Assembly (NCBI RefSeq): GCF_900107585.1 | Contig: NZ_FNQM01000003.1 | Span: 124,001 to 188,000, forward strand | Direction of reading: 5' to 3' | Length of the DNA: 64,000 bases | Source of the DNA: Rubrimonas cliftonensis | GTDB taxonomy: Bacteria; Pseudomonadota; Alphaproteobacteria; Rhodobacterales; Rhodobacteraceae | The notes under the pieces: model-generated | The model's database searches: none | What the model was told of the DNA's origin: nothing | What the model saw: the letters and a program-made list of their open reading frames with translations, nothing else | Shown: one piece after another, positions 1-64,000 of the stretch | Layout: every line of letters starts with the position of its first letter | Position numbering within the stretch: the stretch's first letter is position 1 | Position numbers and translations under genes: made by a program

Positions 1-866
1 CCGCCCGACCAGGAACCGAGCGCCACGGGCGCGCCCTCATGGGCCGCCCAGGCTTCGTCTCCGTCGGAGAGGTCTCCTCCCGCCACCGACACGGCGCGCC
101 CCTGTCTGAGGGACGCCGCGTCGGGCGCTGGGACGGCCAGGGCCGGGATGTCGGCCAGCCCGGTCGCCACCGGCGCCAAGTGCGCTTCAATCGCGTCGCT
201 ATGGCGTATTTCGTCGAGCTTGGCAAACGGGATCGCGTCGCGCTCATGGAACGGCCCCGACCACACCCGCCTGAGCGCGACGACATGGCCGAGACAGCCG
301 AGCGTCTCGCCGAGGTCGCGGGCGACGGAGCGCACATAGCCGCCCTTGCCGCAGGTCATCTCCAGCACGGCGTGGTCGGCGTCGGGCCGCGCTACCAGCG
401 CCAGCCGCGCCACATGCAGCGCCCGCGCCCCGAGTTCGACCTCCTCGCCGGCCCGCGCCAGCGCATAGGCCCGCCGCCCGTCAACCTTCACCGCCGAATA
501 GGCGGGCGGGGTCTGAAGGATGTCGCCGGTGAAGGTCGGCAGCGCGGCCTCGATCTCGGCGTCGGAGGGGCGGGCGTGGCTCAGCGCCGTCACCTCGCCC
601 TCCGCGTCGTCGGTCGCGGTCGCCTGCCCCAGCCGCACGGTGAAGCGATAGGCCTTGAGCGCGCCCTCGATGGCCGAGACGGTCTTGGTCGCCTCGCCGA
701 AGGCGATCGCGAGCACGCCCGTCGCCAGCGGGTCGAGCGTGCCGGCGTGGCCGGCCTTGACCGCCTGCGCCGCCCAGCGCGCCTTGGCCACCGCCTGCGC
801 GCTGCTCACCCCCAACGGCTTGTCGAGCACCAGCCAGCCGTCGACTCTCCTGCCTTTTCGCGCCAT
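1..866 (-). CDS. truB: tRNA pseudouridine(55) synthase TruB (C-terminus beyond window)
   Basis: Makes pseudouridine 55 in the T-loop of tRNAs. The frame opens at an ATG at 866 and stays open to the window edge, giving about 288 residues, so only the extreme C-terminus is missing (family usually about 300). Near the N-terminus is the family signature [15 protein letters not shown], whose Asp45 is the catalytic nucleophile. Further in are [20 protein letters not shown] and [16 protein letters not shown], both typical of TruB. It is separated by 187 bp from the ggp operon upstream, so it probably has its own promoter or belongs to the usual infB-rbfA-truB-rpsO set outside the window. Confidence 0.95.
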
Positions 867-1053
867 TCGACATCTCCGAGGCGCCGCCGGCGCATGGCCC
901 CGGTGCGCGAGGCCCCGAGAGGCCCGGGCGGGATCGGGCGCGGCGCGGAAGATTCCGGCGCCGCGCGCGTGTTCCGGCGCTTCTGCACAACCCCGCGCTC
1001 CGCGGCAACACCCTGCGGCGGCGCGGCGGGGGGTCCGCTCCGCCGCGCCGCCT

Positions 1054-2556
1054 TCAGGCCGCGTCGCCGACTGCATTCGGCGCGATGGCCTCGAAGGTCC
1101 GGCGCTGCTCGGCCATCCAGGCCCTGATGTCGTAACGCCGCACGCGCTCCCGCAGCACCTTCATGCGCTCGCGGCGCTCGTTCTCGGGCATGTCGAGGGC
1201 GTGGTCGATGGCGGCGTCCATGGAGCGGTTGGAGAACGGGTTGGTCATGACCGCAGCCGCCAGCGGCACCGCCGCCCCGGCGAACTCCGACAGCACCAGC
1301 GTCCCGTCGCCGTCGAGCCGCGCCGCCACGTATTCCTGCGCGACGAGGTTGAGACCGTCGCAGAGCGGCGTGATCCAGCACACCGCCGCCGCCTGATGAT
1401 AGGCGACCAGCCGCTTGAAGGCGATCGCGCGGGAGATGAGCGTGACCGGCTGCCAGTTCATCCGCCCGAAGCGGCCGTTGATGCGCCCCGTCACCTCCTC
1501 GATTGTCCGCTGCACCTCCTCGTAGACGGCCATGTTGCGGTTGGCGGGCACGGAGACGAGCATCAGCCGAACCTGGCCGACCAGGTCGGGCCGCCGCTCC
1601 AGCAACCGCTCGAAGGTCAGAAGCTGCTCGATGTTGCCCTTGGTGTAGTCGGTGCGCGAGACCGAGAGAATGAGCTTCACGTCGCCCAGCTCCTCGCGGA
1701 TCTCCGCAAGCTGCGCGGTGGTCTCGTCGTCGCGGGCGATCTTGCCGACATAGTCGACGTCGACGCCGACGGGCCAGGAGCTGAGCGACACGTCGCGCCC
1801 CCTGTGGGAGAGCTTCGTGGGCGTGTTCACCTCTGAAAGCGCCATCCCGGTCGGCGAGAAGTCATCGCGGGTCTCGACTTCCTCGGTGATCGCGGCGCCG
1901 GTCAGCGCATGGGCGGCGTGGGCGAAGTTCGCCGCATAGCGGGGGATGTGGAAGCCGACCGAGTCGCAAGCCAGAAGGCTCTCGACGATCTCCTGTCGCC
2001 ACGGCAGCACCGAGAACATGTCGGCCGACGGGAACGGCGTGTGGTGGAAGAAGGCGATGCGGCATTCCGGCTTGATCTTGCGCAGATAGCCGGGCGCGAG
2101 CCACAGGTTGTAGTCGTGGAACCACACGACGCCCCCCGGCGCCACCTCGCGCGCGGCGGCTTCGGCGAAGGCCCAGTTCACTTCGCGGAACGTCGGCCAG
2201 TCGACGGGGTCGTAGTTGTAGCGCTCCTTGAAGGAGTGGAGGATCGGCCAGATCGCCTCCTTGGAGGTGACGTGGTAGAAGCTCCTCACCTGCTGCGAGG
2301 TGAGCGCCAGCCGCGAGACGTTGTAGCTGCCGTAGCTGTCCTCGATGTGGACGACCTTCTCGAAGCGCTCGCGCTCCTCCTCGTCGTCCACCTGCTCCCA
2401 GGCGACCCAGGCGCCTTCGCCGTCGCGGCCCATGAAGCTCTTGAGCGTCGGCACGATGCCGTTGGGGCTCTTGTTCTCGCGCAGCACGGGCTGTCCGTCG
2501 ACCATGACCTGCTCGTAGGGCTGGCGATGATAGACGACGACGAGATCAGACGGCAT
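1054..2556 (-). CDS. ggpS: Glucosylglycerol-phosphate synthase (GT20 family)
   Basis: Predicted to transfer glucose from ADP-glucose to sn-glycerol-3-phosphate, the first step to the osmolyte glucosylglycerol. The 500-aa length matches cyanobacterial GgpS (about 499 aa). From memory of that family, segments such as [41 protein letters not shown] and [18 protein letters not shown] are close to GgpS. The GGLAVGL-type motif expected near the N-terminus of trehalose-phosphate synthase OtsA is absent. The conserved [18 protein letters not shown] donor-site segment is present. I chose the ATG at 2556 because AGGAGGAGAC lies 5 nt upstream. An ATG at 2577 would add seven residues and lacks a good ribosome site. 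The gene overlaps the phosphatase stop by 11 nt. OtsA is the alternative, made unlikely by the gpsA context. Confidence 0.86.
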
Positions 2557-3346
2557 GGGCGTCTCCTCCTTGATCATGATTGGCGGCGGCGGTCGCGGGA
2601 AAATCCGCGAAGCGGAGCCGCGCCAGAGCCTCGGCGACGCCGGCGGCGCCGACGCCCTCGGCGAAATGGACGTGGTCGAGACCGTTCAGCCGCTCAAGCA
2701 AGGCGGGCTCCGAGCCGCCGACGGCGACCGCGGGAACGCCTATCGCCAGCATCGACAGGTCGTTGAGCGTGTCTCCGGCGGCGAGCACCCGGTCCCGCGG
2801 CAGGTTCAGCCAGTCCGCGAGCCGCACCAGCGACGGGCCCTTGCTGACGCCCTTCGGCAGAACGTCGAAGTACCTGTCGGCGGAGATCAGCCAGTCATGG
2901 CCGAGACCCTCGACGATCCGCTGCGCCGCGCCGTCATAGGCGTCGGGGAAGAAATCGTAGCTGACGCGGTGGCGGAAGGGCGTCGGCTGCAGCTTCAGGC
3001 CCGCCGCGCCGTCCAGCTTCTCGCGGACGACGGCGCCGGCGTCGCCCCAGGCGCCGGCGATCTCGGTCTCCAGCTCCGCGATGGGGCGGACGCGGCGATC
3101 CACGACCTGCGCGATGGTCGTCCCGACATCGCCGACGACGTATTCCGGCCACGGCACGAAGCCGTCGCCGCAGAGCTCCTCGATGAACTCGGGGTCGCGC
3201 CCCGTGACGAAGATCAGTCCGAGCCGCCCGCGCCGCGCCTCGATCGCGTCGTAGAGCGCGCGGCGGTGGTCGTCAGTCCCGCCGAGGAAGGTGCCGTCGA
3301 GATCCGTCGCGAGGGCGCACTCCCACCCGTGCCGGGCGCCGCTCAT
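2546..3346 (-). CDS. HAD-IIB phosphatase, probable glucosylglycerol-phosphate phosphatase
   Basis: A 266-aa HAD-superfamily hydrolase of the sucrose/mannosyl-phosphoglycerate phosphatase type. Motif I is ATDLDGTFLGG with Asp15 and Asp17, motif II-like FVTGRD follows, and motif IV is AAGDTLNDLSML, so the catalytic set looks complete. It lies between gpsA (ATGA overlap at its start) and ggpS (11-nt overlap at its end), so it very likely removes the phosphate from glucosylglycerol-phosphate (GgpP role). In known heterotrophic proteobacteria a HAD domain is fused to GgpS as GgpPS; here the two parts are separate genes. The substrate assignment is from context only. Confidence 0.8.
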   Translation of the reverse strand: MSGARHGWECALATDLDGTFLGGTDDHRRALYDAIEARRGRLGLIFVTGRDPEFIEELCGDGFVPWPEYVVGDVGTTIAQVVDRRVRPIAELETEIAGAWGDAGAVVREKLDGAAGLKLQPTPFRHRVSYDFFPDAYDGAAQRIVEGLGHDWLISADRYFDVLPKGVSKGPSLVRLADWLNLPRDRVLAAGDTLNDLSMLAIGVPAVAVGGSEPALLERLNGLDHVHFAEGVGAAGVAEALARLRFADFPATAAANHDQGGDAHAV

Positions 3347-4449
3347 GACGCCGCCGGGTGCGCGATGGCGAGGTCGAGCGCCCGCGGCTCGCCCTCCAGC
3401 GGTCTCGTCCACAGCCTGTGGAACGCCTCCCTGAACGCCTCGCCGTCGTGGACGACGCTGCGCACCGCCTCGCAGATCGGCATCTCGACGCCGCGCGCGC
3501 GGGCGAGCTCCGTCACCGAGACGGCGTTGCGCACGCCCTCGACCAGAGCGCCGCTGTCGGCCTTCTCGCCGCGCCCAAGCCGCAGGCCATAGGCGAAGTT
3601 GCGCGACTTGGCGTCGGAGGCGGTAAGGCTGAGGTCGCCCATGCCCGAAAGCCCCGTCACCGTCTCGCGCCGCCCGCCCAGCGCGTGCGCGAGGCTCTTG
3701 ATCTCGTCGAGGCCCCGCGTGATCAGCGCCGCGCGGGCGTTGTGTCCGAAGCCGGCGCCCTCGGCCATGCCGGTCGCGATGGCGATGACGTTCTTCACCG
3801 CGCCGCCGATCTCCACGCCCATCAGGTCGTCGGAGACGTAGCAGCGGAAGGTCGGCGTGCTCATCGACAGCGCGAGGCGCGCGGCGATGGAGGTCTCGGG
3901 CGTCTCGTCGCCGGCGCAGCTCGACGCGATCACCACCGCTGTCGGCAGGTCGCGCGCCACCTCGTCCGCGAAGCTGGGGCCGGAGAGAGCGGCGATGCGG
4001 AAGCCCGGCGCGGCCTGCGCCGCCACCTCGCTCATCAGCAGCCCGCTGCCCTGCTCGACGCCCTTGGCCGCCAAGGCGATCGGCGCGCCGGGCGCGAGAT
4101 GCGGGGCCAGCGAGGCGACCGTCTCCCGCAGCGCATGGGAGGGAACGACCACCAGCGCGGCCTGGGCGCCGGCCAGCGCCTCGCGCAGGTCCGCGGTGGC
4201 GCGGATCTGCGGCGGCAGCGCCGCGTCGCCGAGATAGCGCGCGTTGCGGTGGGTCGCGTTGATCTCGGCGGCGAGCTCCGGCCGCCGCGCCCACAGCGTC
4301 ACGGACCGCCCCGCGCGCGCCGCCACCGCCGCCAGCGCCGCGCCCCAGGCGCCCGCTCCGATGACCGCTATGCGGCCGTAACCGCCTGCCAATTCGGCCG
4401 TGGGCGATGGTCGCTGATGGGCGTGTGCGGAGAGGTCGATGACATCCAT
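3343..4449 (-). CDS. gpsA: Glycerol-3-phosphate dehydrogenase [NAD(P)+]
   Basis: Reduces dihydroxyacetone phosphate to sn-glycerol-3-phosphate in the cytoplasm. The 368-aa product has the Rossmann signature RIAVIGAGAWGAALA at residues 26-40, then LSGPSFADEVA, the catalytic-region segment GGAVKNVIAIATGMAEG and TGLSGMGDLSLT. The ATG at 4449 is preceded by AGGAG 7 nt upstream. A start at 4530 would add 27 residues over non-conserved sequence. The N-terminus is about 25 residues longer than typical GpsA. As first gene of gpsA - phosphatase - ggpS it can supply the acceptor substrate of GgpS, although it may also serve phospholipid synthesis. Confidence 0.93.
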   Translation of the reverse strand: MDVIDLSAHAHQRPSPTAELAGGYGRIAVIGAGAWGAALAAVAARAGRSVTLWARRPELAAEINATHRNARYLGDAALPPQIRATADLREALAGAQAALVVVPSHALRETVASLAPHLAPGAPIALAAKGVEQGSGLLMSEVAAQAAPGFRIAALSGPSFADEVARDLPTAVVIASSCAGDETPETSIAARLALSMSTPTFRCYVSDDLMGVEIGGAVKNVIAIATGMAEGAGFGHNARAALITRGLDEIKSLAHALGGRRETVTGLSGMGDLSLTASDAKSRNFAYGLRLGRGEKADSGALVEGVRNAVSVTELARARGVEMPICEAVRSVVHDGEAFREAFHRLWTRPLEGEPRALDLAIAHPAAS

Positions 4450-4814
4450 GGAGGCTCCTGTGCGTCGCGAAGTTGCGTTGGCCGCAGACCAACGCGCGCC
4501 GCGCAAAGTCGTTGCGCAGCAACCCTTCATGCGTCCAAATGTAGCGAGGCCCGCCGGTTAAATCAACCGCGTCGCCGCGGCGCAAAAAACCAACCTCACG
4601 AGACTCGCATCAGTCACTATTATATAGTATAGTAATGATAGTGAGCTTGTACTATCAGTAGTCACATACAATACTATATTTTACTGGCGGGCAAGGCATG
4701 TGGGAAAATCACTGGCCCGCCGATGATGCGGCGCAAAACTTCGCCCTGGAACGAAACTGTCACAACCCTCTGTTAACCAGTCGCATGAATACCCCAGCCA
4801 TCAGCAGGTCCGCC
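4450..4814. promoter_or_regulatory. Divergent promoter region with AT-rich island
   Basis: This gap separates the glucosylglycerol operon (minus) from the Fe-type ABC genes (plus). About 4600-4685 is strikingly AT-rich against the GC-rich surroundings and holds many TAGTA/ACTAT strings. An inverted repeat TCACTAT (4614-4620) / ATAGTGA (4638-4644) with a 17-bp spacer is visible. The spacer itself holds TATATAGTATAG, a plausible -10 region. I could not match it to a known regulator box. Confidence 0.5.
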
Positions 4815-5798
4815 ATGAAATCGCTCGTCTCAGCCCTCGTCGGCGCCGCGGCGCTCGCCGCCTTTCCCGGTCTCGCCGAAGCGGCGTCGGGCAAGCTGGT
4901 GCTCTACACCTCGCAGCCGAACGAGGACGCGCAGCAGACCGTCGACGCCTTCATCGCGGCGCACCCCGACGTCGAGGTGGAATGGGTGCGCGACGGCACG
5001 ACCAAGATCATGGCGAAGCTCCGCGCGGAGTTCGAGGCCGGCGCCCCGCAGCCCGACGTTCTGCTCATCGCCGACACCGTCACGATGGAGAGCCTCGAAG
5101 CCGAGGGCCGGCTCATGCCGCACCCCGACGCGGACGTTTCCGCCTATGCGCCGGGGCTGATGGACCCGGAGGGCCACTACTTCTCGACGAAGCTCATCAC
5201 CACCGGCATCGCCTACAACACCGCCGCGCCGATGCAGCCGACCTCCTACGCCGACCTTGCCAACGCCGAGGCCGCCGGGGCCTTCATGATGCCTTCCCCG
5301 CTCACCTCCGGCGCGGCGACGATCCACATGGTCGCGCTGACCGGCCAGCCCGACATCGGCTGGAAGTTCTACGAGACGCTGGCCGACAACGGCGCGGTCG
5401 CCTCCGGCGGCAATGGCGGGGTGCTGCGCGCCATCGCCGGCGGCGAGAAGCTCTACGGCTTCCTCGTGGACTTCCTCGCGATCCGCGAGGCCGCCAAGGG
5501 CGCGCCGGTGGGCTTCGTGTTCCCGACCGAGGGCGTATCGGCGGTGACCGAGCCGGTCGCGATCCTCTCAACCGCGCAGAACCCCGAAGCGGCGAAGGCT
5601 TTCGTCGATTTCCTCATCTCGCCTGCGGGCCAGCAGCTCGCCGCCGACATGGGCTATCTGCCGGCGCATCCCGCGATCACGCCGCCGGAGGGTTTTCCGC
5701 CCCTGAGCGAGATCAAGCTGCTCGACTTCGACCCGGCCAAGGCGCTCGCCGAGGACGAGGACAACAAGAAGCGCTTCATCGACATGTTCGGCGGCTGA
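4815..5798 (+). CDS. ABC transporter substrate-binding protein, Fe3+/2-aminoethylphosphonate type
   Basis: A 327-aa periplasmic binding protein. The first 23 residues form a signal peptide (MKSLVSALVGAAALAAFPGL, then AEA). The mature part opens with GKLVLYTSQPNEDAQQTVDAF, as in family 1/FbpA-like proteins that bind Fe3+ or aminoethylphosphonate. The C-terminal half holds PVAILSTAQNPEAAKAFVDF, a usual segment in this family. The ATG at 4815 is preferred because the signal peptide starts there; in-frame ATGs at 4698 and 4785 would add polar residues ahead of it. It is followed 8 nt later by the permease. The ligand cannot be fixed from sequence. Confidence 0.8.
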   Translation: MKSLVSALVGAAALAAFPGLAEAASGKLVLYTSQPNEDAQQTVDAFIAAHPDVEVEWVRDGTTKIMAKLRAEFEAGAPQPDVLLIADTVTMESLEAEGRLMPHPDADVSAYAPGLMDPEGHYFSTKLITTGIAYNTAAPMQPTSYADLANAEAAGAFMMPSPLTSGAATIHMVALTGQPDIGWKFYETLADNGAVASGGNGGVLRAIAGGEKLYGFLVDFLAIREAAKGAPVGFVFPTEGVSAVTEPVAILSTAQNPEAAKAFVDFLISPAGQQLAADMGYLPAHPAITPPEGFPPLSEIKLLDFDPAKALAEDEDNKKRFIDMFGG

Positions 5799-5806
5799 GG
5801 CGCCGA

Positions 5807-7510
5807 TTGGCGCCGTCCACCGGCGGGCGCGGCGCCGAGACGCTCGCGCTGGCCCTTCTGACGGGCGGGGTCGTGCTGCTCTGTGGTTTGCCGCTGGCGC
5901 TGGTGGCGCAGGTGGGTCTCACGGCGGACGGTGCGTTCTCGCTCGCGCCGCTGACCGAGGCGATCGGCAGCCGCAGCGTGCAGCGGGCGCTGTGGAACAG
6001 CATCGACAGCGCCGCCGTCTCGGCGGCGCTCAGCCTCGTGGTCGGCGCGGCGCTCGCCGTCGCGGTCGGGTTGACGGACCTGAGGCGCAAGGGGCCGCTG
6101 ACCTTTCTCATCCTGCTGCCGATGATGATCCCGCCGCATGTCACGGCGATAGCGTGGATTCAGGCGCTCGGCCCCGGCAGCGCGGCGCTCGGGGCGCTGG
6201 GGCTGGCGCCGCCGATAGGCTCGACGCATCCGCTCTATTCGCGCGAGGGGGTCATCGCCCTGCTGGCGGCGCAGCACGCGCCGCTGTGCTTCCTCGTGCT
6301 GCGCGCGAGCCTGCGGGCGCTGCCGCGCGATCTGTCTGAGGCCGCGCGCGTCAGCGGCGCGGGGCCGTGGCGGATGCTGCGCACCGTCGTCGGGCCGTTG
6401 ACGGCGCCCGCGCTGATCGCCGCCTTCGCGCTGGCCTTCGTCTCGGCGCTGGGCAATTTCGGCATCCCGGCGCTGCTGGGCGCGCCGGCGCGCTACACCA
6501 CCCTGCCCGTCCTGATCTGGCGGCGCCTCGCGAGCTTCGGCCCCTCCGCGCTCGCCGACATGGCGGTTCTGGCGACGCTGGTGGCCGCTGCGGCGGCGCT
6601 GGCGGTCGCGGCGCAGATGGCCTTGCAGCGACGCGCCGCGGCGCCCCTGATCGGGCCGCCGCAACCGGCGCTCGCGCTGCGGCTGGGGCCCTGGCGCGGG
6701 CCGCTCGAGGCCGGGGTCTGGGCGCTGCTGGCGGCGCTGCTGGGCCTGCCGATGGCGTCGCTGGTCGCGACCGCGCTGGTCCCGACCTATGGCGTGCCGC
6801 TCAGCGCGGAGACCGTCACGCTGGCGAATTTCCACGAGGTGCTCGTCGCGCAGACGGTCACGCTGCGCGCCTTCGCCAACTCCACCCTCGCGGCGGGCGC
6901 GGCGGCGGCGAGCACCGCCGTCATCGCCATCGGACTGGCGCATTTCCTGGCGCGACGGCGCGGCGCGGCGCGGCGCGCGGCCGGCGCGGCGGCGATGGCG
7001 GCGGAGCTGGCCTACGCCGTGCCGGGCGTGGTGATCTCGGTCGCGTTCATCCTCGCCTTCATCCGCCCGGTGCTCGGCGTGTCGCTTTACGGCTCGCTCA
7101 CGCTGATCGGGCTGGCCTATGTCGCGGCCTTCCTGGCGGTCGCGCTGAAGCCGGCCGCGGCGGCGGCGGCGGCGCAGGATCCGGCGCTGGACGACGCGGC
7201 CCGGGTGAGCGGGGCGGGGTTTCTCATGCGCATGGCGCGCATCCACGCGCCGCTCGCCCTGCCCGCCGCGATGTCCGGCGCGGTCCTTGTGTTCCTCACC
7301 GCCTATAACGAGATAACCGTTTCGGCGCTGCTGTGGTCGCAGGGTTCGGAGACGATCGGCACGACCATCTTCAACTACGAGGACGGCGGCTACACGACGC
7401 TGGCCGCCGCGATGGCGGCCGTTACGGTGGCGTTGACGGCGGCGCTGATGCTGGCGCTCGACCGGCTGAGCCGCGGTCTGCCGGAGGGCGCCGCGCCCTG
7501 GCGGGCCTGA
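5807..7510 (+). CDS. ABC transporter permease, two fused membrane domains (Fe3+ type)
   Basis: A 567-aa inner-membrane protein made of two homologous permease halves, as in FbpB/AfuB importers. Each half has an EAA loop that contacts the ATPase: EAARVSGAGPWRMLRTVVGP in the first and DDAARVSGAGFLMRMARIHA in the second. About a dozen hydrophobic segments are visible. The start is a TTG at 5807, preceded by GAGG, directly after the binding-protein stop. No ATP-binding gene follows; the next gene is a sensor 150 bp away. The importer must therefore borrow an ATPase encoded elsewhere or be incomplete. Confidence 0.85.
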   Translation: MAPSTGGRGAETLALALLTGGVVLLCGLPLALVAQVGLTADGAFSLAPLTEAIGSRSVQRALWNSIDSAAVSAALSLVVGAALAVAVGLTDLRRKGPLTFLILLPMMIPPHVTAIAWIQALGPGSAALGALGLAPPIGSTHPLYSREGVIALLAAQHAPLCFLVLRASLRALPRDLSEAARVSGAGPWRMLRTVVGPLTAPALIAAFALAFVSALGNFGIPALLGAPARYTTLPVLIWRRLASFGPSALADMAVLATLVAAAAALAVAAQMALQRRAAAPLIGPPQPALALRLGPWRGPLEAGVWALLAALLGLPMASLVATALVPTYGVPLSAETVTLANFHEVLVAQTVTLRAFANSTLAAGAAAASTAVIAIGLAHFLARRRGAARRAAGAAAMAAELAYAVPGVVISVAFILAFIRPVLGVSLYGSLTLIGLAYVAAFLAVALKPAAAAAAAQDPALDDAARVSGAGFLMRMARIHAPLALPAAMSGAVLVFLTAYNEITVSALLWSQGSETIGTTIFNYEDGGYTTLAAAMAAVTVALTAALMLALDRLSRGLPEGAAPWRA

Positions 7511-7659
7511 CCGCGCATCGCCCTGCCTGCGTGCACAGGAACCGGTCGCCGCCGGGCGCGTGCATCTTGGGCGCACACGCGGTATGGGTTGGTACGTCCC
7601 GAAACTTTGCGACCTGGGCGGGTGGCGCGCGTCCTTTGCAATCGACCACCGGAGCAACC

Positions 7660-8175
7660 ATGGAGAACACGCATTTCGACGATTTCGCGATAGCGCTCGA
7701 TCGCGACAGCTTTCTGCGCGACCTGCTGCGAGACCTGTCAGGCGCGCTGAGCCGCATCGTGGGCGACGAGGAGGCCGCCGGCTACATCAGCCTCGTCGGC
7801 GCGGCGATGGGACGACGGCTTCTCGCGCGGTATCGTGACGCCGCCGGACGAAAAGCGTTCACGCCGGACGAGGTCGCCCGGATCCTCGTCGACCTGAAGG
7901 CGCGCATCGACGGCGGCTTCCGCATCGCGGAGGTGAGCGAGGATCAGATCGTCCTGACGAACTCGGCCTGTCCCTTCGCCGGCCAGGTCGCGGGGCGCCC
8001 GGTTCTGTGCATGATGACGTCGAACGTGTTCGGCTACATCACCGCGCAGTCGCTGGGCTATGCGCGCGTCGAGATCCGCGAGGCGTTCGCGCGCGGCGAC
8101 GACCGGTGCCATGTCGTGATCCACCTCAAGCCGAGGCCCGGCCCCGGCCGCGCCTATGTCTCCGAGGAGCAATGA
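7660..8175 (+). CDS. MOD1-type (methanogen output domain) putative cysteine sensor protein
   Basis: A 171-aa soluble protein with no signal peptide. Its second half carries LTNSACPFAGQVAGRP (Cys104), LCMMTSNVFGYITAQ (Cys117) and RGDDRCHVVIHL (Cys150), the pattern I associate with the MOD1/MetOD1 domain found at the end of signalling proteins. The conserved cysteines suggest metal, haem, Fe-S or redox sensing, which is inference. The start ATG has GGAG 6 nt upstream. The stop overlaps the next gene as ATGA, so the protein is made together with the histidine kinase and is its likely partner or input module. Confidence 0.7.
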   Translation: MENTHFDDFAIALDRDSFLRDLLRDLSGALSRIVGDEEAAGYISLVGAAMGRRLLARYRDAAGRKAFTPDEVARILVDLKARIDGGFRIAEVSEDQIVLTNSACPFAGQVAGRPVLCMMTSNVFGYITAQSLGYARVEIREAFARGDDRCHVVIHLKPRPGPGRAYVSEEQ

Positions 8176-9314
8176 GCGCTGGCAAGACGCCGTCGGGTGT
8201 CGACGTCGAAGCGCTGCCCGATCCGCTCCTGCTCGTGCGACGCGCCGACGTCTGCGTGATCGGGGCCAATCGGGCGGCGCGGGTGATGATCGGATTGGAG
8301 AGGGCGGACCTGATCGGCCGACCGATCTCGACGCTGCTGGACGAGTCGCCCGAGGAGCTGCGCGAGTATCTCGCGCTCTGCGCCGGGTCGATGCAGCCGA
8401 TGCTGGGCGCGCTGAAGCTGCGCGGCGCCGCGCGGGCGAGACGGGTGTTCGGCGCGGCGGTCGCCGGCGCGGGGGAGCCGGTCGTGGCGCTGGAGTTCGA
8501 CGCGGAGCGCAGGTCGCGCTCCGACTTCATCGAGCTCACCAGCAAGATCGACGCGCTGCACGAAGAAGTGGGCCGTCGGCGCGCCATCGAGGCCGCCCTG
8601 ACGGAAGCGCTCGAGCACGCCCGCGAATCGGACCGGCTGAAGGAGGAGTTCCTCCGAATTCTCAGCCACGAGGTGCGCACGCCGCTCAACGGCGTGCTGG
8701 GCGGCGTCGCGCTCCTGCTGCACCGCATCGACGACGCGCGTCTCGCGGCGATCGCGCACGAGGTCCGAAAATCCGCCGATGCGCTGCTTTCGCTGTTCGG
8801 AGACATGCTCGATCTGGCGAGAGCCAGGGCGGGCGGGCTGGAGCCGCAGCTTGCGGCGACGGAGATCTGCGGCGTCGTCAGGGATGCGGTTTCGGTCGTC
8901 GCACTGTCGGCGCGCGAGAAGGGTCTGGCGCTCGAGGTCGTGACGCCGCCGACGGCGCTCACGATGCGGACCGACGAGCGACTGCTGCGCCAGATCCTGC
9001 TCAACCTGCTCTCCAACGCCCTGAAATTCACGCCGGCCGGCCGCGTCTCCCTTCGCCTTGAGCCGATCGGGCCGCCCCGGGCCGTGCGCATCGAGGTCGA
9101 GGACGACGGGCCCGGCGTGCCGGACGCCATCGCCGGGAAGATATTCGAGCCGTTCTTCCAGGGCTCGACGGGCGAGACGCGCGGCTACCGGGGCGTCGGC
9201 CTCGGGCTGGCCATCGCCAGCGCCTTCGCCGAGCAGCTCGGCGGCGCGCTGCGCCTTGCGCCGAGGCGCGGGCGCGGGGCGATCTTCGAACTGGCGCTGC
9301 CGTCGCGACCCTGA
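8172..9314 (+). CDS. Cytoplasmic sensor histidine kinase (PAS-like, HisKA, HATPase)
   Basis: A 380-aa kinase without membrane segments. Residues 10-110 look like a PAS fold and are followed by a coiled coil at about 115-155. The H box is LSHEVRTPLNGVLG with phospho-acceptor His166. The ATPase domain has the N box NLLSNALKFT, G1 DDGPGVP, F box FEPFFQG and G2 GVGLGLAIA, all intact. There is no receiver domain, and no response regulator is encoded beside it. Coupling to the upstream MOD1 protein by ATGA overlap suggests that protein controls the kinase. It ends 8 nt from the convergent ligase gene. Confidence 0.9.
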   Translation: MSAGKTPSGVDVEALPDPLLLVRRADVCVIGANRAARVMIGLERADLIGRPISTLLDESPEELREYLALCAGSMQPMLGALKLRGAARARRVFGAAVAGAGEPVVALEFDAERRSRSDFIELTSKIDALHEEVGRRRAIEAALTEALEHARESDRLKEEFLRILSHEVRTPLNGVLGGVALLLHRIDDARLAAIAHEVRKSADALLSLFGDMLDLARARAGGLEPQLAATEICGVVRDAVSVVALSAREKGLALEVVTPPTALTMRTDERLLRQILLNLLSNALKFTPAGRVSLRLEPIGPPRAVRIEVEDDGPGVPDAIAGKIFEPFFQGSTGETRGYRGVGLGLAIASAFAEQLGGALRLAPRRGRGAIFELALPSRP

Positions 9315-9322
9315 CGGGCGAC

Positions 9323-10945
9323 TCAGGGCGCCAGCCGCTCCAGCGCCTCGAGTCGGTCGGCCTCGGCGGCCGGCTTGTCCCACCGGATGCGCCTGATGCG
9401 CGGGAAGCGCATCGCGACGCCGGACTTGTGGCGGGTGGAGCGCTGCACGGCGTCGAAGGCGACCTCCAGCACCAGCGTCCGGGCGACGGCCCGGACAGGG
9501 CCGTAGCGATCCACCGTGTTGTCGCGCACGAACTTGTCGAGGCGCTTCAGCTCCTCGTCCGTGAAGCCCGAATAGGCTTTGCCGACGGGCGTCAGCTCCG
9601 GCCCCTCGGCCCCGTCGCGCCAGGCGCCGAAGGTGTAGTCGCTGTAGAAGCTCGACCGCCTGCCGTGGCCGCGCTGGGCGTACATCAGCACGCAGTCCGC
9701 CGTCAGCGGCGCGCGCTTCCACTTGAACCACGACCCCATCGGCCGGCCGCCGACATAGGCGGCGTCGCGGCGCTTGAGCATCAGCCCCTCCTGCGCGGCG
9801 TCGCGCGCGCCGGCCCGCAGCGCGGCGAGCGCCTCCCAACAGTCGAAGGGCACCAGCGGCGAGACGTCCAGCGCCGGCGAGAACGCCTCCAGCCGCGCGC
9901 GGCGCTCGGCCAGCGGCAGCGGACGAAGGTCGTCCCGCCCGTCATGGAGCAGGTCGTAGGCGCGGATGAAGGCGGGCCGCTCGGCGATCTGCCTGGCCGT
10001 GACCGTCTTGCGGTTCAGGCGCTGCTGGAGTTCGGAGAAGGGCGCGGCCTCCCCGTCGGCGCGGCGGACCAGCAGTTCGCCATCGACGCAGCCGCGCCAG
10101 TCGATCGCCTCCAGCACGTCGGGGAACGCCGCGCCGAAATCCTCCCCGGTGCGCGAATGGAGCGCGCGGCCGGACGGCCCCGACACCGCCTGCACGCGCA
10201 CCCCGTCCCACTTCCATTCGGCGAGGAAATCGGCGGGGTCGAGCCTGGCATCCAGCCGCGCCAGCGTCTCGGCGTCGGTCTCGCGATTCTCGCGCGTCTC
10301 AGCGGCGGCGTAGAGGAAGGCCTCGACCGGGTGGGCGAGCATCATCGGGCGGAAGGCGCGGTCGCGGTCCATCTCGGGCGGCGGCCCTCCGTCGAGCCAA
10401 CGGAAAAGGTCTTCGTAGGGCGCGCTCAGGCCCGGCCATACCTCCTCGATGGCGGCGAGGTCGCGGCCGCTCATCTCCGCCAGCGCGGTCTTGGCGAGGC
10501 GTCCGGAGACGCCCACGCGCAGCCCGCCGGTGCAGAGTTTCACCAGCGCGAACCGCTCCGACGGACCCATCGCGTCCAGCAGCCGCGCCACGACGCCCGC
10601 CCGGCCAGCCCGCGGCGTCTCCCGCAGGGCGGCGATCACGGCGTCGAGCGCCGGGCCCGCGCCATCGTCACGATCCGCCGGCCAGATCAGCGAGACCGTC
10701 TCGGCGAGATCGCCCACATAGTCGTAGCTGAGGCGAAAGAGCACCGGGTCCACCCGCTCCTCGGCCAGCGTGCGGAACACCGAGGCCGTCATGTGCGGCA
10801 GCGAAAGGCCGCCGGCGAGCGCCGCAAGCGCCCAGCCGCGGCGCGGGTCGGGCTCGGCGCGGAAGTGCTCGACCAGCAGGGCGAGCTTGGCGCTGCGGCC
10901 CGGTGTGTGGACGAGCGCTTCCAGAAGGCGTGCGAATGGCGTCAT
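9323..10945 (-). CDS. ATP-dependent DNA ligase
   Basis: A 540-aa ligase with an N-terminal DNA-binding region (1-200), an adenylation domain and an OB fold. Motif I is EWKWDGVRVQ with adenylated Lys245. Motif III-like DGELLVRR, motif IV EGLMLKRRDAAYVGGRP and motif V FKWKRAPLTADCVL follow in order. It would seal nicks using ATP, probably in repair; the essential replicative ligase of bacteria is the NAD-dependent LigA. Such ligases often sit beside a ligase-associated nuclease and an Lhr-type helicase, but none is next to it here. Neighbours are a convergent kinase and the divergent rlmJ 79 bp away. Confidence 0.92.
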   Translation of the reverse strand: MTPFARLLEALVHTPGRSAKLALLVEHFRAEPDPRRGWALAALAGGLSLPHMTASVFRTLAEERVDPVLFRLSYDYVGDLAETVSLIWPADRDDGAGPALDAVIAALRETPRAGRAGVVARLLDAMGPSERFALVKLCTGGLRVGVSGRLAKTALAEMSGRDLAAIEEVWPGLSAPYEDLFRWLDGGPPPEMDRDRAFRPMMLAHPVEAFLYAAAETRENRETDAETLARLDARLDPADFLAEWKWDGVRVQAVSGPSGRALHSRTGEDFGAAFPDVLEAIDWRGCVDGELLVRRADGEAAPFSELQQRLNRKTVTARQIAERPAFIRAYDLLHDGRDDLRPLPLAERRARLEAFSPALDVSPLVPFDCWEALAALRAGARDAAQEGLMLKRRDAAYVGGRPMGSWFKWKRAPLTADCVLMYAQRGHGRRSSFYSDYTFGAWRDGAEGPELTPVGKAYSGFTDEELKRLDKFVRDNTVDRYGPVRAVARTLVLEVAFDAVQRSTRHKSGVAMRFPRIRRIRWDKPAAEADRLEALERLAP

Positions 10946-11024
10946 GATGCTATAATAAGCCGTTCGTGCGAGAACGGGAGGCGTCGCAGACGCCGCCGCA
11001 CGGCCACAAGCGACGAGGTGTCGG

Positions 11025-11837
11025 GTGCTCTCCTACCAGCACGCCTATCACGCCGGCGGACCGGCGGACGTGCACAAGCACGCCGCGCTCGCGGCGCTGC
11101 TGACGCTGCTCACGGCCAAGGAGCGGCCCGTCAGCTACCTCGAAAGCCACGCGGGGCGGGGCTGTTACGACCTCTCCGACGGCGCCGCGCTCAAGACCGG
11201 CGAGGCGCTGCGCGGCGTGGCCATGACGGCGCGCGCCGAGCACCCCTACTGGAAGGCGATAGACGCGGTGCGCGCCGAGGCGGGAGAGGCGAGCTATCCC
11301 GGCTCGCCGAAACTCGCCGAGGCGCTGCTGCGCCCCCAGGACCGCATGACGCTGATGGAGCTCCACCCGGTCGAACACATGGCGCTGTCGCATGTGATGG
11401 GCGGCGGCAGGTCAGGCGGGCCGACGGTCGCCGTTCACCGCCGCAACGGGCATGAGGGGTTGCGCGCGCTCACGCCGCCGCAGCCGCTGCGCGGTCTGGC
11501 GCTGATCGACCCGAGCTACGAGGTCAAGACCGAGTACGACGAGACCGCGGCGCTGGCGCTGGAGGTCTGGGCGCGATGGCCGCAGGGGGTGATCGTCGTC
11601 TGGTATCCGATCCTGCCCGAAGGTCGGCACGCCGCGCTGATCGGGCCGGTGATGGCGGTGGCGCAGGAGGCCGCCATGGTGGACGAGGTGCGGTTCCGCA
11701 GTCCGCCGGCGCGCGGGATGCAGGGTTCCGGCCTGCTGATCCTCAATCCGCCCTTCGGCGCGCAGGAGGCGCTGGCGGACCTGCGCGAGATGTGCGTGCG
11801 CGTCTTTGCGCCCGTCTACGCCGGCGCGCCGGGCTGA
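11025..11837 (+). CDS. rlmJ: 23S rRNA (adenine(2030)-N6)-methyltransferase RlmJ
   Basis: Methylates N6 of A2030 in 23S rRNA. The 270-aa product begins LSYQHAYHAGGPADVHKHAA, the N-terminus typical of RlmJ (LSYRHxxHAGNxADVLKH). The catalytic motif is LALIDPSYEVKTEY (DPSY in place of DPPY, an accepted variant). It starts with GTG at 11025 with GAGG upstream. It is divergent from the ligase. A TATAAT hexamer lies at 10951-10956 in the 79-bp intergenic region, which could serve rlmJ, but I see no clear -35. Confidence 0.93.
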   Translation: MLSYQHAYHAGGPADVHKHAALAALLTLLTAKERPVSYLESHAGRGCYDLSDGAALKTGEALRGVAMTARAEHPYWKAIDAVRAEAGEASYPGSPKLAEALLRPQDRMTLMELHPVEHMALSHVMGGGRSGGPTVAVHRRNGHEGLRALTPPQPLRGLALIDPSYEVKTEYDETAALALEVWARWPQGVIVVWYPILPEGRHAALIGPVMAVAQEAAMVDEVRFRSPPARGMQGSGLLILNPPFGAQEALADLREMCVRVFAPVYAGAPG

Positions 11838-11912
11838 GCGGCCCCGCCCTTGCCGAACGCGCCGCGCCGCGGTATCAGGCGCGCTTGACCCTGCACAACC
11901 GGAGCTCTGGCC

Positions 11913-12266
11913 ATGGCCCGCGTCACCGTCGAGGATTGCGTCGACAAGCTGCCGAACCGCTTCGACCTCGTGCTGCTCGCCGCCCACCGGGCGCGCGAGC
12001 TCTCGTCCGGCTCCCATGAACTCGTCGACCGCGACAACGACAAGAACCCCGTCGTCGCCCTGCGCGAGATCGCGGACGAGCAGATCCCCGTGGAGGACCT
12101 GCGCGAGCACGCCATCGAGGCGCTTCAGCGCCAGATCGAGGTCGACGAGCCGGAAGAGGACCGCATGGCCGCCATGATGAGCGCGCCGCAGCCGGACCGC
12201 CCCGCCGACGACCTCTCCGAGGAGCAGCTGCTGCGCGCCCTTCTCGCCGAGCAGGGCGGGCGCTGA
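11913..12266 (+). CDS. rpoZ: DNA-directed RNA polymerase subunit omega
   Basis: Small assembly subunit of RNA polymerase, 117 aa. The N-terminus [20 protein letters not shown], followed by [13 protein letters not shown] and [12 protein letters not shown], is diagnostic. The acidic C-terminal tail is longer than in E. coli, as is usual in Alphaproteobacteria. It is followed by a hairpin terminator and then, after a leader of about 400 bp, by the rel gene. rpoZ next to rel/spoT is a classic proteobacterial arrangement, and omega is known to link RNA polymerase to ppGpp in E. coli. Confidence 0.96.
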
Positions 12267-12274
12267 GCCGCGCG

Positions 12275-12296
12275 CCCCGGCCCGAGGCCGGGGTTT
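12275..12296 (+). terminator. Rho-independent-like terminator after rpoZ
   Basis: A perfect 8-bp GC stem, CCCCGGCC / GGCCGGGG with loop CGA, followed by TTT. It lies 8 nt after the rpoZ stop. The U tract is short, so termination may be partial. Confidence 0.6.
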
Positions 12297-12684
12297 CCCG
12301 CGAAAGACGTCTGCGGGCCGGCGGCTGATCGTCCGAGGACGAGCGACCCATCCTCCAAGCGGCTGGCGCCTGCGGCGCGGCAGGCGCGGCGACGGCCGGT
12401 TCCGGCGCCAGATCGGCTGCGCCGCCGCCGCGCCCTTCCTGAGCATTCATCCGACCTCCGGCTGCTGCCGGCGATGCGCCGCATGGCGAACAGGCGGCGC
12501 GACGACGCCCGCCGCGGTCGAAATCGCCGTCGACCGTCCCGCTTCAAAGTCCCGCTTCAAAGTCCCGCTTCACAGGCCGGCGCCACAGGCCGTCGCGGCG
12601 GGCTGACTGGCCCCCTTCTTGCCAAGCGGGCGGCGGAGGGATTGAATCATCGGGCGACCGCGAGGGCCGCCCGGGGAAACGCGC
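12297..12684 (+). other. Leader of rel; no gene seen
   Basis: Nearly 400 bp without a convincing gene. Open frames here are GC-driven and have no recognisable product. It holds the 13-bp tandem repeat at 12538-12572 and presumably the rel promoter. Nothing else could be identified. Confidence 0.5.
12538..12572. repeat. 13-bp tandem repeat in rel leader
   Basis: CCCGCTTCAAAGT occurs twice in full (12538-12550, 12551-12563) and a third time as CCCGCTTCA (12564-12572). Copies are identical where they overlap, suggesting recent slippage duplication. Confidence 0.85.
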
Positions 12685-14850
12685 TTGATCCGCCAGTTCG
12701 AACTTGTCGAGAAGGTCCGCGCCTACAATCCCGGCGCCGACGAAGCGCTGCTCAACCGCGCCTACGTCTTCGGCGCGAAGGCCCACGCGACCCAGACGAG
12801 GGCCTCCGGAGAGCCCTACTTCGGCCATCCGCTGGAAGTCGCGGCGATCCTGACGGACCTGAAGCTGGACGACGCCTCCATCGTGACCGCGTTGCTGCAC
12901 GACACGATCGAGGACACCGAGGTGACGCAGGACGAGATCGCGCGGCTCTTCGGCGAGGAGATCGCGACGCTGGTCGACGGCGTTACGAAGCTGACGCGGC
13001 TGGAGCTCTCCAGCAAGGAGGCCGCGCAGGCGGAGAATTTCCGCAAGCTGTTTCTCGCCACGGCCCGCGACGTGAGGGTGCTGCTGGTCAAGCTGGCGGA
13101 CCGCCTGCACAACATGCGCACCCTCGGGCACCTGCGCGACGACAAGCGCGAGCGCATCGCCCGCGAGACCATGGACATCTTCGCCCCGCTGGCCGGCCGG
13201 ATGGGCATGCAGAAGATGCGCGAGGAGCTTGAGGATCTCGCCTTCGACGTGCTGAACCCCGAGGCGCGCACCTCGATCATGCGGCGCTTCCTCAAGCTGC
13301 GGAAGGAGACCGGCGACGTCATCCCCGAGATCAGCCGCAGCATCGAGGAGGCGCTCTACGAGGCGCATGTTCCAGCCGTGGTGCTTGGCCGCGAGAAGCG
13401 CCCCTATTCGATCTGGCGCAAGATGGAGGAGAAGGGCGTCGGCTTCTCGCAGCTCTCCGACATCTACGCCTTCCGCGTCGTGACCGAGGGCGTGGAGGAC
13501 TGCTACCGCGCGCTCGGCGCCGTCCACCGGCGCTGGCGCGTCGTGCCGGGGCGCATCAAGGACTACATCTCGGGGCCGAAATCCAACGGCTACCGCTCCC
13601 TGCACACCACCGTTTCCGGCCCAAACGCCATGCGCGTGGAGGTGCAGCTGCGCACCCGCGAGATGGACGAGGTGGCGGAGACCGGCGTCGCGGCGCACTG
13701 GGCCTATCGCGAGGGCGTGCGCTCCCAGAACCGCTTCGCGGTGGACCCGTTCACCTGGCTGCGCGACATCGCCGAGCGCATCCAGAAGGGCGAGAGCCCG
13801 CAGGACTTCATCGAGCACGTCAAGCTCGACATGTTCCACGATCAGGTCTTCTGCTTCACGCCGAAGGGCGACGTGATCCCCCTGCCCCGCGGCGCCACGC
13901 CGATCGACTTCGCCTATGCGATCCACTCCCGCGTCGGCGACAGCTGCGTTGGCGCCAAGATCGACGGGCGCCGCGCGCCGCTCTGGACGCGGCTGCGCAA
14001 CGGCCAGCAGGTCGAGGTGATCCGCGCCGAGGCGCAGCGCCCCTCGCCGGTGTGGATGGACATGGCGGTGACGGGCCGGGCGCGCTCGGCGATCAAGCGC
14101 GCGCTGCGCGAGGACGCGCGCGAGGAGAACATCCGCTTCGGCCGCGAGATCGTCCGGCAGGCTTTCGAGCGCCGCTCACGGCCGCTGACCGACAAGGGGC
14201 TGGAGGCGGCCGCGCGAAAACTGGGGCGGGAGAAGGTCGACGATCTGCTCGAAGGCGTCGGCGCGGGCGAGGTGTCGGCGCGCAAGGTGCTCGAGGCGAT
14301 CTATCCGCCGCAGGAGGGCGAGACGGCCGAGCCGCGGCTGGAGCCGGACGCCCCGACCGTGCGCGGCGTGCGCAAGGGCGTCGCCACGCGCTTCGGCGCC
14401 TGCTGCAAGCCCATTCCGGGCGACCGGATCGTGGGGATACAGGACGGGGCCGGCGTCGTCGTGCACGCCATCGACTGCCCGACGCTGGAGCGCCACGAGG
14501 AGGAGCTTTCCCGCTGGCTCGACCTGCGCTGGGACGAGGAGGCCGCGCTCGCCGCGACCCATTCCGCCCGCATCGCGCTGACGCTCGCCAACGAGCCGGG
14601 CGCGCTGGCGCGCATATGCGCCCTGATCGCCGAGCAGCGCGCCAACATCGACTTTCTCGCCACGGCCGAGCGCACGCCCGATTTTTTCCGAATGTTGCTC
14701 GACGTGGAGGTGAGAGACGTTAAACATCTCTCGGGTATTCTCACGGCGCTGGAGGCGCAGCCGATGATCAGCGTCGCCATGCGGGCGCGCGCGGGAAGCG
14801 AGCAGGCTGGCGCCGGCGGCGAGATGGACATCGCCGCCCTGGTTGATTAG
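12685..14850 (+). CDS. Bifunctional (p)ppGpp synthetase/hydrolase (RelA/SpoT, Rsh)
   Basis: Makes and degrades the alarmone (p)ppGpp. The 721-aa protein has an HD hydrolase domain with intact His48 (GHPLEVA), His72-Asp73 (ALLHDTIEDT) and a later HNMRTLGHL segment. The synthetase domain has RPYSIWRKMEEKG, SDIYAFRVV and NGYRSLHTTV. Then come a TGS domain (VFCFTPKGDVIPLPRGATP) and a C-terminal ACT domain. Both activities therefore look intact, as for the single Rsh enzyme of Alphaproteobacteria. The start is a TTG at 12685 whose IRQFELVEKVRAYNP matches family N-termini. Confidence 0.95.
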   Translation: MIRQFELVEKVRAYNPGADEALLNRAYVFGAKAHATQTRASGEPYFGHPLEVAAILTDLKLDDASIVTALLHDTIEDTEVTQDEIARLFGEEIATLVDGVTKLTRLELSSKEAAQAENFRKLFLATARDVRVLLVKLADRLHNMRTLGHLRDDKRERIARETMDIFAPLAGRMGMQKMREELEDLAFDVLNPEARTSIMRRFLKLRKETGDVIPEISRSIEEALYEAHVPAVVLGREKRPYSIWRKMEEKGVGFSQLSDIYAFRVVTEGVEDCYRALGAVHRRWRVVPGRIKDYISGPKSNGYRSLHTTVSGPNAMRVEVQLRTREMDEVAETGVAAHWAYREGVRSQNRFAVDPFTWLRDIAERIQKGESPQDFIEHVKLDMFHDQVFCFTPKGDVIPLPRGATPIDFAYAIHSRVGDSCVGAKIDGRRAPLWTRLRNGQQVEVIRAEAQRPSPVWMDMAVTGRARSAIKRALREDAREENIRFGREIVRQAFERRSRPLTDKGLEAAARKLGREKVDDLLEGVGAGEVSARKVLEAIYPPQEGETAEPRLEPDAPTVRGVRKGVATRFGACCKPIPGDRIVGIQDGAGVVVHAIDCPTLERHEEELSRWLDLRWDEEAALAATHSARIALTLANEPGALARICALIAEQRANIDFLATAERTPDFFRMLLDVEVRDVKHLSGILTALEAQPMISVAMRARAGSEQAGAGGEMDIAALVD

Positions 14851-14889
14851 GCCCGGACGAGGGGTCGCGAAAGACGGAGTTGCTTCCGG

Positions 14890-15483
14890 GTGTTCAAGCG
14901 GCGTGTCGAACTCAGCTGGCTAGGAAAGCTGCGGGCGGCGTTCGCTCCCGTCAAAGGGTGGCGACGGGGCTTTGCATATGCCGGCCGACGCATGCAGCGG
15001 CTGCCCGACACGCCCCATCGCATCGCGCTCGGCTTCGCATGCGGGGTGATGGCCTCCTTCACGCCGTTCTTCACGCTGCATTTCGTGGTTGCAGCCCTGC
15101 TGGCGCTTGCGGTGCGGGCGAATGTCCTTGCCTCGGCGATAGGAACCTTCGTGGGCAACCCGCTGACGTTTCCGTTCATCGCATGGACGTCGATCACGGT
15201 AGGGGACGCGCTGATGGGCGTCGGCGTTCATCCCGACACGTTCAACTTCGCCGACGTGTTCACCGACGTCGGCACGTTTCTCGATCAGGTTTTCGTGCCC
15301 TATCTCGTCGGCGGGTGCGCGCCGGGCGCCCTCGCCGCGCTGGCGGCCTATCTCATCGTCCGGCCGGTCGTCGCCGCCTATCAGGGCCGCCGGCGCGCCT
15401 TGCGCATGGCCGCGGCCAGCGCCAAGGTCGCGGCGCATCTGGCGCACATCAAACGCGGCAAGGTCGTCGACGCGACCGACTGA
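14890..15483 (+). CDS. DUF2062 membrane protein
   Basis: A 197-aa protein with the DUF2062 pattern: [22 protein letters not shown], then a hydrophobic stretch, [12 protein letters not shown] and a second membrane segment. Function is unknown. It starts with GTG at 14890, 39 bp after rel, and is followed 25 bp later by pdxJ, so it is likely cotranscribed. The same position after rel is usual in Rhodobacterales. At least three hydrophobic segments are seen (about residues 45-65, 80-100 and 135-160). Confidence 0.85.
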
Positions 15484-15508
15484 CCGCGCAAGTCGGGAGG
15501 ACGACGCG

Positions 15509-16315
15509 ATGACGGGCGAAGCGAAGGGGCGCACGCAGCCGCTGGGCAGGCTGCGTCTGGGCGTGAACATCGACCATGTCGCGACGATCAGGAACGCGCG
15601 CGGCGGCAGGCATCCCGAGCCGCTGCGCGCGGCCAAGGCGGCGGCGGCGGCCGGCGCCGACGGGATCACCGCGCATCTGCGCGAAGACCGCCGCCACATC
15701 ACCGACGCAGACATCGAGGCGCTGACCGAGACGCTCCGCGGCCTCGACCTCCCGCTCAACTTCGAGATGGCGGCGACCGAGGAGATGCAGGCGATCGCGC
15801 TGCGCCATCGCCCCCACGCCGTCTGCATCGTGCCGGAGCGCCGCGAGGAGCGTACGACGGAAGGCGGACTGGAGGTGGCGCGCGAGGAGAACCGGCTGGC
15901 CCATTTCATCGCGCCGCTGCGCGAAGCCGGCTGCCGAGTCTCGATCTTCATCGCGGCGGACGAGCGGCAGATCGAGGCCGCGGCGCGAATCGGCGCGCCG
16001 GTCATCGAGTTGCACACCGGCGCCTATTGCGAGCGCGACCATGACGGCGACCTCGCCGGCCGCGACGCGGAGCTGGAGCGGCTGCGCCGCTGCGCCGCCT
16101 TCGCGCACGGGCTGGGCCTGGAGGTCCACGCCGGGCACGGGCTGACCTACGAGACCGCCGGCCCCGTCGCGGCCTTCCCGGAGGTGATGGAGCTCAACAT
16201 CGGGCACTTCCTCGTCGGCGAGGCGATCTTCTCCGGGCTCGACAGCGCCATCCGGCGGATGCGCGACGTCATGGACCGGGCGCGGCGCGAGGCGTTCGGC
16301 GAGGGCGCGGCGTGA
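15509..16315 (+). CDS. pdxJ: Pyridoxine 5'-phosphate synthase PdxJ
   Basis: Condenses 1-deoxy-xylulose-5-phosphate with 3-amino-2-oxopropyl phosphate to pyridoxine phosphate, the last ring-forming step of vitamin B6 synthesis. The 268-aa TIM barrel opens with [17 protein letters not shown], a PdxJ signature. It also contains [34 protein letters not shown] and [12 protein letters not shown], including the catalytic Glu and His positions. It sits next to acpS as in E. coli. Confidence 0.96.
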
Positions 16316-16373
16316 CGCCGAAGGCGCTCGCCGCCGTCGTCGCCTTTCGCGTCGCCGCCCGGACGGCGGCGCC

Positions 16374-16766
16374 GTGATCATCGGGATCGGGACCGATCTG
16401 GCGGACATCCGCCGGATCGAGAAGACGCTGGAGCGCTTCGGAGACCGCTTCGTGCAGCGCGTGTTCACCCCCGTCGAGCAGGCGCGCAGCGACCGCAGGG
16501 CCGACCGCACGGCGAGCTACGCGCGGCGGTGGGCGGCGAAGGAGGCGTGCTCCAAGGCCCTTGGCACCGGCCTGCGGATGGGCGTCGCCTGGCGCGAGAT
16601 GGGCGTGATAAACCTCTCCAGCGGCCAGCCCACCATCGCGCTTTCCGGCGGCGCGGCGCAGCGCCTCGCCGCCATGGCTCCGGCTGGCCTCACGCCGCGC
16701 ATCCATGTCACGATGACGGACGACCCGCCCTATGCGCAGGCGTTCGTGGTGATCGAGGCGATCTGA
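16374..16766 (+). CDS. acpS: Holo-[acyl-carrier-protein] synthase
   Basis: Transfers 4'-phosphopantetheine from CoA to apo-ACP. The 130-aa product starts with GTG at 16374 and has both magnesium-binding motifs: [14 protein letters not shown] near the N-terminus and [18 protein letters not shown] in the middle. Length fits the family. It lies 58 bp after pdxJ. Confidence 0.95.
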
Positions 16767-16876
16767 CGGGCGGCGGCCCGAAGGGCGCTCAGGTTGACAG
16801 GCCGTGATGCGCGCGCAACAAGCCGGGCGCAGGCCCGGCTGAGCACGGCTCGGCTTTGACGCAGGAAACAATCGGT

Positions 16877-17680
16877 ATGCGGGGCGACGGTCGCGGCATG
16901 GCTACTGGGAAGGTGAAGAAGAAGGAGGGGTTCCTCGAACTTCTGAAGACCATCGTCTATGCGCTGCTGATCGCAGGCGTCTTTCGAACCATCCTGTTTC
17001 AACCATTCTGGATTCCTTCCGGCTCCATGAAGTCGACGCTGCTGATCGGTGATTATCTGTTCATTTCCAAATACGCCTATGGATACTCAGCGGCGTCATG
17101 CCCGACCGTGTTCGGCGTGAACCTGTGTCCTTTCATTTCCGGACGGGTGCTTGCCGACGAGCCGGACCGCGGGGATGTCATCGTCTTCAAGCACCCGCGG
17201 ACCGAGGAGGACTACATCAAGCGCCTGATCGGCTTGCCCGGAGACCGGATCCAGATGCGCAGCGGCGTGCTGCGGATCAACGGCGAGGCGGTCGGGATGG
17301 AGCGCGACGGGGTGTTCCTCGACGACAGCGCGGGCTTCTGCAGCGACCGCCGCACCGTGGACGGCGAGACCGTCTGCGCGCTGGAGCGGTGGCGGGAGAC
17401 GTTGCCGGGGGGCGTGGCGCACACGATCCTCAACACGGCGGACGGGATGGCGTTCGACGACACGCCCGAGTTCGTGGTGCCCGAGGAGCATTATTTCTTC
17501 ATGGGCGACAACCGCGACAACTCGCGCGACAGTCGCGAGCCCCGCGCCTCGGGCGGCGTCGGTTTCGTGCCTTTCGAGAACCTGATCGGGCGCGCCGAGG
17601 TCATCGCCGTCTCCGCCGACGGGCCGTTCTGGCGGGTGTGGGACTGGCGCTTCGGGCGCAGCTTCAGCGCAATCGACTGA
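16877..17680 (+). CDS. lepB: Signal peptidase I
   Basis: Cleaves signal peptides at the outer face of the inner membrane. With the chosen start the protein has 267 aa and one N-terminal membrane anchor (about 22-42). It carries the nucleophile in IPSGSMKSTL (Ser50) and the general base in EDYIKRLIGLPGD (Lys115), and ends with the HYFFMGDNRDNSRDSR box. I chose the ATG at 16877 because AGGA lies 10 nt upstream. A TTG at 16856 and an ATG at 16898 are alternatives. An insertion between the active-site motifs holds cysteine pairs (Cys75/Cys84, and a second pair near SAGFCSDRR and ETVCALE) that may form disulfides. Confidence 0.94.
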   Translation: MRGDGRGMATGKVKKKEGFLELLKTIVYALLIAGVFRTILFQPFWIPSGSMKSTLLIGDYLFISKYAYGYSAASCPTVFGVNLCPFISGRVLADEPDRGDVIVFKHPRTEEDYIKRLIGLPGDRIQMRSGVLRINGEAVGMERDGVFLDDSAGFCSDRRTVDGETVCALERWRETLPGGVAHTILNTADGMAFDDTPEFVVPEEHYFFMGDNRDNSRDSREPRASGGVGFVPFENLIGRAEVIAVSADGPFWRVWDWRFGRSFSAID

Positions 17681-17699
17681 CCGCCATGGCGGGGACGCA

Positions 17700-18431
17700 A
17701 TGAGCGGACGCGGCCCGGGCGCGGCGCAGGAACGCCTCGCCGGCGAGCGCGCGGCGCTGTTCGAGCGACTGGGCCGCAAGGTGGACGCCGGGCTGATCGA
17801 CGCGGCGCTGACGCACCCCTCGGCCGCGAGCCGGGCGCGGCCGGACTATCAGCGGCTTGAGTTCCTCGGCGACCGCGTGCTCGGGCTGGTGATCGCCGAG
17901 GCGCTGATGGCGCGCTATCCGCAGGAGGCCGAGGGCAAGCTCGCGCCGCGGCTCAACGCGCTGGTGCGGGCGGAGGCCTGCGCGCAGGCCGCGGCCTCCA
18001 TCGATCTCGGCGCGCATCTGCGGCTCGACCGCGGCGAGGCCCGCGCCGGGGGCCGGAAACGGACGCGCTCGCTCGGCGACGCGATGGAGGCGGTGATCGC
18101 GGCCGTCTATCTCGACGCCGGCTTCGAGGCGGCGCGCGCGGTGGTGCTGAAGCTGTGGGCGCCGCTGATCGCCACGCAGGGCGCCGAGGCGCCGACCGAG
18201 CCCAAGAGCGCGCTGCAGGAGTGGGCGGAGGCCCGCGGCCTGCCGCTGCCGGCCTACACGCTGCTCTCCCGCAGCGGCCCCGACCACGCGCTGCGCTTCG
18301 AGATCGAGGCGAGCGTCGAGACGGAACAGGGCCCGCGCTCTGCGCGGGCGGAGGCGAGCTCCAAGCGCGCCGCGGAGAAAGCCGCCGCCGCGGCTCTGGT
18401 CGCGCGGCTCAGGGGAGACGGGAATGGCTGA
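17700..18431 (+). CDS. rnc: Ribonuclease III
   Basis: Double-strand-specific endoribonuclease that processes rRNA precursors. The 243-aa protein has the nuclease signature YQRLEFLGDRVLGLVIAE, the second acidic site SLGDAMEAVIAAVYLDAGF and a C-terminal double-stranded-RNA-binding domain (PKSALQEWAEARG to the end). The last 8 nt overlap era. Confidence 0.96.
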   Translation: MSGRGPGAAQERLAGERAALFERLGRKVDAGLIDAALTHPSAASRARPDYQRLEFLGDRVLGLVIAEALMARYPQEAEGKLAPRLNALVRAEACAQAAASIDLGAHLRLDRGEARAGGRKRTRSLGDAMEAVIAAVYLDAGFEAARAVVLKLWAPLIATQGAEAPTEPKSALQEWAEARGLPLPAYTLLSRSGPDHALRFEIEASVETEQGPRSARAEASSKRAAEKAAAAALVARLRGDGNG

Positions 18432-19377
18432 GAAGACGGCGGACGAGACGGCCGCAGAGGAGCCGGCGGGGGCGGCGCCGCGCTGCGGCTTCGCCGCGCT
18501 GATCGGCGAGCCTAACGCCGGCAAGTCCACGCTCCTGAACCGCATGGTGGGACAGAAGATCTCCATCGTCACCCACAAGGTGCAGACGACGCGCGCCCGC
18601 GTGCGCGGCGTCGCCATCGAGGGCGCGGCGCAGATCGTGTTCGTGGACACGCCGGGCCTGTTCCGCCCGCGTCGCCGGCTCGACCGCGCGATGGTCGCCG
18701 CGGCCTGGGCCGGCGCCGACGACGCCGACGTGGTGTGCCTGATGATCGAGGCCCATCGCGGCCTGACCGAGGGCGTCGAGGCCATTCTCGCGACGCTCGA
18801 CGCGCATGCCGGGGACCGCCCGGTGGCGCTGGTGATCAACAAGATCGACCGGATGCGGCGCGACGCGCTGCTGGCGCTGACAGCGGAGATGAACGCGCGC
18901 CGCGCCTTCGCCGCCACCTTCCTGATCTCCGCCGAGAACGGCGACGGCGTGGACGACCTGCGCCGCTGGCTCGCCGGCGCCATGCCCGAGGGGCCGTGGC
19001 TCTACCCCGAGGACCAGATCGCCGACGCGCCGATGCGCGTCATCGCCGCCGAGATCACCCGCGAGAAGCTGACGCTGCGCCTGCATGAGGAGCTGCCCTA
19101 CCAGCTCACCGTCGAGACGGAGACCTGGGAGGAGCGCGAGGACGGCTCGGCGCGCATCGAACAGGTCGTCTATGTCGGGCGCGAGGGCCACAAGGGCATC
19201 GCGCTGGGCAGGAAGGGCGAGACGATCAAGGCGATCGGCTCGGCCGCCCGCGCCGACATCGCCGAGGCGCTGGGGCGGCCGGTGCACCTGTTCCTGACGG
19301 TGAAGGTGCGGCCCGACTGGGAGCGCGAGCGCGACCGCTACAGCGCCATGGGGCTCGATTTTCCCGAGGGAAACTAG
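18424..19377 (+). CDS. era: GTPase Era
   Basis: Essential GTPase that assists 30S assembly by binding the 3' end of 16S rRNA. The 317-aa protein has G1 GEPNAGKST, G3 VDTPGLF, G4 NKID and the C-terminal KH domain (GRKGETIKAIGSAARADI). An Ala/Glu-rich N-terminal extension of about 15 residues precedes the G domain. It overlaps rnc by 8 nt, implying translational coupling. Confidence 0.96.
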   Translation: MAEKTADETAAEEPAGAAPRCGFAALIGEPNAGKSTLLNRMVGQKISIVTHKVQTTRARVRGVAIEGAAQIVFVDTPGLFRPRRRLDRAMVAAAWAGADDADVVCLMIEAHRGLTEGVEAILATLDAHAGDRPVALVINKIDRMRRDALLALTAEMNARRAFAATFLISAENGDGVDDLRRWLAGAMPEGPWLYPEDQIADAPMRVIAAEITREKLTLRLHEELPYQLTVETETWEEREDGSARIEQVVYVGREGHKGIALGRKGETIKAIGSAARADIAEALGRPVHLFLTVKVRPDWERERDRYSAMGLDFPEGN

Positions 19378-19381
19378 GCGC

Positions 19382-19711
19382 TTGGCGGGCGTCACCACGG
19401 CGTTCTGGGTCTCCGCCTACCGGATGCGGCTGGAGGCGGCGGGGATCGGCGTCTATCTGACGAAGCGCGGCGACCCCGACGCCGGCGCCGTGCTGGTGAA
19501 GATCGCGCGGCCCGACGGCTCGGCGACGCTCTGGGGACGGGCCTATGGCGAGGACGGCCGGCGGGTCTGGGCCGCGCTCGCCGAGGGGCCCGAGCGGGAG
19601 GTGGACGACGCGGCGACGCGACAGGCGCGTGTCGACCCCGACCTGTGGCTCATCGAACTGGAGGACCGCGACGGCCGGACGCTGTTGGACGAGCCGGGGC
19701 TGTCGGAGTAA
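19382..19711 (+). CDS. DUF1491 family protein
   Basis: A 109-aa protein with the DUF1491 pattern: TAFWVSAYRMRLEAAGIGVYL, GDPDAGAVLVKI and VDPDLWLIELED. Function unknown. It starts with TTG at 19382, 4 nt after era, and is the last gene of the operon because a hairpin terminator follows 10 nt later. In related genomes recO usually comes next; it is not here. Confidence 0.85.
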   Translation: MAGVTTAFWVSAYRMRLEAAGIGVYLTKRGDPDAGAVLVKIARPDGSATLWGRAYGEDGRRVWAALAEGPEREVDDAATRQARVDPDLWLIELEDRDGRTLLDEPGLSE

Positions 19712-19721
19712 GGCGCCCGCT

Positions 19722-19745
19722 GTTTCCATTTCGGAAACTTCTTTT
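19722..19745 (+). terminator. Rho-independent terminator of the era operon
   Basis: GTTTCC (19722-19727) pairs with GGAAAC (19733-19738) around a 5-nt loop, followed by TTCTTTT. Confidence 0.65.
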
Positions 19746-20106
19746 GGGCCTGTGGAGCCGGCGGCGCGTAGGCGCCGGCGATGACTCTGTCATCGGCGGC
19801 GTGGCGACAAGCGAGGACAGCCTTGTGCGCCGCGCTGGCGAAAGTGCTCGCCGCCGCCGCGACGCCTTCGTGAAACTCTCAATGTTCTGCTGGTCTTGCG
19901 GGTGATTTCGGAAGAGGACTCGCCGTTTCTGCAAAGGTGCGTTTCGGGGCGGTTCTGACGCTTTCCGGCGCTGCTGCGGGCCGCCCTCACCCCGGCCCTC
20001 TCCCGCCGGGCGGGAGAGGGGGCGATATCGGCGCCGACGGCGCAGCAATCGGCTCTGTAGCGCGAGGTGCGGCGGGCTGGGCGCGGCGGGCCGGGCTTTT
20101 GGACGC
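19746..20106. other. Intergenic region with repeat hairpins; no gene seen
   Basis: Convergent gap between the era operon and the ABC operon. It holds a small hairpin CGATGAC-TCT-GTCATCG (19779-19795) and the stronger REP-like palindrome at 19996-20020. No frame here gives a recognisable product. Confidence 0.55.
19996..20020. repeat. REP-like palindrome
   Basis: CCCTCTCCCGCC pairs perfectly with GGCGGGAGAGGG around a single G, preceded by CCCTCACCCCGG. This string resembles a palindromic element common in proteobacterial intergenic regions. It may also act as a bidirectional terminator for the converging operons. Confidence 0.6.
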
Positions 20107-20994
20107 TCAGGCGCCGGGCTTGCGGACCGGGCGGGCGCCGAGGGCTTCATAGAAGCGCACGCCCTGGCTGTCGTCTCGCCTGCCGAAGCCGGCGCCGGAA
20201 GCCCCGAGGAACACCTGGAGCGCGGCGGCGGAGACCACTGCGGGGAAGCGGCTGGCGCGGGCGGCGTCCATCACGATGCCGAGGTCCTTCACGAAGATGT
20301 CCACGGCGCTGGTGACGTCCTCGCCTTCCGTCATCATGCGCGGGCCGCGGTTGGCGATCATCCACGAGCCGCCGGCGGAGACGTTCAGGACCGAGAGCAC
20401 CTGGGCGGGGTCGAGCCCGAGATGGGCGCCGAAGCTCATCACCTCCGCGGCGACGGCGAGGTTGCAGCCGGCGGCGAGCTGGTGGACCATCTTCATGGTG
20501 GAGCCGGCGCCGGGCGCGTCGCCCAGTCGCCAGACATTGCCGCCCATCGCCTCCAGCAGGGGCTGCGCGGCGCTCCAAGCGGCGTCCGAGCCGGCGGCCA
20601 TCATCGTCAGCGCGCCGGCCTCCGCCCCCACCGCCCCGCCCGAAACGGGGCAGTCGAGATAGGCGAGGCCGAGCGCCTCGGCGGCGGCCCCGATCCGCTG
20701 CGCGTCCGCCGGGGGCACGGTGACGCCGGAAATCACCAGCGCGCCCTTCGGCAGCGCGGGCCCGGCCTCGGCCATCACGGCGTCGAGCTGCGCGGCGTCG
20801 ACCACCATCACCACCAGCGCCTCGGCGTCGGCGCAGGCCTCGGCGACGGACCCCGCGCGCGCGCCGCCCTGCCCCTCCAGCCAGTCCAGCGCCTGCGCGG
20901 CGACATCGAAGCCCGTGACGCGATGCTGCGACTTCAGCAGGTTGCCGGCCATGCCCCGGCCCATGGCGCCGAGGCCGACGAACGCGACGTTCAT
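20107..20994 (-). CDS. NAD(P)-dependent beta-hydroxyacid dehydrogenase (3-HIBADH/LtnD-like)
   Basis: A 295-aa dehydrogenase with N-terminal Rossmann motif VAFVGLGAMGRGMAGNLL, the substrate-site motif DCPVSGGAVGAEAG, catalytic Lys in GSTMKMVHQLAAG and the GGSWMIANRGPRMM segment. This family oxidises 3-hydroxy acids such as 3-hydroxyisobutyrate, tartronate semialdehyde (reverse direction) or L-threonate; the last segment recalls L-threonate dehydrogenase LtnD. It overlaps the upstream permease gene by ATGA and ends the operon, so its substrate is probably the imported compound or a product of it. Confidence 0.83.
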   Translation of the reverse strand: MNVAFVGLGAMGRGMAGNLLKSQHRVTGFDVAAQALDWLEGQGGARAGSVAEACADAEALVVMVVDAAQLDAVMAEAGPALPKGALVISGVTVPPADAQRIGAAAEALGLAYLDCPVSGGAVGAEAGALTMMAAGSDAAWSAAQPLLEAMGGNVWRLGDAPGAGSTMKMVHQLAAGCNLAVAAEVMSFGAHLGLDPAQVLSVLNVSAGGSWMIANRGPRMMTEGEDVTSAVDIFVKDLGIVMDAARASRFPAVVSAAALQVFLGASGAGFGRRDDSQGVRFYEALGARPVRKPGA

Positions 20995-21905
20995 TCCTTC
21001 ACCGCGCCGGTCATGGCGGCGACGTAATGCTCGACGAAGAAGGCGTAGAGGATGACCAGCGGCAGCGAGCCGATCAGCGCGCCGGCCATGATCGAGCCCC
21101 AGCGGAAGATGTCGCCGTCGGTGAAGTTGGTCACGATGGCGACCGGGACGGTCTTGTTGGAGGCGTCGGAGATGAACACCAGCGCGTAGATGAACTCGTT
21201 CCAGCACAGCGTGAAGCAGAAGATGAAGGACGAGATCAGGCCGGGGATGGCGAGCGGCAGGATGATCTTTATCAGGATCTGCCAGCGCGTCGCGCCGTCG
21301 ATCAGCGCACATTCCTCAAGCTCGTAGGGAATGGTCTTGAAGTAGCCCATCAGGAGCCAGGTCGAGAACGGGATCAGGATGGTCGGGTAGGTCAGGATCA
21401 GCGCGAAGGGCGTGTCGAACAGGCCGTACTGCACGATGATCATCGCCAGCGGGATGAACAGGATCGACGGCGGCACGAGATAGGCGAGGAAGATCAGCCC
21501 GCCGACCCACTGCGCCCCGCGATAGCGGATGCGCACGATGGCGTAGGCGGCGCCGATGCTCGCGATCAGCGACAGGAAGGTGGCGCCGACCGACACCATC
21601 ATCGTGTTCCAGAGCCAGACGGGATAGTCGGTCTCGAACAGCAGCGTGGTGATGTGCTTGAGGGTCGGGTTCCACGTCCAGAGCGGGAAGGTTCCGTCGA
21701 GGTCGATCAGCTCGCCGTCCGGCTTCACCGCCGTCAGGCCCATCCAGTAGAACGGGAACAGCAGCACGACCATGATGACGCCGAGCGGCAGCCAGAGATT
21801 GACCAGCCGGCGGCCCCGCGTCTCGAGATAGTCCATGCCCTCGGTCGCGTCAGCCTGTTCGACGGTCACGGCCATGCGGCTCGTCGAGGTGCGGGCGTCA
21901 GTCAT
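20991..21905 (-). CDS. Carbohydrate ABC transporter permease (MalG type)
   Basis: A 304-aa inner-membrane permease with about six membrane segments and the EAA loop YELEECALIDGATRWQILIK, which couples to the ATPase. It starts inside the last codons of the preceding permease gene (8-nt overlap) and ends overlapping the dehydrogenase start. CUT1 family by organisation: two separate permeases, a binding protein and one MalK-like ATPase. Confidence 0.9.
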   Translation of the reverse strand: MTDARTSTSRMAVTVEQADATEGMDYLETRGRRLVNLWLPLGVIMVVLLFPFYWMGLTAVKPDGELIDLDGTFPLWTWNPTLKHITTLLFETDYPVWLWNTMMVSVGATFLSLIASIGAAYAIVRIRYRGAQWVGGLIFLAYLVPPSILFIPLAMIIVQYGLFDTPFALILTYPTILIPFSTWLLMGYFKTIPYELEECALIDGATRWQILIKIILPLAIPGLISSFIFCFTLCWNEFIYALVFISDASNKTVPVAIVTNFTDGDIFRWGSIMAGALIGSLPLVILYAFFVEHYVAAMTGAVKE

Positions 21906-22860
21906 CGGAGCCTCCGCTCTGCCATTTGCGGCGCTGCAGGCCGAACCACGAGAACATGATCGCGGCGAGCAGGAAGGGGATCATCGCGGTGGCGATCGCC
22001 GCGCCCTCGCCGAGATTGCCGCCGAGGATGGCGCGCTGGTAGCTCAGCGTCGCCATCAGATGCGTGGCGTTGAACGGGCCGCCGCGCGTCAGCACCCAGA
22101 TGAGCTGGAAGTCGGTGAAGGTGAACAGCACCGAGAAGGTCATCACCACGGCGATGATGGGCGTCAGCAGCGGGTAGGTGATGAAGCGGAACAACTGCCA
22201 GCGGGTCGCCCCGTCGATGGTCGCGGCCTCGTAGAGCGAGCCCGGCACTGTCTGGAGCCCCGCCAGCAGCGTGATGGCGATGAACGGCACGCCGCGCCAG
22301 ATGTTGGCGAAGATCACGCTCGCCCGCGCCATCGTGCTGTCGCCGAGCCAGTTGATCTGGTGGTCGATCAGCCCCAGCCCCTGGAGCATCCAGGTGATGA
22401 TCGAGAACTGCGTGTCGAAGATCCACCAGAACGCCACCGCCGAGAGCACCGTGGGCACGATGAACGGGATCAGCACCACCGCGCGGATGATCGCCTTGAA
22501 CCGCATGTGCCGGTTCAGCAGCAGCGCGAGGTAGAGGCCGATGGCGAATTTCAGCACGCTGGCGACGGTGGTGTAGAGCAGCGTGTTGAACACGCTCAGC
22601 CAGAACACGTCGTCGCCCCAGAGCCAGGCGTAGTTCTCGAAGCCGATGAATTCGCCGGGGCGGCCGATGCGGCTGTCGGTGAAGGAGAGCCAGACGCCGA
22701 GGCCCAGCGGGTAGGCCAGGAACAGGATCAGGAAGCCCGCCGCCGGCAGCATGAACCAAAGCCCGAGCCAGTTGCGATTGGTCTGCAGCCGGGTCCAGGC
22801 GCTCGCCCCGCCGGCCTTGGCGGCGGCGGAGCGCGTGGGGCTGAGCGGCACGTCTGCCAT
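21898..22860 (-). CDS. Carbohydrate ABC transporter permease (MalF type)
   Basis: A 320-aa permease, first of the pair. It has an N-terminal segment WLGLWFMLPAAGFLILFLA, further membrane helices and the EAA loop SLYEAATIDGATRWQLFRF. It lies 70 bp after the binding-protein gene and overlaps the second permease by 8 nt. Confidence 0.9.
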   Translation of the reverse strand: MADVPLSPTRSAAAKAGGASAWTRLQTNRNWLGLWFMLPAAGFLILFLAYPLGLGVWLSFTDSRIGRPGEFIGFENYAWLWGDDVFWLSVFNTLLYTTVASVLKFAIGLYLALLLNRHMRFKAIIRAVVLIPFIVPTVLSAVAFWWIFDTQFSIITWMLQGLGLIDHQINWLGDSTMARASVIFANIWRGVPFIAITLLAGLQTVPGSLYEAATIDGATRWQLFRFITYPLLTPIIAVVMTFSVLFTFTDFQLIWVLTRGGPFNATHLMATLSYQRAILGGNLGEGAAIATAMIPFLLAAIMFSWFGLQRRKWQSGGSDD

Positions 22861-22930
22861 GGGCGGCGCTTCCTCTGCGGCGGCCCCGGCGGCTGCCGCC
22901 GGGGCGTCGGTCTGCGTGGCGCGGAAGGCG

Positions 22931-24259
22931 TCAGCGGTAGATGCGCTGGGCCTGCCGCTCGGCGACGCGCATCGCGTCCTGCGGGGTCGAGCGGCCGGAG
23001 CAGGCGTTGGCGATCATGCTGAGCACCACGAAGTCGGCCAGCGCCGAGGCTGCCTTTTCGCCCACCGAGCCGAGGCCGCCCGCCGTCAGCGTGCGATAGG
23101 CCGCGGGCTTGGCCGGGGCGAATTTCGGATCGGCGGTCCAGACGGCGAAATCCTCGCCGGCCGCATAGGCGTGGCTGAGATAGGCCCGCGCGCCGTTCAG
23201 CCACGGCCCGTAGTTCTCAGCCTCCATCATGAACTGCATGAAGGCCTTCACCGCATTGGGATACTTCGTGTAGGTCATCCCCATCAGCGGGTAGCAGATG
23301 TGGAACTCGGTGGGTTTGCCGACCGGCCCGACCGGCCAGTAGGCGTGGTTGATGTCCTCGGCCATCGCGGCCATCTTCTCGTCGCCCTCGGCGGCTGCGT
23401 TCTGCGCGGCGGCGTAGATAGAGACGCCGTTGTTGGTGAGGAACACCTCCTCGGCCAGGAACGCCTTGTTGTTGAAGCTGTCGTTCCAGGACGCGGTGCC
23501 GGGGATCCAGACGTCGTAGAGGTTCTTGGCGTAGACCAGCGCCGCCTCGGTCTCGGGCGAGTTGATGATCACGTTGTCGTCGGCGTCGACCAGGTTGCCG
23601 CCATGGCTCCACAGGCACCAGTGGACCCAGGCGTTGCCGTCGCCGGAGGCGAAGCCGAGCGCCATGCCGGCGGGCTTGCCGATGCGGTTCAGGGCGCGGT
23701 TGAGCTCAAGGAAGCCCTCGGTGTCGCCCGGCATCTCCGAGAAACCGGCCTCCGCGATGGCGGACTGGCGGTAGTTGATGAGGTTGGCGTTGTAGGCCAC
23801 CGGCAGGGCGATCCATTGGTCGCCGGACTTGCCGTAGACCTCTGCGGACGGCGCCCAGCCGCCATACTTGTTGCCGATGTAGTCGGCGACGTCGGTGACG
23901 TCGATGCAGCGGTCGCTGAACAGGTGCGGCAGCGAGTAGAGGCCCCAGAACATGTCCGGCCCCGAGCCGACATTGGCGGCGACCGAGGCCTTGGGCTGCA
24001 CGTCGTCCATGCCCTCGCTCAGCACCTCCACCGGCACGCCGGTGGCGGCGGTGAAGGCGGCGACGAGCGCCATGAAGCTGTCCTCCTCGGACTGGATGAA
24101 GCGCCGCCAGCGCAGCAGCTGGAGCGTGGCGCCCTCCTCCGGCGCGTGCAGCATGGAAGTCTGCGCCCAGGCCTTCGCCCAGCCGGTAAGCGACGTGGCC
24201 ATGGCGAGCGCGCCGGTTGCGGCGGTGCTGCGCAGGAGCGAGCGGCGTGTCAGGTTCAT
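22931..24259 (-). CDS. Sugar ABC transporter substrate-binding protein, Tat-exported
   Basis: A 442-aa family 1 extracellular solute-binding protein. The N-terminus MNLTRRSLLRSTAATG has a twin-arginine pattern and a hydrophobic run ending near AWAQ, so export is probably by Tat in folded form. The mature part begins TLQLLRWRRFIQSEEDSF. The ligand cannot be told from sequence. It lies between the ATPase and the permeases in the operon. Confidence 0.88.
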   Translation of the reverse strand: MNLTRRSLLRSTAATGALAMATSLTGWAKAWAQTSMLHAPEEGATLQLLRWRRFIQSEEDSFMALVAAFTAATGVPVEVLSEGMDDVQPKASVAANVGSGPDMFWGLYSLPHLFSDRCIDVTDVADYIGNKYGGWAPSAEVYGKSGDQWIALPVAYNANLINYRQSAIAEAGFSEMPGDTEGFLELNRALNRIGKPAGMALGFASGDGNAWVHWCLWSHGGNLVDADDNVIINSPETEAALVYAKNLYDVWIPGTASWNDSFNNKAFLAEEVFLTNNGVSIYAAAQNAAAEGDEKMAAMAEDINHAYWPVGPVGKPTEFHICYPLMGMTYTKYPNAVKAFMQFMMEAENYGPWLNGARAYLSHAYAAGEDFAVWTADPKFAPAKPAAYRTLTAGGLGSVGEKAASALADFVVLSMIANACSGRSTPQDAMRVAERQAQRIYR

Positions 24260-24334
24260 CGGTAGTCCTCCCCTTTCGTTGCGCCGGAGGTTCGCTCCGG
24301 TCTGGTCGTCTCCGTCCGTGAGGCCCGCGACGCG

Positions 24335-25411
<1,077 letters not shown>

Positions 25412-25508
25412 GCGCTTGACCCTCCCCAGGGCGGTTTCCTTCACGCGCCGGTTGGTCCGGCGTCGCACGGTCGAGCATTCCGCCCCGGGGACGCGCAGTC
25501 AAGCACTT

Positions 25509-25524
25509 GTTAAATCGATTTAAC
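25509..25524. promoter_or_regulatory. Perfect 16-bp palindrome, LacI-type operator candidate
   Basis: GTTAAATCGATTTAAC is fully self-complementary with a central CG, like LacI-family operators. It lies between the divergent ABC importer operon (start 25411) and the cupin gene (start 25636). No LacI-family regulator is encoded in the window. Confidence 0.6.
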
Positions 25525-25635
25525 GAACGCGCCTCACGCTGTGGGGCCGGGCGGAGCCCGGCGCTTGCGTCCGCGCGTCGCCAGGCGCATCACCGCGGCG
25601 CGCGCCATGCGCCAGATCATGGGAGAGAGACAAGG

Positions 25636-26469
25636 ATGCCGACGACCTACGCCTCGCCCCCCGGCGGCCTGCCGTCGCAGACGACCCTGCTGAGTGATCG
25701 GGCGGTCTTCACCGAAGCGTATGCGGTGCTGCCCAAAGGCGTGCTGCGCGACATCGTAACGAGCCGCCTGCCCGGCTGGCGTGGGACGCGGGCGTGGATC
25801 ATCGCGCGACCCATGAGCGGCTTTGCGGAGACCTTCGCGCAGTATGTCGTCGAGGTCGCGCCGGGCGGCGGCTTCGACGGGCCGGGCTCTCCCGAGCCCG
25901 ACCCGGCCGGCCAGGCGGCGCTGTTCGTCACCGCCGGCTCGGCGGCGCTGACCATCGGCGGCGAGCGCCATGCGCTGGGGCCCGGCGGCTTCGCCTACGT
26001 CCCGCCCGCGACGGACTGGACGCTGCTGGCGGAGGACGACGGCCCCTGCGTGTTCCACTGGGTCCGCAAGGCCTGGACGCCGGCGCCGGGGCTGGGCGCG
26101 CCCTGCGCGTTCGTGGCGCAGGAGGCGGAGATCGCGCCCGACCCCATGCCCGGCACGGACGGGGCCTGGGCGACGACGCGGTTCATGGACCCCGACGACT
26201 TGCGGCACGACATGCACATGACCATCGTCTCGATGCGCCCCGGCGCCGCGATCCCGTTCTGCGAGACGCATGTGATGGAGCACGGGCTCTATGTGCTGGA
26301 GGGCAAGGCGGTCTATCGGCTCAACCGCGACTGGGTGGAGGTCGAGGCGGGGGACTTCATGTGGCTGCGCGCCTTCTGCCCGCAGGCGGCCTATGCCGGC
26401 GGCCCCGGCCCGTTCCGCTACCTGCTCTACAAGGACGTGAACCGGCACCCCGCGCTGCAGATCGGTTGA
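25636..26469 (+). CDS. AllE-like bicupin, putative (S)-ureidoglycine aminohydrolase
   Basis: A 277-aa protein with two cupin domains resembling (S)-ureidoglycine aminohydrolase, which releases ammonia from ureidoglycine in allantoin breakdown. The C-terminal cupin has FCETHVMEHGLYVLEGKAVY, giving the Glu/His metal-ligand pattern, and ends with a conserved FRYLLYKDVNRHP. The ATG at 25636 follows a purine-rich GGGAGAGAGACAAGG. No allantoinase, allantoicase or urate gene is nearby. It is divergent from a sugar-type importer across a palindromic operator, so another role is possible. Confidence 0.72.
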   Translation: MPTTYASPPGGLPSQTTLLSDRAVFTEAYAVLPKGVLRDIVTSRLPGWRGTRAWIIARPMSGFAETFAQYVVEVAPGGGFDGPGSPEPDPAGQAALFVTAGSAALTIGGERHALGPGGFAYVPPATDWTLLAEDDGPCVFHWVRKAWTPAPGLGAPCAFVAQEAEIAPDPMPGTDGAWATTRFMDPDDLRHDMHMTIVSMRPGAAIPFCETHVMEHGLYVLEGKAVYRLNRDWVEVEAGDFMWLRAFCPQAAYAGGPGPFRYLLYKDVNRHPALQIG

Positions 26470-26579
26470 CGGACGCGGCGAACGTCTCGCTTGATCGGCG
26501 CCGTCGATGCGCCCACCCTCTGCGCGAGAGCGGATCGGAACCCGTCCCACCGCCGCGCGCCGCATTGGGAGATACGCCG

Positions 26580-27059
26580 ATGGCCTGCACCTACATGCTT
26601 GAGCCGAAAGGCCACGAGAAGAAGGGCAAGCCCTGCGGGCGGCCGGAGTCGAAGGATGGCCTGTGCATCCTGCACCAGCCTGCGCCGACGACCGTCGCGG
26701 TGACGCCTGTCACCTATAGCTGGTCTCCGAAGCGCGAGGACGGCACGACGACGGTCAACCAGAAGTTCCAGGACGCCTGCGACGAGGTTTCGGAGCAGAT
26801 CCAGAAGTACTGCGACAACGGCCCCGCGACCGGCGGACAGACCTTCACCGGAAAGACCGGCGCCAAGAACGACACCTTCCAGCTGCTGCACCAGACGCAA
26901 CCGCGCACGAACCACACCTTCTTCTACAACTGGCAGGGCGCGGTGATGCACGTCTACGCCGCCGGAAAGCACACCGGCACGACGAACACGAAGTATGCGC
27001 TGACATGGTTCGACGGCTCGTCGGCGACGATCGACCTCAAGAAGAGCACCATCGTCTGA
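26580..27059 (+). CDS. Hypothetical protein with N-terminal Cys/His cluster
   Basis: I do not recognise this 159-aa protein. The ATG at 26580 has GGGAG 8 nt upstream. Residues 1-33 hold C3-x15-C19-x9-C29-x2-H32 (GKPCGRP and DGLCILHQ), which could bind zinc. The rest is polar with no signal peptide or membrane segment. It ends with an aromatic, beta-like stretch (HTFFYNWQGAVMHVYAAGKH). Codon use looks less GC-rich than its neighbours, with many Lys, Thr and Asn residues. It lies 29 bp from the 3' end of tRNA-Phe, a position where acquired genes often sit. The gene model is convincing, the function open. Confidence 0.7.
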   Translation: MACTYMLEPKGHEKKGKPCGRPESKDGLCILHQPAPTTVAVTPVTYSWSPKREDGTTTVNQKFQDACDEVSEQIQKYCDNGPATGGQTFTGKTGAKNDTFQLLHQTQPRTNHTFFYNWQGAVMHVYAAGKHTGTTNTKYALTWFDGSSATIDLKKSTIV

Positions 27060-27088
27060 AGTGCGCGCCTCGCGCGCATCGGACTTGA

Positions 27089-27164
27089 TGGTGCCCGGGG
27101 GCGGATTCGAACCACCGACACGCGGATTTTCAATCCGCTGCTCTACCAACTGAGCTACCCGGGC
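27089..27164 (-). tRNA. tRNA-Phe (GAA)
   Basis: 76 nt on the minus strand, folding as a full cloverleaf: acceptor GCCCGGG, D arm GCTCAGTTGG, anticodon stem GCGGA/TCCGC around loop TTGAAAA (anticodon GAA), T arm GGTTCGAATC, and an encoded CCA end. Confidence 0.97.
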
Positions 27165-27260
27165 GACTGCCTCAGCAGTGGCGGCGGGAGTAGCATCGGC
27201 GCGCGGGGGCGTCCAGACCCCAACACGCCGAATGCGCCGACAAAATCGCGCAGGCCGCGG

Positions 27261-28402
27261 TCAGGGGCGGCAGGCGACGAGCGCAGCCTCCAGCGCCGCC
27301 CTCTCCAGCGGCACGGGGGCGCCCTTCATCGACGAGGAAAGCGCGGCGGCCTTCGCCACGTCGGCCTCCGCGCCGGCGATGTCGATGCGGGGCAGGCCCT
27401 CGGCGTCGGCGAAGGCGGCGAGCGTCTCCCACCCCTGCGCAGGATCGCCGCCGAGCGTCGCCGCGATCCAGCCGCGGACCTCGCGGCAGCGCGGGGCGAT
27501 GGGGTGATCGGCGGGCAGCGCGGCCTCGGTCGCGGCCAGCACCGGCCCGGCGAGGCGGCCGCAGATCGCGCCATGGGCCAGCGTCGTGCGCCCGCCGATC
27601 ACGCCCGCCAGCCCGTGCACCGCGCCGAGCTTCGCGTTTGCGAGCGCGAGGCCGCCGCAGAGGCTGGTGAAGGCCATGTCGGCGCGGGCGCGGGCGCCGG
27701 CGGAACCGCCCTCCCCCGCCAGCAGCCGCGGCAGCGCCGCGAAGCCGCGCGGGATCGCGTCGCGGCAGAGCGCGTCGGTCAGCGGGTTGGCCATGCGCGA
27801 CAGGTAGGGCTCGATCACCTGCACGACGGCGTCGAGCCCGGAGGCGAGCGCGACGGCGCGCGGCAGGCCGATGAGCAGGTCGGGGTCCACCAGCGCCAGC
27901 TTCGGCAGCAGGCGCGCGTCGCGCAGCGAGACCTTGCGGCCATGCTCGGGCGCGCCGAGCACCGCGTTGGCCGTGACCTCGGCGCCGGTCCCCGCGGTGG
28001 TGGGAACGGCGATCAGCGGCAAGGGCTCGCCGGCCAGCGGCAGGCCGCGGCCGACGACCTCGAGATGGTCGAGCGGGTCGCGCGCCTGCGCCAGCCCGGC
28101 GACCGCCTTGGCGAGATCGAGCGCCGCGCCGCCGCCGACGCCGATCACCAGATCCGCCCCGAAGCCGCGCGCCGCCGCGACGGCGGCCTCCGCGTCGGCC
28201 ACGGTCGGCTCGCCCGCGCAGGCGTGCGCCAGCGCCGCCACGCCGCTGTCGGCGAGCCCCTCGACGAGCCACGCCGCCCGCGCCGGCGTCGCGCCGGTCA
28301 CGACGAAAGCGCGGGCGCCCATCGTCGGCGCCGCCGCCAGCGCCTGCGCCGCGACGCCGGGCCCGAAGGCGATGCGCGTCGCCGTGGCGAAGCCGAACGG
28401 CG

Positions 28403-28406
<4 letters not shown>
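27261..28406 (-). CDS. Iron-containing alcohol dehydrogenase / maleylacetate reductase family
   Basis: A 381-aa oxidoreductase. The nucleotide-binding motif is [16 protein letters not shown] (residues 89-104), followed by [12 protein letters not shown]. Metal-site positions read Asp192, Gln196 ([10 protein letters not shown]), His264 (AVHGLAG) and His278 (LAHGA); Gln196 replaces the first His of classical members such as FucO. The GTG start overlaps the glpK stop (GTGA), so both are translated together. A role with glycerol, dihydroxyacetone or a related C3 alcohol is a reasonable inference. True maleylacetate reduction is not supported by context. Confidence 0.8.
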
Positions 28407-29887
<1,481 letters not shown>

Positions 29888-30202
29888 GGAGCGTCTCCCC
29901 TAGGATGCCGTCGTCCTCGCGCGGGCGCCGATCGCGGCCCCGGGCGCGGGGCCGGGCGCGCGGTGGCGGGAGCATCGCGCCGCCCTCCGCATGGCCCGGC
30001 GCGCGCAGTATAGCGGCGGCGTCGCCGGGCGCCATGAGGGCGGCGGCGGACCGGGAGCGGCGGCGGGCCGGGGCGCCCGGCGACGCTCCCCCCGCGCAGC
30101 GCGCCGTGTCCCCGCGCACGCGCCCCTCGCGTCCCACTGCGCCCACGCCGCCTCGCACGCGCGGCGCGCACCCCGGTCGACCAGGGCGCCGCGGGGAGCG
30201 TT
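29888..30202 (-). other. Very GC-rich gap upstream of glpK; no gene seen
   Basis: About 315 bp of almost pure G/C runs. Frames are open by composition but give Arg/Ala/Gly-rich shadows. It presumably carries the glpK promoter. The only clearly less GC-rich spot is AGTATAGCG near 30008, where a minus-strand -10 could lie. Nothing else could be identified. Confidence 0.4.
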
Positions 30203-32578
30203 TCAGGCGAGGGGAACGGGCCGGCGGTAGCGCAGTTCGTAGAGCCGCCGCAGCGCGCGCAGCATCAGCCATGCGCTGGACAGGCCGAAGAGCCCGGCGC
30301 TGAGCACGCTGTAGAGGATGCTGTCGAGCGCGCTGAAGCCCCATGCCTCCTCGGGCGCCGGCCTCGCGAGCCGGGCGCGCAGCACGTCGAGGTCCTTGAG
30401 GTCGGGGTCGATGTCCTGCATCGCAGCGGCGGTCGGGCCGATCCAGTCGGGCCCGAGGGCCGCCGCGGCGCGGCCGACCTGCATCACGGCCTGCCGGCGC
30501 GCGACGGCTGCGCCGTCATTGTCGGCCACCGCGAAATAGGCCTGCGGCGCGCCGTCCCACGCCGTCCGCAGCGCGCCCTTCACCCTGTCGAGCGCCTCCT
30601 CAGCCGAGAGATTCTCACCCGTGTCGAGCGCGCGCACGCGCTCGATGGGCGCGGCGACCGCCTGCGCGACGGTCCGCTCCATCATCTCGACGCGCGCATC
30701 GGTCCCGGCGGCGGCCTCGCGGTAGCCGAGCGCGTCCATCGCGACGAAGCAGAGCACGGCGAGGCCCACCGCGTTTGCGGCGAGGATGACCTGTCCGCGG
30801 CGCGGGTCTCCGGGCGGCCTCTCCTGCCGGTCCCGCCACGCCGAGTTGGAGACGTGGTCGTAGATCAGCGCCATCATGCAGGCGTGGAAGCCGCCGAGGA
30901 CGGCGAACATGAGCGCCGCCCAGAACTGCCCCGCCACGCCGGCGTCGCCGAGCGAGACGTAGTCGTTGAACACCTGATGGAAGTCGAGCTCGCCGCCGTG
31001 GCTGCGGACGTGGGAGACATGCCCCCACATGCGGCTGAACATCAGGTAGGTCGCCATCGAGATCGCCGAGACGAACCAGGCGTTGATGAACAGGAAGACG
31101 TATTGCAGCGTCGGAAACACGTTGTCGGGGTCGAAGGCGTTGCGCCATGCGTTGCGCGCGGCGGCGGACTGGCGCGCGCTCCAGGTCAGGAAGCTGGACG
31201 GGCCGTAGTTCACGAGAATCCCCATCGCCCAGAGCGCCCCGGCGCCCATCGCGGAGGTGTTCGGGAACGGGTTCACGCCCGAGGCGTGGCCGATCGCGCC
31301 GATGGCGAACATCAGCGACGCCATGATGAGCAGCGCGCGGAGAAGGATGTCCGCCTGCGGCGCGCGGGCGCCGCGCTCGGCCTCGGCGCGGAAGATCAGC
31401 TCACGCAGGAGGTTGGCCACCGCGTTGTCGCGGCCCGGCGTCGTGTCGGCGCGCTCGGCGTAGAGCGCGAGCAGGGCGCAGACGTCCTCCACGGCCTCCA
31501 CCGCGCGGTCGCCGAGCGCGCGCCAGCGCGCCTCGAGCGCCCGGCCGTCGGCGAGGATGGCCCCGTCGGCCACCGCAACGGGCGGCGCGCCCTCTGCGCC
31601 CCTCACGGTCATCGGGAGCGCGGCGCCCTGCTCTGCGTCCTCGACCTTCGCCTCGCGCGTTGGCCGCCGGGAGCCATGGCGCTCCGCGAGGTCGGCCAGA
31701 TCCTCGATCAGCGCCGTGACCGCCGGCACGATCTCCAGCTCCAGCCGCTTGAACTCGTTGCGCACGGTCCATGACGGCCATTCCGGCGCCGCCCGGCCCC
31801 AGGCCTGGAACGCGAAGAGCTTCAGCACCGCCTGCTCGATGCGGTCGACGCCGGGCCCGTCGCCCAGCGCCTCGCGCATCGCGCCCAGCACAATGCGCAG
31901 GCGCTGCGCCTCGGCGCCGCCGACGCGGAGATCGCCCATGTCGTCGGGTTCGATGCGCACCTGGAGCAGCAGGTCGGTGAACTCGTGGAAATGCGCCGGC
32001 ACGCCGATCATCCGGTGCGCCAGCTCGCGCATCCGCTTCTCGATGCGGCTGAGGATCGGCGAGCTGGGCATCAGCCCCACCAGCATCAGCGCGAAGAAGA
32101 GCGGCGCGGAGGCGCCGTCGAACTCCGCCAGCGCGCCGGAAGCCTCACCGCCCGGCGAGAGGAGCTGGAGCGCGGAGGCGCCGCCGAGGCTCAGCAGCGT
32201 GTAGCCCAGCAGCAGCAGGCCGGCGTAGAAGGCAAAGCCGCGGGCGAAGACGGCGCGGCTGCGGAGCTGGTCGGGCGCGAACATCTCCACCAGCCGGGCG
32301 CGCCGCTGGGCGACGCTGCCGACGTCGAGCGGCCGGTTGAGCTGCTCGCGCGCGAAGGCGAGGATCACGAACACGCCGAGCGCGTAGCCGAGCGTCCAGG
32401 CGCTGTCGATGCCGAGCAGTCTGGCGATGGTCGCCTGCGTCTCGACGACGTTTCGGGGCGTCGGGTCGCCGGCGAGCTGGGCCGACGCGGGCGAAGCCGC
32501 CAGAAGCGTGGCGGCCAAGAGCGCAGCCGCCGTGCGCGACCACCGCTCCGCTTCGACGAAGGCGGCGCGGCCTGTCAT
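30203..32578 (-). CDS. Large polytopic membrane protein of unknown function
   Basis: I do not recognise this 791-aa protein. It has a cleavable signal-like N-terminus ending near ASPASAQ (about residue 34). Hydrophobic segments lie at about 61-77, 112-135, 157-173, 411-430, 441-463, 491-514, 550-574, 597-616 and 753-775. A soluble block at about 180-410 has a helical, charged character. A second block at about 620-750 contains VEMMERTVAQAVAAPIERV and probably lies outside the membrane. No ATPase, kinase or transporter signature is seen. It follows a 38-aa exported-peptide gene by 16 nt and has GAGGCGG as ribosome site. It lies between glpV and glpK on the same strand. Confidence 0.8.
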   Translation of the reverse strand: MTGRAAFVEAERWSRTAAALLAATLLAASPASAQLAGDPTPRNVVETQATIARLLGIDSAWTLGYALGVFVILAFAREQLNRPLDVGSVAQRRARLVEMFAPDQLRSRAVFARGFAFYAGLLLLGYTLLSLGGASALQLLSPGGEASGALAEFDGASAPLFFALMLVGLMPSSPILSRIEKRMRELAHRMIGVPAHFHEFTDLLLQVRIEPDDMGDLRVGGAEAQRLRIVLGAMREALGDGPGVDRIEQAVLKLFAFQAWGRAAPEWPSWTVRNEFKRLELEIVPAVTALIEDLADLAERHGSRRPTREAKVEDAEQGAALPMTVRGAEGAPPVAVADGAILADGRALEARWRALGDRAVEAVEDVCALLALYAERADTTPGRDNAVANLLRELIFRAEAERGARAPQADILLRALLIMASLMFAIGAIGHASGVNPFPNTSAMGAGALWAMGILVNYGPSSFLTWSARQSAAARNAWRNAFDPDNVFPTLQYVFLFINAWFVSAISMATYLMFSRMWGHVSHVRSHGGELDFHQVFNDYVSLGDAGVAGQFWAALMFAVLGGFHACMMALIYDHVSNSAWRDRQERPPGDPRRGQVILAANAVGLAVLCFVAMDALGYREAAAGTDARVEMMERTVAQAVAAPIERVRALDTGENLSAEEALDRVKGALRTAWDGAPQAYFAVADNDGAAVARRQAVMQVGRAAAALGPDWIGPTAAAMQDIDPDLKDLDVLRARLARPAPEEAWGFSALDSILYSVLSAGLFGLSSAWLMLRALRRLYELRYRRPVPLA

Positions 32579-32594
32579 GGCGCGACCGCCTCGT

Positions 32595-32711
32595 TCAGGT
32601 GCAGGTCTGGATTTTCGGGTTGCAGGGGTTGTACTGCCCCGGCGCGACGTCCGCGGGCGGGACCACCACTCCCGAAACGACCACGAAAGCGAGGACCATC
32701 AGCGTGCGCAT
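32595..32711 (-). CDS. Small exported peptide (38 aa)
   Basis: A short gene with strong start signals: ATG at 32711 with AGGAG 9 nt upstream. Residues 1-19 are a hydrophobic signal-like segment (MRTLMVLAFVVVSGVVVPP), followed by a short tail with two cysteines (GQYNPCNPKIQTCT). Because the tail is only about 15-20 residues it could be membrane-held or released. It precedes the 791-aa membrane protein by 16 nt, so they are probably one unit. No known family is recognised. Confidence 0.6.
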   Translation of the reverse strand: MRTLMVLAFVVVSGVVVPPADVAPGQYNPCNPKIQTCT

Positions 32712-32826
32712 GACGTCATCTCCTCAGAATTGCGGCTAAAGGATGACGCAATTCGAGCGTGCAATCAAACGATTTTAACGATTTGCAGGGTCGGCTTGAA
32801 GCGCATCGGCCAGCCGTCGCAGGAGG
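32712..32826 (-). promoter_or_regulatory. Putative promoter of the peptide/membrane-protein unit
   Basis: An AT-richer stretch upstream of the small peptide gene. It has a direct repeat AACGATTT at 32768-32775 and 32777-32784 (plus-strand reading), 9 bp apart, and on the minus strand a TTGATT hexamer just downstream of it. This suggests the unit has its own regulated promoter after the glpV hairpin. Confidence 0.4.
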
Positions 32827-32854
32827 CGCGCGGCCGGTCGAAACCGGCCGCGCG
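32827..32854 (-). terminator. Hairpin terminator after glpV
   Basis: Perfect 12-bp stem CGCGCGGCCGGT / ACCGGCCGCGCG with a 4-nt loop that reads TTCG on the transcribed strand, a very stable tetraloop. It lies 6 nt after the glpV stop. No U tract follows, so it may terminate poorly or protect the mRNA 3' end. Confidence 0.6.
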
Positions 32855-32860
32855 GAACGC

Positions 32861-34573
32861 TCAGTTGCTCTCGGACCAGCTCTTCACGAGCTCGTCATAG
32901 CCGATGGTCACCGGCGTCGGATCCTCGTTGTCGAGCTTCGGCTTCGGCGAGCCCGGCTGGCTCAGCCAGTATTCGGGATCACGCTCCTCGTTCAGCTTCG
33001 GGCCGATGTCGCCCTGCACGCCGGCGCGCTCGAGACGGCTCATCACCTGCTCCTGCGCGGCGCAGAGGGCGTCCAGCGCCTCCTGGGCCGTCTTGGCGCC
33101 CGAGGAGGCGTCGCCGATGTTCTGCCACCAGAGCTGGGCGAGCTTGGGGTAGTCCGGCACGTTGGTGCCCGTGGGCGACCAGCGCACGCGGGCCGGCGAG
33201 CGGTAGAACTCCACGAGGCCGCCGAGCTTCGGCGCGCGCTCGGTGAAGCTATCGTGCTCGATGGTGGACTCGCGGATGAAGGTCAGCCCGGTGTGGGACT
33301 TCTTCACGTCCACGGTCTTCGACACGGTGAACTGCGCGTAGAGCCATGCGGCCTTGGCGCGGTCGAGGGGCGTGGACTTCATCAGCGTCCAGGAGCCGGC
33401 GTCCTGGTAGCCGACCTTCATGCCGTCTTCCCAATAGGCGCCGTGCGGGCTGGGGGCCATGCGCCACTTGGGGTTGCCTGCCTCGTCCACGACCGGGATG
33501 CCGTCCTTGACCATGTCGGCGGTGAAGGCGGTGTACCAGAACATCTGCTGGGCGACCTGGCCCTGCGCCGGAACCGGGCCAGCCTCGGAGAACACCATGC
33601 CGGCCGCGGCGGGCGGGGCGTACTTCGTCAGCCAGTCGATGTACTTCTCGATCGCATAGACTGCAGCGGGCGAGTTGGTGGCGCCGCCGCGCGCGACGCA
33701 GGAGCCCGTGGGCTGCGAGTTCTCGTTGACGCGGATGCCCCATTCGTCGACCGGCAGGCCGTTCGGCTCGCCCTTGTCGCCCATGCCGGCCATCGACATC
33801 CACGCGTCGGTGAAGCGCCAGCCGAGCGAGGGATCCTTCTTGCCGTAGTCCATGTGGCCATAGACTTCGCCCTCGACGCCCATGTGGCTGAGGTCGCGCC
33901 CGGTGAAGAACTCCGCGATGTCCTCGTAGGCCGACCAGTTGTCGGGCACGCCGAGGTCGTAGCCATAGGCGGCGCGGAAGTCCTCCTGGTTCTTGGGGTC
34001 GTTGAACCAGTCGTAGCGGAACCAGTAGAGGTTCGCGAACTGCTGGGTCGGCAGCTGGTAGAGCTTGCCGTCCGGGCCGGTGGTGAAGCTGGCGCCCACG
34101 AAGTCCGCGACGTCGAGGCTCGGAAGCGTGACGTCGGCGCCCTCGCCGGCCATCCAGTCGGTCAGGTTGCGGACCTGCTGGTAGCGCCAGTGGGTGCCGA
34201 TCAGGTCGCTGTCGTTCACATAGGCGTCATAGACGTTCTGGCCGGTCTGCATCTGCGTCTGCAGCTTCTCGACCACGTCGCCCTCGCCGATCAGGTCATG
34301 CGTGACCTGGATGCCGGTGATCTCGCTGAACGCGCGGGCCAGCACGTTGGCCTCGTACTCATGCGTCGCGATGGTCTCGGACACCACGTTGATCGACATG
34401 CCGGCGAAGGGCTTCGCGGCTTCGGCGAACCACTCCAGCTCCGCCTTCTGCTCGGCTTCGGACAGGGCGGAGGGCTGGAACTCGGGCAGCCACTTCGCGA
34501 TGGCCTCCTCGTTGGCCCAGGCCCCGCCTGCGGTGAGCGCCAGAACGGCGGCGCCGCTCAAAAGTCTCGTCAT
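32861..34573 (-). CDS. glpV: Glycerol ABC transporter substrate-binding protein GlpV
   Basis: A 570-aa periplasmic binding protein. The signal peptide is MTRLLSGAAVLALTAGGAWA. The mature part begins NEEAIAKWLPEFQPSALS and is much longer than ordinary sugar-binding proteins, as is GlpV of the Rhizobium leguminosarum glycerol importer. Gene order glpD - glpS - glpT - glpP - glpQ - DUF2160 - glpV is that of the rhizobial glp operon. A hairpin and a strong GGGAGG ribosome site precede it, which would favour the high output needed for a binding protein. Confidence 0.9.
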   Translation of the reverse strand: MTRLLSGAAVLALTAGGAWANEEAIAKWLPEFQPSALSEAEQKAELEWFAEAAKPFAGMSINVVSETIATHEYEANVLARAFSEITGIQVTHDLIGEGDVVEKLQTQMQTGQNVYDAYVNDSDLIGTHWRYQQVRNLTDWMAGEGADVTLPSLDVADFVGASFTTGPDGKLYQLPTQQFANLYWFRYDWFNDPKNQEDFRAAYGYDLGVPDNWSAYEDIAEFFTGRDLSHMGVEGEVYGHMDYGKKDPSLGWRFTDAWMSMAGMGDKGEPNGLPVDEWGIRVNENSQPTGSCVARGGATNSPAAVYAIEKYIDWLTKYAPPAAAGMVFSEAGPVPAQGQVAQQMFWYTAFTADMVKDGIPVVDEAGNPKWRMAPSPHGAYWEDGMKVGYQDAGSWTLMKSTPLDRAKAAWLYAQFTVSKTVDVKKSHTGLTFIRESTIEHDSFTERAPKLGGLVEFYRSPARVRWSPTGTNVPDYPKLAQLWWQNIGDASSGAKTAQEALDALCAAQEQVMSRLERAGVQGDIGPKLNEERDPEYWLSQPGSPKPKLDNEDPTPVTIGYDELVKSWSESN

Positions 34574-34600
34574 TGATCGCCTCCCATAGCGTTGAAGTCT

Positions 34601-34621
34601 CCCCGGCCTTTCCGGACGGGG
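34601..34621 (-). other. Imperfect hairpin between DUF2160 and glpV
   Basis: CCCCG (34601-34605) pairs with CGGGG (34617-34621), with two more GC pairs inside. It lies about 13 nt after the DUF2160 stop and 28 nt before glpV, so it may stabilise or process the glpV message. Confidence 0.4.
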
Positions 34622-34634
34622 TTTTTCTCTTCCC

Positions 34635-35059
34635 TCAGACCCAGCGGAACACCGCCGCGGCGTAGAGAAGCGAAACCGATAGTCCGCCCCAGAGCGGCGC
34701 GCCGAACAGCGCCAGCCAGCCGAGGCAGATGAAAGCGGAGCCCAGGAGCGACAGGAACAGCCGGTCGCCGGGGGTCGTCTCGATGCGCAGCACGCCGACG
34801 CGCGGCGTCTCCGGCGCCACGGCGCCCCACACGATCATCGCGAGCAGCAGCGCCGCGATCACGCCGAAGAACAACGCCCCTGCCCCGGTCCACGCCATCC
34901 ACGAGCCGGGGCTCAGGTTCTGGGTGAAGTCGGCGCCGGCCGTCGCCGCGCCCATGACCGCGCCCGCCTGCCCGCTCGCCGTCAGCGCGCCGAGCGCGAG
35001 CCCAAGCCCGACGCAGATCCACGAAGCGACGGCGGAGCCTTTCTGAACAGCGACAGCCA

Positions 35060-35060
<1 letters not shown>
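34635..35060 (-). CDS. DUF2160 small membrane protein of the glycerol importer operon
   Basis: A 141-aa protein with four hydrophobic segments (about 12-32, 50-72, 95-113 and 120-138) and the conserved-looking LFLSLLGSAFICLGWLALFG. The ATG at 35060 shares a base with the GlpQ stop (TGATG), so it is coupled to the permease. DUF2160 proteins regularly sit between glpQ and glpV; a role as an accessory membrane subunit is plausible but unproven. Confidence 0.83.
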
Positions 35061-35860
<800 letters not shown>

Positions 35861-35863
35861 GGC

Positions 35864-36738
<875 letters not shown>

Positions 36739-36739
<1 letters not shown>

Positions 36740-37818
36740 CACGCGGCCTCCCCTTCCACGAGCCAGCCGTCGGCGTAGACGTTGACAGCCTCGGGCGCGA
36801 AGCGGAGCCATTCGGCGTTCTCGGGAACGCTCTGGCCCTCCTGCGCGATGGCGTTGACCTCGACGCCGCCGATGGTGGCGCGCACGACGCGGTGGCGGCC
36901 GACGTCCTCGACGCGCGTCACGCTCACCGGCAGGCCGGGCCCGGTCTCGGCGACCGAGGCGAATTCCGGGCGGACGCCGATCTGCACCCTGCCCGAAAGC
37001 CTGCCGTAGCGCCGGGCGAGCGGCAGCGCGCAGCCCATGACATGCGCCATCGAGCCCTCCACCTCGGCGTCGAGCACGTTCATGCCCGGCGAGCCGATGA
37101 AGTAGCCGACGAAGGTGTGCGCCGGGCGCTCGAACAGTTCCGCCGGCGCGCCCACCTGCACCACCTCGCCATCGCTCATCACCACCACCTTGTCGGCGAA
37201 GGTCAGCGCCTCGGTCTGGTCATGGGTGACGTAGATCATCGTGTGGCCGAACTCGCGGTGCAGCGCCTTGAGCTGGGTGCGCAGCTCCCATTTCATGTGC
37301 GGGTCGATCACGGTCAGCGGCTCGTCGAACAGGATCGCCGAGACGTCCTCCCGCACCATGCCGCGGCCGAGCGAAATCTTCTGCTTGGCGTCGGCGGTCA
37401 GCCCCTGCGCGCGCTCGTCGAGGCGGTCTGCCAGCCCGATCATCTCGGCGACGGCCTTCACGCGGATGTCGACATATCTCGCGGCCGCGCGGCGGTTGCG
37501 CAGCGGGAAGGCGAGATTGTCGTAAACGGTCATGGTGTCGTAGACGACCGGGAACTGGAAGACCTGCGCGATGTTGCGCTTGGCCGTCGGGGCGCGCGTC
37601 ACGTCCTGCTCGCCGAACAGCACGCGGCCCTCGCTGGGGATCAGCAGGCCGGAGATGATGTTGAGCAGGGTGGACTTGCCGCAGCCCGACGGGCCGAGCA
37701 GCGCATAGGCCGCGCCGTCCTCCCACACATGGCTCATCGGCTTGAGCTGGTAGTCGTCGCGGTTCGCCGGGCGGCCGCCGTAGCAATGGCCGAGATTGTC
37801 GAGGGTGATCTTCGCCAT
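36739..37818 (-). CDS. glpT: Glycerol ABC transporter ATP-binding protein GlpT
   Basis: A 359-aa ATPase, one of two different ATPases in this importer. Walker [14 protein letters not shown], Walker B SAILFDEPLTVID and the H loop YVTHDQTEALTF are intact. The signature reads LTADAKQKISLGRGMV, in which LSGGQ is degenerate (LTADAKQ), a feature of this operon's ATPases. A C-terminal TOBE domain follows. Rhizobial GlpS and GlpT work as an asymmetric pair. Confidence 0.9.
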
Positions 37819-37821
37819 GGG

Positions 37822-38922
37822 TCAGGCCGCCGTCGCATAGGGGGCCGCGGCGGCGAGCGCGCCGCTCTCAGCGAAAAGATACAGGTGCCGCGGCTCGACG
37901 AAGACGCGCATCTCGGTGCCGAGCGGCGGTTCGTGCACGCCATGGGCCAGCGCCACCCAGCGGGCTGGCTCGCCGCCCGGCGGCCGCCAGTCGACATGCA
38001 CGAAGCTCTCCGAACCGGTGATCTCGGTCACGGCGACATGGGCGTTGAAGGCCATGGCGTCGGTCTCGGGCCGCGTGATGTGAAGATGGTTGGGGCGGAA
38101 GCCGGCCATGTAGCGGCCGTCCGGCGCCGACGAGAGCGGCCCGGCGGGGAACGCGCCCGTCCCGAAGTCGAGGCTCTGGCCCGACTTTCTCACCGGCGCG
38201 AAGTTCATCGGCGGGTCGCTGAAGACGCGGGCGGTGGTGGCGTCCACCGGTGCGCGATAGACCTCCGGCGTCGGGCCGATCTGGGTCACGCGGCCCTCGT
38301 GCAGGCAGGCGGTGTTCCCGCCGAGCAGCAGCGCCTCGTGCGGCTCGGTGGTGGCGTAGACGAAGATCGCGCCGCTGTCGGCGAAGATGCGCGGCAGCTC
38401 CGCGCGCAACTCTTCGCGCAGCTTGTAGTCGAGGTTGGCGAGCGGCTCGTCGAGCAGCACCAGCGTCGCCTCCTTCACCAGCGCGCGCGCCAGCGCGCAG
38501 CGCTGCTGCTGGCCGCCGGAAAGCTCCAGCGGGCGCTTGCGCAGCTGCACCTCGTCGAGCCTGACCAGCCCCGCCGCCTGGCGCACGCGCCGGTCGATCT
38601 CTCCCGAGGCGAGGCCCTTGATGCGCAGCGGCGAGGCGATGTTGTCGTAGACCGTCGCCGCCGGATAGTTGATGAACTGCTGGTAGACCATCGCGACGTT
38701 GCGATCCTGCACGCGCAACCGCGTCACGTCGCGCCCGTCGAACAGGATGCGGCCTGCGTCGGGGCGGTCGAGCCCGGCCATCAGCCGCATCAGCGAAGTC
38801 TTGCCGGCGAGCGTCGGCCCGAGCAGCACGGTCATGCCGCCGCGCTCAAGCGTCAGGTCTGTCGGATGGATATGGGTCTCGGCGCCCGAGACCTTGGTCA
38901 CGCCCTGCAGCGTCAGCGCCAT
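37822..38922 (-). CDS. glpS: Glycerol ABC transporter ATP-binding protein GlpS
   Basis: A 366-aa ATPase. Walker A is the unusual GPTLAGKTSLMRL, the signature is canonical ([16 protein letters not shown]), and Walker B reads LVLLDEPLANLD. The H-loop region reads YATTEPHEALLLG, with Thr-Glu-Pro where His-Asp is usual. Together with GlpT (good Walker A, poor signature) it would form one consensus and one degenerate ATP site. Its start is 85 bp from glpD. Confidence 0.9.
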   Translation of the reverse strand: MALTLQGVTKVSGAETHIHPTDLTLERGGMTVLLGPTLAGKTSLMRLMAGLDRPDAGRILFDGRDVTRLRVQDRNVAMVYQQFINYPAATVYDNIASPLRIKGLASGEIDRRVRQAAGLVRLDEVQLRKRPLELSGGQQQRCALARALVKEATLVLLDEPLANLDYKLREELRAELPRIFADSGAIFVYATTEPHEALLLGGNTACLHEGRVTQIGPTPEVYRAPVDATTARVFSDPPMNFAPVRKSGQSLDFGTGAFPAGPLSSAPDGRYMAGFRPNHLHITRPETDAMAFNAHVAVTEITGSESFVHVDWRPPGGEPARWVALAHGVHEPPLGTEMRVFVEPRHLYLFAESGALAAAAPYATAA

Positions 38923-39007
38923 GGACGTAGCCCCCCTTCTTGCTTTTGTTGTTGCTTGTGAGTTGGCTAGTCTAGGCCAGCCACGCAGCGCCCGTCATCC
39001 TGTGCCG

Positions 39008-40543
39008 TCATTCCGCGGCGGCGACGATCGCGGGGCCTGCCTCGCGCATCCAGTCGTCCAGCGCCGCGGCCTCCCGCTTCGTCAGGCGCAGGCCCATCTT
39101 GCTGCGCCGCCAGAGCACGTCGTCGGCGCGCCTCGCCCATTCGCGCTCCATCAGCCAGCGCACCTCCGCCTCGGTCAGGTTCCAGCCGAAATGGCGGCCG
39201 AGATCCTCGAACTTCAGCGCGTCGCCCAGAATCTTCGCCGCGTCCACGCCATAGGCGCGCACGAGGCGCAGCGCGAAGCGCGCGTCCACGAAGGGATGCG
39301 CCTTGCGCAGGTCGTCCGCAAGCCTCGCCACGCCGTCCACCGGGAAATCGCCGCCCGGCAGCGGCACGCCGGCGGTCCAGCCCGGCCCCATCTGCGGGAA
39401 ATGCGGGCGGAGCTTCTCCAGCGCGGCCTCCGCGAGGCGGCGGTAGGTGGTGATCTTGCCGCCGAACACGTTGAGCGCGGGGGCGCCCTCCCCCGTCGCC
39501 TCGACGCGCAGGACGTAGTCGCGCGTCGCGGCGGTGGCGGACTTGGCGCCGTCGTCATAGAGCGGCCGCACGCCGGAGTAGCGCCACACGACGTCCTCCG
39601 CCGCGATCGGCTTCTCGAAGTACTCCGAGGCCGCCTTGCGGAGATAGTCGGCCTCCTCGTCGGTGCAGACCGCCGCGCCCGGCGCGTCGGTATGGTCGCG
39701 GTCGGTGGTCCCGATCAGCGTGAAGTCGGTCTCGTAGGGGATCGCGAACACGATCCGCCCGTCGGACTGCTGGAAGATGTAGGCGCGGTCGTGATCGAAC
39801 AGCTTCTTCGTGACGATGTGGCTGCCGCGCACCAGCCTGATGCGGTCGGGCGTATTGAGGCGCAGCTTGCCGGAAAGGATGTCCTCCACCCACGGCCCGC
39901 CGGCGTTGACGACGCCCTTCGCGCGCAGTTCGCGGGTCTCGCCCGTCTCGGCGTCGCGCAGGGAGACGCGCCACACGGACCCGTCGCGCTCGGCCCCGAC
40001 GACCATGGTGCGCGTCATCACCCTGACGCCGCGATCGGCCGCGTCGCGGGCGTTGAGCGCGACAAGCCGCGAATCCTCCACCCAGCAGTCGGAATACTCG
40101 AAGCCGCGCTCGAACATCGGCTTCAGCGGCTTGCCCGCGGCGTTCTCCCGCAGGTTGAGCGACTTCGTGGCGGGCAGGATCTTCCGGCCGCCGAGATGGT
40201 CGTAGATGAACAGGCCGAGCCGCAGAAGCCAGCGCGGGCGCAGGCCCGAATGGTGCGGCAGCACGAAACGCAGCGGCCAGGAGATGTGCGGCATCGCCCG
40301 CAGCAGCGTCTCGCGCTCCACCAGCGCCTCGCGCACCAGCCGGAACTCGTAGAACTCCAGATAGCGCAGCCCGCCGTGGAACAGCTTCGTGGAGGCCGAC
40401 GAGGTGGCCTGCGCGAGATCGTCCTTCTCGCAGAGAGTGACCGTGAGCCCGCGCCCCGCGGCGTCGCGCGCGATGCCGCAGCCGTTCACGCCGCCGCCGA
40501 TGACCAGAAGATCGATGATGTCGTTTCGCATGTCGGCATTCAT
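39008..40543 (-). CDS. glpD: Aerobic glycerol-3-phosphate dehydrogenase
   Basis: FAD enzyme that oxidises glycerol-3-phosphate to dihydroxyacetone phosphate at the inner membrane, passing electrons to quinone. The 511-aa protein has the dinucleotide motif DLLVIGGGVNGCGIARDAAG, then ATSSASTKLFHGGLRYLE, and the C-terminal domain with DDVLWRRSKMGLRLT. I chose the ATG at 40543; ATG 40531 is an alternative. It heads the operon and is divergent from glpR. Confidence 0.95.
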   Translation of the reverse strand: MNADMRNDIIDLLVIGGGVNGCGIARDAAGRGLTVTLCEKDDLAQATSSASTKLFHGGLRYLEFYEFRLVREALVERETLLRAMPHISWPLRFVLPHHSGLRPRWLLRLGLFIYDHLGGRKILPATKSLNLRENAAGKPLKPMFERGFEYSDCWVEDSRLVALNARDAADRGVRVMTRTMVVGAERDGSVWRVSLRDAETGETRELRAKGVVNAGGPWVEDILSGKLRLNTPDRIRLVRGSHIVTKKLFDHDRAYIFQQSDGRIVFAIPYETDFTLIGTTDRDHTDAPGAAVCTDEEADYLRKAASEYFEKPIAAEDVVWRYSGVRPLYDDGAKSATAATRDYVLRVEATGEGAPALNVFGGKITTYRRLAEAALEKLRPHFPQMGPGWTAGVPLPGGDFPVDGVARLADDLRKAHPFVDARFALRLVRAYGVDAAKILGDALKFEDLGRHFGWNLTEAEVRWLMEREWARRADDVLWRRSKMGLRLTKREAAALDDWMREAGPAIVAAAE

Positions 40544-40701
40544 ACCGATTCTGAGCCCTAACGCAACATGAACGCGCATAGCGAAGCCTGAAAGCGAAGA
40601 TCAGGCGCGCAAAAATGCGCGATTTCGCGGAATGTTCGCCAGCACCGCGTATCTTATGATCGAAAATCGCTTGTTTCGCGCATCCGGATGCCGATATTGT
40701 C
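40544..40701. promoter_or_regulatory. glpD/glpR divergent promoter with repeated GCGAAA/TTTCGC boxes
   Basis: 158 bp between divergent genes. GCGAAG occurs at 40581 and 40594; TTTCGC at 40623 and 40674. GCGATTT (40619-40625) is inverted as AAATCGC (40664-40670). AATGTTCGCC at 40631 recalls half of the GlpR operator known from E. coli. These are likely binding sites for the DeoR-type GlpR encoded alongside. Confidence 0.5.
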
Positions 40702-41517
40702 ATGGCGGGGAAGAAAGCGAACGGGCCGGCCATGACCACATCGTTCCGTCAGCAGGAGATCGTGGAGCTCGCGCGTCGGGCCCGCAGGGTGACGGTGGAG
40801 GAGCTGGCGGAGCGGTTCAACGTCACGCGCCAGACGATCCGGCGCGATCTCGCCGAACTGTGCGAGGCGCGGGTGCTGGCGCGCACCCATGGCGGCGCGA
40901 TGCTGGCCTCGGGCGTGGCGAACGCCGGCTACGCCGACCGGGCCGCGACCGCCGGCGACAGCAAGACCGAGATCGCGCGGCTCTGCGCCGCGCACATCCC
41001 CGACGACTGTTCGCTGTTCATCAACATCGGCACGACCACCGAGGCCGTGGCGCGGGCGCTCTCGGGCCATCGCAACCTGCTGGTCATCACCAACAACCTC
41101 AACGTCGCCAACACGCTGGCGCAGAACCCGCACTGCGAGGTGATCGTCGCCGGCGGCGTGCTGCGGCGCTCGGACAACGGGCTCGTGGGCGAGGCGACGG
41201 TGGACTTCATCCGCCAGTTCAAGGTCGACCACGCGATCATCGGGGCCTCGGCGGTGGACGCGGACGGCGCGCTGCTCGACTACGATTTCCGCGAGGTCCG
41301 GGTGGCGCAGGCGATCATCTCCAACGCACGGCGCAGCTGCCTCGTGGCCGACGCCACCAAGTTCACCCGCACCGCGCCGGTCCGCATCGCGCGGCTGACC
41401 GACCTCGACGCGCTGTTCACCGACGAGACGCCGCCGCAGGCGATCGACGCGCTCTGCCGCGAGCACGGCGTCGCGGTGCATGTGGCGGGCGGGCGCCGGG
41501 CGGAGGCGGCTGAATGA
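40702..41517 (+). CDS. glpR: DeoR-family glycerol-3-phosphate regulon repressor GlpR
   Basis: A 271-aa repressor. The N-terminal winged helix contains RRVTVEELAERFNVTRQTIR and LARTHGGAML, the DeoR-family signature. The sugar-phosphate-sensing domain has INIGTTTEAVARAL, ITNNLNVANTLAQN and the late VADATKFTRTAPVRIA. Family knowledge says it is released from DNA by glycerol-3-phosphate. The start is uncertain: ATG at 40702 or 40732, neither with a good ribosome site. Confidence 0.88.
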   Translation: MAGKKANGPAMTTSFRQQEIVELARRARRVTVEELAERFNVTRQTIRRDLAELCEARVLARTHGGAMLASGVANAGYADRAATAGDSKTEIARLCAAHIPDDCSLFINIGTTTEAVARALSGHRNLLVITNNLNVANTLAQNPHCEVIVAGGVLRRSDNGLVGEATVDFIRQFKVDHAIIGASAVDADGALLDYDFREVRVAQAIISNARRSCLVADATKFTRTAPVRIARLTDLDALFTDETPPQAIDALCREHGVAVHVAGGRRAEAAE

Positions 41518-41551
41518 CGGCGGGGCGAGAGGCGGCGCGCGGGGCGCGGCC

Positions 41552-42484
41552 TCAGGCGTCGAGCGCCCCGGCGTGGACCAGCGCGGCGCGCAGGGCCGCC
41601 CGCTCCTGCGCAGGGGTTTCGGGGGTCGGCGGCGCCATCCGGTCGCTCGGGAAATGGCCCTGAAGCGCGAGGCAGGTCTTGAGCCGCGCGTTGGCCCGAC
41701 CGCCGGGCGGCTCGCGGTAGATCGCGCGCGCCAGTGGATAGATGCGCTCATGCGCGGCGCGCGCGGCGTCGAGGTCGCCCCGCTCCACGGCCGCGAACAG
41801 CGTCGCGACCGGCTCCGGCGCGACGGCGGCGAGGCTGACGAGGCTGCCCTCCGAGCCGATCACGAAGCTGGTCAGCAGGTGCTCGTCGCCCGAGCCGTAC
41901 ACCGCCACCTGCGGCCGCGTCGCCTTCACCAGCCGGCGGTTGGCCTCGTAGGCGGCGACCTCCCAGCTGCCCTCCTTCACCCCCACGACGCGCGGCAGGG
42001 CGCAGAGCGCGGCGAGCGTGTCGGGCCCGTGCGCCATGCGCCCCGCCGAGATCGACGCCTGATAGAGCATGATCGGCGCCGTCGTCGCCTCGATGACGGC
42101 GCGGTGGTGGGCGAGCGCCATCTCGCGCTCGACATAAAGCGCCCAGCCGTTCGGCGGGAACACCATCAGCGCGTCGGCCCCGGCGGCCTCCAGCCCGGCC
42201 GCATGGGCGGCGGCGACCAGCGCGCTTTCGGCGTTGACGCCGGCCACGAGATAGGCCCCCGGCGCCGCGGCGCGAACGATCCCGACGACGCGGAGCTGCG
42301 CTTCGAGCGGCAGCACCGCGTTCTCGCCCGCGTGACCGTTGAGCAGGAAGCCGGAGACGCCCGCCGCCGCGGCAAGCCGCGCGGCCAGCGCGGCGAGCGG
42401 GGCCGCGTCCACGTCGAAGTCGGCCGTGAGCGGGCAAGGCAGGGCGGCGTAGACGCCGCGCGGGGCGGCGGGCGCGTCGGTCAT
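41552..42484 (-). CDS. DapA-family lyase/deaminase, possible pyrroline-hydroxycarboxylate deaminase
   Basis: A 310-aa TIM-barrel of the dihydrodipicolinate synthase family. The Schiff-base lysine is in VVGVKEGSW (Lys170) and the catalytic tyrosine in IMLYQ (Tyr141). The usual GTTGE motif is replaced by GHAGE (residues 50-54), so this is not lysine-biosynthetic DapA. It overlaps the FAD-enzyme gene by ATGA. In hydroxyproline catabolism a DapA-family enzyme deaminates pyrroline-4-hydroxy-2-carboxylate after a three-part dehydrogenase, which fits the order here. The true substrate is unproven. Confidence 0.75.
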   Translation of the reverse strand: MTDAPAAPRGVYAALPCPLTADFDVDAAPLAALAARLAAAAGVSGFLLNGHAGENAVLPLEAQLRVVGIVRAAAPGAYLVAGVNAESALVAAAHAAGLEAAGADALMVFPPNGWALYVEREMALAHHRAVIEATTAPIMLYQASISAGRMAHGPDTLAALCALPRVVGVKEGSWEVAAYEANRRLVKATRPQVAVYGSGDEHLLTSFVIGSEGSLVSLAAVAPEPVATLFAAVERGDLDAARAAHERIYPLARAIYREPPGGRANARLKTCLALQGHFPSDRMAPPTPETPAQERAALRAALVHAGALDA

Positions 42485-43665
42485 CGGGCTGGGTCTCCCT
42501 CGGGGGCGTCGGCGCCGGCCGGGACGCGCGGGGACGCGCCGGCGGCTTCGGGAGCAGGCGCAAGCAGGCGCTCGACGGGGAACAGCGGCAGATCGGGCTC
42601 GCCGCCAAGCATCCTTTCGGCGAGCAGGCGCGCGATGTACGGGCCGCTGGTGTAGCCGGAATGCACGCCGCCGCAGACATAGGCCTCCGGCAGGCCGGGC
42701 AGCTCCCCCACGGCGGGCATCGCGTCGGCGGTCTCGGCCTCCAGCCCCGCCCAGGCGCGGGCGAGCCGCGCCCCGCGCAGCGCGGGAATGGCGTGGCAGG
42801 CGAGGCGGAGATTGCCGATCAGCGCTTCGGGCCGCAGCGCGAAGCCGCCCCGGTCGCGGTCTCCCACGGCCTGCCAGCCGCCGCCGATCACCGTCGTGCC
42901 GTTGGCGAACTGCTTGAGCGAGAGCAGCCCGCTCGCCACGCCGACGACGCTGCGCATAACGGGCGGCGTGCGCTCCGTCACGGCGAGCTGATTGACCAGC
43001 ACCTTGACGGGCAACCTGACGCCGAGCCACGCGCACATCGGTTCGAGCCAGACGCCGCCGCACAGCGCCAGCCGCGCCCCGGCGATCGCGCGGCCGTCGG
43101 CGACGCGCACCGCGTAGCCCCCCGCGCACGGCTCGACGCCCGTCGCCTCGGCGTTCTCGAACAGCGTCGCGCCCGCCTCGACCAGCGCGCGCCGGAAGGC
43201 GAGGCCGGTGAGATAGGCGCTGGCGTAGCCGTCGACCGGGCAGAAGCCGGCGAGGATCGGATGGTCGGAGAGCCCCGGCTCGATCGCCTTCGCGCGGGCC
43301 GGGGAGACCAGATCGATTGGCGCGCCCGCCTCGCGGCGCTTGCCGGCCCGGAAGCTGAGGATCTCGGCCTCCCGCTCGGTGAAGGCGAGCGACAGGCCGT
43401 CGCAGACGACCACGCCGACGTCATGGCCGAGCCACTCCCGCGCGGTCGCCCACATCCGGTGCGCGCGCAGCGCGTAGGGGATCAGCGCGACACGCGTCAT
43501 CTGCATGGTCAGCGTGCCGGCGTTGACGCCGGACGCCTCGCGGCAGAGCGGCCCGCGCTCGATCAGCGCCACGCGCATCCCGCCGCGGGCGAGAAACAGC
43601 GCCAGCGTGCAGCCGTGCACGCCGCCGCCGACCACCACGGCGTCGTATGTCGGCGGCGCGGTCAC
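42481..43665 (-). CDS. FAD-dependent amine oxidase/dehydrogenase subunit (DAO family)
   Basis: A 394-aa flavoprotein of the D-amino-acid oxidase/HcnC/opine-oxidase-B type. The N-terminal FAD motif is YDAVVVGGGVHGCTLALFLA. The C-terminal region has WAGLEAETADAMPAVGE and VCGGVHSGYTSGPYIARLL. It starts with GTG overlapping the upstream stop (GTGA) and ends overlapping the DapA-like gene. It is probably the catalytic subunit that oxidises a D-amino acid, imino acid or opine-like amine and passes electrons to the other two subunits. Confidence 0.82.
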   Translation of the reverse strand: MTAPPTYDAVVVGGGVHGCTLALFLARGGMRVALIERGPLCREASGVNAGTLTMQMTRVALIPYALRAHRMWATAREWLGHDVGVVVCDGLSLAFTEREAEILSFRAGKRREAGAPIDLVSPARAKAIEPGLSDHPILAGFCPVDGYASAYLTGLAFRRALVEAGATLFENAEATGVEPCAGGYAVRVADGRAIAGARLALCGGVWLEPMCAWLGVRLPVKVLVNQLAVTERTPPVMRSVVGVASGLLSLKQFANGTTVIGGGWQAVGDRDRGGFALRPEALIGNLRLACHAIPALRGARLARAWAGLEAETADAMPAVGELPGLPEAYVCGGVHSGYTSGPYIARLLAERMLGGEPDLPLFPVERLLAPAPEAAGASPRVPAGADAPEGDPAR

Positions 43666-45128
43666 AGCGGCGCAGGGTCGGGCACGGGGATGTCGGCGTA
43701 GTCGAAAGCGCCGATCAGGGCGTCCAGGGGAACGGGGCGCAGGGGCGCGCGCCCGGTCCATTGCCCGACGGCGCGGCGGGCGGCGTCCACCCCGCCGCGC
43801 CCGGCCAGCCGCAGCGCCAGCAGTTCGGCTGCGGCGTCGCCGCAGACGCGGCCCTGGCAGGGGCCCATGCCGCAGCGGGTGAAGTGTTTGAGCTGGTTGA
43901 GGTCCGTCGCGCCCGCGTCGAAGGCGGCGTCGATCTCGGCGCGGGTCACGTCCTCGCACCGGCACACCACGGTCCCGGGCGCGATCGCCGCAGTCGCCGC
44001 CGGACGCTGGCGGCTCAGGCGGCCCATGGCGGCGCCGAAGCGCGCGGCGCGGCTGGCGCCGGGCGCCGGGCGCGGCGCGGGGCCGCGACCGAGATCGGCA
44101 AGCATGGCGGCGGCGGCGCGCTCGCCCGCCGCCAGGGCCGCCGCGGCCCCAAGCACGCCGGCGCCGTCCCCGGCGGCGTAGAGGCGCGGGGCCGAGGTGC
44201 GGCAGGCGTCGTCAGTCTCGGGTAGCCAGCCGCCGCGCGCACGGTCGAAGACGTGGGCGGCGCGCAGGAGGCGGGTGATCTCGGTCGCCGGCGCGAGGCC
44301 GTGGCCGACGGCGAGCGCGTCGCACGCCACCCTCCGCGTCGGCGCGCCGGCCACGGGCGCGCCCTCGGCGTCCACCGGGCCGAGCTCGACCGCCTCGAGC
44401 CGCATGTCGCCATGCGCCGCGCGCACGCCGGTCCTGAAGCCGGGCCGCACGCCCGCGCGCAGCATCGCCGCGACCCAGCCGGCACCGCGCGCGGCCAGCG
44501 CAGGGCGGCCGGCGAGCGCCGGCGCCGCCCGCGCCCAGTCCGCCGCGCCGTTCAGATCGGCGACGGCGACGACCTCGGCGCCCGCCTTCAGCGCGCCGGC
44601 GGCGACGGCGGCGAGCAGCGGCCCGGCGCCGGCCACGACGAGGCGCCGGCCCGGCGCCATGCGCTGGCTCTTGAGCAGGATCGTGGCGGCGGCGAGGCCT
44701 ATCACGCCGGGCGTCGTCCAGCCCGGAAACGGCGAAACGCGCTCCAGAGCGCCGGTCGCCACGAGCAGCAGGCGCGCCTCGATCACCCGCGGCCCGTGGT
44801 CCGTCATCCCGCCGTCGGTCATGACGTCGATGCGGAAACGCCCGCCGAGCTCGGTCACGGACCAGACCACCGCCCCCGCGAGAAGCTGCGCGCCGGCGCC
44901 GGCCACACGAGCCCGAAGCGCGTCGCCCTCTGCCAGTTCCGGCCCGCCGGCGCGCGCGCGCAGCACGTCCGGCGGCGCGCGCCAGACGCGGCCGCCGGGC
45001 GCGGCGGCCTCGTCGATGAGAACCGTCGACACGCCGGCCCGGGCGAGGACCGCCGCGGCCGTCGCTCCCGCCGGCCCGGCGCCGATCACGGCGGCCTCCG
45101 CCCTGAGCGGCGGCGCCGCTGCGGTCAT
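43662..45128 (-). CDS. FAD/NAD(P)-binding oxidoreductase subunit with BFD-like [2Fe-2S] domain
   Basis: A 488-aa protein of the HcnB/opine oxidase subunit A type. It has two dinucleotide folds: AAVIGAGPAGATAAAVLARA near the N-terminus and LVVAGAGPLLAAVAAGAL in the middle. A C-terminal BFD-like cluster follows, in which VVCRCEDVTR and TRCGMGPCQGRVCG supply C-x-C and C-x4-C. It is flanked by 4-nt overlaps on both sides, so it is made in fixed ratio with its partners. Confidence 0.83.
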   Translation of the reverse strand: MTAAAPPLRAEAAVIGAGPAGATAAAVLARAGVSTVLIDEAAAPGGRVWRAPPDVLRARAGGPELAEGDALRARVAGAGAQLLAGAVVWSVTELGGRFRIDVMTDGGMTDHGPRVIEARLLLVATGALERVSPFPGWTTPGVIGLAAATILLKSQRMAPGRRLVVAGAGPLLAAVAAGALKAGAEVVAVADLNGAADWARAAPALAGRPALAARGAGWVAAMLRAGVRPGFRTGVRAAHGDMRLEAVELGPVDAEGAPVAGAPTRRVACDALAVGHGLAPATEITRLLRAAHVFDRARGGWLPETDDACRTSAPRLYAAGDGAGVLGAAAALAAGERAAAAMLADLGRGPAPRPAPGASRAARFGAAMGRLSRQRPAATAAIAPGTVVCRCEDVTRAEIDAAFDAGATDLNQLKHFTRCGMGPCQGRVCGDAAAELLALRLAGRGGVDAARRAVGQWTGRAPLRPVPLDALIGAFDYADIPVPDPAPL

Positions 45129-45424
45129 GCGAGGCTCTCCACGACCATGCCGGCCCGCGCCTCGACCATGCAGGCGGGCCGGCGCACGCCGTCGATGCGC
45201 ATCACGCATTGCTGGCAGACGCCCATCAGGCAGAAGGCGCCGCGGGGCCGGCCGTCGCGCGGCGAGCGGCCGAGCGCAGGGCGGCCGGCCGCGATCAGCG
45301 CCGCGGCGACGCTGGCGCCGGCGCGCGCCGCGACCTCGTCGCCGTCAGCGGTGAACATTACGCGCGCAACCTTGCTCAAGTTGCGGGCAGCGGGCGCCGC
45401 GATCCTGCGCAACCCTGGCTCCAT
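45125..45424 (-). CDS. Small [2Fe-2S] ferredoxin-like subunit (HcnA type)
   Basis: A 99-aa protein. Cys65, Cys70, Cys73 and Cys85 follow C-x4-C-x2-C-x11-C (FCLMGVCQQC and RPACM), the plant-type [2Fe-2S] pattern seen in the small subunits of hydrogen cyanide synthase, opine oxidases and D-hydroxyproline dehydrogenase. The start at 45424 gives a normal family length; ATG 45358 is an alternative. It is the first gene of the minus-strand operon and is divergent from the amino-acid importer 116 bp away. Confidence 0.8.
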   Translation of the reverse strand: MEPGLRRIAAPAARNLSKVARVMFTADGDEVAARAGASVAAALIAAGRPALGRSPRDGRPRGAFCLMGVCQQCVMRIDGVRRPACMVEARAGMVVESLA

Positions 45425-45540
45425 GCAGACAATGCGTTCATATTGTCGATGAAGCGTATACGATTTGTCGAATGAAGCGCAATGCGCGTCACGATCCGGC
45501 CGACCGAGAGGACGCGCCGCAGACAGGGAGAACAGACCCG

Positions 45541-46344
45541 ATGCTGAGATCAATCGCATTCGCCGCGGCGGCGTTCGCCGCCGTGATCGGCCACGGCGCC
45601 GACGCCCAGGCGCGTTCGCTCGACGAAGTCGTGGCGAGCGGCGTCCTGCGCGTCGGCGTGAACCCGACCCTGCCGCCGCTCGGCCTCTACAACGAGCGCA
45701 ACGAGATCGACGGCTTCGACGTGGAGTTCTCCCGCAGGATCGCCGAGATGCTGGGCGTCGAACTCGAAGTCGTGCAGGTCGGCTCGCCGGACCGCATCCC
45801 CTTCGTCGCCAGCGGCAAGATCGACTATGTCATGGGCGCGATGACGCGAAACCCTCAGCGCGCCATGATCATCGACTACACGCTTCCCGTACACACCGAG
45901 ATCTTCGGCGTGCTCTCGGTCGAGGGCAAACCGTACGAGAGCTGGCGCGATCTCAACACCCCCGACGCGACCATGGTGCAGGTCCGCGGCACCACGCCGC
46001 TGAAATTCATCGAGGAGAACCTGCCCGAGGCCAACGTCCTGCTGCTCGACAACTACCCCGACGTGGTGCGCGCGCTGGCGCAGGGGCGCGGCGACGCGAT
46101 GCTCGACGTGGTGGACTTCGTCGGCGAGCACATGAACCGGCACGACGTCGCATGGAAGGTGCTGGAGACGCCGGTGGACGTCTATTACTGCGGTCTCGGC
46201 GTGCAGAAGGGCAACTCCAGCCTGCGCGACTGGCTGAACGTGGCGATCTTCACGCTCCACAAGGACGGCGTGGTGGACGAGATCTGGAAGAAGTGGTTCG
46301 GGATCGACATGCTCTATCCCGTCGGCGTCACGCCCTACTTCTGA
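45541..46344 (+). CDS. Polar amino acid ABC transporter substrate-binding protein
   Basis: A 267-aa family 3 binding protein. The signal peptide spans about residues 1-24 (MLRSIAFAAAAFAAVIGHG, then ADAQA). The mature part begins SLDEVVASGVLRVGVNPTLPPLG, the usual opening for amino-acid binders, then EIDGFDVEFSRRIAEMLG. GGGAG lies 11 nt before the ATG at 45541. It is first in a complete importer operon. The amino acid or opine bound cannot be told from sequence. Confidence 0.9.
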   Translation: MLRSIAFAAAAFAAVIGHGADAQARSLDEVVASGVLRVGVNPTLPPLGLYNERNEIDGFDVEFSRRIAEMLGVELEVVQVGSPDRIPFVASGKIDYVMGAMTRNPQRAMIIDYTLPVHTEIFGVLSVEGKPYESWRDLNTPDATMVQVRGTTPLKFIEENLPEANVLLLDNYPDVVRALAQGRGDAMLDVVDFVGEHMNRHDVAWKVLETPVDVYYCGLGVQKGNSSLRDWLNVAIFTLHKDGVVDEIWKKWFGIDMLYPVGVTPYF

Positions 46345-46402
46345 AGCGCCCCGCGCGGCCGGTTCGCGCCGGCCGCCGCCGCCCCGCACCTCCGGAAGCG
46401 CC

Positions 46403-47077
46403 ATGGGCTACGCGATCAACTACGAGCAGGTGTTTCCCTACCTGCCCTATCTCATCGGCGGGGCGTGGCTGAGCCTGCAGATCGCCTTCCTCGCCTTCGT
46501 CGGCGGCGCGGTGCTCGGACTGCTCGGGGCCTTCGCGCTCAGCTTCGGCGGGCCCCTCCTGCGCGGCGTGACGCGGGCCTATGTGACCTTCTTCACCAAT
46601 ACGCCGCAACTCGTGCAGATCTACTTCCTGTTCTTCGCCCTGCCCGAAGCGGGCGTCCTGCTGTCGAGCCAGCAGGCGGTGCTGCTGGGCATGACGCTGA
46701 ACGCGGGCGCCTACCTTACGGAGATCCAGCGCGCCGGCTTCTCCTCGGTGCGCGCCGCGGAGATGGAGGCGGCCGAGGTGCTGGGCTTCACGCGCCTCCA
46801 GCAGGTCCGCTACGTCGTTCTGCCGCACATCGCGCGCACGCTGTTTCCGCCGCTCTCCAACCACTACATCCTGATGACGCTCGGCACCTCGATGGCCGCG
46901 ATCTTCGGCGTCGAGGAGCTTACCGGGCGCGCCCTCAACGTGAATTCCGAGACCTTCCGCTCCATCGAGGTCTTCACGATGACGGCGGGGCTCTACATCC
47001 TCGTCACGCTCGTCGCCAACGTCGTGCTGGCGCTGGCGGGGCGCTGGCTGTTTCGCGCGCGCATGAGGCTGCTCTGA
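46403..47077 (+). CDS. Polar amino acid ABC transporter permease
   Basis: A 224-aa permease of the His/Glu/Gln/Arg/opine class. The first helix begins near PYLPYLIGGAWLSLQIAFLA, and the EAA loop reads EMEAAEVLGFTRLQQVRYVV. FFTNTPQLVQIYFLFFA is the conserved N-terminal-side segment of this class. It shares one base with the next permease gene (TGATG). Confidence 0.9.
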   Translation: MGYAINYEQVFPYLPYLIGGAWLSLQIAFLAFVGGAVLGLLGAFALSFGGPLLRGVTRAYVTFFTNTPQLVQIYFLFFALPEAGVLLSSQQAVLLGMTLNAGAYLTEIQRAGFSSVRAAEMEAAEVLGFTRLQQVRYVVLPHIARTLFPPLSNHYILMTLGTSMAAIFGVEELTGRALNVNSETFRSIEVFTMTAGLYILVTLVANVVLALAGRWLFRARMRLL

Positions 47078-47766
47078 TGCTGGACAGCCTGATCGCCGAG
47101 GCGCCACGCTTCTTCACCTACTGGAACCTCAAGTTCCTGCTGGAGGCGGCGCTGACGACGCTGGCGCTGACGGCGGCCGGCTGCGTCGGCGGCTTCGCGC
47201 TGGGCTTCCTGATGGCGGCGCTGCGGCGCACCGAGGGCGCGGCGCTCTGGCCGCTCAGGGCGCTCTGCCTCGCGGTGACCGAGACGTTCCGGCGCGTGCC
47301 GTTCCTCGTGACGCTGTTTCTGGTGTTCTACCTGTTCGAGGCGCTCAAGCTCGGGCTCGACACATTCCATGTCGCGCTTGCGGCCGTCGTCGTGATCGCC
47401 GGCGCCTATATCGCCGAGATCGTGCGGGCCGGTTTCGAGAGCGTGCACCAGAACCAGTGGGACGCCGCCGCCGCGATGAATTTCGGCCTGGCCACGACGC
47501 TGCGCCATGTCGTGCTGCCACAGGCGTGGAAGGTGATCCTGCCGCCCGCCTTCAGCTTCTTCATCCTGTTCATCAAGGACACCGCGCTCGCCAGCCAGAT
47601 CGGCGTGGTGGAGCTGACCTATGCCGGCAAGGTGCTCAACAACAAGGGTTTCTCGGCGGTGCTGACCTTTGGCGCAGTGCTGGCGCTCTATTTCCTGATG
47701 TCCTACCCGCTGACCCGTCTCGGCCGGCATGTGGAGGCGCGCCTTGCGACACGTCGAACTCGCTGA
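47077..47766 (+). CDS. Polar amino acid ABC transporter permease
   Basis: A 229-aa partner permease. It has the conserved segment TFRRVPFLVTLFLVFYL and the EAA loop NQWDAAAAMNFGLATTLRHV. FFILFIKDTALASQIGVVEL near the C-terminus is also typical. It overlaps the upstream permease by one base and the ATPase by 23 nt. Confidence 0.9.
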   Translation: MLDSLIAEAPRFFTYWNLKFLLEAALTTLALTAAGCVGGFALGFLMAALRRTEGAALWPLRALCLAVTETFRRVPFLVTLFLVFYLFEALKLGLDTFHVALAAVVVIAGAYIAEIVRAGFESVHQNQWDAAAAMNFGLATTLRHVVLPQAWKVILPPAFSFFILFIKDTALASQIGVVELTYAGKVLNNKGFSAVLTFGAVLALYFLMSYPLTRLGRHVEARLATRRTR

Positions 47767-48481
47767 CGTCACCGCCGCCTATGGCCGGACCCGCGTGCTC
47801 GACGGGGTGAGCTTCGGCGTGGACCGCGGCCAGATCGTCAGCCTGATCGGCCCGTCCGGCTCCGGCAAGAGCACGATCCTGCGGGTGCTGACGGGCCTGC
47901 TGAAGCCGCAGGCAGGCCAGGTGCGGGTGGGCGGCGAGCCCGTCGACTTCGCCGACAGGCGCCGCCTGCGCGCCATGCGCGCCCGCTTTGCGGTGGTGTT
48001 CCAGCAGTTCAACCTGTTCCAGAACATGACCGCGCTCGACAACGTCTCGATCGCGCCCATCAAGGTCGGCGGCCGGCCGCGGCGGGAGGTGGAGGCGGAG
48101 GGCGCCGCGCTGCTCGCGCGGGTCGGGCTCGGCGGGAAGCTGAAGGCCTACCCGGACGAGCTTTCCGGTGGGCAGCAGCAGCGCGTGGCGATCGCCCGCG
48201 CGCTCGCGCTCAGGCCGGAGGTGCTGCTGCTGGACGAGGTGACGGCCTCGCTCGACCCCGAGCTGGTCTCGGAGGTGCTCGACACGATCCGCGATCTCGC
48301 GGCGGAGGGAATGACCATGCTGATCGTCAGTCACGAGATGGGCTTCGTGCGCGAACTGTCCTCGAAGGTGGTGTTCATGGCCGACGGCAGAGTGGTGGAG
48401 GATGGTCCGCCGGCGCGGATATTCGACGCGCCGCAGGAGCGTCGGACGCGCGACTTCGTCTCCAAGATCCTGCGCCACTGA
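47744..48481 (+). CDS. Polar amino acid ABC transporter ATP-binding protein
   Basis: A 245-aa ATPase with Walker [12 protein letters not shown], signature [15 protein letters not shown] and Walker [14 protein letters not shown] prefer the TTG at 47744 because GGAGG lies 7 nt upstream; the ATG at 47729 would add five residues. Its stop shares a base with the DUF6282 start, joining transporter and hydrolase genes into one operon. Confidence 0.9.
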
Positions 48482-49410
48482 TGACCGGGCCCGACGTGAT
48501 CCGCCGCCGCCCCGGCGCCGAGCTTCTGGCCGGCGCGGTCGACAGCCACATCCACGCCTGCCCGCACATCAACGGCCGCTCGCTCGACGTGTTCGAGGCC
48601 GTCTCCGAGGCCGCCGCCGCCGGCATGTCGGCCATCGGCTTGATGGACAATTTCGCCAACAGCGCGGGCCTCGCCGCGCTCGCGAACCGCCATCTCGGCC
48701 ATCTCGGCGTCGAGGTCTTCGGCGGGCTGATCATGGAGCCGCCGGCGGGCGGCGTCTCGGCGGAGGCCGTCGAGATCGCGCTGCGTTACGGATACGGCGA
48801 CGGCGACGGCGCGCGCTTCGTCTCGCTGCCGACGCACCACACCCGCAACGTGGCGCTGCAGGAGGGCCGCTCGCCGCTCTTCGTGGAGAGTTGCCTGGCG
48901 ATACCCGAGGCCGGCCCGCTGCCCGACCCCCTGCCCCGCATCCTCGACCTGATCGCGGCGGCGGACGTCGTCTTCAACACCGGCCATGTGAGCGGACCGG
49001 AGGCGGTGCGGGCGGCGGAGGCGGCGCAGGCCGCCGGTGTGCGGCGCATCCTCGCCCCCAGCGCGCATTACGACGCGGAGACGGTGCGCGCGCTGGCCGC
49101 GCTCGGCGCCGTGGCGGAGTTCTCGTTCTTCTTCGTGAGCCACGCGACGCAGGTGGGGCTGACCCATGTGGACGCCGCCCGCAACCGCCCGGCCCTGGTG
49201 GACGCCGGGCGCATGGCGGCGCTGATCGCCGCGGCCGGGCCGGAGAACGCCATGCTCAACAGCGACTGCGGCGTGTTCCTGCTGCCGCCGCCGGCGGAGG
49301 GGCTGCGCGAGTTCCTGCTGCTGCTTGGCGAGGCGGGCGTGGCGCGGGAGGATCTGCGCCGCATGACCAGCGACGTCCCGCGGCGCCTGTTTCGGCTCGG
49401 CGCGGCGTGA
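48481..49410 (+). CDS. DUF6282 family amidohydrolase-like protein
   Basis: A 309-aa TIM-barrel-like metal hydrolase. Metal-site candidates are the N-terminal DSHIHACPH (His23, His25), LPTHHTRN, NTGHVSG and the late NSDCGVF aspartate. The family has no established reaction that I know of. It overlaps the ATPase (TGATG) upstream and the phosphotriesterase-family gene (GTGA) downstream. It should therefore act on the imported compound or an early intermediate, for example opening a ring or cleaving an amide or lactone; this is inference. Confidence 0.72.
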   Translation: MTGPDVIRRRPGAELLAGAVDSHIHACPHINGRSLDVFEAVSEAAAAGMSAIGLMDNFANSAGLAALANRHLGHLGVEVFGGLIMEPPAGGVSAEAVEIALRYGYGDGDGARFVSLPTHHTRNVALQEGRSPLFVESCLAIPEAGPLPDPLPRILDLIAAADVVFNTGHVSGPEAVRAAEAAQAAGVRRILAPSAHYDAETVRALAALGAVAEFSFFFVSHATQVGLTHVDAARNRPALVDAGRMAALIAAAGPENAMLNSDCGVFLLPPPAEGLREFLLLLGEAGVAREDLRRMTSDVPRRLFRLGAA

Positions 49411-50426
49411 GCGTCGTCCGCACCGTCGCCGGCGACATCGCGCCGGAGGCGCTCGGCGCCACGCTGATGCACGAGCATGTGCTGTGCGACGTGACGCCCC
49501 CGCCCATCGCCCGCCTGCCGGACCGGGAGATCCGCTTCGAGGAGACCGACGCCATCCGCCGCTCATGGGGCGTGGACCACCCCGGCAACCACCGCCTGAA
49601 CGACGTCGATCTCGCCGTGGCGGAGCTTGCGCGGCTCGTCGAGGCGGGCGGCGGCGGGCTGGTGGAGCTGACCTGCGGCGGCATCCGGCCCGACCCGGAG
49701 GGCCTGCGCGCCGTCGCCCTGCGCACGGGCCTGCCGATCGTCATGGGCTGCGGCTACTACACCGAGGCCTACGCCGGAGAGGCGCTCACGCTGAAGGGCG
49801 TGGAGGCGCTGGCCGCCGATATGGTCGCGGCCGTCCGCGAGGGGGCCTGGGGCGCGGAGGTCCGCGCCGGGATGATCGGGGAGATCGGCGTGTCGGACCC
49901 CTGCTCCCGCGCCGAGCGCCGCTCGCTGGAGGCGGCGGCGCTGGCGGCGGCGGAGACCGGCGCGGCGATCACGGTTCATCCCGGCCGCGACCCCGCCTCG
50001 CCGTTCGAGTGCGTGCGCACTCTGGTCGCCGCCGGCGCCGACCCCGCGCGCGTCGTCATCAGCCACATCGACCGCACCTTTTTCGACCACGCGGCGATGC
50101 TGCGGCTGGCCGACACGGGCTGCGTGCTCTCCTTCGACTTCTTCGGCATCGAATGCGCCCACTATCCGTTTGCGCCGGAAGTGGACCTGCCGAACGACGG
50201 CGGCAGGCTGCGCGCCGTGCGCGCCCTGCTCGACGGCGGCCACGCGGGGCGCATCGCCCTGTCGCACGACATCTGCACCCGCACGCGGCTCTGCCGGTGG
50301 GGCGGTCACGGCTATGCGCATCTGCTGCGCGACGTCGTGCCGATGATGCGCGCGCGCGGCTTCTCCGGGGCCGAGATCGACGACCTCCTCACCGCGACGC
50401 CGCGGCGGCTGCTGACGCTGGCCTGA
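49407..50426 (+). CDS. Phosphotriesterase-family metal hydrolase (putative lactonase/amidase)
   Basis: A 339-aa PTE-family protein. The metal ligands are visible in order: LMHEHVLCD (His22, His24), MIGEIGVSD (Glu in place of the carboxylated Lys of classical PTE), ITVHPGRD, VISHIDR and LSHDICTR (the last Asp). Many members are lactonases or unknown hydrolases rather than true phosphotriesterases. It starts with GTG at 49407. It converges with the GntR regulator, with only one base between stops. Confidence 0.82.
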   Translation: MSVVRTVAGDIAPEALGATLMHEHVLCDVTPPPIARLPDREIRFEETDAIRRSWGVDHPGNHRLNDVDLAVAELARLVEAGGGGLVELTCGGIRPDPEGLRAVALRTGLPIVMGCGYYTEAYAGEALTLKGVEALAADMVAAVREGAWGAEVRAGMIGEIGVSDPCSRAERRSLEAAALAAAETGAAITVHPGRDPASPFECVRTLVAAGADPARVVISHIDRTFFDHAAMLRLADTGCVLSFDFFGIECAHYPFAPEVDLPNDGGRLRAVRALLDGGHAGRIALSHDICTRTRLCRWGGHGYAHLLRDVVPMMRARGFSGAEIDDLLTATPRRLLTLA

Positions 50427-50427
50427 C

Positions 50428-51102
50428 TCAGCCGAGATGCGAGGTCGCGTGCCGCGCAAGGCTGCGGATATGCGCCGCCGTCGCCCGCCGCGCCGCCTTG
50501 GCGTCGCCTGCGGCCAGCGCGTCGAGAATGGCGCGGTGCTCGCGCCGGTCCGGCTCGACCCGGTCGGACAGGCCGGCGATCTCGAACAGGCGCGTGGAGA
50601 CCTTCAGCGCCTTCACGGTGCGCGCCATCACCTGGTTGCCGCAATGGTCGAGAAACAGGTTGTGGAGATTGTCGTCGGAGACCCAGTGCGCGTCGGTGTG
50701 CGCATTCGGCAGCGCGGCCAGAGCCTCGATCTCCGCGCTCACCGCCGCGATGGCGGCCTCGGGCGCCCGGTTGACTGCAGCGGCCGCGGCCTCCGGCTCG
50801 AGAAGCTCGCGCAGCTTGAGGCTCTGGAGATACTCGGTCAGGTCGACGTGGCGGACCATGAACGAGCGGTTTGCGACCTTGACCAGCAGGCCCTCGCCTT
50901 CCAGACGCTGAAGCGCCTCGCGCAGGGGCGTGCGGGAGAGGTTCAGCGCCTCCGCCAGCCGGGCCTCCACGATGACCTCGCCGCCGCGGAGGCCCCGCCG
51001 CCGGATCAGTTCCGAGACGGCCCGGTAGGCCTGCGACGAGAGGCTGCCGCCGGCCGCCTTCGGTTCCGGCGCCCGCGCGCCGGCCAGCGACACCTCTTTC
51101 AT
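50428..51102 (-). CDS. GntR-family regulator with FCD domain
   Basis: A 224-aa transcription factor. The winged helix at about residues 20-85 has VEARLAEALNLSRTPLREAL and LEGEGLLVKV, and the C-terminal all-helical FCD domain carries His/Asp metal-site positions (HNLFLDHCGN, REHRAIL). FCD regulators usually respond to small carboxylic acids or amino-acid-derived metabolites. It is convergent with the hydrolase operon and probably controls the 41-50 kb catabolic island. An ATG at 51135 would add 11 residues. Confidence 0.87.
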   Translation of the reverse strand: MKEVSLAGARAPEPKAAGGSLSSQAYRAVSELIRRRGLRGGEVIVEARLAEALNLSRTPLREALQRLEGEGLLVKVANRSFMVRHVDLTEYLQSLKLRELLEPEAAAAAVNRAPEAAIAAVSAEIEALAALPNAHTDAHWVSDDNLHNLFLDHCGNQVMARTVKALKVSTRLFEIAGLSDRVEPDRREHRAILDALAAGDAKAARRATAAHIRSLARHATSHLG

Positions 51103-51744
51103 CGCGTTCGTCGCCCCGTCATATGCAGGCCGCATGCGCCCGATCGCCCCAACCGCGTTCGCCGGAACGGCGGCCTTCGGGAAAGCGCCTTTGTTGACAA
51201 GACCCTGGAGCGCGGCCGCCGTTGCGCCCAGTGCACCGGAACATTCACCACTCGCCGGAGAATGCTCGGCTCAGGCATCCGAGGCAAGCCGCCGGGCTCG
51301 CGGCGTTCACCGGGGTCGCCACGGACGGCGCGCAGGCCGGGAGACGCGTGTTCGGCGCCGGATCGCGCATCGGGCCGCACCCATGCGCTGGGCGAACATG
51401 AACTCCTGACCGCTCATGGTTTCTGCGCGCCTCCGAACGAAACGCGCCGAGAGGCCGTTCGCATTTTTCAGTCCCCCGCATCCTTCCGGCCCGACTGTCG
51501 ATCTTCGCGGCCGGGCGCATGCGTCGGAGCGGCCCCGCCCGAGCGTCGCCGCGGTCGACGGCGATCGCCACGGGCCGCTCGGCGACGTTCTCGGCCGCTT
51601 GGCGCCGCGCCCGGCCGGTCGTCGCGTCGTTCGCATCTCCGACCGCTCTCGGCCTCGGCGCGGGGCGAACGGCGCCTGGCGCGATGCGCCGTCCGCCCCT
51701 CCCGTCCGACCCCGCCGCCCCTCGACGTCCAGCGGACAAAGGGC
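51103..51744. other. Gap of about 640 bp; no gene seen
   Basis: Between the divergent GntR gene start and the 3' end of the response-regulator gene. Several GC-driven open frames exist on both strands but none has a recognisable product, a good ribosome site or biased third positions. AACATTCACC and GCATTTTTCAG are the only less GC-rich spots. It could hold a decayed gene, but I see no remnant. Confidence 0.5.
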
Positions 51745-52512
51745 CTAGTCGGACACCAGCATGTAGCCCTCGCCGCGCACCGTCTGAAGGTAGCGCGGCG
51801 CGCGGGGGTCGGCTTCGAGCTTGCGGCGCAGACGGGTGATCTGCACGTCGACGGCGCGCTCGCCCGCCTCGGCGTCGCCGCCGAGCGCGCTGGAGAGGGC
51901 GGCGCGGCTGACAGGCTCTCCCGGCGTCTGCGCGAGCGCCGTCATCAGCCCCGCCTCGGATGCGGTGAGGCGCACGGCCTCCGCGCCGCGCCACAGCTGG
52001 CCGCGGGTCACGTCGTAGCGGAGGGCGCCGAGCGCGAGGGTCCGCGGCGGCTCATGCGGCGCGGGGGCCGGCGCGACACGGCGCAGGATCGCCGCGACGC
52101 GCAGCAGCAGTTCGCGCGGCTCGAAAGGCTTGGCGAGGTAGTCGTCGGCGCCCGACTCCAGCCCCTCGATGCGGGCCTCGGTCTCTCCGCGCGCTGTCAG
52201 CATCAGGATGGGGGTGTCGAGCTTCGGGCGGATGGCGCGGGTGAAGGCGACCCCATCCTCGCCCGGCATCATCACGTCCACGATCATCAGGTCGAAGGCG
52301 AGCCCGGCCAGCAGACGGCGGGCGTGGGCGGCGTCGCGGGCGGCGGTGACGAGGTGGCCGTTGCGCGCCAGGAACTTCGCCAGAAGGGCGCGGATGCGCG
52401 CGTCGTCGTCGACCACGAGGATGTGCGCCGGCGGCGCCGGCGGCGCGGCGGGGCCGTCGTCGAGAAGCCGCGCGCGGGCCGGCGGCGCGCCCGGCGCCTC
52501 TGCCCCGGTCAT
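51745..52512 (-). CDS. OmpR-family response regulator (PetR-like)
   Basis: A 255-aa regulator. The receiver domain begins at about residue 30 with ILVVDDDARIRALL; the phospho-acceptor is the Asp in LMIVDVMMPGEDG and the conserved Lys is in DYLAKPFEP. A winged-helix output domain follows, ending ITRLRRKLEADPRAPRYLQT. No kinase is adjacent. The gene overlaps the MarR gene by ATGA. This pair next to ilvE recalls the PetP/PetR regulators of Rhodobacter, known for control of cytochrome bc1; that parallel is from memory. Confidence 0.88.
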   Translation of the reverse strand: MTGAEAPGAPPARARLLDDGPAAPPAPPAHILVVDDDARIRALLAKFLARNGHLVTAARDAAHARRLLAGLAFDLMIVDVMMPGEDGVAFTRAIRPKLDTPILMLTARGETEARIEGLESGADDYLAKPFEPRELLLRVAAILRRVAPAPAPHEPPRTLALGALRYDVTRGQLWRGAEAVRLTASEAGLMTALAQTPGEPVSRAALSSALGGDAEAGERAVDVQITRLRRKLEADPRAPRYLQTVRGEGYMLVSD

Positions 52513-53141
52513 CGCCCGCCCTCCCGTCCGGGCCGCGACGCGGCGCCCGGCCCGGCGTCACGCCCCATGTCCCGGTCCCGCCCGGCGTCGGGCGGCGTCC
52601 CGAGCGCGGCCTCGCGCGCCTCGGCGTCGATCATCCGCTCCAGCACCTGCCGGAAACCCGCCACGGCCTGCGGCCCGGCCTCGCTGAAGGCGCGCCGCAT
52701 CCGCGCGCGCTGCGCCTCCGACAGACGGGCCTCCAGCGCGGCGCCCTTGGCGCTGAGCGACAGCAGTCGCTGGCGCCGGTCCTGCGCGCCGACGCGGCTC
52801 TCGATCATCCGGTCCTCGATGAGCTGGCGCAGAACGCGGTTGAGCGACTGCTTGGTGACGCGCAGGATATCGAGCAGGCCCTGCACGGTCAGGCCGGGGC
52901 GGCGGGCGACGAAGTGCAGGGCGCGGTGATGCGCGCGGCCGTAGCCGAACTCCTCAAGGATGCGGTCCGGGTCGGCGGTGAAGTCGCGGTAGGCGAAGAA
53001 CATCAGCTCGATGCCCTGCCGCAGCTGTTCGTCGGTGAGGTAGAGGAGATGCTCGCCGCGCAAGCCCTCGCGCTGCGGGCCGCCCAGCCGGGCGTCCTGC
53101 CGCGCCGGCGGCCGCCGTGTCGGAAAAACCGCGTCGCCCAT
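52509..53141 (-). CDS. MarR-family transcriptional regulator (PetP-like)
   Basis: A 210-aa protein with a MarR winged helix: ARRPGLTVQGLLDILRVTKQ, SLNRVLRQLIEDRMIES and the wing GAQDRRQRLLSLSAKG. The Gly/Asp/Arg-rich C-terminus (about 185-210) looks disordered. It is translationally coupled to the response regulator and divergent from ilvE across 200 bp. Confidence 0.87.
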   Translation of the reverse strand: MGDAVFPTRRPPARQDARLGGPQREGLRGEHLLYLTDEQLRQGIELMFFAYRDFTADPDRILEEFGYGRAHHRALHFVARRPGLTVQGLLDILRVTKQSLNRVLRQLIEDRMIESRVGAQDRRQRLLSLSAKGAALEARLSEAQRARMRRAFSEAGPQAVAGFRQVLERMIDAEAREAALGTPPDAGRDRDMGRDAGPGAASRPGREGGR

Positions 53142-53341
53142 GGCCGTCTCATCCTCGCCTTCACGATTTATGTCAGCGGCGTTGACGCATCTCTAGCGCG
53201 ATGTTACGCCCTGCGCAAGCTGCCGAGACGTTTCGTGTCGCCGACGGCGCAACAATGGCAACAAACGGAAAACGCGTGGGCTCGGCCTGCGCGTTGGCCG
53301 AGGGGGGCGGCGCAAGGCCGCCGTGAAAGGAAGAAAGACCG

Positions 53342-54214
53342 ATGAGCGGGCCCGCATACGATGATCGCGACGGCTGGATCTGGATGGACGGCGAGTATAT
53401 CCCCTGGCGCGAGGCCAAGGTCCACATCCTCACCCACGCCATGCATTACGGCTCGTCGGTGTTCGAGGGCGAGCGGGCTTATGGCGGGAAGATCTTCGAG
53501 AGCCGCAGGCACTCCGAGCGGCTGGCGGAATCGGCCCGTCTCCTGGGGTTCAAGCTGCCCTACGACATCGATGCGATCGAGGCGGTGAAGCTTGAGGTGA
53601 TGAAGCGCAACGACCTCTCGGACGCCTATATCCGCCCGCTGGCGTGGCGCGGGTCGGAGATGATGGGCGTCTCTGCGCAGGGCAGCACCATCCATCTCGC
53701 CATCGCGGCGTGGAGCTGGGGCGCCTATTACGGCGATGCGAAGATGAAGGGCGCGCGGCTCGACATCGCGGAGTGGAAGCGGCCGTCGCCCGAGACGATC
53801 CCGTGCCGCGCCAAGGCCTCGGGCCTCTACATGATCTGCACGCTCTCCAAGCACGCCGCCGAGGCCAAGGGTTATTCGGACGCGCTGATGATGGACTGGC
53901 GCGGCTATGTCGCCGAGGCGACCGGCGCCAACATCTTCTTCGTGAAGGAGGGCAAGGTGCACACGCCGCTGCCCGACTGTTTCCTCAACGGCATCACCCG
54001 CCAGTCGGTGATCGCCATGATGCGCGAGCGCCAGATCGAGGTGGTCGAGCGCCACATCGAGCCCGCCGAACTGGAGGGCTTCGAGCAGTGCTGGCTGACC
54101 GGCACCGCCGCGGAGGTGACGCCGGTCGCCGAGATCGGCCCATACCGCTTCGAGGTGGGGCAGATGGCGAAGGACATGGTCTCGGCCTACGACGCGATGG
54201 TGCGCGCCGCCTGA
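53342..54214 (+). CDS. ilvE: Branched-chain amino acid aminotransferase
   Basis: PLP enzyme that performs the last step in Val, Leu and Ile synthesis. The 290-aa protein has THAMHYGSSVFEGERAY, the PLP lysine in PCRAKASGLYM (Lys158), and the class-IV signature EATGANIFFVKEGKVHTPLP. GAAAGGAAGAAAGACCG precedes the ATG, giving a good ribosome site. The stop codon lies inside the first unit of a 14-bp tandem repeat. Confidence 0.95.
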   Translation: MSGPAYDDRDGWIWMDGEYIPWREAKVHILTHAMHYGSSVFEGERAYGGKIFESRRHSERLAESARLLGFKLPYDIDAIEAVKLEVMKRNDLSDAYIRPLAWRGSEMMGVSAQGSTIHLAIAAWSWGAYYGDAKMKGARLDIAEWKRPSPETIPCRAKASGLYMICTLSKHAAEAKGYSDALMMDWRGYVAEATGANIFFVKEGKVHTPLPDCFLNGITRQSVIAMMRERQIEVVERHIEPAELEGFEQCWLTGTAAEVTPVAEIGPYRFEVGQMAKDMVSAYDAMVRAA

Positions 54215-54293
54215 ACCGAGAGGCCTGAACCGAGAGGCCTGAACCGAGCGGCCTGAACCGAGCGGCCTGAACCGAGCGGCCTGAACCGAGCGG
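54210..54293. repeat. 14-bp tandem repeat, six copies, spanning the ilvE stop
   Basis: Six head-to-tail copies of CCTGAACCGAGNGG. The first two read AGAGG and the last four AGCGG; a degenerate CCTGAGTCGG follows. The first copy contains the TGA stop of ilvE. Near-identity suggests recent slippage expansion. Confidence 0.95.
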
Positions 54294-54351
54294 CCTGAGT
54301 CGGCGCGCCCTCGCCGTGGCTCAGGGGGCTGCGGCGCAGGCCGGGGCGGTC

Positions 54352-55353
54352 TCAGGGGGCCGCGGTGCGGCCCCGGACGGCGGCGAGCGCCGCGAGGCCC
54401 GCGAGCAGCAGCGCGCCGCCGGCCGGCGCCGGCACCGGCGCGATCGGCGCGCTCAGCGTCACCAGCGCCGCCGCCCGCTCGGCGACGACGGCGTTGACGG
54501 CGGTGGTGAGGTGCACGGCGTCGTAGAAGATGTAGCTGTCCTGCTCCGCCGGCGTGCGCGCCTCGCAGATTCCTGGGTCGGAGCCGAAGGGCGCGCAGCT
54601 CTCGAAACCGTTCAGAAAGGCGAAGCCGTTGCTCGGCGCGCCGGCCTGCAGGCTGGCGATCACCTCCACCATGTCGAGCGTCCAGGTGTCGATCCCGTCC
54701 GTGAACAGCCCCGACAGCCGGTCGCGCACCGCCAGCGAATAGGCGGTCTGGAGCGCCGAGCTCTCCGCCCCGTCGGTGAGCGCGGACTGACCGACGTCGA
54801 AGGGCGTGAGGATCAGCGCCTTGCCGAAGCCGGTGTCGCGCAGCCGGGCCACGCCGTCGCCGATCCGCCCCGCCACATGGTCGGCCAGCGCGTCCACCTC
54901 GGGCCGCGGGCCGAGCGGCTGGTTCAGCGTCAGCCCCAGCAGCGACGGCGACGGCAGCGCCGAGGCCCAGATGTCGTTCGTGCCGACCCAGATCACGGCG
55001 AGGTCGTCGGCGCCCACCGCCGGCGCGTCGGCCTCGAACCGGTCCAGCTGGGAGGTGAAGCCGGTGTCGAAGCCGAAGCCGGCGTCGGTGTCGGGGATCA
55101 CGTTGATCGGGCCGGACTGGGCGCCGCCCACCGCGTAGTCGCGCGCGGCGGTCTCCGGCGTCGGGTAGTCGGCCCCCACGGCGGCGGCGAAGGCGGGGAG
55201 CCACGTCTCGGGGCCGTTGGTGAACGGGCCGATGAAGCAGCAGTCGTTGAGGCTGTCGCCGAAGGCGTAGACGGCGCCGACGGGCGCGGCGGCCGCAGGC
55301 GCGGCCGAGGCGGCGAGCAGCGCCGCCGCGGCTAGACGGGTCGCGAGGGTCAT
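54352..55353 (-). CDS. Secreted SGNH/GDSL esterase with VPLPA-CTERM-like tail
   Basis: A 333-aa exported hydrolase. The signal peptide ends near residue 23. The catalytic Ser34 lies in VYAFGDSLND (block I), block III is WVGTNDIWA, and the Asp/His pair is in FYDAVHLT. These define the GDSL family seen in outer-membrane-linked lipases. The C-terminus VPAPAGGALLLAGLAAL followed by basic residues looks like a VPLPA/PEP-CTERM sorting signal (short motif, hydrophobic helix, Arg), which suggests surface processing. Substrate unknown. Confidence 0.82.
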   Translation of the reverse strand: MTLATRLAAAALLAASAAPAAAAPVGAVYAFGDSLNDCCFIGPFTNGPETWLPAFAAAVGADYPTPETAARDYAVGGAQSGPINVIPDTDAGFGFDTGFTSQLDRFEADAPAVGADDLAVIWVGTNDIWASALPSPSLLGLTLNQPLGPRPEVDALADHVAGRIGDGVARLRDTGFGKALILTPFDVGQSALTDGAESSALQTAYSLAVRDRLSGLFTDGIDTWTLDMVEVIASLQAGAPSNGFAFLNGFESCAPFGSDPGICEARTPAEQDSYIFYDAVHLTTAVNAVVAERAAALVTLSAPIAPVPAPAGGALLLAGLAALAAVRGRTAAP

Positions 55354-55483
55354 CCGGGGTCTCCTCCACTTGTTATGGTTGTGGAGCGATCCCGTTCGTT
55401 CGCCCCGCGGTTGTCAAGCGCGAAGGGTCCGTGCAGGGGTCGGCGGCGGGCTCGCGCCCGGCGCGTCAGGTCGGCGGCAGGGC

Positions 55484-57196
55484 TCAGGGCTCCATCGTGG
55501 AGAGCCGCGCCGTCGGCGAGATCGCGTCGGGGTCGGTCAGCAGGTGCAGCAGCGCCGGGCGGCCGGTCGCGGCGGCGCGGCGCGCGCGGGCGAAGGCTTC
55601 GGCGAAGTCCGCGGTCTCGCGCACCGTCTCGCCGAACGCGCCGTAGCTGCGGGCGAGCGCGGCGAAATCGGGGTTGTCGAGCGCGGTGGCGACGGGCCGG
55701 CCCGGATAGCTGCGGGCCTGATGCATCCTGATCGTGCCGTACATCGCGTTGTCGCAGACCAGCACGACGACGCCGGCCCCGTGCTGCGCGGCCGTCCCCA
55801 TCTCCTGCATGGTCATCTGGAAGCAGCCGTCGCCAGCGAGGCAGACGACCTCGCGCTCGGGGTGGCGCAGCTTCGCCGACACCGCCGCCGGCAGGCCGTA
55901 GCCCATCGAGCCGGAGGTCGGCGCTAGCTGCGTTCCCCAGCCGCGATGCCGATAGAAGCGGTGCAGCCACGCGGCGTAGTTGCCGGCGCCGTTGGTCAGA
56001 ATCGCGTCCGCCGGCAGCGCGTCGCAGAGAAGCGCGACGACGGCGCCGAGGTCGACGCCCGATCTCCCCGCCGGCGCCGCCGCGGGCGCGCTCCAGGCGA
56101 GATAGGCGGCGTGCGCCTCGGCGGCGGCGGCGGGGTCTCGCGGCGCGGGCGGGCGCGGCGCGGCGGCGAGAAAGCCGCCCGGCGCGGCGCAGATCGCCAG
56201 ATCGGGGGCGTAGATGCGCCCCAGCTCCTCGGGGCCGGGATGGATGTGGACGAGCGTCCGCCTGGGCTTCGGGATGTCGAGCAGCGTGAAGCCCTGGCTG
56301 GGGTTCTCCGAGAATCGCGCGCCGAGCAGGATCAGAAGGTCCGCCGACGCGACGCGCGCGCGCAGGGCGGGGTTGATCCCGAGGCCGACGTCGCCGGCGT
56401 AGAGAGGATGCGCGTGGTCGAAGAGTTGCTGGCGCCGGAAGGAGCAGGCGACCGGCAGCGCCCACGCCTCGGCGAAGGCTTGCGCCGCGGCGACGGCGGC
56501 TGCGTCCCACCGTGAGCCGCCGAGCACGAGCAGCGGGCGCTCGGCGGCGGCCAGCATCGCGCCGAGGCGCAGGACGTCGGCGGCGCCGGGGGCGGGCTCG
56601 GCGGCGCTCACGCGCGGGCCGGCCGCCGCCGCGGCGCTCTCGCGCAGCATGTCTTCCGGCAGCGCTAGCACGACGGGGCCGGGACGCCCCGCCATCGCCA
56701 TGCTCCAGGCGCGGCCCATGGTCTCGGGGATCAGCGCGGCGCTCTCGATCTGGGCGGTCCACTTGGCGAGGTCGCCGAAGGTCTGGCGGTAGTCGACCTC
56801 CTGGAACGCCTCGCGCCCCCGCATCGCCCGGCCGATCTGACCGACGAGCAGCACCATGGGCGTGCTGTCCTGCTTCGCGACATGCACGCCGCTGGCGGCG
56901 TTGGTCGCGCCGGGGCCGCGGGTGACGAGCGCGACGCCGGGCCGGCCGGTCATCTTGCCCTCGGCTTCCGCCATCATCGCGGCGCCGCCCTCGTGGCGCG
57001 CGACGACGACATCGATGCCTGCGTCGCGCAGCGCGTCGAGCACGGCGAGGTAGCTCTCGCCCGGCACGCAGAACACGCGCTCCACGCCCTGCGCCCTGAG
57101 GCACTCCACGACGAGCTGGCCGCCGGTGCGGGCCCCGGCGGCCGCCCGATCGGCGGCCCGATCATGGGCCTGGGCGCTCTCCGTCGCGTCATCCAT
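55484..57196 (-). CDS. Thiamine pyrophosphate-dependent enzyme, acetolactate synthase-like
   Basis: A 570-aa TPP enzyme. The N-terminal domain has the activating Glu in ARHEGGAAMMAEAEG and RGPGATNAASGVHVA; the C-terminal TPP domain has LAGDGCFQMTMQEMG and CDNAMYGTI (GDG...N motif). No small regulatory subunit is adjacent, so it is probably not the biosynthetic IlvB. Benzoylformate- or oxalyl-CoA-type decarboxylases and other catabolic members are alternatives. ATG 57196 is chosen over a GTG at 57214 because a GGAAGGGG ribosome site lies just upstream. Confidence 0.82.
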   Translation of the reverse strand: MDDATESAQAHDRAADRAAAGARTGGQLVVECLRAQGVERVFCVPGESYLAVLDALRDAGIDVVVARHEGGAAMMAEAEGKMTGRPGVALVTRGPGATNAASGVHVAKQDSTPMVLLVGQIGRAMRGREAFQEVDYRQTFGDLAKWTAQIESAALIPETMGRAWSMAMAGRPGPVVLALPEDMLRESAAAAAGPRVSAAEPAPGAADVLRLGAMLAAAERPLLVLGGSRWDAAAVAAAQAFAEAWALPVACSFRRQQLFDHAHPLYAGDVGLGINPALRARVASADLLILLGARFSENPSQGFTLLDIPKPRRTLVHIHPGPEELGRIYAPDLAICAAPGGFLAAAPRPPAPRDPAAAAEAHAAYLAWSAPAAAPAGRSGVDLGAVVALLCDALPADAILTNGAGNYAAWLHRFYRHRGWGTQLAPTSGSMGYGLPAAVSAKLRHPEREVVCLAGDGCFQMTMQEMGTAAQHGAGVVVLVCDNAMYGTIRMHQARSYPGRPVATALDNPDFAALARSYGAFGETVRETADFAEAFARARRAAATGRPALLHLLTDPDAISPTARLSTMEP

Positions 57197-57246
57197 CGTC
57201 CTGCCCCTTCCCACGTCCGTCGCCGGACTTCTATGCTGGCGCGAGC

Positions 57247-58944
57247 ATGTCCGACCAGCCCGAGACGAGTTCCGCCCCGGCGTCGCCCCCGGCGTCGCGC
57301 CACGCCTCTCCCCGCGCGGCCGTCCGCGCGGCGGAGCGCGCGCCGAAGGGCGATGCGCGGGCGGCGCTCGTGCTGTGGCTCGTCGCGCTGCTCGTCGGCG
57401 TGCTGGCCGGCTACGCGGCCATCGGCTTCCGCCTCGCCATCGCGCTGATCCAGACCCAGCTCTACGGCGCCGACGACGAGACGATCCACAGCGCCGCCGC
57501 CGAACTCAACCCGCTGCTCGTCATCGCCATCCCCGTCGCCGGAGGCGTGGCGGTGGGCTGGATCCTCAGCCGCTTCACCGCGAACGGCAAGGCGCTCGGC
57601 GTCTCCGACGTGATCGAGGCCGCGGCGCTGCGCGACGGGCGCGTGAACCGGCGGGAGGGCTGCGCCTCCGCCGCGGCGGCGCTGGTGACGCTCTCGACCG
57701 GGGGCTCGACAGGGCGCGAGGGGCCGGCGGTGCATCTGGCGGCGGTGATCGCGGGCTGGATCGAGGACCGCTTCGACTTCCACGGCCTGCACGCGCGCGA
57801 CATCCTCGGCTGCGCGGTGGCGGCGGCGGTCTCCGCCAGCTTCAACGCGCCCCTCGCCGGCACGCTGTTCGCGCTGGAGGTGGTGCTGCGCCACTACGCG
57901 GTGCACGCCTTCGGGCCGATCGTGCTGGCCTCGGTCGCGGGCGCGGTGATCAGTCGCATCCACATGGGCGATGTGACCGAGTTCGTGCTGCCGCCGCCCA
58001 CCCCGGCCTTCTACGCCGAGATCCCGGCCTTTGCGCTGCTCGGCGTGACCTGCGGCGCCGTCGCGGTGCTGATGATCAACGCGATCTTCATCGCCGAGGG
58101 CGTCGGCGACCGGGTGACGCGCCGGTTCGGCCTGGGGCCGCTGCAGCGCCCGGCGCTGGCCGGCGCGCTGCTGGGGGTGATGGCGGTCGGCTTCCCGCAC
58201 ATCATCGGCGTCGGCTACGAGACGACCTCGCGCGCGCTGACCATGGGCCTGGACTTCTGGACCTGCGTGGTCTTCGCCGCCGCCAAGACGGTCGCGGTGG
58301 GGCTGACCTTCGCGGGGCGGATGGGGGGCGGGGTGTTCTCGCCCTCGCTGATGATGGGCGCGCTGGTGGGCGCGGCCTTCGGCATCGTCGCCACCGAGAT
58401 CGCCCCGGTTCCCTCCGGCAGCCAGGGGCTCTATGCCGTCGCCGGCATGGGCGCGGTGGCGTCGGCGGTGCTGGGCGCGCCGATCTCGACGACGCTGATC
58501 GTGTTCGAGCTGACCGGCGACTATCAGGCGGCCATCGCGGTGATGGTGTCGGTGTCGCTGGCGACGGTCGTCGCCCACGCCTTCGTGCGCAAGAGCTTCT
58601 TCCTGACGCAGCTCGCGCGGGCCGGCGTGGCGCTGGCCTCGGGGCCGCAGAGCTGGCTGCCCAAGACGATCCCCGTGCGCCGGCTGATGCGGCTGCGCGG
58701 CGCTGAGGACTGCGCGTCCGACACCGCGGCGCAGGCGCTGATCGACCAGGGGGCGTGGCTGACGCGCGACGACACGCTGGCGCTGGCGCTGCCGATGTTC
58801 GACCGGCTGAAGGGGCCGTTCATCCCCGTGGTCGACGCGCCGCCGGAGGGCGAGCCGGAGCTGATCGGTGCGCTCTACCATGTCGACGCGCTGAAGGCGG
58901 TCAACCGCATCCTTGAGGAGACGCACCGCGAGGAGCATTCCTGA
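57247..58944 (+). CDS. ClC-family chloride channel/antiporter with CBS region
   Basis: A 565-aa membrane protein. The selectivity segment GGSTGREGPAVHLAAV holds the gating Glu of GREGP. ASFNAPLAGTLFALEVVL carries the inner Glu found in H+/Cl- exchangers, and GGGVFSPSLMMGA is the second pore motif. The first pore motif is GVSD rather than GSGIP, so the Ser that coordinates chloride in E. coli ClcA is not conserved. Residues from about 475 on form a CBS-like cytoplasmic region. The N-terminal 35 residues are polar and rich in Ala and Pro. Confidence 0.9.
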   Translation: MSDQPETSSAPASPPASRHASPRAAVRAAERAPKGDARAALVLWLVALLVGVLAGYAAIGFRLAIALIQTQLYGADDETIHSAAAELNPLLVIAIPVAGGVAVGWILSRFTANGKALGVSDVIEAAALRDGRVNRREGCASAAAALVTLSTGGSTGREGPAVHLAAVIAGWIEDRFDFHGLHARDILGCAVAAAVSASFNAPLAGTLFALEVVLRHYAVHAFGPIVLASVAGAVISRIHMGDVTEFVLPPPTPAFYAEIPAFALLGVTCGAVAVLMINAIFIAEGVGDRVTRRFGLGPLQRPALAGALLGVMAVGFPHIIGVGYETTSRALTMGLDFWTCVVFAAAKTVAVGLTFAGRMGGGVFSPSLMMGALVGAAFGIVATEIAPVPSGSQGLYAVAGMGAVASAVLGAPISTTLIVFELTGDYQAAIAVMVSVSLATVVAHAFVRKSFFLTQLARAGVALASGPQSWLPKTIPVRRLMRLRGAEDCASDTAAQALIDQGAWLTRDDTLALALPMFDRLKGPFIPVVDAPPEGEPELIGALYHVDALKAVNRILEETHREEHS

Positions 58945-58985
58945 GCCGCGCCCCCGGCGGCGGATCGGGCCGACGCGGCGGGACG

Positions 58986-60293
58986 TCAGGTCAGTCCGAG
59001 CGCCTGCGCGGCGACGCCGAGCGCCGCGAGCAGCCCCACGGTCGCCATCACGCCCCAGCCGAAGCGGAAGATCAGCGCGCCGGCCAGCGCCGCCAACGCC
59101 GCCGCCGCGAGGTCCAGCCCGGCGAGGTCGACCGTCGGCAGCCGCAACGGCCCGAAGCCGACGAAATCGACCGCCCCGAACAGCACGTTGAGCGCGAACC
59201 ACAGCGCCACGAAGCCGATCACGCCAACCACCGCCGCGGTCACGCCGGTCAGCGCGCCGGCGAGGCGGCGGGAGGCGCGCAGATCCTCCACGAAGGGCGC
59301 GCCGGCGAAGATCCACAGGAACGAGGGCGCGAAGGTGGTCCAAAGCGCCATCAGCGCCGCCGCGGCGGCCAGGCCCAGCCCGCCGGCCTTGAGCCCGCCG
59401 AGGAACGCGACGAACTGGGTGACGAGGATCGTGGGGCCGGGCGTCGTCTCCGCCAGCCCCAGCCCGTCGATCATCTCCGCCGCGTCGGCCCAGCCGCGCT
59501 CGACGCCGGCCTGCGCAAGCCACGCCAGCACGGCGTAGGCCCCGCCGAAGCTCAGCACCGCGAGCTGGGAGAAGAAGAGCCCGATCTCCACCAGAACATG
59601 GCCCGGCCCGAGCGCCAGCGCCGCCAGCGCCACCGGCGCCCACCAGACCGCAAGGCACCACGCGGCGGCGCGCGCCGCGGCCCCCGCCGCTCCCGCCGCC
59701 TGCGGCGGCGCGGGCTCCGCGGCGCGGTCCGCGGGCGCCGCCAGCAGCGCGCCGACGACGCCGGCGCCGATCACCACCAGCGGAAACGGCAGGTCGAGGA
59801 ACATCATCGCCGCGAAGGCCGCGAAGGCCAGCGCGGCGAGCCCCGGCCCCTTGAGGCCGCGCCTGGCGATCTTGATGAGCGCCTGGGCGACGATGGCCAG
59901 CACCGCCGCCTTGACGCCGAAGAACACGCCCTCCACCAGCGTCAGCCCCGCGCCGAGAACGTAGAGCATCGAGAGCGCCAGCATCAGCGCCGCGCCCGGC
60001 AGGATGAACAGCAGCCCCGCCGCCAGCCCGCCGCGCACCCCGTGCGTCAGCCAGCCGACATAGGTGGCGAGCTGCTGCGCCTCGGGCCCCGGCAGCAGCA
60101 TGCAGTAGTTGAGCGCGTGCAGATAGCGCGGCTCGTCGAGCCAGCGTTTCTCCTCGACGACGATGCGGTGCATCATGGCGATCTGCCCGGCGGCGCCGCC
60201 GAATGACAGCACGCCGATCTTCGCGAAGGTGGCGACAAGGTCGCCGAACGCCGGCCGCGCGAGCCCCTGCGCCTTCATCTGCCCGTCCGCCAT
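58986..60293 (-). CDS. chrA: Chromate transporter ChrA (two-domain)
   Basis: A 435-aa membrane protein with two homologous CHR domains, as in full-length ChrA. Domain 1 has GVLSFGGAAGQIAMMH and CMLLPGPEAQQLATYVGWL. Domain 2 has AVLSFGGAYAVLAWLA and AETTPGPTILVTQFVAFLGG. Each half has about five or six helices. Family members export chromate, although many with this annotation are untested. Start at ATG 60293, with GGGGGG just upstream; ATG 60278 is an alternative. Confidence 0.9.
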   Translation of the reverse strand: MADGQMKAQGLARPAFGDLVATFAKIGVLSFGGAAGQIAMMHRIVVEEKRWLDEPRYLHALNYCMLLPGPEAQQLATYVGWLTHGVRGGLAAGLLFILPGAALMLALSMLYVLGAGLTLVEGVFFGVKAAVLAIVAQALIKIARRGLKGPGLAALAFAAFAAMMFLDLPFPLVVIGAGVVGALLAAPADRAAEPAPPQAAGAAGAAARAAAWCLAVWWAPVALAALALGPGHVLVEIGLFFSQLAVLSFGGAYAVLAWLAQAGVERGWADAAEMIDGLGLAETTPGPTILVTQFVAFLGGLKAGGLGLAAAAALMALWTTFAPSFLWIFAGAPFVEDLRASRRLAGALTGVTAAVVGVIGFVALWFALNVLFGAVDFVGFGPLRLPTVDLAGLDLAAAALAALAGALIFRFGWGVMATVGLLAALGVAAQALGLT

Positions 60294-60338
60294 GCCGCCC
60301 CCCCAACACACGGTTGCAGGCGATCATAGCGCGCGCCG

Positions 60339-60983
60339 TCAGCCAGCGAGAGCCAGCGCCGGCAATTTCGCAAAATCGTCAAAGACGAAGGCCGCTCCCA
60401 TCGCCTCGATCGCGCCATGGCGATAGCCCTCGGTATAGAGGCCGAAAGGCGCTCCCATGGCGGCGGCGGTCGCCGCGTCGGTCTCGCTGTCGCCGACAAA
60501 CAGCCCCGTCCCGGCGCCGAGCGCGGCGAAGCAGGCGCGCAGCGGCGCTGGGTCGGGCTTGAGCGGATGCCCGGCATAGGCCCCGACCACCGCCTCGAAG
60601 AACGGCGCCAGGCCCATCCCGGCGAGCACCTCGTGGGTGACATCCTGCGGCTTGTTGGTGCAAAGCCCCAGCCGCGCGCCCGCCGCCTTGAGCGCAGCCA
60701 GCGCGTCGAGGGCGCCGGGAAACAGCGTCGCGTTCGACGCGCCCTGAGCAAGGTAGGCCGCGCCGAACTCCGCCCGCGCCCGAGGGTAGAGCTCGGCCGC
60801 GGCGCCGGCCTTCTCCAGCGCGCCGCGCACGAAACTGTCGGCGCCGCGGCCCACCAGCGCGACGGTCTCGGCGCGCGAGATTGTCGGCAGGCCCAGCCCG
60901 CCCAGCATCGCGTTGGCCGCGCCCTGGATGTCTCCGGCGCTGTCGATCAGCGTGCCGTCGAGGTCGAAGACGATGGCCTTCAT
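60339..60983 (-). CDS. gph: Phosphoglycolate phosphatase (HAD family)
   Basis: A 214-aa HAD hydrolase with motif I VFDLDGTLIDSAGD, motif II LCTNKPQD, motif III Lys in HPLKPDPAPL and motif IV FVGDSETDAATA. This matches Gph, which clears 2-phosphoglycolate from DNA repair or RuBisCO oxygenation. It overlaps rpe by ATGA. The rpe-gph pair occurs widely, and the exact substrate within HAD family IA is inferred. Confidence 0.86.
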   Translation of the reverse strand: MKAIVFDLDGTLIDSAGDIQGAANAMLGGLGLPTISRAETVALVGRGADSFVRGALEKAGAAAELYPRARAEFGAAYLAQGASNATLFPGALDALAALKAAGARLGLCTNKPQDVTHEVLAGMGLAPFFEAVVGAYAGHPLKPDPAPLRACFAALGAGTGLFVGDSETDAATAAAMGAPFGLYTEGYRHGAIEAMGAAFVFDDFAKLPALALAG

Positions 60984-61675
60984 CGCGCGCCCTCCCCTGC
61001 GGCGCGGATGGCGGCGATGTTCTCCGCAAGCCGCGCCCGCCCGCCGCGAAAGGCCGCGGAGCCCGCCACCAGAACGTCGGCGCCGGCGCCGGCCGCCAGC
61101 GGCGCGGTCTCCACGTCCACCCCGCCGTCCACTTCGAGATGGATCGGCCGGTCGCCGATCAGCGACCGAAGGCGCGCGATCTTGGCGGTCTGCGAGGCGA
61201 TGAACTTCTGGCCGCCGAAGCCGGGGTTCACGGTCATCACGCACACCAGATCGACCATGTCGAGCAGCCCCCCGACCGCCTCTGCGGGCGTGCCGGGGTT
61301 GAGCGCGACGCCCGCGCGCAGGCCGAGGGCGCGGATCGCCTGAAGCGTGCGGTGGATGTGCGGCCCCGCCTCGACATGGGCGGTCAGCACGTCGGCGCCA
61401 GCCTCGGCGAAGGCGGCGATATGCGCGTCGACCGGCGCGATCATCAGGTGCACGTCCATCACCGTCGCCACATGGGGGCGCAGCGCCTTCACCATCTGGG
61501 GGCCGAAGGTGATGGCGGGGACGAAGTGGCCGTCCATCACGTCGACGTGGACCCAGTCGGCGCCGGCGGCCTCGACCGCCGCGCAGTCGGCGCCGAGCGC
61601 GGCGAAGTCTCCGGCGAGAATGGACGGCGCGATCTTCACGTCTCGCGCGAATGGGCGGGAGAAGAAGTCTGACAC
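60980..61675 (-). CDS. rpe: Ribulose-phosphate 3-epimerase
   Basis: Interconverts ribulose-5-phosphate and xylulose-5-phosphate. The 231-aa barrel contains IAPSILAGDFAALG, WVHVDVMDGHFVPAITFGP, MTVNPGFGGQKFI and HLEVDGGVD, the metal and catalytic Asp/His signatures of Rpe. The GTG at 61675 has GAGGAAAG 8 nt upstream. Coupled to gph. Confidence 0.95.
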   Translation of the reverse strand: MSDFFSRPFARDVKIAPSILAGDFAALGADCAAVEAAGADWVHVDVMDGHFVPAITFGPQMVKALRPHVATVMDVHLMIAPVDAHIAAFAEAGADVLTAHVEAGPHIHRTLQAIRALGLRAGVALNPGTPAEAVGGLLDMVDLVCVMTVNPGFGGQKFIASQTAKIARLRSLIGDRPIHLEVDGGVDVETAPLAAGAGADVLVAGSAAFRGGRARLAENIAAIRAAGEGAR

Positions 61676-61688
61676 GGCGGGGCTTTCC

Positions 61689-62582
61689 TCAGCGATAGAG
61701 CACGAGCGGCACATGGCAGGAGCGGATCAGCTCCGCCGTGGTGCTGCCGAGCATCAGGGTGCGCAGGCGCGAATGGCTGTAGGCGCCCATCAGCAGCAGG
61801 TCGACGCCCTCGGACGCGACGAACTCGGCGATGGCGACGTCGGCCTGCCCCTGCAGCAGCATCGGCGTCGCCACCCGGCCGGCGGCGCGCAGTCGGCTCG
61901 CGGCGGCCTCCAGCCGCCGGCGCGACTCCAGCGTCTCGGGACCGACCGCGAGCACGTCGCAGACGAGCCCCGCGAAGAGCGACGACTGCGCCGCGCTCTC
62001 CAGCGCCTTCTGCGCGCTCGGCCCGGCGTCGAAGGCGATCGCCATGCGGCGCGGCGTGCGGAAGCTGCGCGAGGCCACCAGCAGCGGCCGCGTGCTCGCC
62101 CGCGCCACCCGTTCGAGGTTCGAGCCGAGATGGCCGCGCGCGTAGTCGGCGGCGACGCCGCGCTTACCGATGACGACCATCGCCGTCTCGGTTTCGCGCC
62201 GCGCCAGCGACTCCAGCAGGTCGCCCTCGCAGAGCGTGAGCGTCGCGTCGGGCGCGCCGCCGGCCTCGGCGTGGACCTGCGCCTCCTCCAGGTCGAGCCG
62301 CCCGCGGTCTCGCAGCAGCCGCGTGCGCTCGCTCTCCAACGCTGCGAGATCGGCGCTGAGCTTGGCGCGCGCGGGGTCGGCGTCGTCATCGGCGGCGGAA
62401 GTCGGCAGCGAGCGGCGGCCGAGAACCTGGAGCAGCTCCACGGGAAGGCCGAGCCGCGCCGCGGCCCATGCGGCCTGCTGCGCGACGCTGGGCGAATAGA
62501 GCGAGCCGTCTATGCAGCCGAGAACGCGCAGTCGCGGCGGGGCGGCGTTCAGATCGGGTTCGGCGTCGTCGCTGAGGGGCAT
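61689..62582 (-). CDS. Tandem universal stress protein (UspA family)
   Basis: A 297-aa cytoplasmic protein of two Usp domains. The first starts LRVLGCIDGSLYSPSVAQQA. The second starts MAIAFDAGPSAQKAL and ends LLLMGAYSHSRLRTLMLGST, which fits the ATP-binding G-x2-G-x9-G-S/T consensus. The linker contains a charged helical insertion (about residues 70-100). It lies 13 bp upstream of rpe on the same strand. Confidence 0.9.
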   Translation of the reverse strand: MPLSDDAEPDLNAAPPRLRVLGCIDGSLYSPSVAQQAAWAAARLGLPVELLQVLGRRSLPTSAADDDADPARAKLSADLAALESERTRLLRDRGRLDLEEAQVHAEAGGAPDATLTLCEGDLLESLARRETETAMVVIGKRGVAADYARGHLGSNLERVARASTRPLLVASRSFRTPRRMAIAFDAGPSAQKALESAAQSSLFAGLVCDVLAVGPETLESRRRLEAAASRLRAAGRVATPMLLQGQADVAIAEFVASEGVDLLLMGAYSHSRLRTLMLGSTTAELIRSCHVPLVLYR

Positions 62583-62695
62583 GGCGCTTCCCGTCCTGAC
62601 CGCTCTGGCGGCGCTGCAGCCGGTTGCGCCCTGCGGGTGCGTCCGTCCGGAACTGCCGCCACGAGAGGCGCCGTCGAGACGGCGATGGCGGAAAA

Positions 62696-62771
62696 TGGTG
62701 GAGCCGAGGGGAGTCGAACCCCTGACCTCTGCAGTGCGATTGCAGCGCTCTCCCAACTGAGCTACGGCCCC
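62696..62771 (-). tRNA. tRNA-Ala (CGC)
   Basis: 76 nt on the minus strand with encoded CCA. Acceptor GGGGCCG pairs with CGGCTCC and includes the G3-U70 wobble that identifies alanine tRNAs. Anticodon stem CTGCA/TGCAG encloses loop ATCGCAC (anticodon CGC). T arm GGTTCGACTC is normal. Confidence 0.96.
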
Positions 62772-62982
62772 GCGCGGCCCGCTGCTTGCGCTGCGGCGGC
62801 GTGTGGCGGGCGGATACGCCGCGCACCGGGGAGTGTCAATAGCCGCTCTCCGCAGGCGCCGCGATCGGCCGGTTTTTTGCAGCGCAGCGTCGTTGAACCG
62901 GGGGGCGGCGTTGGATATGACTTCCGTGGCGACGGCGCCCGGCCATCAACGGGGCGCGACCGGTAACGAAAGGCCGCCGCCC

Positions 62983-63270
62983 ATGGGCTCCCTCCTCGCG
63001 ATCCTGTTCCTGATCCTCGACATCGCCTTCTGGATCATCATCGTGCAGGCGGTGCTGAGCTGGCTGATCGCGTTCAACATCATCAACATGAGCAACGACT
63101 TCGTGCGCGGCCTCTACGCCGGGCTGGCGCGGCTGACCGACCCCGTCTACGCCCCGATCCGGCGCATCCTGCCCGACACCCGCCCGATGGACCTCGCGCC
63201 GCTGGTGGTGCTGGTGGCGATCTACGCCCTCCAGATCATCCTGTCCAACAACGCCCGCGCGCTGATGTGA
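62983..63270 (+). CDS. YggT family membrane protein
   Basis: A 95-aa protein with two hydrophobic segments flanking LTDPVYAPIRRILP, the central signature of YggT proteins. Function is poorly defined; roles in osmotic shock and cell-division-linked membrane organisation have been suggested for the family. The start at 62983 gives the usual length, with AAAGG 10 nt upstream. It overlaps the next gene by GTGA. Confidence 0.9.
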   Translation: MGSLLAILFLILDIAFWIIIVQAVLSWLIAFNIINMSNDFVRGLYAGLARLTDPVYAPIRRILPDTRPMDLAPLVVLVAIYALQIILSNNARALM

Positions 63271-63632
63271 GCGCGATGGGCGGGGGCGACGGCGCGATCG
63301 ACTGGGCGGGCTTCATCGCCGCCACCAACGGCGAGCTCGCCGCGCTGCGCAAGGCTGCGCCGGAGGCGACGGCGGGCTTCTCGGCGCTCGCGAAGGGCGC
63401 GATGGCGGCCGGCGCGCTCGACCCCAAGGCGAAGGAGCTCATCGCGCTGGGCATCGGCGTCGCCAAGCAGTGCGACGCCTGCATCGCCTATCACGTCAAG
63501 GCGCTGGTGGGTCTTGGCGCGACCCGCGAGGAGATCGCCGAGACGGTGGGCGTCTGCGTCTACATGGGCGGCGGGCCGTCGCTGATGTACGGGGCCAAGG
63601 CGCTGGCGGCCTATGACGCGCTCGTTGGCTGA
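63267..63632 (+). CDS. Carboxymuconolactone decarboxylase / AhpD-like protein
   Basis: A 121-aa all-helical protein with the redox-active segment KQCDACIAYHVKALVGLGAT, a C-x-x-C plus His motif typical of AhpD-like proteins, which suggests a peroxidase or disulfide role rather than ring decarboxylation. The GTG at 63267 overlaps the yggT stop; ATG 63276 is an alternative. It overlaps the downstream gene by 20 nt. Confidence 0.88.
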   Translation: MSAMGGGDGAIDWAGFIAATNGELAALRKAAPEATAGFSALAKGAMAAGALDPKAKELIALGIGVAKQCDACIAYHVKALVGLGATREEIAETVGVCVYMGGGPSLMYGAKALAAYDALVG

Positions 63633-64000
63633 GCGGCCGCGGCTGACCTTCTGGTTCGAGTTCGCCTCCACCTACGCCTATCTCGCCGCGATGCGCGTCG
63701 AGGGGCGGGCGCGCGCCTGGGGCGTGGCGCTCGACTGGCGGCCGTTCCTGCTCGGGCCGGTCTTCGCGGCGCAGGGCTGGGAGACCTCGCCCTTCCTCAT
63801 CTACCCCGCCAAGGGCCGCTTCATGTGGCGCGACATGGCCCGGCGCGCCGAGGCGCTGGGGCTCGCGTTCCGCGTCGACCCGCCGGCCTTTCCGGTGAAC
63901 TCCGCGCCCGCGGCGCGACTTGCGATCGCGGCGCTGGAGCGGCCCGAGGGGCCGGCCTTCGTGCGCGCGGTCTACGCCGCGCAGTGGGCGCAGGCGCGCG
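63613..64000 (+). CDS. 2-hydroxychromene-2-carboxylate isomerase family protein, DsbA-like (cut by window end)
   Basis: An ATG at 63613 opens a frame that stays open to the window edge (129 residues seen). It reads LTFWFEFASTYAYLAAMR, in which the Ser of FAS-TYAYL takes the place of the thioredoxin CxxC, then GVALDWRPFLLGPVFAAQGW and the KGRFMWRDMARRAEALG segment. This is the kappa-class/HCCA isomerase pattern, a glutathione-dependent fold. It shares 20 nt with the AhpD-like gene, so the two are coupled. Confidence 0.85.
   Translation, partial: MTRSLAERPRLTFWFEFASTYAYLAAMRVEGRARAWGVALDWRPFLLGPVFAAQGWETSPFLIYPAKGRFMWRDMARRAEALGLAFRVDPPAFPVNSAPAARLAIAALERPEGPAFVRAVYAAQWAQAR

Follow-up and report, generated by a model that had tools for sequence, protein, structure and literature searches.

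The window, by which we mean the whole 64,000-nucleotide stretch analysed (G000:C58:124001-188000), belongs to a 4.86-Mb draft genome of Rubrimonas cliftonensis (G000; 98 contigs, 99.69% complete). On the minus strand three of its open frames follow one another in the order gpsA, HAD phosphatase, GT20 synthase; the first two overlap by 4 nt (3343-3346) and the last two by 11 nt (2546-2556), just as a preliminary description of this DNA had stated. The features of the locus are as follows.

4450-4802: divergent intergenic region, presumed to hold the promoters of the operon (minus strand) and of the ABC transporter genes (plus strand)
4449-3343, minus strand: gpsA, NAD(P)H-dependent glycerol-3-phosphate dehydrogenase of the operon ('ggp') type, 368 aa
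3346-2546, minus strand: unfused HAD-IIB phosphatase of the S6PP family, presumed glucosylglycerol-phosphate phosphatase, 266 aa
2556-1054, minus strand: ggpS, glucosylglycerol-phosphate synthase (GT20), 500 aa
Downstream of the GT20 gene, minus strand as the operon: truB, the frame being named by eye
Upstream of the operon, divergent (plus strand): ABC transporter genes, the first for a solute-binding protein

The operon layout and the alphaproteobacterial host proposed in that description are both borne out. The arrangement is not one of chance: among 111 loci with relatives of the GT20 gene, 18 of them OtsA-like, 92 have a relative of the phosphatase and 70 a GpsA match. The same 4-nt overlap, ATGA, is possible at 75 of 94 gpsA-phosphatase junctions measured, a set in which a few places were fetched repeatedly, and another genome of the same genus (G446, locus L274) has the identical gene order. 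The operon was also found in Xanthobacter, Tistrella, Cohaesibacter and a Variovorax. Dinoroseobacter shibae pDSHI02 (NC_009956; L293) and other Rhodobacterales have the same three genes, the synthase gene annotated ggpS, in the same order and with the same type of phosphatase; unlike the window operon, the D. shibae copy is on a plasmid, where it adjoins genes for a sigma factor, an anti-sigma factor of the NepR family, a histidine kinase and a response regulator.

Other copies of the operon are on plasmids too: in Falsirhodobacter algicola (L294) it lies directly behind plasmid partition and replication genes, and in Tistrella mobilis it is carried by pTM3, of 1.1 Mb (L295). The only gpsA found in genome G537 is an operon copy nearly identical to that of Tistrella, and may itself be plasmid-borne. 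In the betaproteobacterium Variovorax dokdonensis (L102) an operon of the alphaproteobacterial type stands beside the species' own gpsA, and points to transfer between classes.

Identity of the synthase and the phosphatase

The preliminary description took the GT20 enzyme for GgpS rather than OtsA, and the phylogeny it called for has now been made. Against the curated GgpS model TIGR02398 the protein scores 643 bits, above the cut-off of 569, and against the OtsA model TIGR02400 it scores 404 bits, below the cut-off of 564.85. In a 65-row tree (outgroup: 18 OtsA-like rows), from which cyanobacterial GgpS are absent and whose output warns of long branches meeting at the root, it groups with 46 other GgpS, apart from the OtsA-like rows; the resulting 47-row GgpS side has a starred support of 100. 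All 47 of these rows have H, N, F, H and A at the columns of E. coli OtsA N9, G22, Y76, L154 and S300 (Met-counted, acceptor-side), where the 18 OtsA-like rows have N, G or S, Y (F in 2 of the 18), L or W, and S or T, the comparison being by column alone with no role assigned to any residue. Profiles, tree and columns thus all uphold the reading as GgpS. That the enzyme is instead a trehalose-phosphate synthase and the operon a trehalose one is an alternative to which we give next to no weight: the family match, PF00982, is common to GgpS and trehalose-phosphate synthases, and its nearest matches of known structure are trehalose-phosphate synthases, no GgpS being named among 23 such matches, but the same profile cut-offs, tree and acceptor-side columns led us to reject it, and the partnership of the GT20 gene with gpsA also speaks against it.

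No other GT20 was found in the genome. ADP-glucose could be supplied through glgC, which is present in G000 (470 bits, cut-off 424.9). Only 17 of 21 genomes searched have a glgC above this cut-off, and the donor may thus differ from ADP-glucose in some. Unlike in G000, glgC is a near neighbour of the operon gpsA in G401, G402, G413 (Albimonas) and G492, about 5-7 kb away. Across a sample of the phylum, 12 of 398 genomes had a GgpS above the cut-off, fused in five of the 12.

The phosphatase has as its best profile PF05116, the S6PP-type HAD-IIB family (124 bits, cut-off 20.3, 1e-35), and among its matches with E up to 0.001 there is no salt-tolerance phosphatase model, meaning TIGR02399/PF09506, which we take to be those of the cyanobacterial GgpP/StpA enzyme. 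GDTLND and GVSKG are found in it, and HAD motifs I, II and IV are intact. Motif IV is present in 41 of 42 separate and in all five fused phosphatases, the single miss (L013) being a fragment: at that locus, in G003, ggpS is unfused and the phosphatase frame is open over no more than a short piece, perhaps a decaying gene or a sequencing error.

A phosphatase-synthase fusion, GgpPS, is known from Stenotrophomonas, Pseudomonas, Azotobacter and Marinobacter (reported in PMC10873239). Its halves are homologous to the two window proteins and stand in the same order, the window phosphatase showing 37-43% identity to the N-terminal domain in five GgpPS fusions, but in the window the two are separate overlapping genes with gpsA in front: they occupy different frames with an 11-nt overlap, not one frame, and the phosphatase, as had been suggested, is a gene in its own right. 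Separate genes are the rule, at 115 of the 120 loci that have both (some places being fetched more than once), with fusions at the other five. In the OtsA-rooted tree the five fused and 42 unfused GgpS are reciprocally monophyletic sister clades (starred supports of 98 and 99), and a midpoint-rooted phosphatase tree gives the same clean split (97, starred). Sister clades do not give the direction of change, fusion or fission, and speak neither for nor against the suggestion in the preliminary description that the unfused form looks ancestral; the phosphatase-synthase pair is therefore old, one fusion or one fission sufficing in this sample. Cyanobacteria have GgpS and GgpP (StpA), and in some strains ggpS lies near glpD/glpK/gpsA, according to PMC6753628; the window resembles them in having a GgpS-family synthase separate from its phosphatase, and G3P genes close by, but its phosphatase is of another HAD family, S6PP.

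From these family-level identities, the most likely product of the operon is glucosylglycerol (GG), a salt protectant. GpsA would reduce dihydroxyacetone phosphate to glycerol-3-phosphate (G3P), GgpS would join glucose from ADP-glucose to G3P to form GG-phosphate, and the HAD phosphatase would remove the phosphate to leave GG, a compatible solute. The GgpS and GgpP steps are reported as established in cyanobacteria (PMC6753628), and in an engineered cyanobacterium raised G3P dehydrogenase increased GG by 26-42%, G3P supply being described as limiting (PMC8168540); such a limitation would provide a reason for recruitment of gpsA into the operon. A glucosylglycerol-phosphate synthase gene is reported, without its context, for a deep-sea relative (PMC7002103).

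gpsA copies and the tsaD locus

The window GpsA scores 395 bits against NF000942 (cut-off 257) and has the domains PF01210 (N-terminal) and PF07479 (C-terminal). It is the single PF07479 match in G000, where no second gpsA was found; the same-genus genome G446 likewise has one only. Here the preliminary description is not supported as it stands, since an "own G3P supply" suggests a further GpsA reserved for the operon. G3P is also a phospholipid precursor, and as no other GpsA was found in G000 the window enzyme presumably serves phospholipid synthesis as well.

PF07479 was searched in 59 + 12 genomes, which come to 68 distinct ones, three pairs of handles denoting the same places; all were picked for relatives of ggpS or of the window gpsA, and the counts are not natural frequencies. 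Every one of the 68 has at least one gpsA. Operon-type gpsA is present in 58, of which 36 have another gpsA and 22 do not; in these 22 the gene is inside the operon in 20 and away from it in G418 and G453. Five more genomes (G408, G435, G445, G448, G482) have ggpS but only a gpsA linked to tsaD, so either of the two copies can evidently be retained; the other five (G003, G190, G308, G366, G397) are outside these patterns. The copy numbers are those given by PF07479; a protein-mode search for GpsA in 111 relatives, restricted to the best 18 candidates or fewer per genome, was incomplete, with no match in eight and nothing but partial or weak ones in some of the rest.

The place that gpsA usually occupies is known: TsaD-GpsA-YciI-EVE is described as a conserved order in alphaproteobacteria (PMC7641849). 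In G000 tsaD and yciI (PF00814 and PF03795 by Pfam) are still adjacent, but gpsA is absent from between them, only 28 nt separating the tsaD stop from the yciI start. The second gpsA of two-copy genomes adjoins tsaD in 34 of the 35 examined (the exception is the Variovorax G441; G422 was left out), and yciI, where found, starts at least 932 nt after the tsaD match. All 22 single-copy operon-type genomes, on the other hand, have a tsaD locus without gpsA, the weakest case being G446, whose locus ends 621 nt after tsaD. The junction is clean in 14 of them, with yciI at most 113 nt from tsaD in 12 and EVE at most 42 nt away in two; in the remaining eight the surroundings of tsaD are rearranged or out of view. 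A 74-row tsaD tree, made by a quick method and with some genomes present twice, calls for 11 changes in whether gpsA stands next to tsaD, at least five of them forced by well-supported (starred) branches. In the literature surveyed (titles and the starts of abstracts, subscription journals being mostly outside its scope) we found no description of the operon in alphaproteobacteria, nor of loss of the tsaD-linked gpsA.

The sole gpsA of G453 is an orphan of the operon type (L273 6081-7310), and yciI is 65 nt from tsaD there; the genome gave no ggpS match at the limit used, and neither phosphatase nor ggpS was seen near its gpsA. This is as would be expected had the GG genes been lost after the native gpsA was gone. 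Operon-type GpsA has type-specific alignment columns, to none of which a role was given, and the idea that it has lost feedback control was dropped, E. coli position 255, the residue considered, being Asp in the sequence.

If, as the preliminary description has it, the operon gpsA were an extra copy dedicated to osmolyte synthesis, the genome would have a housekeeping gpsA as well. The two gpsA of 36 of the 58 genomes with an operon-type copy fit such an arrangement, but the one gpsA of G000 and its absence from the tsaD locus make it very improbable here. One gpsA per genome would equally result if the native Rhodobacterales gene had simply moved next to the GG genes, displacing nothing. The phylogeny makes this barely credible: in a tree of 46 rows selected by us from 133, with which the 133-row tree agrees, operon-type gpsA form one clade that includes the window gene (100/100) and the tsaD-linked gpsA of Rhodobacterales form another (100/98), and the AU test rejects placement of the window gpsA with the latter (p=0.0015). 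The window gene is neither adjacent to tsaD nor a member of the tsaD-linked clade.

There is less to set against a duplication inside Rhodobacterales, in which fast-evolving tsaD-linked copies have been misplaced by the tree and the operon gpsA still displaced the other copy. A single group made up of all operon-type gpsA and the tsaD-linked gpsA of Rhodobacterales survives the AU test (p=0.112), but the unconstrained tree is better by 27.8 log units, the operon-type clade is nested among non-Rhodobacterales alphaproteobacterial gpsA (95/91 at a node of 28 rows), and the operon occurs in Xanthobacter and the other genera named above; we consider this origin unlikely. Transfer from another alphaproteobacterial group is the origin favoured by the tree.

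We therefore hold it very probable that this is a GG operon whose gpsA, the only one found and a member of the operon-linked lineage, has displaced the native copy between tsaD and yciI. The osmolyte operon appears to have displaced the housekeeping gpsA repeatedly, in this genome and in several lineages related to it. The case for displacement is clearest within Rhodobacterales; in four lineages outside that order (G016=G442, G032, G522, G537) the gene in the operon might be the original gpsA in a new place.

Control of the operon and consequences of the proposed displacement

The region upstream contains a single sigma-70-like match (4706-4678, minus strand), where 0.3 are expected in shuffles of region 800-5000. 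Between the gpsA operon and the ABC transporter genes, at 4607-4692, the DNA is AT-rich and has several imperfect inverted repeats, possibly an operator. The sigma factor and NepR genes beside the D. shibae operon led us to look for EcfG-like sites. They are found upstream of operon-type gpsA in 11 of 72 cases (reverse strand, 2 of 72), compared with 0 of 68 upstream of tsaD and, at loci without gpsA, 0 of 17 upstream of the phosphatase; with a wider spacer and another set of rows the figure is 9 of 75, about 1.2 being expected. The loci concerned (L034, L035, L044, L055, L060, L069, L075, L078, L088, L209, L214) include several close relatives. The same motif search found no EcfG-type site upstream of the window gpsA, and control of the window operon by the general stress response (EcfG) was rejected; it is a lead for some relatives.

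The enzymes are ordinary ones and the operon is widespread in alphaproteobacteria; what is unexpected is that it is the only home of gpsA here. Its sole GpsA would feed both phospholipid and GG synthesis, and since G3P is needed for the former the operon would have to be on in all conditions. It is possible, and we put it forward tentatively, that the supply of phospholipid precursor has come to depend on the GG operon, here and independently elsewhere, through one transcript, one G3P pool and perhaps one salt-responsive control.

The story of an extra precursor gene is thereby recast as one of gene displacement: a stress operon would have replaced a housekeeping gene, repeatedly, leaving scars that can be read at the old site. 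Two predictions follow, that cells not supplied with glycerol or G3P depend for growth on the operon's gpsA but not on its ggpS, and that the GG operon is never fully switched off. Close relatives, some with a single gpsA and some with two, make it possible to test how G3P is shared between lipid and osmolyte. If displacement is what occurred, an essential membrane-lipid gene may have been taken over by the GG operon, and osmolyte and membrane synthesis may be tied together through it.
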